Shown piece after piece: positions 1 through 36,289 of a DNA stretch of 36,289 nt. The DNA is from an uncultured beta proteobacterium. Its GTDB lineage: Bacteria > Pseudomonadota > Gammaproteobacteria > Burkholderiales > Burkholderiaceae_C. The stretch covers positions 1 to 36,289 of the forward strand of contig CAIYWD010000107.1 of NCBI GenBank assembly GCA_903929815.1, in the 5' to 3' direction. Position 1 is the stretch's first letter, and each line of letters starts with the position of its first letter. The notes beneath the pieces were generated by a model. It made no database searches. It worked only from the letters and a program-made list of their open reading frames with translations, and was not told the origin of the DNA. The translations under genes were made by a program, and so were the position numbers.

Positions 1-146
1 AAGTTGTGCATTTGGCCGTCAGAGTTGGGATGCCATGCTAGGCGCAAATCGTGCGGTGTGGCCCAGCCACATAAGCGATTTGTAACGACGCAGTGCGCCC
101 AAATCTGACGAGCCAAATGCACAACTTATTATTGACCATATCCTTA
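1..146. repeat. Long imperfect-palindrome repeat, copy 1 (left end cut by window edge)
   Basis: AAGTTGTGCATTTGGCCGTCAGAGTTGGG at 1-29 is the near-perfect inverse of CCCAAATCTGACGAGCCAAATGCACAACTT ending about 126; inner arms CAAATCG/CGATTTG and TGTGGC-CCA-GCCACA; ends in ATTGACCATATCCTTA as in copy 2. Confidence 0.85.
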
Positions 147-357
147 CCTTTCACAGTCTAGGTTTTGACCTAAAGGAAGAGTGATTTTGGACGCCACTCA
201 TATTCAGGCTGATAGACCTGAATGGGTAGTGTAAACGGCGTAGGCACTGGTTTAGTTGGATGGGATTTGAGGAAATCCATTCTGGAAGATGGTAGATGCA
301 ATGTTGAGTGATGAGTAACCTTCATGATGAATCACACCCGTTGGTAAAACCATTGAG

Positions 358-522
358 TAAGGATGTGGTCAATCATAAGTTCCGCATTTGGCCGTCAGAT
401 TTGGGATGCAATGCCAGGCGCAAGGCGCGCTGTGTAGCTTTGTTGCACCAGCGACATGCAGCGACGCAGTGCATCCCAACTCTGACGGCCAAATGCGGAA
501 CTTATTGTTGACCATATCCTTA
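358..522. repeat. Long imperfect-palindrome repeat, copy 2 (complete, about 165 bp)
   Basis: Termini TAAGGATGTGGTCAATCATAAGTTCCGCATTTGGCCGTCAGATTTGGGATGCA and TGCATCCCAACTCTGACGGCCAAATGCGGAACTTATTGTTGACCATATCCTTA are inverted copies; interior is homologous to copy 1. Confidence 0.88.
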
Positions 523-596
523 TTATTTTCATAACGGGTTAGTGAAGATAATAAGCGATCAATTGAGGAATCTAGGATGATGTCTAAAATGTCAGT

Positions 597-914
597 ATGC
601 GCTGGTTTTGCCTGGTTCTTTGTTTTAGCCTATTCAGCAGCATGTTTTATGCGGCATCTATGCCTGTGCCTATCGATGCAGCGTCTGGCTTTGATCAGGT
701 CCCATTACACGTGACACACCATTGCGATGAACAAGCCAGCACGTTGCCTTTTGTCAAATGTTTTCGAGGTGGACACCTTTGTTGTACGGGATTGACAGCA
801 ACCATCGCAAAATTTTTCGATGATTTCAGCTTGGGTACCGTAAAACTCATTAACCCAATGGTGTGCATCCTTGCACTTCAACGCTGCCCTGCCCATTTGT
901 ACAAGCCTCCATAG
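597..914 (+). CDS. Small predicted exported Cys/His-containing hypothetical protein
   Basis: 105-aa ORF with signal-peptide-like N-terminus MRWFCLVLCFSLFSSMFYAAS, then HHCDEQ and HLCC; same strand and just upstream of the membrane protein gene. Confidence 0.45.
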   Translation: MRWFCLVLCFSLFSSMFYAASMPVPIDAASGFDQVPLHVTHHCDEQASTLPFVKCFRGGHLCCTGLTATIAKFFDDFSLGTVKLINPMVCILALQRCPAHLYKPP

Positions 915-976
915 TTTTTTCCTTGCAGCATCGTCTTGACCTGAAGGGTCGGTTTTCTTTTTTTTGGAGAAATATC

Positions 977-1486
977 ATGAACATGACACATTACATGGAG
1001 CTGCTATCCGTTAATCAACCCTGGAACTTGTTGATTTTTATGGGGATACCTGTGGTTTTGGCCGAGACCTTAGCCATCACTGAGTTGTATTTGCTGTTTA
1101 CCAGAAATGTAACCGGCTGGGTTCATAGCTTGAATCGTGCGGCTGGAATCACGGTGGGGCTTTACTTTATTGGCGTGATTGGTTACTTGATGGCCACTGC
1201 GGTCGTGCCCATCACAAAGGCAGGTGAATGGCGCACCGTGATTGACGTGATTGCGGTGGGGAGCTATTTGATTGCTGGCTTGCCGCTGATCTACATTGCC
1301 ATGCAAGAGCTTGGTGTCGCAAACCAACGGGCTAGTCAAGAGCACAAAAAGAAGGTTCATGCCATTTGTGTGGCAGCTTTCCTGGTTTTCGGTCACATTG
1401 CGATGATCACGGGAATGCTTGATCCTTCACTGCTTGGACACGGCGGTGAAGTTGAAGACACCACGCCCATGACCATGACCAAGTAA
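977..1486 (+). CDS. Small multi-pass membrane protein (DUF6803-like)
   Basis: Start ATG 977 with GGAGA upstream; about four hydrophobic segments (WNLLIFMGIPVVLAETLAITELYLLF, AAGITVGLYFIGVIGYLM, etc.). The ORF-track start at 863 is probably too far upstream. Confidence 0.65.
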   Translation: MNMTHYMELLSVNQPWNLLIFMGIPVVLAETLAITELYLLFTRNVTGWVHSLNRAAGITVGLYFIGVIGYLMATAVVPITKAGEWRTVIDVIAVGSYLIAGLPLIYIAMQELGVANQRASQEHKKKVHAICVAAFLVFGHIAMITGMLDPSLLGHGGEVEDTTPMTMTK

Positions 1487-1494
1487 CCCTGGTT

Positions 1495-1520
1495 GGACAG
1501 CATTGCCACATGTGCTGTCC
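1495..1520. terminator. Hairpin between convergent genes, possible terminator
   Basis: GGACAGCA-(10 nt)-TGCTGTCC perfect 8-bp stem in the short gap between the plus-strand membrane gene and minus-strand der; T-tract weak. Confidence 0.45.
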
Positions 1521-1556
1521 GATTTCTTCACTGGCCAGTAGCCCACTCGGGCGCGT

Positions 1557-2897
1557 TCAACTGAGGCATCCAGGTTTATAGGGATTGCGAGCGGTTTTTA
1601 ATTCAATGCGAAGTGGCGTACCCACAAGGTCAAACGCTTTGCGAAACCAGCCCTCAAGGTAACGCTTGTAGGCATCGGTCACATGGTCTAGTGAATTGCC
1701 ATGAATCACAATCACCGGCGGATTCATGCCACCTTGGTGGGCATAGCGCAGTTTGGGTCGAAACATGCCTGATCGCTTGGGGCTTTGAAACTGAACCGCT
1801 TGAATCAGCAAACGCGTCAGGACGGGCGTGCTCATTTTGCATTGGGCTGCTTTGTAGGCCTGTACGATGGACACCCACAAGGGGGGTAGTCCCTGGCGTT
1901 GTTGGGCGGATATCTGGTGCAAATTTGCAAATTTCAAAAACTGCAAACGGGTCTCAATTGAGCGTTTGACCAACTCGCGCTGATAGTCATCCACAGCATC
2001 CCATTTGTTGACAGCCAAGACGACAGCACGCCCATTTTCCAAAATGTAGCCCGCGATGTGCGCGTCCTGGTCGGTCACACCCTGGGTGGCATCTATCAGC
2101 AGCAGCACCACATTTGCTGATTCAATGGCTTGCAGCGTTTTGACCACTGAAAATTTTTCAATGGCTTCAAAGACTTGGCCACGTCTGCGCAATCCTGCGG
2201 TATCAATCAACTCAAATTTCTGACCCTTGCGCTCAAACGGCACCGAAATGGCATCACGCGTGGTGCCGGGCAAATCAAACGTGACCAGACGTTCCTCTCC
2301 CAACCAAACGTTGATCAGTGTGGATTTGCCCACATTAGGCCGACCCGCCACTGCGAGTTTGATGACACCTGAATCCTCTTGCAAGGCAACTTCATCCGTT
2401 TTCTCAGGCAGGTTGGCAAATGCCAAGGCCAACATATCGCCGATACCCTGCCCATGCGAGGCTGACACCGGATGCACTGCACCCAGGCCAAGTTCATAAA
2501 ACTCGGCCAGTTGAACGCCTTCGATCATGCCCTCAGCCTTGTTGGCCACCAGCACGCAAGGTTTACCCAAACGCCGAAGATACTTGGCAATATCGTGGTC
2601 TTGGCCAGACACACCTGCGCGCGCATCGACGATAAAAACCACAATATCAGCTTCTGAGACGGCTTGTTGGGTTTGTTTGGCCATTTCGTGATAGATGCCG
2701 TCAACCGCATCAGGCTCAAAGCCTCCGGTGTCAATCACAATGTAGTCATGCTGATCATGCTGGCCTTTGCCGTAGTGGCGGTCCCGCGTTAAACCCGCAA
2801 AATCTGCCACGATGGCATCACGCGTCTTGGTCAGACGGTTAAACAACGTTGATTTGCCCACATTGGGACGACCGACCAAAGCTAAAACTGGTTTCAT
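1557..2897 (-). CDS. der: Ribosome-associated GTPase Der (EngA)
   Basis: Two G domains: [14 protein letters not shown]...DTGGFE...NKAEG and [21 protein letters not shown]...DTAGLRRRG...NKWD; start taken as MKPVLALVG. Confidence 0.97.
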
Positions 2898-2910
2898 GAA
2901 CAATGCCAAG

Positions 2911-4023
2911 TTACTGTGCTTGAAAGGCAAAAATGCCGCCACTTCGCGTGACTGCCACTACCGCTGACCCCGCTTGCACTATTGCTGTGGCCAGTGCAGA
3001 ACCGTCGGTCTGGGTTCGCGCCAGCAATGCACCATCACCACGCGCCAACCAATGCACTCGTCCAGCTTCGTCACCAAAAACGAGGGCGCTCGCACTCACC
3101 AAAGGCCGCGTCAAGGTGTGGTGAAACAACCGGTATGAAACCCAGCCAGGTGCGCCATCGCTGCGCCGCCAGGTCAGCACTTTGCCATCACTTTCAACAC
3201 CATACAGCCACTGAGCATCACCTGCCAAACCCACAAAACCTTGTGCTGGTCTGCTCCAACTGACGCGACCGTTATCCACACAGCCAACGCTGGATTGAAA
3301 AGCCCTGACGCACACGGATGTACCCTGACGACTGACACCTTCCACCAAATCAACCAGGCGCTCAATCTCATTGTTGCCACGGGGGTTGGCAATGGGAGCA
3401 TCCCAAACCACAGCGCCATTAGAAGGGTTCAACCCCAGCAAATGGCCAGACATACCCACTACCAAAGTGTCTCCCACAGCCATCAGCACACCGGCCTGTC
3501 GCAACACCAAAGCATCCGCGCTCTGCTGGTATTGCCACAGTTGTCGGCCCGATTGAGCATCAAAGGCGCTCACACTGCGGTCGCCACCTAGAACAAACAC
3601 GCGAGCACCTGCCACTAGGGGTGCCGTCAAAACCTGCGCAAACAAAGGCACTCGCCACCGTAGGATGCCCGATTTCAAGGCAACCAACTCATTGGTTTGC
3701 GTAACCACAGCCGTTATTTGACCATCACTGCCAACGCCAGCAGCAATCGGATGTCCCACATTCACACGCCACAAGTCAGCACCAGTGCGGGTATCAAGCG
3801 CCACAACAGTTCCATCAGAGCTAGCCAACGTGAGCGCGACACCATCGACCTTGGCAGTGAGCACAAAATCAACAGCTCCCATTTTTGCCTGCCACACAGA
3901 GCGAACGCCAAGCAAAGCTGGATTGGGACCCAACTCGACAGGCTTGAACTTATCCGAATCACTGGCGCAAGCGGCCAAAAGTGCAACAGCCACTGACAAG
4001 GCGAGATACAAGACATGTTTCAT
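2911..4023 (-). CDS. bamB: Outer membrane assembly lipoprotein BamB (PQQ beta-propeller)
   Basis: Lipobox LLAAC, repeated propeller blades ([34 protein letters not shown]), located between der and yfgM-like gene; start MKHVLYLAL. Confidence 0.93.
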
Positions 4024-4068
4024 AAGCGCTTTATGGTAAATTTTTGACATCATCTATAGCATGGAATT

Positions 4069-4110
4069 CGGCGATAGCCCTTACCCAGCTTGCATAGTTC
4101 GCTATAGTTT
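4069..4110 (+). repeat. REP-like intergenic repeat, degenerate copy A
   Basis: GCGATAGCCCTTACCCAGCTTGCATAGTTCGCTATAG aligns with copy B TAACGCCCGTCCCTCTTGCGTAGTTAGCTATG. Confidence 0.5.
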
Positions 4111-4156
4111 TTGATTTCTACAATAAAAAACTGGCGACCGCAGATGCCTGATGTCC

Positions 4157-4828
4157 TCACTTCGCAACAGTCACCGCCTCAGGTGCTTGTGCATCCACAC
4201 CCAAGGTGTTGAGTTTGGCCTCGACCAAACGGCGGTATTCGTTACTGGCATCGAGCAGACGATAGGCCTTTTGGTATTCGGTCACAGCTTGTGGTTTCTT
4301 GCCTTGCAACAGCAGCACATCGGCACGGCGATCTGCCACCAAAGCCTGAAAGCTGTCGGGAAATGAGCCTGCGAGTTGCGCCAATGCGCCCTCATAATTT
4401 TTGCCCTCCGCCAAAATGGCACTCAATCTGAGTCGTGCCACAGCCTGATAACCGTCGTCAGAAGAATGCTCAGCCACCCAGGTGAGCGCGGATCGGGCGT
4501 TATCCAATTTATTTGCATCGGCGTACTGTTTGGCCATCAGCAAACCTGCCTGCTGTGCATAAGCAGTCGAACCAAATCGGTCTTTCATGTTTGTAAACAC
4601 GCGGTCAGTTTTGACTGTATCGGCTGAAAGCAGTGTGCGTTCAAACTCGTCGAACAACGCTGCGGCTTGAGAGGATTGACGACGTTGCCAATACTGGTAA
4701 GTGTTCCAACTGGCATAAGCCCCTAGAACAACAATCAACACCCAGGTGATGGCATTGCCGTACTGTTTCCAAAAATGTTTGAGTTGGTCAAGTTGTTCTT
4801 GTTCTTCGAGGTCTAACTGATTTGCCAT
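4157..4828 (-). CDS. yfgM: YfgM-like tetratricopeptide membrane protein
   Basis: MANQLDLEEQEQLDQLKHFWKQYGNAITWVLIVVLGAYASWNTYQYWQRRQ N-terminal TM architecture; position between hisS and bamB. Confidence 0.88.
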   Translation of the reverse strand: MANQLDLEEQEQLDQLKHFWKQYGNAITWVLIVVLGAYASWNTYQYWQRRQSSQAAALFDEFERTLLSADTVKTDRVFTNMKDRFGSTAYAQQAGLLMAKQYADANKLDNARSALTWVAEHSSDDGYQAVARLRLSAILAEGKNYEGALAQLAGSFPDSFQALVADRRADVLLLQGKKPQAVTEYQKAYRLLDASNEYRRLVEAKLNTLGVDAQAPEAVTVAK

Positions 4829-4939
4829 GGACTATCACCCGTATGATGTGGACGCAAAAAATGGCCAAAATGTTTGAAAAGTGGCGTGAACACTGCGTAG
4901 TGTGCTATAGATTAAGGATTGATTTGACCAAAAACCAAG

Positions 4940-6244
4940 TCAATCTGGGGAAGCATCGGATTGTAGAGTAGCCGCCCAGTTGGCCACATCGTCTAGGGAA
5001 CGGGTGATTTGAGTGGCATCAGCCTCACGCAAAGGCTTGATCGTCACCTGGTTGGCTGACAGTTCATTCGTGCCAAAAACCAGCGCATAGTGAGCACCAC
5101 TGGCATCAGCGCGCTTGAATTGACTCTTGATGCCAGAAAGTACCTGCCCCTGGCTGCTGTGCATCTGCACCCGAACACCCAGCCCGCGCAAAGTTTGCAG
5201 CACTGACATCACCCTGGGCAATGAGGCCATATCGCCCACGATGGCGTAAGCATCAAGTGCTGTTTTCAAGACTGGCGCAGCGTGGGTTTTCAGCAATTCC
5301 AAAACCCGATCCACGCCCAAAGCCCAGCCTACCGCCGGCGTTGGTTTTCCACCGAGTTGCAAAAACAAACCATCGTAGCGCCCCCCTGCACACACCGTGC
5401 CTTGCGCGCCCAACTTGTCAGTCACAAACTCAAAAACGGTCAGGTTGTAGTAATCCATGCCCCGCACCAGGCGAGGATTCAAGGTGTAGGCCACGTTGTT
5501 GGCATCCAAAATGGCTTTCAGGTTTTCAAGATGCGCCATCGAGGCCTGCCCCAGAAAGTCAATGAGCCGCGGGGCAGCTTCAATCATGGTTTGCAGGTTG
5601 GGGTTTTTGCTGTCAAGAATGCGCAAGGGGTTGGTGTAGAGACGTCTTCGTGCATCTTCATCAAGGATGTGATTGTGCCGTTCAAACCAGGCAATCAAGG
5701 CAACCCGATGCACCAGGCGTTCATCGGGTTGCCCCAGGCTGTTGAGTTCAAGACGAATATCAGCGAGGCCAATGTCACGCCACAGGTGCAATGCCATCAA
5801 AATCAATTCAGCATCTATTTCAGCACCATCGAACCCGAGTGCTTCCACACCCATTTGGTCAAACTGTCGGTATCGCCCTTTTTGGGGACGCTCGTGGCGA
5901 AACATAGGCCCCATGTAATACAAACGTTTGCCACCGTCATACAGCAAGTTGTGCTCTAGTGCTGCACGAACGACCCCTGCTGTGGCCTCGGGGCGCAGTG
6001 TCAAAGAATCACCATTGAGGTGATCTTCAAAACTGTACATTTCCTTTTCAACAATGTCCGTCACTTCACCCAGGCCGCGAACGAACAAAGGGGTACGCTC
6101 CACAATGGGGGTGCGAATATTGCGGTAGGCGTAACGTGCAAACAAGGCGCATGCACAAGACTCCAACCACTCGACCAGGGCCGACTCTGGCGGCAAAACA
6201 TCGTTCATGCCTTTGACCGCTAACACACGCTCTGTCTTGCTCAT
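4940..6244 (-). CDS. hisS: Histidyl-tRNA synthetase
   Basis: Class II motifs: [75 protein letters not shown]. Confidence 0.97.
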
Positions 6245-6278
6245 CTGACCTGTCATCCCTTTACCTTTTTATCTAAAA

Positions 6279-7643
6279 TTAACTGTGGTTTGAAACATCC
6301 CCTTCAGGGGGAAAGAATTCATTTGGGAGAGATGTAATCTCTGTCAAATTCGCCCCTTCGGGGACGTGGATTGAAACATCACGGTGCGCTGATGCACCAA
6401 ATCGCTTTTCAACATAGTCTTGCACAATGGTTTGAAATTCACTGGCAATGGCATCCCCGCGCAGGGTCATGCGTTTTTCACCGTCAATAAATACCGGTGC
6501 TGCGGGTGTTTCACCCGTGCCAGGCAAACTGATGCCAATGTCTGCGTGACGACTCTCGCCCGGGCCATTCACAATGCAGCCCATCACAGCGACTTTCAAA
6601 GTTTCAACCCCCGGGTACTGGCTGCGCCACACGGGCATCTGGTGACGCAAGAAGTTTTGAATGTGAAGTGTCAATTCCTGAAACGTGGCGCTGGTGGTAC
6701 GTCCGCACCCGGGGCAGGCTGTTACCTTGGGCATAAAAGTGCGAAGCCCAAGCGCTTGCAAAATCTCGGAAGCAACCACCACCTCTTGCGTGCGAGATTC
6801 ACCCGGTTGGGGTGTCAGTGAAACACGAATGGTGTCACCAATGCCCTCTTGCAACAAAATTGACAAAGCAGCAGTCGATGCGACCGTGCCCTGAATACCC
6901 ATGCCGGCTTCGGTTAAGCCCAAATGCAAAACATAATCGGATCGCTTGGCCAATTCACGATACACCGCAATCAAATTTTGCACACCGCTGAGTTTGCACG
7001 ACAAAATGATGTTATCCGGATGCATGCCTATTGTGCAGGCTTGTTGTGCCGAGTGAAGAGCCGATATCATCACGGCCTCCAGCATCACCTGTTTGACAGA
7101 CCAGGGTTGTGTTCGACGACAGTTTTGATCCATCAGGTGAGAGAGCAATTCCTGATCAAGACTGCCCCAATTCACGCCAATGCGCACTGGTTTGTTCCAA
7201 TGCAGCGCAGTTTCAATCATCAACCCAAATTGTCGATCATGCTTATCCCCTTTGCCCACATTGCCGGGGTTGATGCGGTATTTGGACAAGGCCTGGGCAC
7301 ACTCAGGAAAGTCAGTTAACAACGTGTGTCCGTTGTAATGAAAATCCCCAATCAAGGGAACTGTCACGCCCCAACTGTCCAGTTGCTCACGAATAGGCAT
7401 CACGGCCTGCGCAGCCAAAGGCGTATTGACCGTGATTCGCACCAGTTCAGAGCCAGCGATGGCCAGTTCCCTGACTTGCATCGCCGTTGCCATCACGTCG
7501 GTAGTGTCGGTGTTGGTCATGGACTGAATGCGAACAGGTGCAGACCCGCCCATTGTCACTGAATGCCCTGCCCACACAATGATGGTTTGCCTTGACTGGC
7601 GGGATGCACCTACAGTCTGCGTTGCCTGATCGACCTTCATCAT
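6279..7643 (-). CDS. ispG: 4-hydroxy-3-methylbut-2-enyl diphosphate synthase
   Basis: [71 protein letters not shown]. Confidence 0.97.
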
Positions 7644-8527
7644 TCCACCTCAAATCGTGCCACTTGTTTATTGGTATGCGCCAAAGTATCAAGCCTCTTG
7701 CCGCGAACTGTCACCATCACAACATCTGCCTTGCCCAATACCACAGACAAAGGCAATGTCCCCGACACTGGAATGGTCTCACCCGCATGGAGTATTCGGC
7801 GCAACAATGAGCTGCCTGTAGCATCTGTGACTGAAACCCATGAATCATCGGTGGCCTCAAGCAACAACACAGACGTAGCAGCATCAGGCAAGGTAGAACT
7901 TATCTCATCTGGCGCAGCAACAGGCGTGGAAGATGGTTGTGACGGAGCAGAAGGCGTTGTCAAAACAGTTGAATCCGCCAATGGTACGAAAGGGGCAACG
8001 GCATCAGCGTCAGCGTCAGCACCTTCCACTTGTTTTGCAGTGCCATATTCCATGGCCTTTGTAGAAACGACGCGTGGTGGCGTGGGAATCCAAAGCACGA
8101 TAGCGATACCCAGCATAAGCAGCAACACACCTACCCCAAAGGGTTGCGTCAAATAGACTTTCAAACTACGAAGCAGGGTGGGACTGCCTGAACGAAATGG
8201 CGTATTCAGTTGGGAAGAATCGATGTGGATGTGCTGTGTTTCTTGTTGTGGCAAGTGAGACAAAATGGCCGTTGCATCCATTTTCAAAACCCTGCACATA
8301 CTGTAAGCCAATGCACGCGCAAACACCACATCGGGCAACTGTTCAAAATGCCCCTCTTCGAGTGCTTTGATCCTGGCTTGGGAAACTTTCAACAAGCTCG
8401 CCATATCTGCAATATGAAATCCCTGGCGCTCGCGTGCCTCACGAAGCTCTGTACCTACGTTCACCACGGGATCGGCTTTGTGTATTCGTGACGGATCGTG
8501 GTCTATCTGTCCGGATGAATCACTCAT
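7640..8527 (-). CDS. rodZ: RodZ-like HTH membrane protein
   Basis: [39 protein letters not shown] (HTH), single TM, Ala/Ser/Pro-rich linker, C-terminal DUF4115-like [22 protein letters not shown]; start MSDSSGQ. Confidence 0.9.
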
Positions 8528-9359
8528 TCCACGCTCCACGCCGGTAAGCGGCAGTCTGGGGCGATTGTGAAAACCTTTTTTCCAACTGTGCTGCCAACTG
8601 CAACATGGCCTCTGTGTTGGCCATGCGCCGTTCAATTTTGATACCTAGCCAAAGAGACTCTGCATTGGCCCACTCGCTGTTGTTCAAACGCCGTATGTAA
8701 AACTGGGCACGTACATTATCTTTCTTTAAAAACAACACGTGTGCCAAGTTATAGCCCGTCACAGGATTGGCGGCATCGTACTCATAAGCCCTCAATAAAC
8801 TGGTCTCTGCAGCTTTGAGAGCGCCAGAACGGACTTGACACAGTCCCTGGGTCATCCAGGTCTTGGCGCGATCGGCATACTGAGGATTAGCTAAAGCCTG
8901 GGAAAAAAATTTGAAGGCTTGCGCATACGAAGCCTGCTGACACGCCAGCCAACCCAGATTGTGCACAACGTTGGCATCACCAGGTCGCAGCTCAAGTGCC
9001 TTGTAAAAGCTCTCTTTTGCGACTGTATATTCATTGAGTCGCATGTAAATCAGTCCACGTAAATTGTGGGCATCTGAAAAATTGGGATCAACGGCCAATG
9101 CCTGCTTGAGTTCATCGAGTGCAATGGTGGTTTTGCCCTGCTGAAAGTAGGCCACTGCCAATTCGAGCCGGATACGCGCACGCTTTCGCACAACGCTCTC
9201 GTCTGAGTCCGTCTTGATGTCACCCTCTTGATCGCTCATCTCATGCGCCGGCATCGAACCAGCACAGCCTACGATACCTGGAACGGCCAGCAACACCATC
9301 AGCCACAGCACCAGGCTACGACAAAAAATCACGCCATTTTTGGTATTGATGACCATCAT
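8520..9359 (-). CDS. pilF: Type IV pilus biogenesis/stability lipoprotein PilF/PilW (TPR)
   Basis: Lipobox GIVGC, TPR repeats [46 protein letters not shown]; position between rlmN and rodZ. Confidence 0.9.
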
Positions 9360-10471
9360 GCCTCCTGATCCAGCACCTGTCGACGGGCCATACGCAGCTT
9401 GACTCGTGTTCTGTCCTGAACATCGCCAGCCAATAAACCACAAGCTGCAGAAATATCGCCACCACGTGTTTTACGAATGGTGGTGATCAAGCCCGCATTA
9501 TTCAGTATGCTGGCAAAGGCTTTGATGCGTTCGACACTCGATCCGCGTAAATTGGATGCAGCAAACGAGTTAAAGGGAATCAAATTAAATTTGCACCAGG
9601 CACCAGGATGGCCTTGCGCCCGAATCAATGCTACAAGTTCGTGAGCATCTTTGTCTTGGTCATTGACACCATCGAGCATGCAGTATTCAAAGGTGACAAA
9701 ATCTCTGGGCGCATGTTCTAGGTATCGCAAACAAGCACTCAACAAATCCGCCAAGGGATATTTGAGGTTCAGCGGCATCAAATGGCTACGCAGTGTGTCG
9801 TTGGGCGCATGCAAAGATACCGCCAAGGCTACCGGACAATCACGACCCAGAGCATCCATCTTGGGCAACACGCCTGACGTTGATACCGTGACACGGCGGC
9901 GCGACAAACCGTAAGCGTGGTCATCGAGCATGACCCGCAGCGCAGGCAGTAATTCACGGTAGTTCTGCAGTGGCTCGCCCATTCCCATCATGACCACGTT
10001 GGTAATCACACGCTCACGGGTATGAATGTGCTGACGCAAGTCATGCTCGGCACACCAAAGCTGTGCCACGATTTCGCTGGTTTTCAGATTGCGACTGAAT
10101 CCCTGATGGCCGGTGGCGCAAAACAAGCACCCCATGGGACACCCCGCCTGCGATGACACACACAAGGTGCCACGATCAGCTTCTGCAATAAAGACAGTTT
10201 CAATAGCATCCCCGTTGCCCACATCAAACAGCCACTTGATGGTGCCGTCTGCAGAACTTTTCCGTGAAATTACGTTGGGCGGACAGATACATGCCTGGGT
10301 TTTGAGTTTGTCACGAAAAGACTTGGCCAGATCGGTCATGCCGTCAAAATCACATGCACCTGCTTGATGAATCCAGCGAAATAGTTGTGTGGCACGAAAT
10401 CGTTTTTCACCCAACGTTTGACAATACGCGGCTAAATTTTCAAGATCAAAGTCGAGCAAATTGACCTTCAT
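9356..10471 (-). CDS. rlmN: Dual-specificity 23S rRNA/tRNA adenine C2-methyltransferase
   Basis: Radical SAM CxxxCxx[53 protein letters not shown]. Confidence 0.97.
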
Positions 10472-10481
10472 GGCACAAATC

Positions 10482-10513
10482 AACGTGAAAGTTAACGTGA
10501 AAGTTAACGTGAA
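10482..10513 (+). repeat. Short tandem repeat, 12-bp unit AACGTGAAAGTT, about 2.6 copies
   Basis: AACGTGAAAGTT AACGTGAAAGTT AACGTGAA read directly in the ndk-rlmN junction. Confidence 0.9.
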
Positions 10514-10926
10514 TAAATGGCCATGGAGGGAAAGAAAAATGCTATTTCGACAGCAGCAGTTTCAGGCGCATCCGAACCATGAACGGCGTTGGCATCAATG
10601 GTTTGTGCAAAATCAGCACGGATGGTTCCCTGAGCGGCTTTTTGGGGATCTGTTGCTCCCATTAACTCACGGTTTCTCAAAATGGCATTTTCACCTTCCA
10701 GCACCTGAATCATGATGGGACCGGATGTCATAAAGTCCACCACATCCTCGAAGAACGGACGATCCCGATGCACAGCGTAAAAAGATTGTGCTTCCAAGAC
10801 AGACAAATGGGTCATTTTGGCGGCCACAATTCTCAAGCCAGCCGCTTCAAAACGGGTATAAATCTGACCAATGACATTCTTGGCCACGGCATCAGGTTTG
10901 ATAATGGATAAGGTACGTTCGATCAT
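10504..10926 (-). CDS. ndk: Nucleoside diphosphate kinase
   Basis: [60 protein letters not shown]. Confidence 0.98.
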
Positions 10927-10968
10927 TGCAAATTCCCCAGAAGTTAATAAAAAAACAAGTCTTTGATC

Positions 10969-11106
10969 GTAACCGTTTAGACCCCACCATCGTCATTCCC
11001 GCGAAGGCGGGAATCCAGACTGCCTTTGTACCCTGGTAAACCAACATGCACTGAATTCCCGCCTTCGCGGGAATGACGGCATTTGACATGAGGTCTAAAC
11101 GGTTAC
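10969..11106. mobile_element. MITE-like non-autonomous insertion (138 bp), 15-bp TIRs, 8-bp TSD
   Basis: GTAACCGTTTAGACC (10969-10983) and exact inverse GGTCTAAACGGTTAC (11092-11106), flanked by identical CTTTGATC (10961-10968 and 11107-11114). Interior holds two opposed ATTCCCGCGAAGGCGGGAAT-type palindromes. Confidence 0.88.
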
Positions 11107-11147
11107 CTTTGATCTTAACCATGACGGGTTAAAACATTAAACCATGA

Positions 11148-12299
11148 TTAACGATTTGGTCGGCGTGCATCAAAATACCCTGAAGCACTGCGCCGGCTTT
11201 GCGTTTCTTGCCTTCGTTGCACATAACTGTCAGCACCAATATACCCCAACGAAGTTTTAAGAGGGTCAGGCTGGCCTTTGGGCGCGGGCTTACGTGCCAA
11301 CTTGGACTTGAACTTAGACTTGGACTTGTTTTCGCCTTCACTTCTACCGGCATCACCACGCCCACGCTGTACAGCAACCGGTGATCGCGCCCTTCGTCCA
11401 TCCACATGATGGTCAGTCACCTTTGCAGAAGGTCGATGCGAACGTTCTGCGCCTGCGGCTTGCGTCAACAATGAAATATCACGATCATCTAGCTCCATCC
11501 AGTCACCCCGCTTCAGCCCTCGAGGCAAAACCATGGCACCATAGCGAATGCGAATGAGGCGACTGACGGCATGACCGATGGACTCAAACATGCGTCGAAC
11601 TTCGCGGTTGCGCCCCTCGGCAATCGTGACTTTATACCAGCAGTTAGCGCCTTCGCCGCCCCCTTCTTCAATCGAACCAAACTGCGCCATGCCATCATGG
11701 AGCTTCACACCCTCCAGTAAACGCTTTTTTTCATCTGAACTTAGAGCACCCAGTACGCGCACCGCATACTCGCGCTCCAAACCAAAACGGGGGTGTGTCA
11801 GACGATTGGTTAATTCACCTGAATTACTGAACAAAAGCAAACCCTCTGTATTCAAATCGAGTCGTCCCACAGCCTGCCACTTGCCTTGAGATAACCTGGG
11901 TAATTTGCGAAAAACCGTGGGGCGATTGCGCGGATCATCATGCGTCACGATTTCACCCGCAGGCTTGTGGTAGGCAATCACACGCGTGGCAAGAGGTGCA
12001 ATCCTGATTTGCACAGGTTTGCCGTTAACTTTGACGTGGTCACCCAACTGGATACGTTGGCCAATATGAGCAGGCTCATCATTGACTGAGATGCGCCCTT
12101 GTGCAATAAGTTGCTCCACATTCAATCTCGAACCCACTCCCGCCTGCGCCAACACCTTGTGCAACTTAGGCGAGTCCGACTCTGGAGCCAACACCCTTTT
12201 AAACTCAGCCTCAACAGGCAAAACATCGGTGTCAAAACGACCCGATACCACGTCATCAAAACTTATTTTTTGCATAGGGTTGTGTTCTTTGTTCTTCAT
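11148..12299 (-). CDS. rluB: 23S rRNA pseudouridine synthase B-type, with basic C-terminal tail
   Basis: S4 domain (KLHKVLAQAGVGSRLNVEQLIAQGRISVND), GRLDLNTEGLLLFSNSGELTNRLTHPR, EGRNREVRRMFESIGHAVSRLIRIRYG; Lys/Arg-rich tail. Confidence 0.92.
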   Translation of the reverse strand: MKNKEHNPMQKISFDDVVSGRFDTDVLPVEAEFKRVLAPESDSPKLHKVLAQAGVGSRLNVEQLIAQGRISVNDEPAHIGQRIQLGDHVKVNGKPVQIRIAPLATRVIAYHKPAGEIVTHDDPRNRPTVFRKLPRLSQGKWQAVGRLDLNTEGLLLFSNSGELTNRLTHPRFGLEREYAVRVLGALSSDEKKRLLEGVKLHDGMAQFGSIEEGGGEGANCWYKVTIAEGRNREVRRMFESIGHAVSRLIRIRYGAMVLPRGLKRGDWMELDDRDISLLTQAAGAERSHRPSAKVTDHHVDGRRARSPVAVQRGRGDAGRSEGENKSKSKFKSKLARKPAPKGQPDPLKTSLGYIGADSYVQRRQETQSRRSASGYFDARRPNR

Positions 12300-12488
12300 A
12301 TTGATGTGCTCACAACTGTCACTGATGGCGTGACCATGCCATCATCTGCGGGCAATACACCCGAAATATCAGACGATCTAGGCACTGACTCCATCGCAGG
12401 CCATAGAGTCAACGAGACCCATCCCAAATCATCCAGAGACTGGCTCCAGTTTCTGTTATCCAGGATTTTTACAGAGAACTGAGTTTCC

Positions 12489-12509
12489 AAAAAAACACCG
12501 CAGGGTGTT
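12489..12509 (-). terminator. Rho-independent terminator downstream of rluD
   Basis: Minus strand AACACC-CTGC-GGTGTT followed by a T-run. Confidence 0.7.
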
Positions 12510-12590
12510 GGGTAAAAATCAGACAATTGCGCCAGGAAGCTGTGCATGGTAGCGCAAAAAACCGTTCAAAAACACGTGGGACTGACGCAA

Positions 12591-13607
12591 TCAAATCTGA
12601 TTAACATTGTAATTGAGCCTCCAATCATCCAAAGCACCAACCATATCTGACGGCAAATCAGCCCGAAACACCATGCCTTGTTGACTCACAGGATGCACAA
12701 AAGCTAACCGATATGCATGCAGTGCTTGTCGATGCATCCCTGCTGTCAAATGCCCACCGTACAAAGTATCACCCACCAGCGGGTGCTTAATGCTGGCCAG
12801 ATGAACGCGTATTTGATGCGTTCTGCCTGTATGCAAAGTGCATTGCACCATGCAACCATTGTCACTGCTTTGCAAATGCAAAATATCGGTTCTGGCCGCT
12901 TTGGCCGCATGGCGCGCTTCGTCAAGCACTGCCATACGCAAACGATGGACTGGGTCACGGCCAATGGGGGCATCAATCACACGCTGCACTGGCCCGTGCC
13001 ATACTCCATGAGCCAGTGCTACGTACTGGCGTTTCACTTCCCTGGCAGCCATCGCTTGCACCAGTGCATCCATCACACTGCGTTGGCGTGCCACCACCAT
13101 CAAGCCGCTGGTGTCTTTGTCAAGACGATGCACAATGCCCGCCCTAGGCAAGGCAAAAGCATGGTCATCCAACCCCAGCAAGGCATTCATCAAAGTGCCG
13201 CTCCAGTGTCCTGGTGCCGGATGCACCACCAGTCCGGCGGGTTTGTTAATGACCAGCAAATGGTCGTCTGCATAAACTACATCCAGTGCCAACTGCTCGG
13301 CCTTGAAGGCTTGCGTTTGTGGTGTGGGTCGCAATTCAATACAGATTTGGTCAGACATTTTGACCCTGTAGGCTGCCTTGGAAAAGGGTTTACCATTCAG
13401 GCATACTGCACCCGATTCCATCAATTGCTGCAAGTAATTGCGTGAAAACTCTGGAACTAACCCCACCAAAACATGGTCAAGCCGCCACCCGTGATGCACT
13501 GCCTGTAACACCAAGGTGCGCTTTTGCGTGTCAGTACCAGTCCCAAGCAAGTGGAATGGATCGTCAAATTCGGATGTGCCCGATATAATTTGCCCAGAAT
13601 TTTTCAA
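12591..13607 (-). CDS. rluD: 23S rRNA pseudouridine synthase RluD
   Basis: RLDHVLVGLVPEFSRNYLQQLMESGAVCLNG, NKPAGLVVHPAPGHWSGTLMNALL, GIVHRLDKDTSGLMVVAR, GRTHQIRVHLASIKHPLVGDTLYGG. Confidence 0.95.
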   Translation of the reverse strand: MKNSGQIISGTSEFDDPFHLLGTGTDTQKRTLVLQAVHHGWRLDHVLVGLVPEFSRNYLQQLMESGAVCLNGKPFSKAAYRVKMSDQICIELRPTPQTQAFKAEQLALDVVYADDHLLVINKPAGLVVHPAPGHWSGTLMNALLGLDDHAFALPRAGIVHRLDKDTSGLMVVARQRSVMDALVQAMAAREVKRQYVALAHGVWHGPVQRVIDAPIGRDPVHRLRMAVLDEARHAAKAARTDILHLQSSDNGCMVQCTLHTGRTHQIRVHLASIKHPLVGDTLYGGHLTAGMHRQALHAYRLAFVHPVSQQGMVFRADLPSDMVGALDDWRLNYNVNQI

Positions 13608-13621
13608 GGAAGTTACCCTGC

Positions 13622-14422
13622 ATGATAAGTGCCAAATTATCCATTGCCCACGTTTGCATCCTGTTTTCTAGTGTGTTGTTGTTGAGCGCGTGTTCCTCTG
13701 CACCCAAAGACCCCACGGCGCACATGACACCCAATCAGATTTACGCTGAAGCCAAGGAGGAGTTGAACGCCGGTGCCTACGACAAAGCCATCCCCCTGCT
13801 TGAAAAACTTGATGGCCGTGCAGCAGGCACGCCACTGGCGCAACAAGCTCAACTGGACAAAGCTTACGCACATTACAAAGCCAGCGAACCCATTCTTGCC
13901 GTTGCCACCCTTGATCGGTTCATGAAATTGCATCCCGCCAGCCCTGTACTTGACTACGCGCTCTACCTCAAAGGCATTGTCAACTTCAACGACGATTTAG
14001 GCTTGTTTTCTGGCATTACCCGCCAGGATTTATCGGAGCGCGATCAAAAATCTGCCAAAGATTCTTACGAGGCACTCAAAGAACTGGTCAGTCGTTTTCC
14101 TGACTCCCGCTACGCCTCTGATGCAGCCCAGCGCATGCACTACATCGTCAACTTGCTGGCCCAGTCAGAAGTTCATGTGGCACGCTACTACTATCAGCGC
14201 GGTGCATACCTGGCAGCCGTCAACAGGGCGCAAACGGTCATTGTTGACTACCAGGGCGCTCCAGCATTGGCCGAAGCGTTGAAAATTATGGTCAGTTCCT
14301 ACAACGCACTGGGCATGATCCAACTGCGCGACGACACACAGCGCGTCCTGGAAAAAAACTACTCTGATAAACAGGGCAATGACATCAGACCAAGTCAAAA
14401 TCCTTGGTGGAAATTATGGTAA
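13622..14422 (+). CDS. bamD: Outer membrane assembly lipoprotein BamD
   Basis: Lipobox LLSAC, NQIYAEAKEELNAGAYDKAIPLLEKL, FMKLHPASPVLDYALYLKGI, divergent from rluD. Confidence 0.95.
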   Translation: MISAKLSIAHVCILFSSVLLLSACSSAPKDPTAHMTPNQIYAEAKEELNAGAYDKAIPLLEKLDGRAAGTPLAQQAQLDKAYAHYKASEPILAVATLDRFMKLHPASPVLDYALYLKGIVNFNDDLGLFSGITRQDLSERDQKSAKDSYEALKELVSRFPDSRYASDAAQRMHYIVNLLAQSEVHVARYYYQRGAYLAAVNRAQTVIVDYQGAPALAEALKIMVSSYNALGMIQLRDDTQRVLEKNYSDKQGNDIRPSQNPWWKLW

Positions 14423-14426
14423 CTGG

Positions 14427-15191
14427 ATGATTGCCAAAGGCTACCGACTCACCGCTTCGACGGGTCTTCACAAGGGTGATCGTGACTATCAGCAAGATCA
14501 GGTGGTCGTGCTGAGTCACACGCGCTGCAAGGGTTGCGTCATGGCAGTTTTGGCAGATGGCATGGGCGGACGCAGTGGCGGACGCAAGGCATCAGACCAA
14601 GTTATGCTGACAGCACAGCAGTTGTTTGAACGTTATGCACCTGAAACAGATGACCCTTTGGCCATGCTCAAACAACTGCTTGAAGATGCCCACACTGTGA
14701 TCAAACTCACAGCTATCTCAGCAGAGCAAGAACCTCACAGTACGCTGGTGGCGTTTTTAATCAATCCTGGTGGAGATTGCTATTGGGTTCATGCCGGTGA
14801 CTCTCGCATTTATCACTTTCATGGAACCAAGTTGGTCAAACGCACCATGGATCATTCTTACGTGCAGTTACTGATCAACCGCGGTGAAATTACCGAGGAA
14901 GAAGCCAACTTTCACCCCAAATCAAATATTTTGATGGGTTGCCTGGGCACTGACAAGCCCCCTCCCATGGACACCCACTTCATTCAACATTTATGCGCCG
15001 GAGACAGCTTGTTAGCATGTAGCGACGGCGTGTGGCACTACTTTAACAACCAGGAGCTAGGTTCGGTGCTCAATACCTTGTCAGCACGCGAAGCCACTGA
15101 ATTTTTGATCCAGAAAGCAAGAGACAGGGCCAAAGGCAGCGGTGATAACTTGTCTTTGGTCATCGTCAAACTTGAGCCACTTGACAGTTAG
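14427..15191 (+). CDS. PP2C-family serine/threonine phosphatase
   Basis: GDRDYQQDQ, VLADGMGGRSGG, HAGDSRIY, LLACSDGVWHYF, SGDNLSLVIVKL; start ATG 14427. Confidence 0.93.
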   Translation: MIAKGYRLTASTGLHKGDRDYQQDQVVVLSHTRCKGCVMAVLADGMGGRSGGRKASDQVMLTAQQLFERYAPETDDPLAMLKQLLEDAHTVIKLTAISAEQEPHSTLVAFLINPGGDCYWVHAGDSRIYHFHGTKLVKRTMDHSYVQLLINRGEITEEEANFHPKSNILMGCLGTDKPPPMDTHFIQHLCAGDSLLACSDGVWHYFNNQELGSVLNTLSAREATEFLIQKARDRAKGSGDNLSLVIVKLEPLDS

Positions 15192-15223
15192 GATCTAGGA
15201 TTTAGGATATAGGATATAGGATA
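15189..15223 (+). repeat. Heptamer tandem repeat TAGGATN x5
   Basis: TAGGATC TAGGATT TAGGATA TAGGATA TAGGATA then TGGTTAATAATAA; first three bases are the PP2C stop codon. Confidence 0.92.
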
Positions 15224-15370
15224 TGGTTAATAATAATTTTTCTATCTAAAAAATTTCAAAAAACGTAGCAAACAATGCAGTACCAGAGCGCGTTATAACC
15301 GAATTTGGTACAATTTTTGACGTAGAAAACTTTTCGTTTTTTGAAATGGGCGAACGATCAGCAATCTGGT

Positions 15371-15889
15371 TTATCGTCCAAAAAAACAACTGCCATGGCG
15401 TTTGCGAAAGTCGCTGGGCAATTCAGGGTTGGGCTGCGCAAAAACACCCAGCCTTTTTGCTCTGGCTTGTGTTTCTTGCACCGCATACGCGCCAATTTTG
15501 CCGTGCCAACGGCCGGCCCATGCCTGCCCCTGTTGCACCATTCGGGCATTCACGTTTTGCCCATCCGCATAAACCTGAGCTAAATCACGACCATAAATGT
15601 CCTGAAATTTAACGGTCACACGCAATCGACGACCCTGCACCCATTGCCGCAAAGCCTCTCTTGAGACCACGCCACCTGATTGACACAACTCAGGGGCATC
15701 CATGTCCAGAAGGCGCAGCTTGCGAGTGCTTTGCGAATTATCCTGGCGCACCCAAAGCGTGTCGCCATCGCTCACACGGGTAGCCCACGCAAAATAGGTG
15801 TCAGCAATAACCCACCCGGGCCAACACACACAAAAGTACAACACCCAACGCCCCATTCTCTCAAACTGATTTAATAACAAGTCATTCAT
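15371..15889 (-). CDS. Thermonuclease (SNase)-like exported nuclease
   Basis: VSDGDTLWV, LRLLDMDAPEL, SREALRQWVQGRRLRV, DIYGRDLAQVYADGQNVNARMVQQGQAWAGRW; hydrophobic N-terminus. Confidence 0.88.
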   Translation of the reverse strand: MNDLLLNQFERMGRWVLYFCVCWPGWVIADTYFAWATRVSDGDTLWVRQDNSQSTRKLRLLDMDAPELCQSGGVVSREALRQWVQGRRLRVTVKFQDIYGRDLAQVYADGQNVNARMVQQGQAWAGRWHGKIGAYAVQETQARAKRLGVFAQPNPELPSDFRKRHGSCFFGR

Positions 15890-15933
15890 GGCGTGATCAT
15901 AGACAGGTAGAAGACAGCAAAATGCCCATTTGA

Positions 15934-16779
15934 TTGCAGCATCATTTTCAAAATGAACCTGTTAGACTCATTGAATCAAATTTCTCCACGGTCGCTATCA
16001 CACTGCCCCCAATGATTGATTTACACCAATTGCGCCTTGATGACGCGCTGGCGTTGCTCAAGCATGGCACTTGTACACTACCTTCAGCGTCTGAAACTCC
16101 CGACGTTTACCTTCAGTCGGTCATTGACGGGTTGTGCGAGTTGTCCTTGAAAGACCCCTTGACAGGCTTGGCCAATCGTCGCTGTTTTCAAGATACATTG
16201 TCCCGCGAAATTGAATCGATCACCCGATCCGGTGAGCCTTCCCTTTTGCTCATGCTTGACATTGACCGTTTCAAGTCCGTCAATGACACTTATGGTCACC
16301 CTGTGGGCGATGTGGTGTTGCGTGAGGTCGCCCACACCCTTTCCAAATGTGTGCGCCCCATGGATGCTGTGGCACGTTTTGGCGGCGAAGAGTTTGTCAT
16401 CATTTTGCCAAGTTGCCAGGGACATTATGGCCAGCAAGTCGCCGAACGTATCCGAGAGTCCATTGCAACCATGAGCATCACACTAGGCGGTGGCGACATG
16501 CTGAAAACCACCATCAGCATTGGAGGTGCTTTTGCACCACGCTGGGTTCGATCAACACCCGAGCTTTGGTTGGCCCGTGCAGATGTTGAGTTGTACCGCG
16601 CCAAGTCTGAAGGCCGCAATCGTGTTTGCATTGAACATCAACCCCTGTTGTCAGTCAGTGCTGAAGAAAAAAGTTTATTGTTTGGAACACTCGCGTTGGG
16701 TGATCCTGTTTGGTTAAACAGCATGTCAACAGATTCTTCAAGCACGTTATCAGGTAGCGCAATAACAAGAGTAAATTAA
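15934..16779 (+). CDS. GGDEF-domain protein (putative diguanylate cyclase)
   Basis: DPLTGLANRRCFQDTL, DIDRFKSVNDTYGHPVGDVVLREVA, RFGGEEFVIILP, ADVELYRAKSEGRNRV; start could be ATG 16012. Confidence 0.92.
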   Translation: MQHHFQNEPVRLIESNFSTVAITLPPMIDLHQLRLDDALALLKHGTCTLPSASETPDVYLQSVIDGLCELSLKDPLTGLANRRCFQDTLSREIESITRSGEPSLLLMLDIDRFKSVNDTYGHPVGDVVLREVAHTLSKCVRPMDAVARFGGEEFVIILPSCQGHYGQQVAERIRESIATMSITLGGGDMLKTTISIGGAFAPRWVRSTPELWLARADVELYRAKSEGRNRVCIEHQPLLSVSAEEKSLLFGTLALGDPVWLNSMSTDSSSTLSGSAITRVN

Positions 16780-17616
16780 ATGAGCGACATCCTGACTTCC
16801 TCGCCACGATCACCTGCCGTGCCTGTCGTCCCCCTTAAACCCTTGGGCAAGGTGGTTGCTGTTACTAGCGGCAAGGGTGGCGTGGGCAAAACCTTTGTCT
16901 CTGCCAATTTAGCAGCATCTTTGGCCAAACGCGGCCAAAAAATCCTGGTGCTTGATGCTGATTTGGGGCTGGCCAATCTTGATGTCGTGCTGAACCTTTA
17001 CCCCAAAATTACCTTGCACGATGTCTTTACCGGCAAAGCCAAGCTCGAAGAAGCCATTGTTCGCGCCCCGGGTGGTTTTTCGGTATTGCTGGCAGGTTCG
17101 GGCATGGTTGAATACTCGCGTTTGACCCCCAATGTGCGTGAAGATTTTCTGCACATTATTTCAAGTTTGCTTCCCCTCTACGACATTGTGTTGCTTGACA
17201 CAGGTGCCGGCATTTCTGATGTGGTGTTGTTTGCAGTCTCGCTGGCCTCTGAGGTCATTGTGGTGGCCACCCCAGAGCCTACGTCTTTGACCGACGCTTA
17301 CGCCACCATCAAGGTTTTGGTGGGTGAGCAACAGCGCCGCGTCATTCGCATGGTGATTAACCAAACCAACCGCATGGGAGATGGTCGTGCCATCACCACA
17401 CAGTTGCAACAGGTGTTAGACCGGTTTGTGGTCTCCAAACCCGGTGAAAAAGTGCGATTGGTTCACATGGGCGACATTCCATCAGACTTGTCGGTGCGCC
17501 AGGCCATCATGAAACGCCAGTTGCTCATTCAGTCCATGCCCGGCTGCCCTGCTGCGTTGGCACTGGCTCAACTGGCAGCCAAATTGCAAGAGTCGCTCAT
17601 CACCCAGCCCAGATAG
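16780..17616 (+). CDS. MinD/ParA-family ATPase, FlhG-like
   Basis: Deviant Walker A SGKGGVGKTFVSANLA, LDADLGLANLDVVL, LLDTGAGISD; ATG directly follows the GGDEF stop codon. Confidence 0.88.
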   Translation: MSDILTSSPRSPAVPVVPLKPLGKVVAVTSGKGGVGKTFVSANLAASLAKRGQKILVLDADLGLANLDVVLNLYPKITLHDVFTGKAKLEEAIVRAPGGFSVLLAGSGMVEYSRLTPNVREDFLHIISSLLPLYDIVLLDTGAGISDVVLFAVSLASEVIVVATPEPTSLTDAYATIKVLVGEQQRRVIRMVINQTNRMGDGRAITTQLQQVLDRFVVSKPGEKVRLVHMGDIPSDLSVRQAIMKRQLLIQSMPGCPAALALAQLAAKLQESLITQPR

Positions 17617-17676
17617 ACATGTGAATCAGTGTGCAATGAACCTGCCATCAAGTCACTCAGATGCACACCAAAATAG

Positions 17677-17722
17677 CCTGTAACGCCCGTCCCTCTTGCG
17701 TAGTTAGCTATGAAATTTATAT
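17677..17722 (+). repeat. REP-like intergenic repeat, copy B
   Basis: AGCCTGTAACGCCCGTCCCTCTTGCGTAGTTAGCTATG. Confidence 0.65.
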
Positions 17723-17783
17723 CATTTTGTTGTCAGCCACTGTGAGCAGCTCACGTTTCTCAAGCCACCCACTTGAATGCCTT

Positions 17784-18707
17784 CTACCAAGCCCGTGCCA
17801 ATGACGCAAAGCCGGCAGGTGCGAGTCTTTCATCATCGAAAGTCACCACGTCCCAAGCATTTTGGCGTTCCAGTAGTTCGCGCAGCAACAGGTTGTTGAG
17901 CGCATGGCCTGAGCGAAAGGCACTGTAGTCAGCCAACAAAGGCTTGCCCAACAAATACAAATCGCCCATGGCATCGAGAATTTTGTGCTTGACGAACTCA
18001 TCGTTATAACGCAGACCACCCGCATTGAGCACTTTATAGTCATCCATCACAATGGCATTGTCCATGCCGCCCCCCAACGCCAAACCATTGGCGCGCATCA
18101 ATTCCACATCTTTGGTAAACCCAAACGTGCGGGCGCGGGCAATGTCTTTGGAATACGAGCCGGTACTCATGTCAAACGACACTCGCTGCCCCGTCAAGTC
18201 CACGGCGGGATGACTGAAATCAATTTCAAAGCTGAGCCTGTAGCCGTGGTAGGGCGACAGGCGTGCCCATTTTTCAGAATCACCCTGACCCTGATGCACC
18301 TCCACAGGTTCAAGCAACCTGACAAAACGACGCGGTGCATTTTGAAGTTCAATGCCTGCGCTTTGCAACAAAAACACAAACGAGGCTGCCGAGCCATCCA
18401 GAATGGGCAATTCTTGTGCGGTGACATCAACATACAGGTTATCGATTCCTAAACCAGCACAGGCAGACATCAGGTGCTCTACCGTATGAACCTTGACGTT
18501 GCCTTTGGAAAGGGTAGATGCCATGCGCGTATCAGTCACGGCCAAGGCAGAGACTGCAATATCCACAGGATCGGGCAAATCGACACGACGAAACACAATG
18601 CCAGTATCAGGCTGCGCCGGTCGCAAGGTCATTTCAACCCGCTGTCCACTGTGCAGGCCAACGCTCACGGCGCGTGTCAAGGATTTAAGGGTTCTTTGTT
18701 GAAGCAC
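17784..18707 (-). CDS. lpxC: UDP-3-O-acyl-N-acetylglucosamine deacetylase
   Basis: [65 protein letters not shown]. Confidence 0.97.
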
Positions 18708-18749
18708 GTGGAGATTTTACTGATGCACTGCAGTGTCATTTGGGCTGAA

Positions 18750-19844
18750 TCAGTTCCTTTGCAGGCTCATATTGGAAAATACTCGTGCCATACGAATGGC
18801 TTCAACAAGGCTGGAGGCATCGGCCAATCCGGTGCCGGCAATATCAAATGCGGTGCCATGATCAGGGCTGGTGCGCACAAGTGGCAAACCCAAGGTCATG
18901 TTTACGCCCTTTTCAACACCGAGGTACTTGATCGGAATCAGTCCTTGATCGTGGTACATGGCCAGCACGACATCAAATTCGCCAGGGTTTGAATTTTTTG
19001 AGCGGGCACGCATGAAAACAGTATCTGGTGCGAAAGGGCCGCTGACTCGCACACCACGTTGGCGGGCAGCTTCAATGGCAGGGGCGATGATGTCAGTTTC
19101 TTCTGACCCAAACAAGCCGTTTTCGCCAGCATGGGGGTTTAATCCGGCCACACCAATGCGGGGATCATGGCCAATAAGTGCTCGCAAGGACTGGTGGGTG
19201 ATGAGAATCGTTTGCAGCAGATTGTCAAAAGTAACGGATGCCAATGCTTCATGCAAAGACAGATGAATGCTGAGCAACACCACGCGCAATTCATCATTGA
19301 CCAGCATCATTCGCACAGGCAATTGTGAAACGGGAAGTTTCAGGTGGGCAGCAGCCAATGCTTGCAACAGCTCGGTGTGCCCGTGAAAAGCACAATAGGG
19401 TTCGCCTGCCAGTGCCAGCGCAGCTTTATTCAAGGGTGCAGTGACGATGGCGGCGACCTCGCCCTGCAGCGCAGCCTGGGTAGCCCACACCACACAATCA
19501 CCTGCAAAACGGCCGGCATGGGCGCTTAGACACCCCAAAGGCGCGGGCACGTTTACATAAGCTGTGGCTGATGATTGAACTTGCCACACAGGTACACAGC
19601 GCGGTGGGCATGTCCAGACTGTTGAGAGATGCGCAAGTTCTGCCACCGGAAGCGGTAAGGACGCACCAGAGACGATGCCCGTTGCTCGCCGCAAAGTCGC
19701 CACATCGCCCGCCACAAAACAGCCGCGCATCACGTCCGAATGGTCACAAAAAGCCTTGACAATAATTTCAGGGCCGATGCCAGCAGCATCTCCCTGGGTG
19801 ATGGCTATGGGCAATGATGAGGGAGTGGGCATATATGCGCTCAT
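18750..19844 (-). CDS. pdxA: 4-hydroxythreonine-4-phosphate dehydrogenase
   Basis: ITQGDAAGIGPEIIVKA, TAPLNKAAL, GHTELL, NPHAGENGLFGSEE, MYHDQGLIPIKYLG, TSPDHGTAFDIAGTG. Confidence 0.95.
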   Translation of the reverse strand: MSAYMPTPSSLPIAITQGDAAGIGPEIIVKAFCDHSDVMRGCFVAGDVATLRRATGIVSGASLPLPVAELAHLSTVWTCPPRCVPVWQVQSSATAYVNVPAPLGCLSAHAGRFAGDCVVWATQAALQGEVAAIVTAPLNKAALALAGEPYCAFHGHTELLQALAAAHLKLPVSQLPVRMMLVNDELRVVLLSIHLSLHEALASVTFDNLLQTILITHQSLRALIGHDPRIGVAGLNPHAGENGLFGSEETDIIAPAIEAARQRGVRVSGPFAPDTVFMRARSKNSNPGEFDVVLAMYHDQGLIPIKYLGVEKGVNMTLGLPLVRTSPDHGTAFDIAGTGLADASSLVEAIRMARVFSNMSLQRN

Positions 19845-19949
19845 GGTGAATGATCGATGGTCGATGAACTGATTGATTTTAAAAATTTTAAAAATCAGTT
19901 GATAACCAGGTCATGCTTTGTTGAGTGACGAAGCATCAAGCGCAGGAAT

Positions 19950-19991
19950 CAAAAAAAAACGGGTTTGCAGGCATCCACCCTGCAAACCCGT
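19950..19991 (-). terminator. Rho-independent terminator of the minus-strand flagellin gene
   Basis: ACGGGTTTGCAGG-CATCCAC-CCTGCAAACCCGT perfect 13-bp stem with A9 run on the plus strand (T-run on minus) just past the stop codon. Confidence 0.93.
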
Positions 19992-20036
19992 CGTTACATC
20001 CACTAACGTATCAAAAATCTTGCCTCATCTGTTGCT

Positions 20037-21521
20037 CTACTTGAGCAGTGCCATCACACCTTGTGGCAATTGGTTGGCTTGCGCCACCATCGCGGTACCC
20101 GCTTGTTGCAGAATTTGGGCGCGTGACAAGTTGGATGTTTCCATCGCAAAATCTGCGTCCTGAATGCGTGAACGCGCAGCACTGATGTTTTCAGTGTTGA
20201 CTTGAAGGTTGGCAATGCTTGATTCAAAACGCGATTGCAAGGCACCAAAGCTGGCACGCTGACCGTCAACAGCATTGATTGCGGAATCGACAATTTTCAA
20301 GGTACGAGTCGATCCACTGGCGGTTGAAATATCGATGCTGCTGACCGCATTCAACGTGGATGTGTAGGGTGGCAGCACGGCCAGAGAAGAAGTCGAATCA
20401 GCACCGAATGAAAATCCTTTATCTGAATTAAATTCAATCGTACCTCGTGAAATCACATCAGCCCCAGGAGGTATCCCTGCTGCTGCTACATCAAACGTGT
20501 CCACCCCACTATCAGACGACGCTCTAGCATCGTAAGCCGCCAAACTGATGGGGTTCGCGAGTGAATTGTTGGTTATCTTGATGTCATCACCTGCATCGTT
20601 GTACAAAATAAGCCCGTTTGAGGTGCTGTTGAGTTTGGCTGTAATCCCGGTTTGTGAAGACACATCGTTAAAAGCTTTGACTGCTTCAGCCAAACCTGCA
20701 GAGGTATCGGTGGCTGGCACATTAAAAGTAATGTTGGAGTGTGTCGTGCTGCTGCCGGTCACGGCCAGAGCGTAGGGACCGCTGGCTTCGGGCTTGAACT
20801 CACTCCAATTGCGTGCCACCGCAGTGACTCCAGTGACATCAGCGATGGCGTTAAAGGTGGCAACCGCTGTGGACGCAGTATCATTGGCTGTCAGCGTCAC
20901 CGTTTGGGTTTTTAGACCGTTGACCACTATGTCTCCCCCCAACGAAACGGCGTTTGGATCGGCGGGCGTACCTTGGACGGCTGGGACGAGGGCTGACTGT
21001 GCCAGTTGTGCGCCATACACACTGGTTCTAAAGTTGCTGGTGGTGGCCGTAATGGTCTGATTGGCATTGGCACCTACCTGAAAAGTGGCCGATCCTAAAG
21101 AACCATCCAGAATATTGCGACCGTTGAATTGGGTGTTGGTGCCAATGCGATCCAACTCCGTGAGCAATTGTCCTGTTTCTGCTTGCAACGATTTTCTGTC
21201 GGCAGCGGTGTTGGTGTCATTGGCCGACTGAACCGCCAGTTCACGAATGCGTTGCAACATGGTGCTGGCAGAATTCAATGCGCCTTCGGCCACTTGCGAC
21301 AATGAAATTCCGTCGTTGGCGTTGCGTGTGGCTTGGATCGATCCACGAATTTGTGCCGTCATACGGTCTGCAATGGACAAGCCTGCAGCATCATCTTTGG
21401 CGCTGTTAATGCGCAGACCCGATGACAAACGTTGCATCGAGACTGACAATGATGCCTGAGACATCGATAAATTTCTTTGCGCGGTAAGCGAACTGATATT
21501 GCTGTTAATAATTGAGGCCAT
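20037..21521 (-). CDS. fliC: Flagellin, paralog 1
   Basis: [55 protein letters not shown]-terminus and [52 protein letters not shown]-terminus. Confidence 0.96.
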   Translation of the reverse strand: MASIINSNISSLTAQRNLSMSQASLSVSMQRLSSGLRINSAKDDAAGLSIADRMTAQIRGSIQATRNANDGISLSQVAEGALNSASTMLQRIRELAVQSANDTNTAADRKSLQAETGQLLTELDRIGTNTQFNGRNILDGSLGSATFQVGANANQTITATTSNFRTSVYGAQLAQSALVPAVQGTPADPNAVSLGGDIVVNGLKTQTVTLTANDTASTAVATFNAIADVTGVTAVARNWSEFKPEASGPYALAVTGSSTTHSNITFNVPATDTSAGLAEAVKAFNDVSSQTGITAKLNSTSNGLILYNDAGDDIKITNNSLANPISLAAYDARASSDSGVDTFDVAAAGIPPGADVISRGTIEFNSDKGFSFGADSTSSLAVLPPYTSTLNAVSSIDISTASGSTRTLKIVDSAINAVDGQRASFGALQSRFESSIANLQVNTENISAARSRIQDADFAMETSNLSRAQILQQAGTAMVAQANQLPQGVMALLK

Positions 21522-21773
21522 GGCGAAACTCCTGAAGCGGTTGAATGGATGTCGCAGCCGATTGAAAATCCTGCGTTTGGGGCAGCCCATCACAATCAGT
21601 AACGATGGGCGAATTCTGGAGAAATCATTGATTTGCATAGCCCGCATAAGCGCCACAAAACGAGCCTATTTCCATCCATTGAAATCACTGTTTTGGTGAC
21701 TGCTGCAAGATCAATAGTCGGGTTAAAGCCTGTAAAAGCTACCGTTTATTTTGATTTCACAGTACAGAGACGC

Positions 21774-21800
21774 TAAAGTTTTTGCACCAGTACCCGAAAA
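21774..21800 (+). promoter_or_regulatory. Sigma-28 (FliA)-type promoter for plus-strand flagellin
   Basis: TAAAGTTT-N11-CCCGAAAA compared with consensus TAAAGTTT-N11-GCCGATAA; about 140 bp upstream of ATG 21944. Confidence 0.78.
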
Positions 21801-21943
21801 TAAAACTTAACGGGCTTTATTTCAAGGTTCGTCGTCCGGCCAACGTTGATAAGGCGTTTTGGTCATGGTAGCCAGCAGTTGTGTTGGCTGTTTGGATCGG
21901 CGTAAAAGCCGGATTTAGCAAGTTACTTTTAGGAGTTATTAAA

Positions 21944-23425
21944 ATGGCCTCCACCATCAACAGCAATATTCAATCGTTGACTGCACAGCGCAATCTGTCA
22001 TCGTCACAGACGTCGCTGTCCACATCCATGCAACGCTTGTCGTCAGGTTTGCGCATTAACAGTGCCAAAGATGATGCCGCCGGCTTGTCTATCAGTAACC
22101 GTATGACTTCGCAAATTCGAGGTCTGACTCAGGCTGCACGCAATGCCAACGACGGTATTTCGCTATCTCAAACAGCAGAAGGTGCGTTGGATTCAGCAAG
22201 TTCCATGTTGCAACGTATTCGTGAGTTGGCAGTTCAATCAGCCAATGACACCAATACAGCCGATGACCGTAAGTCTCTACAAGCTGAAACCGGGCAACTC
22301 CTGTCTGAACTGGATCGCATTGCCACATCGACGCAGTTCAATGGACGCAATTTGCTCGATGGTTCTCTGGGTTCATCCACCTTTCAGGTTGGTGCCAACG
22401 CCCACCAGACCATCACGTCAACGACAAGCAGCTTCAGAACCAGTGTCTATGGCGCTCAGTTGGCGCAGTCCAAACTTGTAGAGGCTGGTGCCGCACTGAC
22501 TGTGTTGGGGGGGGCTGTTCAAATTAATGGTGCAAAGACCGAAACAGTCACATTGGTTGACACTGACACCGCTGCCACTGCTGCTGACAAAATCAATTCG
22601 TACGCTGGCTCTACCGGTGTGACTGCATCAGCTAGAACCATGGCCGAGTTCAATGTGATGGCCACTGGAAATTATTCGTTAGCTGTTAAAGGCGATGACA
22701 CGACCACTGCATCCAACATTAAATTTAATGTGACGGCAGTCAATACATCTGATGGGTTAAAGGAGGCTGTCAGTGCGTTCAATAAAGTATCTTCACAGAC
22801 TGGCATCACTGCCAAACTTAACTCGGCATCTGACGGTATCGTACTGACAAATGATGCTGGCGCTAATATTGACATCACGAATAGCTCTGATACAGGCGGA
22901 AATGATGTCACATTGGCAGCCTATGATGCGCAAAGTACAGTAGCTTCGACAAACACAACGGGTGACGACCAATTCGGTGCAGCCGCAACTGCCGCAGCAT
23001 CGGGTGGTGTAGTATTGTCACAGGGGTCGATCGAATTTGATTCAGACAGTGGCTTTTCCTTTGGTACTTCGGCTTCTGCTTTGGTGACGGCATCAGGCAC
23101 ATCCACTTTGAATGCTGTCAGCAGCATTGATATTTCAACGGTGACGGGATCTACCAGAGCACTGAAAGTTGTCGATTCAGCCTTGGCTGCGGTGGATGGC
23201 CAAAGAGCCCAATTTGGTGCCTTGCAATCGCGCTTTGAATCTGCCATGTCCAATTTGGCCAGCAGCAATGAAAACCTGAGTGCAGCACGTTCGCGTATTC
23301 AAGATGCCGACTTCGCCTCTGAAACCGCCAATTTGTCTCGCGCCCAGATTTTGCAGCAGGCAGGTACTGCCATGGTGGCGCAAGCCAACCAATTGCCGCA
23401 AGGTGTGCTCGCACTCATGCGTTAA
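21944..23425 (+). CDS. fliC: Flagellin, paralog 2
   Basis: [54 protein letters not shown]; conserved C-terminus [59 protein letters not shown]. Confidence 0.96.
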
Positions 23426-23466
23426 GGCAGAAGAGTATCGTTTTCAACATCAAGGTGATGACTATA

Positions 23467-23500
23467 CGGCGATGGACTTTTTGTCCGTCGCCGTTGTTTA
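23467..23500 (+). terminator. Rho-independent terminator of the plus-strand flagellin gene
   Basis: CGGCGATGGAC-TTTTT-GTCCGTCGCCG with one G-T pair, then TTGTTTATT. Confidence 0.8.
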
Positions 23501-23595
23501 TTGCTGACACTATCTTCAAAAGCAGGCTTTATTGGAGTTTCAGTGGGACAGTTTGAGTTTCATAATCAAACTTTTGAATTCATGAGGAGGCCATC

Positions 23596-25422
23596 ATGGC
23601 TAGCATTACCTCTGTAGGTATTGGCAGTGGGCTCGATGTCAACAGCATCGTGACGCAGTTAGTTGCACTGGAAAAAAAACCACTTGAAACGCTGCAGACC
23701 AAGGCAACTTCCATCGAGGCGAAGGTGTCTGAGTTTGCAAAAATTCAAGCACAATTTGCAGCCCTGACCGATGTGGCCACGCGCATTTCCAATGTTTCCT
23801 CCTGGAGCGCTAGAAGTTCTACCAGTTCCAACAGCAGCGCTGCTACCATCACAGCCAGCGCAACGGCAGTCGCTAATGCGTTCAGTCTGGATGTGGATCG
23901 ATTGGCATCCAAGCAGTCTCTTACATCTGCCACCATGGCAACCGGCAAATTGCTTGGCGTAGGCACACTCAACATACAACTGGGCACATGGAATTCAGAT
24001 GGAACATTCGCAGCAGGCAGCGCATCAGCCGTCAGTGTAGATGTCGAAGCAACGGACACCCTGACAGCCATCGCGTCCAAAATCAGTAATGCCAATGCGG
24101 GTGTGAATGCTTCAGTGTTTAACGATGGCACTAGTGAACGTTTGTTAATACAGTCCAAAAACACAGGTACAGCAGCGGGTTTTCGTATTCAATCTGCCGA
24201 TACCTCCATGGCTGGTCTGGTGTTTGATAAAGAAGCAACCAAGCAGTCTCTTTCGTCTTCCGCCATTCCTGTGGATCCCCTACCTGGCGCAGGCACACTC
24301 AGCATACAACTGGGCACTTGGAATTCAGGTGGAACATCGTTTACAACAGGCCCTGCAGCCGTCAATGTGTCTATCTTGGACACTGACACCTTGGCATCCA
24401 TCGCTACCAAAATCAGTTCAGCCAATGCGGGTGTGACCGCTTCAGTGTTCAATGACGGCACTGATGATCACTTGTTGATACAGTCAAATAGTACAGGTGC
24501 GGCAGCAGGTTTTCGTATTCAATCTGCCGATACCACCATGGCTAGCTTTGTGTTTGATACAGAAACCAGTCCTGGAACAGGCATGGCAGCACCCGGTAAC
24601 CCTGTGCAGTATGGGCAGGATGCAGCGACAAGCATGGCAGAATCCGACAGCCCTGTGCAGTATGGGCAGAATTCCGCAGCGCGTATTAACGGTCTGGCCG
24701 TCACGTCGGCTACCAACACACTGGCGAATAATTTTTCAGGAGTCACCATTGAGTTGTTGGCGACCACTACCACCAACTATGGTTTGGTAACAGAAACCAA
24801 GTCACCGATCAGCATGGTGGTGAGTGAAGATGTCAAGCCTGCCGTGAAAAACATATCTGACCTAGTCGATGCTTTCAACGCCCTGAACAAAATGTTGAAA
24901 GATTTGACAAAGTACGATGCAACGACCAAGGAAGCCGGCTTGTTTCAGGGTGATTCCATGGTGACTGGCATGCAAAACGTGTTGAGAAGTTTGGTCGGAT
25001 CGACCAGTAAAGGGGCGACATCGCAGCGTTTGGCCGACATTGGTCTTGAGCGCCAGCTCGATGGGTCGCTGAGCATCAATACGTCCAAATTAGCCACAGC
25101 AGCCAACAATGGAACCACGCTGCAAGAGCTTTTTACAACAGACAATGGCAACGCGCTCACCAACGGATTTGCCTTAAAATTTGCGACCTTGGGCAAAGGG
25201 GTGGCTGCTACGGGTGGTTTGGTGGCCAACAAAGCTGCATCGCTCCAAAATTCATTGGACAAAAATGCCAAAGAGCAAATAAAACTCAATGATCGAGTGA
25301 CATTATTCGAGACCCGTTTGCGCAAACAATACACAGCTTTGGATGTGCAAATGTCTAAACTCACTGCACTCAATACGTATGTAGCCCAGCAAGTGACCTT
25401 ATGGAACAAATCAACCGGCTAG
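23596..25422 (+). CDS. fliD: Flagellar hook-associated protein 2 (filament cap)
   Basis: MASITSVGIGSGLDVNSIVTQLVALEKKPLETLQTKATSIEAKVSEFAKIQAQFAAL; C-terminal LNDRVTLFETRLRKQYTALDVQMSKLTALNTYVAQQVTLWNK; RBS GGAGG. Confidence 0.95.
   Translation: MASITSVGIGSGLDVNSIVTQLVALEKKPLETLQTKATSIEAKVSEFAKIQAQFAALTDVATRISNVSSWSARSSTSSNSSAATITASATAVANAFSLDVDRLASKQSLTSATMATGKLLGVGTLNIQLGTWNSDGTFAAGSASAVSVDVEATDTLTAIASKISNANAGVNASVFNDGTSERLLIQSKNTGTAAGFRIQSADTSMAGLVFDKEATKQSLSSSAIPVDPLPGAGTLSIQLGTWNSGGTSFTTGPAAVNVSILDTDTLASIATKISSANAGVTASVFNDGTDDHLLIQSNSTGAAAGFRIQSADTTMASFVFDTETSPGTGMAAPGNPVQYGQDAATSMAESDSPVQYGQNSAARINGLAVTSATNTLANNFSGVTIELLATTTTNYGLVTETKSPISMVVSEDVKPAVKNISDLVDAFNALNKMLKDLTKYDATTKEAGLFQGDSMVTGMQNVLRSLVGSTSKGATSQRLADIGLERQLDGSLSINTSKLATAANNGTTLQELFTTDNGNALTNGFALKFATLGKGVAATGGLVANKAASLQNSLDKNAKEQIKLNDRVTLFETRLRKQYTALDVQMSKLTALNTYVAQQVTLWNKSTG
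23911..24570 (+). repeat. Intragenic tandem duplication in fliD, 330-bp (110-aa) period
   Basis: Both units start AAGCAGTCTCTT (23911, 24241) and share GTLxIQLGTWNS, TDTLxxIAxKISxANAGVxASVFNDGT, AGFRIQSADTxMAxxVFD. Confidence 0.93.
24581..24682 (+). repeat. Intragenic tandem duplication in fliD, 51-bp (17-aa) period
   Basis: GMAAPGNPVQYGQDAAT / SMAESDSPVQYGQNSAA; DNA shares GCATGGCAG and CCTGTGCAGTATGGGCAG. Confidence 0.9.
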
Positions 25423-25503
25423 ACTGAAACGGGTAGGCAAAAATCGTTTGAGTTTTTTCCTGAAATGTCGATAAATCAATCATCAAACCAAATGGGAAAT
25501 GCG

Positions 25504-25908
25504 ATGTTTACTTCAGTCAGTTCACGTTCTGCCTTGGCTTACAGGCAAGTTAGTGTAGAAACAAGTGTTGCCATGGCGAGTCCGCATCAATTGGTCAATA
25601 TGCTTTTTGAAGGTTTATTGGTAGCTATTGGTGCTGCGCGTATCGGCCTTGCCAAGCGCGACATGGTCGTCAAGGGTGAAAACATCATGAAGGCTGTCCG
25701 CTACATTGATGAAGGCCTCAAGCCTGCGTTAAACCTCAAACAGGGTGGTGCATTGGCTGAGAACCTTGACAAACTCTATGAGTATTGTCTGTTACGCCTG
25801 ACCCAGGCCAATTTGCACAATGACGATGCTGCCTTGAACGAAGTGGCGCAAGTCATTGAGCCTCTGGCGCAAGGTTGGCGCGAGATCAAATCCAAAGTGG
25901 GTGCCTGA
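25504..25908 (+). CDS. fliS: Flagellar export chaperone FliS
   Basis: ALAYRQVSVETSVAMASPHQLVNMLFEGLLVAIGAARIGLAKRDMVVKGENIMKAVRYIDEGLKPALN; directly follows fliD. Confidence 0.93.
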   Translation: MFTSVSSRSALAYRQVSVETSVAMASPHQLVNMLFEGLLVAIGAARIGLAKRDMVVKGENIMKAVRYIDEGLKPALNLKQGGALAENLDKLYEYCLLRLTQANLHNDDAALNEVAQVIEPLAQGWREIKSKVGA

Positions 25909-25913
25909 TAGGT

Positions 25914-26438
25914 TCAGCGTTTGTCACGAATTTTTTTGACCAGTGCCGTTGTAGAGTAGCCGGTCACAAATGGCAGCGCCAAAGCGTATCCTCCCCACGA
26001 TTTCACCAACTGCGTTTCAGCCAGTTGGGTGATGTCGTAATCGCCCCCTTTGACAAAAATATCAGGGCGCACACGGCTTAACAATTGCAGCGGTGTATCT
26101 TCATCAAACCAGGTGACACAAGTTGAACTGGACAGTGCTGCCACCACACAAGCTCGGTCATTTTCATTGTTGAGGGGGCGATCAGCCCCTTTGCCCAAGC
26201 GGCGTGCCGAAGCATCGGTATTCAAGGCCACCAACAGGCTATTGCCCAGCGTGCGAGCTTGCGCCAGATACATGACATGACCCCGGTGCAAAACGTCAAA
26301 AACACCATTGGTAAACACCATGGGACGCTCAATCTGTGCCAGACGTTCTGGCAATGCATCACCATCGCACAGCTTGGCATCCAGCCAGGACGCATCGAAC
26401 AAGCCGTCCAATGCAGGAATAGAAGGGGTTTCAGGCAT
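25914..26438 (-). CDS. rfaE2: D-glycero-beta-D-manno-heptose 1-phosphate adenylyltransferase (RfaE2/HldE C-domain type)
   Basis: FTNGVFDVLHRGHVMYLAQARTLGNSLLVALNTDASARRLGKGADRPLNNENDRACVVAAL, VKGGDYDI; preferred start MPETPSIP at 26438. Confidence 0.92.
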   Translation of the reverse strand: MPETPSIPALDGLFDASWLDAKLCDGDALPERLAQIERPMVFTNGVFDVLHRGHVMYLAQARTLGNSLLVALNTDASARRLGKGADRPLNNENDRACVVAALSSSTCVTWFDEDTPLQLLSRVRPDIFVKGGDYDITQLAETQLVKSWGGYALALPFVTGYSTTALVKKIRDKR

Positions 26439-26480
26439 AAGGATATTCAATATGTGGAACTTATTGCTGACCATATCCTA
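26438..26480. repeat. Short derivative of the left-edge palindrome repeat
   Basis: TAAGGATAT...GTGGAACTTATTGCTGACCATATCCTAA; matches copy 2 right end GCGGAACTTATTGTTGACCATATCCTTA and retains inverted AGGATAT/ATATCCT ends. Confidence 0.7.
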
Positions 26481-26572
26481 AGCTCCATGTTATCAGTCTG
26501 TATAAATTTCATCAACTCAACCCAAGTTTGGGACTTGGCTATTATTGGAGATACACATCCATCGCATCCATC

Positions 26573-27805
26573 ATGAATTTGGTTCCCATTGACATCAACA
26601 CTATTCGTTTGAATTGGCCTCTGCCGTTTTCCCTCAGAACCGAGGATGGTACGCTGCTGGCACCCAAAGGTTATGCCATTGAACGTCGTTTCCAGCTTGA
26701 CACGATGGTCATGCAGCGCGGCAAGTTGTTTATTGATATTACTGACTCTGAAAGCCATCATCGCGATTACATGAGCCGGCTGCACAGCATGGTTTATCAA
26801 GACCGCGAACTGGGCAAAATCGCCGAAGCGTCGGTAGAACCGATTACCAATCATGGTTTGCGGATCAAGGAAATCACCACGGAGGTCAACTGGTTTGATT
26901 TGCAAGACCAGGCACACTCCATTTTGCGAGACGTCCAGTCACCTGAATTTTTGCAACGCCTGGAAAAATTAAAAGGCGAACTCCTGCGACAAGTCAGGCT
27001 CAACCCTGACAGCACTTTGTTTGCCCTCATTCACCTTGCAGCGACCGAGCTGAGACGCTACAGCGCAACCCATGCGATGCTGGTGGGGGTTGTTTGTGTT
27101 GTCGCCGCGCAAGATGTCTTGAAATGGGCGGATGAAGACATTCAAATGCTTCTCAATGCCTCTTTGACCATGAATATTGGAATGACTGATTTGCATGATC
27201 GCCTGGCATCGCAGATGGAAGCGCCCAATGCCGAGCAAATCCTGGCCATTCATTCCCACCCCGAGCGTTCCAGAGATATTTTGTTGAATTTGGGGATCGA
27301 AAATTCAGATTGGCTAGATGCCGTCGTTGGGCACAGATCCACATTGTCCGGGCCATTGGGGCAGCGTGCGACGGGCGAGCGAATAGCACGCCTGATTCAA
27401 CGTGCGGACATTTTTGCGGCAAGACTGTCACCGCGTGCATCGCGTCCTCCTGATTCACAGACATCTGCCATGCAGTCGTGTTATTTTGATGAAAACCGGC
27501 AAATGGACGAAGCCGGCGCTGCCCTGATCAAAGCGGTTGGCATTTACTCGCCCGGCACTTTTGTCAAACTGGCCAACAACGAAATTGCGGTTGTGGTTCG
27601 GCGTGGCTTAAACACCACCATGCCCAAGGTGGCCGTGCTGATCAACCGGCATGGCATGCTCATCGGCGAACCCATTCTGCGTGAAACCAGTCATCCAGAA
27701 TTTCGTATCGTCGGCAGTTTGCCGCACCGTGATGTCAAAGTCAATCACAATTTTGAACGTCTTTTGGCGCTGGCCAAGCAAAGTTCCCTGGACCGACTTT
27801 GGTAA
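26573..27805 (+). CDS. Degenerate HD-GYP-like domain protein
   Basis: HD-GYP-like order: ASLTMNIGM in place of LLHDIGK, retained IHSHPERSRDILL, VGHRSTLSGPLG in place of HHERxDGxGYPxG, retained RLIQRADIFAARL. Confidence 0.75.
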   Translation: MNLVPIDINTIRLNWPLPFSLRTEDGTLLAPKGYAIERRFQLDTMVMQRGKLFIDITDSESHHRDYMSRLHSMVYQDRELGKIAEASVEPITNHGLRIKEITTEVNWFDLQDQAHSILRDVQSPEFLQRLEKLKGELLRQVRLNPDSTLFALIHLAATELRRYSATHAMLVGVVCVVAAQDVLKWADEDIQMLLNASLTMNIGMTDLHDRLASQMEAPNAEQILAIHSHPERSRDILLNLGIENSDWLDAVVGHRSTLSGPLGQRATGERIARLIQRADIFAARLSPRASRPPDSQTSAMQSCYFDENRQMDEAGAALIKAVGIYSPGTFVKLANNEIAVVVRRGLNTTMPKVAVLINRHGMLIGEPILRETSHPEFRIVGSLPHRDVKVNHNFERLLALAKQSSLDRLW

Positions 27806-27812
27806 TGTTTTT

Positions 27813-27862
27813 GGCCTCTAACGCACGTCCATCATACGTTGTTAGCTATATTTTAAATAGCA
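27813..27862 (+). repeat. REP-like intergenic repeat, copy C
   Basis: GGCCTCTAACGCACGTCCATCATACGTTGTTAGCTATATTTTAAATAGC. Confidence 0.7.
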
Positions 27863-27916
27863 AATAATACAGCACAACGGGCAACCGTTCATGATGACCA
27901 CCCTACAATTCGCAGC

Positions 27917-29296
27917 ATGACTCATTCCTCCATTTGCGCCCTCTCACCGCTTGACGGTCGTTATTTCTCCAAACTCAGCAAAATTCGCCCCATCATGAGC
28001 GAACTAGGCTACATGCATCGACGTGTTCAAGTCGAAGTAGCCTGGTTTATTGCCTTGAGCGATTGTGGGTTCAAAGAATTCAAGCCCTTGTCGCCGGGTG
28101 CCCGCACCTACCTCTTGGGCCTGGTTAAAAAGTTTGCTGAACCCGACGGCAAAGCCATCAAGGACATTGAAAAAACAACCAACCACGATGTCAAGGCGGT
28201 TGAATACTGGCTGAAGTCTAAATTTGAGGCTCGCCCTGAGCTGCTCGCTGTTCAAGAGTTTGTTCACTTTGCATGTACGAGCGAAGATATAAACAACACC
28301 AGCCACGCCTTGCAGCTCAAAAGTGCCCTTCACGGGGTTCTGCTGCCAACGATCGATTCTGTCATTGCCCAACTGCGTGACATGGCACATGCGTTTGCCG
28401 GTGTACCCATGCTCAGCAGAACACACGGTCAAACGGCCAGTCCTACCACGGTGGGCAAGGAAATGGGCAATGTGGTGGTTCGACTACTGGCAGCACAAGA
28501 CAAAATGGCCAACGTGGCATTGAAGGCCAAAATGAACGGGGCAGTGGGCAACTACAACGCACATCTGGCAGCCTGGCCTGACTTTGATTGGGAGGCTTTT
28601 AGCCGAAAAGTGATTGAAACGCCTGAGCCTTTGGGTTTGGGACTGGCCTTTCAGCCCTACAGCATTCAGATTGAACCGCACGACTACATGGCCGAGCTTT
28701 TCGATGCTGTTGCGCGCACCAATACCATTTTGATTGACCTTGCCCGTGATATCTGGGGTTATGTGTCTTTGGGCTACTTCAAACAAGAATTGCAGAGCGG
28801 TGAAGTGGGTTCTAGCACCATGCCGCACAAGGTCAATCCCATTGATTTTGAAAATGCCGAAGGTAACCTGGGGTTGTCCAACGCCATGCTGCGGCATTTG
28901 TCACAAACACTGCCTATTTCTCGCTGGCAGCGTGATTTGACCGACAGCACGGCCTTGCGCAACATGGGTGTGGCACTGGGTTATGCGATATTGGCGTACC
29001 AATCGCTGGGTACTGGCTTGAGCAAACTCAAGCTCAATGAAGAGGCCATCGCCGCTGATCTTGATGCTTCATGGGAAGTTCTAGCTGAACCCATACAAAC
29101 GGTGATGCGTCGTTATGGCGTGCCCCATTCCTACGAACAACTCAAGCAATTGACCCGCGGCCATGCCATGACACGCGAGTTAATGCAAGAATTTATTTCA
29201 AAATTGACTTTGCCAGAGGCAGAAAAACAGCGCCTGCTGGCACTCACGCCGGCAAGTTATGTGGGACTGGCAGCCGAACTGGCACGACGCGTTTAA
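27917..29296 (+). CDS. purB: Adenylosuccinate lyase
   Basis: LSPLDGRYFSKLSKIRPIMSE, THGQTASPTTVGKEM, GSSTMPHKVNPIDFENAEGNLG. Confidence 0.97.
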   Translation: MTHSSICALSPLDGRYFSKLSKIRPIMSELGYMHRRVQVEVAWFIALSDCGFKEFKPLSPGARTYLLGLVKKFAEPDGKAIKDIEKTTNHDVKAVEYWLKSKFEARPELLAVQEFVHFACTSEDINNTSHALQLKSALHGVLLPTIDSVIAQLRDMAHAFAGVPMLSRTHGQTASPTTVGKEMGNVVVRLLAAQDKMANVALKAKMNGAVGNYNAHLAAWPDFDWEAFSRKVIETPEPLGLGLAFQPYSIQIEPHDYMAELFDAVARTNTILIDLARDIWGYVSLGYFKQELQSGEVGSSTMPHKVNPIDFENAEGNLGLSNAMLRHLSQTLPISRWQRDLTDSTALRNMGVALGYAILAYQSLGTGLSKLKLNEEAIAADLDASWEVLAEPIQTVMRRYGVPHSYEQLKQLTRGHAMTRELMQEFISKLTLPEAEKQRLLALTPASYVGLAAELARRV

Positions 29297-29307
29297 ATCT
29301 AGCCGGC

Positions 29308-29868
29308 ATGGCCACCAAATCGACCATTTTCAAAGCCAGCCTGGCCATTGCGGATATTGACCACGCCTACTACGCCAACCACGATTTCACCCTGGCGCGT
29401 CACCCCAGCGAAACCGACGATCGCATGATGATCAGGCTGTGCGCCCTGGCTTTGCATGCTCACCAGTTGAAAACGGATTGTGCGGGTGATGGCACACTGG
29501 CTTTCGGAGCGGGATTGTCAAACCCTGATGAACCCGACGTGTGGTTGCGTGATTTCACAGGCAGGGTGCGACTGTGGATTGAAGTCGGCCAACCCGAGGA
29601 AAAACCTCTGGGCAAAGCGTGCAGCAAAGCCGATGCCGTGGCGCTTTACTGCTTTGGTTCAAGCGCTGACGTGTGGTGGCGTGGCATTCAGGGCAAATTG
29701 ACCAGGTTTCACCATCTGGATGTTTGGAACATTCCAAACAAGACCACACAAGCGCTCTTGCCTTTGGCGCAACGCAGCATGAACCTCAATATCACCCTAC
29801 AACAGGGTGTCTTGATGATGGGGGATGGTTCATTGCAAGTGGATGTCGAACCTGTGCGATGGAAATGA
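29308..29868 (+). CDS. yaeQ: YaeQ-family protein
   Basis: MATKSTIFKASLAIADIDHAYYANHDFTLARHPSETDDRMMIRLCALALHA; NPDEPDVWLRDFTGRVRLWIEVGQPEEKPLGKACSKAD. Confidence 0.93.
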   Translation: MATKSTIFKASLAIADIDHAYYANHDFTLARHPSETDDRMMIRLCALALHAHQLKTDCAGDGTLAFGAGLSNPDEPDVWLRDFTGRVRLWIEVGQPEEKPLGKACSKADAVALYCFGSSADVWWRGIQGKLTRFHHLDVWNIPNKTTQALLPLAQRSMNLNITLQQGVLMMGDGSLQVDVEPVRWK

Positions 29869-30442
29869 ATGGGTGATAACCTTCCCTCTGCAAGATGTTT
29901 TGCAAACGAGGCCAGTCAAAACCCGCTCCCGGGTCGCCCTTGCGGCCTGGTGAAATGTGTTCATGGCCTGCAATGTGCATAATGGCATACCGCTGCATGA
30001 TGTCCCAACACAGCCTTTGCAAACAGGCATATTGAGCGTCTTCAAACCGATCGCCTTCCAAGCCTTCAAGTTCAATGCCAATGCTGTCGTCGTTGCAGTT
30101 GTCTTTGCCCCTGTAGCAAGACACGCCGGCATGCCAGGCACGGTCATCGCAACTGACACACTGCCAAAGCGCACCATCACGTCGAACGAAAAAATGCGCA
30201 GACACGGCCATCCCCTCCATCTGCCCAAAGGACGGGTGTGACTGCCAATCCAGTTGGTTGGTAAAAAACTCTAAAACCTGCGGTCCACCGTAAATGCCTG
30301 GGGGCAGGCTGATGGCATGAAGAACAATCAAATCGACCTGCGCACCAAGGGGGCGGGGGCCAAAATTGGGCGAAGGCATTTTGGATGCTGGCACATACCA
30401 ACCCTGCTCCCACACGCCTGGCGTGCAGTCAAAGGGAGTCAT
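29792..30442 (-). CDS. ampD: 1,6-anhydro-N-acetylmuramyl-L-alanine amidase AmpD
   Basis: LIVLHAISLPPGIYGGPQVLEFFTNQLD, VSAHFFVRRDGALWQCV, DRAWHAGVS, DDSIGIELEG, IAGHEHISPGRKGDPGAGFDW. Confidence 0.93.
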   Translation of the reverse strand: MTPFDCTPGVWEQGWYVPASKMPSPNFGPRPLGAQVDLIVLHAISLPPGIYGGPQVLEFFTNQLDWQSHPSFGQMEGMAVSAHFFVRRDGALWQCVSCDDRAWHAGVSCYRGKDNCNDDSIGIELEGLEGDRFEDAQYACLQRLCWDIMQRYAIMHIAGHEHISPGRKGDPGAGFDWPRLQNILQREGYHPFISIAQVRHPLAMNHPPSSRHPVVG

Positions 30443-31889
30443 CGCCATGGTCTGAGGCTGTAGTAGGTATCTCAATGGCCAAGCGCATCATTCTGTAGCG
30501 CATTTGTCGCAGGCTCAAACCCAGGCGGTTGGCTGCAGCGGTACGGTTGTAATGGGTTTCCTGCAATGCCCGCACCAAAATATCGCGTTCATGGTCGTCT
30601 AGGTAGCGCTGCAAATCTGTGGGCAAACTGCTGGTACTGGTGTTCACAGCGGTCATGGTGACATCAGGCACGGGTGCAGTGCGGCTGGGTACATCGAGTT
30701 GCAGTTGCCCATCTTCACCCAAAGCCAGCGCACGGTGTAACAGATTTTCTAATTCACGCACATTGCCAGGCAGTGTCAAACCGGATAGCTGCTCCAGCAT
30801 GGCGGGTTTTAACATGGGTGTGGGGTGTCCGGATTCGCGTGCAATGCGCGACAACAATGCGCTGCACAAATCGGGCAAATCTTCAAGACGTTGGCGCAAG
30901 GGTGTCAAAACCAAATCAATCACATTCAGGCGGTAATACAAATCTTGCCGAAACCGACCGGCTGACACTTCGTCGGCCAGATTTTTGTGGGTGGCACTGA
31001 TGATGCGCACATCGACAGGTTCTTCTTGCGTCGCTCCCAGTGGGCGAATTCGCCGCTCCTGAATGGCACGCAGCAATTTGGACTGCATGGCCAGCGGTAA
31101 ATCGCCAATTTCATCCAAAAATAAAGTACCCCCTTTTGCAGCTTGAAAAAAACCTTCGCGATCCTGATTGGCACCGGTGTAAGCCCCTTTTCTGGCACCA
31201 AAAAATTCAGCCTCCAACAAATTTTCAGGAATGGCACTGCAATTGACTGCCACCCAGGCATCTGTGGCACGGTGACTGTTGGCGTGAATGGCATAAGCGA
31301 CCAACTCTTTGCCGGTGCCAGATTCGCCGGTCACCAGTACTGGCGCCATGCTGGGGGCAATTTTCACAATCCGGTTTTTAAGCACCCTCATGCACTCTGA
31401 CTGCCCCGTCAACCGCGCCAAGGCTTGCGCACCGTTGGCATGTGTAGAAACCGATGCCTCTGGGGGGTTGTCTGATTTGGTCTGGCGTGTGTTCAGAGAG
31501 GGCGTGTGCCGAACGGCAGAGGCTACCACGCTGCGAAACTGTTTGATATCGACGGGCTTGGTCAAATAATCAAACGCGCCGGCCTTCAAGGCCTCGACCG
31601 CATTGGCCGTCGAACCATACGCTGTAATGACCACACAGCGCTCAGAGCGCTGCTGCTCCTTGATTTCGGTGATGAGCGACAAGCCCAGACCATCGGGCAG
31701 ACGCATGTCGGTAATCAGGGCATCGTACTCATGCGCTGCCAACTGCTCACGCGCCTGACGCAAATCTTCCGCGGTATCTACGAGATAAGACTCACGCAAA
31801 AGGGTGAGTTCATACAAGGTGCGCAAATCGGGTTCGTCATCAACGACCAAAATGCGCATGGGGCGATGGATTGGCGTGGTTTTGGACAT
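30429..31889 (-). CDS. pilR: Sigma-54-dependent response regulator PilR (NtrC family)
   Basis: REC domain (ILVVDDEPDLRTLYELTL...ITDMRLPDG...KPVD), AAA+ GESGTGKELVAYAIH and GAFTGA-like GAYTGA, C-terminal Fis-type HTH YNRTAAANRLGLSLRQMRYRM; adjacent to pilS. Confidence 0.92.
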   Translation of the reverse strand: MSKTTPIHRPMRILVVDDEPDLRTLYELTLLRESYLVDTAEDLRQAREQLAAHEYDALITDMRLPDGLGLSLITEIKEQQRSERCVVITAYGSTANAVEALKAGAFDYLTKPVDIKQFRSVVASAVRHTPSLNTRQTKSDNPPEASVSTHANGAQALARLTGQSECMRVLKNRIVKIAPSMAPVLVTGESGTGKELVAYAIHANSHRATDAWVAVNCSAIPENLLEAEFFGARKGAYTGANQDREGFFQAAKGGTLFLDEIGDLPLAMQSKLLRAIQERRIRPLGATQEEPVDVRIISATHKNLADEVSAGRFRQDLYYRLNVIDLVLTPLRQRLEDLPDLCSALLSRIARESGHPTPMLKPAMLEQLSGLTLPGNVRELENLLHRALALGEDGQLQLDVPSRTAPVPDVTMTAVNTSTSSLPTDLQRYLDDHERDILVRALQETHYNRTAAANRLGLSLRQMRYRMMRLAIEIPTTASDHGDDSL

Positions 31890-31951
31890 ATCGTAGAGAC
31901 TGAAATAAAAGAAAACTGTGTCGGAAATGGCGTATTTTTTATAGACGAAAT

Positions 31952-32000
31952 CGGCCTCTAACGCCCGTCCTACTTGCGTTAGTAGCTATCAATTCCATAG
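31952..32000 (+). repeat. REP-like intergenic repeat, copy D
   Basis: GGCCTCTAACGCCCGTCCTACTTGCGTTAGTAGCTATCAATTCCATAG with perfect CTAACGC/GCGTTAG stem. Confidence 0.72.
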
Positions 32001-32017
32001 TTATTTTATCCATATCC

Positions 32018-33682
32018 TCACCCAGGCCCCGTCCTGAAACTGATGCTAAATTCATTCCCCAAAACAGGTACGCCCTTCATGCGGCGAGCGATCCGCTCAT
32101 AACTCATGGTGGCATTGTGTAGATGGCACAGTTCACGGCAAATAAAAAGCCCCAGGCCGCTGGATCGACTCTCTGACGAAAAAAATGGCTCAAACAAATG
32201 CTGCTCAACGGAGGACTCCAGGGGACCACCGTCGCTCCAGACGTGGACGATCACCGCTTGCGATGCACCTGCATCCACATGAATCTGAATGGACTCGGCG
32301 TGTGTGCTGGCATAACGTTTGGCATTGTCGAGTAAATTGATCAAGATACGGCGCAAGTGTTCTGGCTCAAACCAAACAGCCAAGGGTTGCACAGGCTGAT
32401 GCAATACCAGGCGGTGTCCATGCTGACTTTGCCAGTCACGGCAAACGCGCTGAAGGACTTCAGTCAGATTCATGGCGCGTGCCATTTCAACACCATCGTT
32501 GGGTGAAGTATGGGCGACACGCAAAATATCATGCACAATTTTTTCAAGGCGCTGGGCGTTTTGCGCCACCATGCGCGTGAGGCGTTGGTGAGCCGGCTGC
32601 GTCAAGTCTTCGGACAGCAAGGCATTGGCCTGCACAATGGCGGCCAGGGGATTGCGTATTTCATGGGCGACTGCCGCAGACATCCGCCCCATGCTGGCGA
32701 GTTTTTCAGTTCGCAAACGTGCCTGAATTTCGCGCTGATCCTGCATAAACACCACGCACAAGCCCTTGGCATTGTGACCGAGGGGCGCCGTCAGTTGAGA
32801 ACGAACCCTTAACCGGCGCACCCCTTGCCCCTTGTGGCAAATGTCAATGTCTTCATTTTGAGCGCATTTGCCGTTAAAACAGGCCACCACCAAAGTGAGC
32901 AAGGCACGCCAGCCCGGCCTGTCTGACAGATCAATGGGCATATCCGCTACTCCGTCAGACAACCCCAGCAACAGATAAGCAGCAGGATTGGCAGAACGAA
33001 CCAAATGCTGTGCATCAACCATCAACACGCCATCTGTGAGCGACTCAATCACCATTTCATTGACTTGCCTCTGCACGGCCACGTCAAGCCGGCTTTTGTG
33101 TGCGCTTTTTTCAACACTGGCCAGTCGGGTGGCCGTTTCGCTGGCGATGAAGGCAATGACAAAGCAACCTGCACCTGTCAATGCAGCCTGCAAAAAAAGT
33201 GAACTCATGGCCTGTGGCCCTTGCATGCAGAGCCATCCTGCATAAGCAAACAGCAACAAAGTCACGCTGGCAGCAGTGGCCAACGCCAGGCGCAATGACC
33301 CCAAAATAGAAGCCATCAACACCGGCAGGGCAAACAGCGGTGCGTAGTTGATGTTGTTGCCAGACATCACCTGCAGGGCAGCAAACGCCACCAAATCAAT
33401 GCCAACAGTACGAATCCAATAACCGTCAAAGCGGTTGGCAAGTTGTTGGGCACGCTGCATCATGCGCACCACTAGGGCGGCCACCCAATACCCCCCACAA
33501 ATCAGAACAAGGGTACTGCTGTGGGTATCGGTCAAAAAGAAAATACTCCCCTGCAACAGCAGCAACACTGCGCCCAAAACAACACGCGCTGTCATGAAAC
33601 CGCGCCAGAGTCGATCAAATTCGGGCAGCTTGAAATCCGATCCGTACAACGAGTGACCGAACCTGCTCGTATCTTCAGTCAT
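32018..33682 (-). CDS. pilS: Membrane sensor histidine kinase PilS-like
   Basis: Multiple N-terminal TMs, H-box MGRMSAAVAHEIRNPLAAIVQANALL, N-box RRILINLLDNAKRYA, G-box SGLGLFICREL. Confidence 0.92.
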   Translation of the reverse strand: MTEDTSRFGHSLYGSDFKLPEFDRLWRGFMTARVVLGAVLLLLQGSIFFLTDTHSSTLVLICGGYWVAALVVRMMQRAQQLANRFDGYWIRTVGIDLVAFAALQVMSGNNINYAPLFALPVLMASILGSLRLALATAASVTLLLFAYAGWLCMQGPQAMSSLFLQAALTGAGCFVIAFIASETATRLASVEKSAHKSRLDVAVQRQVNEMVIESLTDGVLMVDAQHLVRSANPAAYLLLGLSDGVADMPIDLSDRPGWRALLTLVVACFNGKCAQNEDIDICHKGQGVRRLRVRSQLTAPLGHNAKGLCVVFMQDQREIQARLRTEKLASMGRMSAAVAHEIRNPLAAIVQANALLSEDLTQPAHQRLTRMVAQNAQRLEKIVHDILRVAHTSPNDGVEMARAMNLTEVLQRVCRDWQSQHGHRLVLHQPVQPLAVWFEPEHLRRILINLLDNAKRYASTHAESIQIHVDAGASQAVIVHVWSDGGPLESSVEQHLFEPFFSSESRSSGLGLFICRELCHLHNATMSYERIARRMKGVPVLGNEFSISFRTGPG

Positions 33683-33912
33683 GAGGGTTCGGACTGTTGG
33701 AGATGGTCAAGACAACAATAACTGCCGTGTTGGCCTTTCAGTGCTTGTGCAACAGGCATATACACATGGCACATAGCGCATGACACCATGTCTGTGACTT
33801 GGGGTGGCGGTACAGGTTCTGACGTGGGAGGGGGTAAGGTATCTTGAAAAATGCGACTGCGCCAAACCAGATACGCCAGCAGTCCCAGCAAAAGCAACCA
33901 TACTATCTTCAT
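33679..33912 (-). CDS. PP0621-family small membrane-anchored protein
   Basis: MKIVWLLLLGLLAYLVWRSR...MVSCAMCHVYMPVAQALKGQHGSYCCLDH; start overlaps the ccsA-like gene stop region. Confidence 0.87.
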   Translation of the reverse strand: MKIVWLLLLGLLAYLVWRSRIFQDTLPPPTSEPVPPPQVTDMVSCAMCHVYMPVAQALKGQHGSYCCLDHLQQSEPS

Positions 33913-34709
33913 GGTGTTTGTCCCAGCATCACTTCATGAAAAAAGTGCGAACCCACATAAGCCAGCAACAGTAAGCCAGAGCCAACATACAGCATTCCAA
34001 TAGCGCGCTTGCCGCGCCAGCCAAAGCGTATGCGCCCGACCATCAACACGGCAAAAGTCAGCCACGAAAGCACTGAAAACGTGGTTTTATGATCAAATTT
34101 CAGCGCGTGGCGGCTGCCGTAGAGCACCGTGCCAAAGAAAAAACCTGCCAGCAGCGTCGCAGACAACAACACAAAACCCACACCGACAAAGCGAAAAATC
34201 AAACGCTCAAGCGTCAGAAGTGGCAAATCAGGCGGGGCATTTGTGGCTTGACGAATGCGCATATCAGAGCGAGTCATCCACCCCGCATGAATCACCGCCA
34301 CGGCAAACAGGCCATAAGATGCCATTCCAAAAGCACCATGCAAAGGCAACCAGGCCGATGCCGTCACACCCAAAGCCGCCCCCGGATACCACAAGGCCAG
34401 CAACACCACGCCCGATCCTGTGATGGGCAAAATCGTGGGCAAATGAAGTTTTGGATAAAAATAAATCTCAAAAGCATAGACCAAACCTGCCAGCCACATT
34501 GTCATGGACAAAGCGGGAGCGAAACCAAAATGTCTGGCATCACCCCATAAGCTCCACGTCAGCAACAGACCGTGCAACCCCCAAGCCAGCCCTAGAATAC
34601 TCAGACGGGTGGTTCGCGTCGCAGGGTAAGCACAGGCAGCATACGCTGCAGAAGTCCCTAGAGCCAAGGTCAAAGTCATGGGGTAAGCACTGGCTAAAAT
34701 CATTGGCAC
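33909..34709 (-). CDS. Cytochrome c assembly (CcsA/YpjD-like) membrane protein
   Basis: WLPLHGAFGMASYGLFAVAVIHAGWM, FDHKTTFSVLSWLTFAVLMVGRIRFGWRGKRAI; divergent from ffh. Confidence 0.88.
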   Translation of the reverse strand: MPMILASAYPMTLTLALGTSAAYAACAYPATRTTRLSILGLAWGLHGLLLTWSLWGDARHFGFAPALSMTMWLAGLVYAFEIYFYPKLHLPTILPITGSGVVLLALWYPGAALGVTASAWLPLHGAFGMASYGLFAVAVIHAGWMTRSDMRIRQATNAPPDLPLLTLERLIFRFVGVGFVLLSATLLAGFFFGTVLYGSRHALKFDHKTTFSVLSWLTFAVLMVGRIRFGWRGKRAIGMLYVGSGLLLLAYVGSHFFHEVMLGQTP

Positions 34710-34782
34710 AGTTTAGCGTTTTCTACACTGCCACAGCCGTTTTGCGTGGCATCAACTTCGGCATTGACCGTTACAACCTACC

Positions 34783-36132
34783 ATGGCATCTGCACTTACC
34801 GACAAACTCACCCGCTTGGTCAAAGAGCTTCGCGGACAGGCCAGAATCACCGAATCCAACGTCTCTGACATGTTGCGCGAAGTGCGCATGGCATTGCTTG
34901 AGGCCGATGTAGCACTCCCGGTGGTGCGCGACTTTATCGCACGCGTCAAAGACAAAGCGCTAGGGCAAGATGTGCTGGGGTCACTTTCGCCCGGAGAGGC
35001 GCTTGTTGCCATTGTCAATCAGGAACTTGCCGCCACCATGGGCGATGGCGTGGCTGACATCAACCTCGCTGTTGTGCCGCCGGCAGTCATTTTGATGGCA
35101 GGTCTGCAAGGTGCGGGTAAAACCACCACGGCTGCCAAACTGGCCAAGCATTTGATTGAAAAACGCGGCAAAAAAGTGCTGACCGTCTCTGCTGACGTGT
35201 ATCGGCCAGCAGCCATTGAGCAGCTCAAACAAGTCACGGCGCAAGCTGGTGCTCAATGGTTTGAAAGCAACTCTGACCAAAAGCCGGTGGACATTGCACT
35301 GGCAGCACTGGACTATGCCCGCAAGCATTATTTTGACGTGCTGCTCGTCGATACCGCCGGGCGGCTGGCCATTGATGAGGCATTGATGCGTGAAATCAGC
35401 GACCTTCACACAGCCCTTCAACCCATAGAAACCCTGTTTGTAGTCGATGCCATGCAGGGGCAAGATGCCGTGAATACCGCCAAAGCATTCAAAGAAGCTT
35501 TGCCGCTGACCGGCATTATCCTGACCAAGCTCGACGGTGACTCGCGCGGGGGGGCAGCGCTGTCTGTTCGCCACGTGACGGGTGTTCCCATCAAATTTGC
35601 TGGCATCAGTGAAAAAATTGATGGACTCGAAATATTTGATGCCAATCGTCACGCCGGTCGCATTCTGGGCATGGGCGACATTTTGGCCCTAGTAGAGCAA
35701 GTCACCGCAGGAATGGACATGGCAGCATCGCTAAAGCTCGCCAACAAGGTCAAAAGCGGGGGTACTTTTGATTTGAACGACTTTTTAGATCAAATTCAGC
35801 AAGTGAGCCAAATGGGTGGACTTTCCAGCATCATGGACAAACTGCCTGCCGCCATGGCTGCCCAGGCCAGTCAGATGGATATGGGGAAGGCTGAAAAAGA
35901 CATCAAACACAAAATTGGCATCATCCACAGCATGACCCCGCTTGAGCGACGCAAACCCGAACTGATCAAAGCCACACGCAAGCGCCGCATCGCAGCCGGT
36001 GCAGGTGTTTTGGTGCAGGATGTCAATCGCATGCTCAAGGAATTTGAGCAAGTACAAGGCTTGATGAAAAAAATGAAAGGCAGTGGCATGATGAAAATGA
36101 TGAAACGCCTGGGCGGCATGAAAGGTATTTAG
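34783..36132 (+). CDS. ffh: Signal recognition particle protein Ffh
   Basis: GLQGAGKTTTAAKLAKHL, LLVDTAGRLAIDE, TKLDGDSRGGAALSVRHVTGVPIKFAG, Met-rich C-terminus MKKMKGSGMMKMMKRLGGMKGI. Confidence 0.98.
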   Translation: MASALTDKLTRLVKELRGQARITESNVSDMLREVRMALLEADVALPVVRDFIARVKDKALGQDVLGSLSPGEALVAIVNQELAATMGDGVADINLAVVPPAVILMAGLQGAGKTTTAAKLAKHLIEKRGKKVLTVSADVYRPAAIEQLKQVTAQAGAQWFESNSDQKPVDIALAALDYARKHYFDVLLVDTAGRLAIDEALMREISDLHTALQPIETLFVVDAMQGQDAVNTAKAFKEALPLTGIILTKLDGDSRGGAALSVRHVTGVPIKFAGISEKIDGLEIFDANRHAGRILGMGDILALVEQVTAGMDMAASLKLANKVKSGGTFDLNDFLDQIQQVSQMGGLSSIMDKLPAAMAAQASQMDMGKAEKDIKHKIGIIHSMTPLERRKPELIKATRKRRIAAGAGVLVQDVNRMLKEFEQVQGLMKKMKGSGMMKMMKRLGGMKGI

Positions 36133-36218
36133 GATATGGTCAAGAATAACTCACGGTTCGCTTATTTCAACCCCCAGTTCTTGAGATTGCCGGGTGCGAT
36201 TCAAAGTGATGTGGGATT

Positions 36219-36277
36219 CTGGGAGCGAGGGCGTCTCGCCCTCGGGTGTTTCGATGGCAAGATGCCCTCGCTCCCAG
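36219..36277 (+). repeat. Compound inverted repeat with competing hairpins, downstream of ffh
   Basis: CTGGGAGCGAGGGCGTC (36219-36235) pairs with GATGCCCTCGCTCCCAG (36261-36277); alternatively CGAGGGCG-TCT-CGCCCTCG (36226-36244); followed by GTTTTTGG. Confidence 0.8.
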
Positions 36278-36289
36278 GTTTTTGGCTCA

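Follow-up and report, generated by a model that had tools for sequence, protein, structure and literature searches.

Palindromic, non-coding repeats of about 160 bp in a Burkholderiales genome: a probable MITE, with proposed mobilisation by an IS5-type enzyme and proposed spread of matched ends

Two long hairpin repeats lie at the start of a contig from an uncultured beta proteobacterium, and at matching arm positions one carries GTG/CAC where the other carries CCG/CGG. The locus raises the question of what kind of element these repeats are, and how the two arms of a stem came to change together. The window that we analysed, 36,289 nucleotides long, is the whole contig (G000:C107). The original prediction had described two homologous repeats about 210 bp apart, the first cut by the edge, each folding into one long hairpin, with the triplets given above and no transposase nearby. 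All of these points proved to be correct. The repeats share 76% identity across 103 nt, rising to 91% in the final 35 nt, the first is truncated where the contig itself starts, and the gap between them extends from 147 to 357. Both folds were better than those of shuffled sequences, with −78.2 kcal/mol (z −9.9) for copy 1 and −116.5 kcal/mol (z −17) for copy 2, and 0 of 200 shuffles was as good in either case. The arms of copy 2 (358-414 and 466-522, 57 nt) are 91% complementary. No transposase was found among the 29 window ORFs scanned. The end motif occurs six times in the window, where 0.01 is expected, and copy 1 is 96-99% identical to other copies in the genome. Copies 1 and 2 are two members of a genome-wide family and no special pair (Table 1).

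Table 1. Members of the repeat family and their flanking bases in the window
Feature	Position	Strand	Remarks
MITE copy 1, GTG/CAC subtype	1..143	+	left ~16 bp missing at contig start; followed by TTA at 144-146
TAA left of copy 2	358..360	+	expected position of the target duplication; right side differs
MITE copy 2, CCG/CGG subtype, 159 bp	361..519	+	near-perfect palindrome (alignment, fold)
Left arm of the copy 2 palindrome	361..414	+	starts with terminal repeat GGATGTGGTCAATCATAAGTT
Right arm of the copy 2 palindrome	466..519	-	terminal repeat at its end (GGATATGGTCAACAATAAGTT on - strand)
TTA right of copy 2	520..522	+	differs from TAA; copy 2 thus lacks an intact target duplication
Remnant	15219..15335	+	terminal repeat (15219-15239), then another interior, 'family B', TTTCAAAAAACGTAGCAAAC...; right limit approximate
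38-bp internal-deletion derivative	26441..26478	+	flanked by TAA (26438-26440) and TAA (26479-26481)
Solo left end	36132..36152	+	after TTA (36129-36131); adjoins SRP54 (Ffh) gene

The 38-bp derivative sits in the start region of an rfaE2/hldE-like gene (25914-26474, - strand), and the TAG stop codon of ffh (36130-36132) spans the boundary between the target TTA and the MITE end, whose first base completes it. The end of the window (36193-36289) holds another family of palindromic repeats, with ends like GGGTGCGTTTCAAAGTGATGTGG, followed by an inverted repeat GGGAGCGAGGGC...GCCCTCGCTCCC. Repeats of the GGGTGCGTTTCAAAGTGATGTGG type were also seen at L068 6216-6689, L098 541-1013 and near L109 2541, sometimes nested with or inside the MITE.

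A genome search for the 21-bp end GGATATGGTCANNAATAAGTT, allowing up to 3 mismatches, gave 372 matches (189 + 183) in the 2.6-Mb genome G000 and none with a reversed control, so that further copies are plentiful. The sister species G105 has 391 such matches, and no other genome among the 90 members of the genus that were searched has more than five. The element is bounded by GGATATGGTCAA...TTGACCATATCC, with 21-bp terminal inverted repeats on both sides, measures 159 or 160 bp in most copies, and has an imperfect palindrome without a long ORF as its interior. Direct reading of about 0.74 Mb, on contigs partly picked for holding ends, revealed 44 elements with both ends, mainly 158-160 bp long. 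A further 66 ends were unpaired, some of them at contig edges and others in remnants. There were also nested insertions, derivatives measuring 49-143 bp and 'family B', a second interior between the same ends, of which the remnant at 15219 is an example. Forty-three of 45 copies lay outside ORFs, although ORFs cover 86% of the sequence by crude ORF calling. As expected of MITEs, the copies are dispersed, numerous and insertionally polymorphic. Some are broken by an inverted repeat GTCATTCCCGCGAAGGCGGGAATCCAG (L090 near 7081, L100 near 12005 and L109 near 357), which is abundant in this genome as well. The MITE repeats interfere with short-read assembly: of 100 contig starts, 13 were no more than 185 bp from an element end, where 1.3% would be expected.

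The flanks of the copies carry the marks of transposition. Identical 3-mers were found on both sides of 55 of the 86 distinct copies of G000 and G105 (33.4 ± 4.1 in shuffles), 29 of them TAA and 24 TTA, the others being TTT and TTG. Because neither TAA/TAA nor TTA/TTA can belong to the palindrome, these pairs are target duplications. Their length fits 3 bp; the 4-bp YTAR duplication of the IS5 group proper was rejected because the flanking bases at −4/+4 do not fit. For L188, a G105 copy, the matching G000 locus is an exact empty site holding TAA just once; the locus matching L190 is nearly clean, and short leftovers remain at two others. These results show non-autonomous DNA transposition with 3-bp duplications. 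The orthologous 'empty' counterpart of L117:1809-1969, in L102, has the sequence CCTTTACCTTTAG in place of the expected single TTA-flanked insertion and may be an excision footprint.

As a MITE, the element is of a known kind (PMC10969869). Prokaryotic MITEs are short, non-coding, intergenic and foldable, with terminal inverted repeats and target duplications (PMC10969869), traits that Correia/NEMIS, RUP, ERIC, Chunjie and QMITE have in common with the repeats described here, which are below 500 bp, have no coding capacity and carry terminal inverted repeats and a 3-bp target duplication.

A likely mobilising enzyme is a DDE transposase of the IS5-family type, with IS1031/IS427-like target choice, which would act in trans, cut at the GGATATGG/GGATGTGG ends and insert the element into C-TWA-G sites. 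The TWA duplication in C-TWA-G context was also measured in IS5-family-type (DUF4096) elements of the same genus in other genomes, for example in an IS of about 910 bp in G064, where there are 11 DUF4096 matches and several copies have TAA/TAA or TTA/TTA flanks. Repeats from other genera that have the core of the MITE agree with IS5-family elements of related genomes in about 13 bases at their termini (GGGAACCTCTGCA, GGGCGTGTCATCA), and a TGA duplication occurs in the relatives L255 and L267. Like these IS, the MITE has ends starting with GG/GA; it differs in that no transposase element with its exact GGATATGG end was found in G000 or G105, which are draft bins (about 1 Mb of G000 was read). 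We infer mobilisation in trans, and with it the type of transposase, from the TWA match and the ends shared in other genera. Other DDE families can also make 3-bp duplications. The eukaryotic relatives of the IS5 family are PIF/Harbinger and the Tourist MITEs.

Several candidate partners were rejected. A single IS5-type IS close to a contig end (L077, about 10326-11490) encodes a 298-aa transposase that matches DDE_Tnp_4, but its ends read about TTATTGGAAACC. For an IS1634-like gene in C145, no matching ends were seen in the flanks. Among TIR-bounded intervals of 0.5-2.2 kb, judged from positions and with the ORFs inside profiled in part, the two-ended ones were gaps between neighbouring MITEs or chance matches.

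Taken together, these data make it highly probable that each repeat is one copy of a non-autonomous transposon, palindromic, non-coding and about 160 bp long: a MITE that is mobilised by an IS5-type enzyme and spreads with matched ends. The original prediction had considered a REP/RAYT-like or other hairpin-mobilised element plausible but unproven. Under the REP/RAYT explanation, a Y1 transposase would act on the hairpin in its single-stranded DNA form. The repeats do resemble REP/RAYT systems and REPINs in being abundant intergenic hairpins, and G105 has two Y1_Tnp (PF01797) matches. However, G000 has none, and the 3-bp target duplications and the exact empty site are unexpected for Y1 elements. 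At about 160 bp and with target duplications, the element also departs from REPs, which are defined as 20-40 bp palindromes with a GTAG/CGTC tag and no target duplication (PMC3733652). This explanation is extremely improbable, and the single-strand idea is not supported. It is also very improbable that the repeats are decayed ends of one ordinary IS with no separate miniature element. MITEs commonly derive from IS (PMC10969869) and solo ends are frequent here; on the other hand, the search found no IS with these ends in the G000 and G105 drafts, copy length is uniform, and the element has its own interior, more conserved between species than the ends. The prediction of a mobile repeat with many copies was borne out.

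We then asked how the arms vary within the genome. The triplets were matched in 47 of 71 complete copies, compared with 24.6 ± 3.7 in shuffles; some copies present in both species are included, so that the 71 rows are not all independent. The remaining 24 were mismatched, 12 of them combining a GTG end with a CCG end. The covariation is limited to about five column pairs, which define three end-subfamilies (GTG, CCG and CCC), and the CCC subfamily tends to have G at positions 5 and 12 too. The claim that both strands of the stem changed together therefore holds as a correlation of the arms, but only in a few columns and at the level of subfamilies. An insertion shared by the two species (L125 in G105, L362 in G000) has CCG in the left arm in G105 and GTG in G000, with CGG in both right arms; an arm was changed in place here, in one direction or the other. 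The L362 MITE (G000 contig C77), the ortholog of L125:4422-4581, also holds an insert of about 220 bp with ends AGGCTGTCGGACTTGA...AAGCCCGACAGCCT inside its core, which the sister species lacks.

The core of the element reaches beyond these two species. Repeats with the same core and other ends occur in other Rhodoferax-type genomes (GGGCTTGTTCAC, GGGCTTGTCCAC, GGGCTCGCAAAG, GGGTCAGTTCAG, GGGATGCAGAAAT). Of 301 genomes sampled within the family, 27 carry the core, in 22 of 126 genera; sampling 398 genomes across the phylum extended its range by three families inside the order and one beyond. The single match in a plasmid collection was weak: a hairpin limited to the core, without recognisable transposon ends, on the Mitsuaria plasmid NZ_CP011515.1 (L219 600-700), flanked by xrtB and a tyrosine autokinase gene. 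A phage collection gave no match. Two core relatives, L222 and L260, are larger (270-282 bp), end in CTAGGGCGTGTCATC and TAGGAGCCTGTCGGACTTAA, and seem to contain a further hairpin in addition to that of the conserved core. The core falls short of a perfect palindrome: its two sides read GCGTCGTTGCAAAT and TTTGCGCCTWGC, each is conserved, and unpaired positions are therefore conserved too. The core-sharing family looks undescribed so far: a search of open papers gave no description of the core sequence or of MITEs in Rhodoferax, and ISfinder may list the family.

In 28 aligned members, picked at about 160 bp, the central 46 bp were 74% identical between members and the outer arms about 55% (random 51%). 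An arm was 79% identical to its own partner and 55.5% to arms of other elements, the own partner being the best in 24 of the 28, with the limit that end detection itself needed a terminal match; at positions 30-48, outside end detection, the values were 72% within and 58% between members. These values come from arm-to-arm comparison, chosen because alignment register kept RNAalifold from detecting the outer arms in the wide set. By these comparisons, the case for a concerted change of the arms throughout the family is a strong one.

How, then, do the ends stay matched? The original prediction held that the fold, as single-stranded DNA or RNA, is maintained or copied. In the first case the repeat would be transcribed and its fold, as a terminator, an mRNA stabiliser or a small RNA, kept by compensatory mutation. 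The fold is very stable, the arm changes are correlated and the core is conserved across genera, as this explanation would have it. Nonetheless, sporadic changes outside the covarying columns were one-sided in 181 cases and two-sided in 7, and G-T (44) was no commoner than A-C (53). Because a selected fold would favour G-T and two-sided repair, RNA-fold selection on the repeats is unlikely. In addition, no Rfam model matched the repeats at gathering score, the repeats have no terminator-like site, and the neighbouring-gene arrangement around the copies is that of the genome background; a terminator or promoter role was rejected, with counts at shuffle level. The case for a maintained fold is therefore weak within this genome, and copying fits better. 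A more serious alternative, which we rate at somewhat less than an even chance, has no arm copying at all. Each subfamily would descend from a single founder whose ends matched, and would have spread through the need of the transposase for such ends, and the mixed copies would be recombinants between subfamilies. The existence of mixed GTG/CCG copies and the linkage of only about five covarying column pairs into three subfamilies agree with this, but it does not account for ends that, from genus to genus, have repeatedly changed as a pair about a single core.

We prefer a mechanism in which matching is both selected and renewed. Copies with matched ends would spread best because one transposase must fit both ends. 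The long palindrome would let one arm be rewritten from the other by template switching, or an arm could be rewritten from another copy by gene conversion. The outcome would be matched end variants (GTG, CCG and CCC) and, in the longer term, wholesale change of both ends around the conserved central hairpin, while single copies would decay after insertion without compensation. A single template-switching event can copy one arm of a hairpin onto the other and give multi-base compensatory changes, as was shown for RNA genes (PMC8794818); here the same event is proposed for a transposon, in which it would renew both transposase sites simultaneously. We infer that new matched ends arise by arm copying; recombination between copies would leave the same picture.

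The element differs from the known prokaryotic MITEs in that nearly the whole of it is one palindrome, and that between species its centre is conserved and its ends change. Ordinary MITEs are recognised through the ends that they have in common with a parent IS. The unusual feature here is the reversed pattern, a conserved centre with changing ends that change in step. A wider reading, which we offer as a tentative and rather doubtful one, is a Burkholderiales-wide superfamily of palindromes of about 160 bp that would be defined by the asymmetric core (GCGTCGTTGCAAAT...TTTGCGCCTWGC) and not by its ends; arm copying would renew both sites together, the element could follow or switch transposases, and a host or transposition factor would recognise the core. 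If arm copying is the cause, it would explain how a non-autonomous element keeps two matching sites as transposases diverge, and it would caution against reading selection on a fold into every compensatory change in the stem of a repeat.
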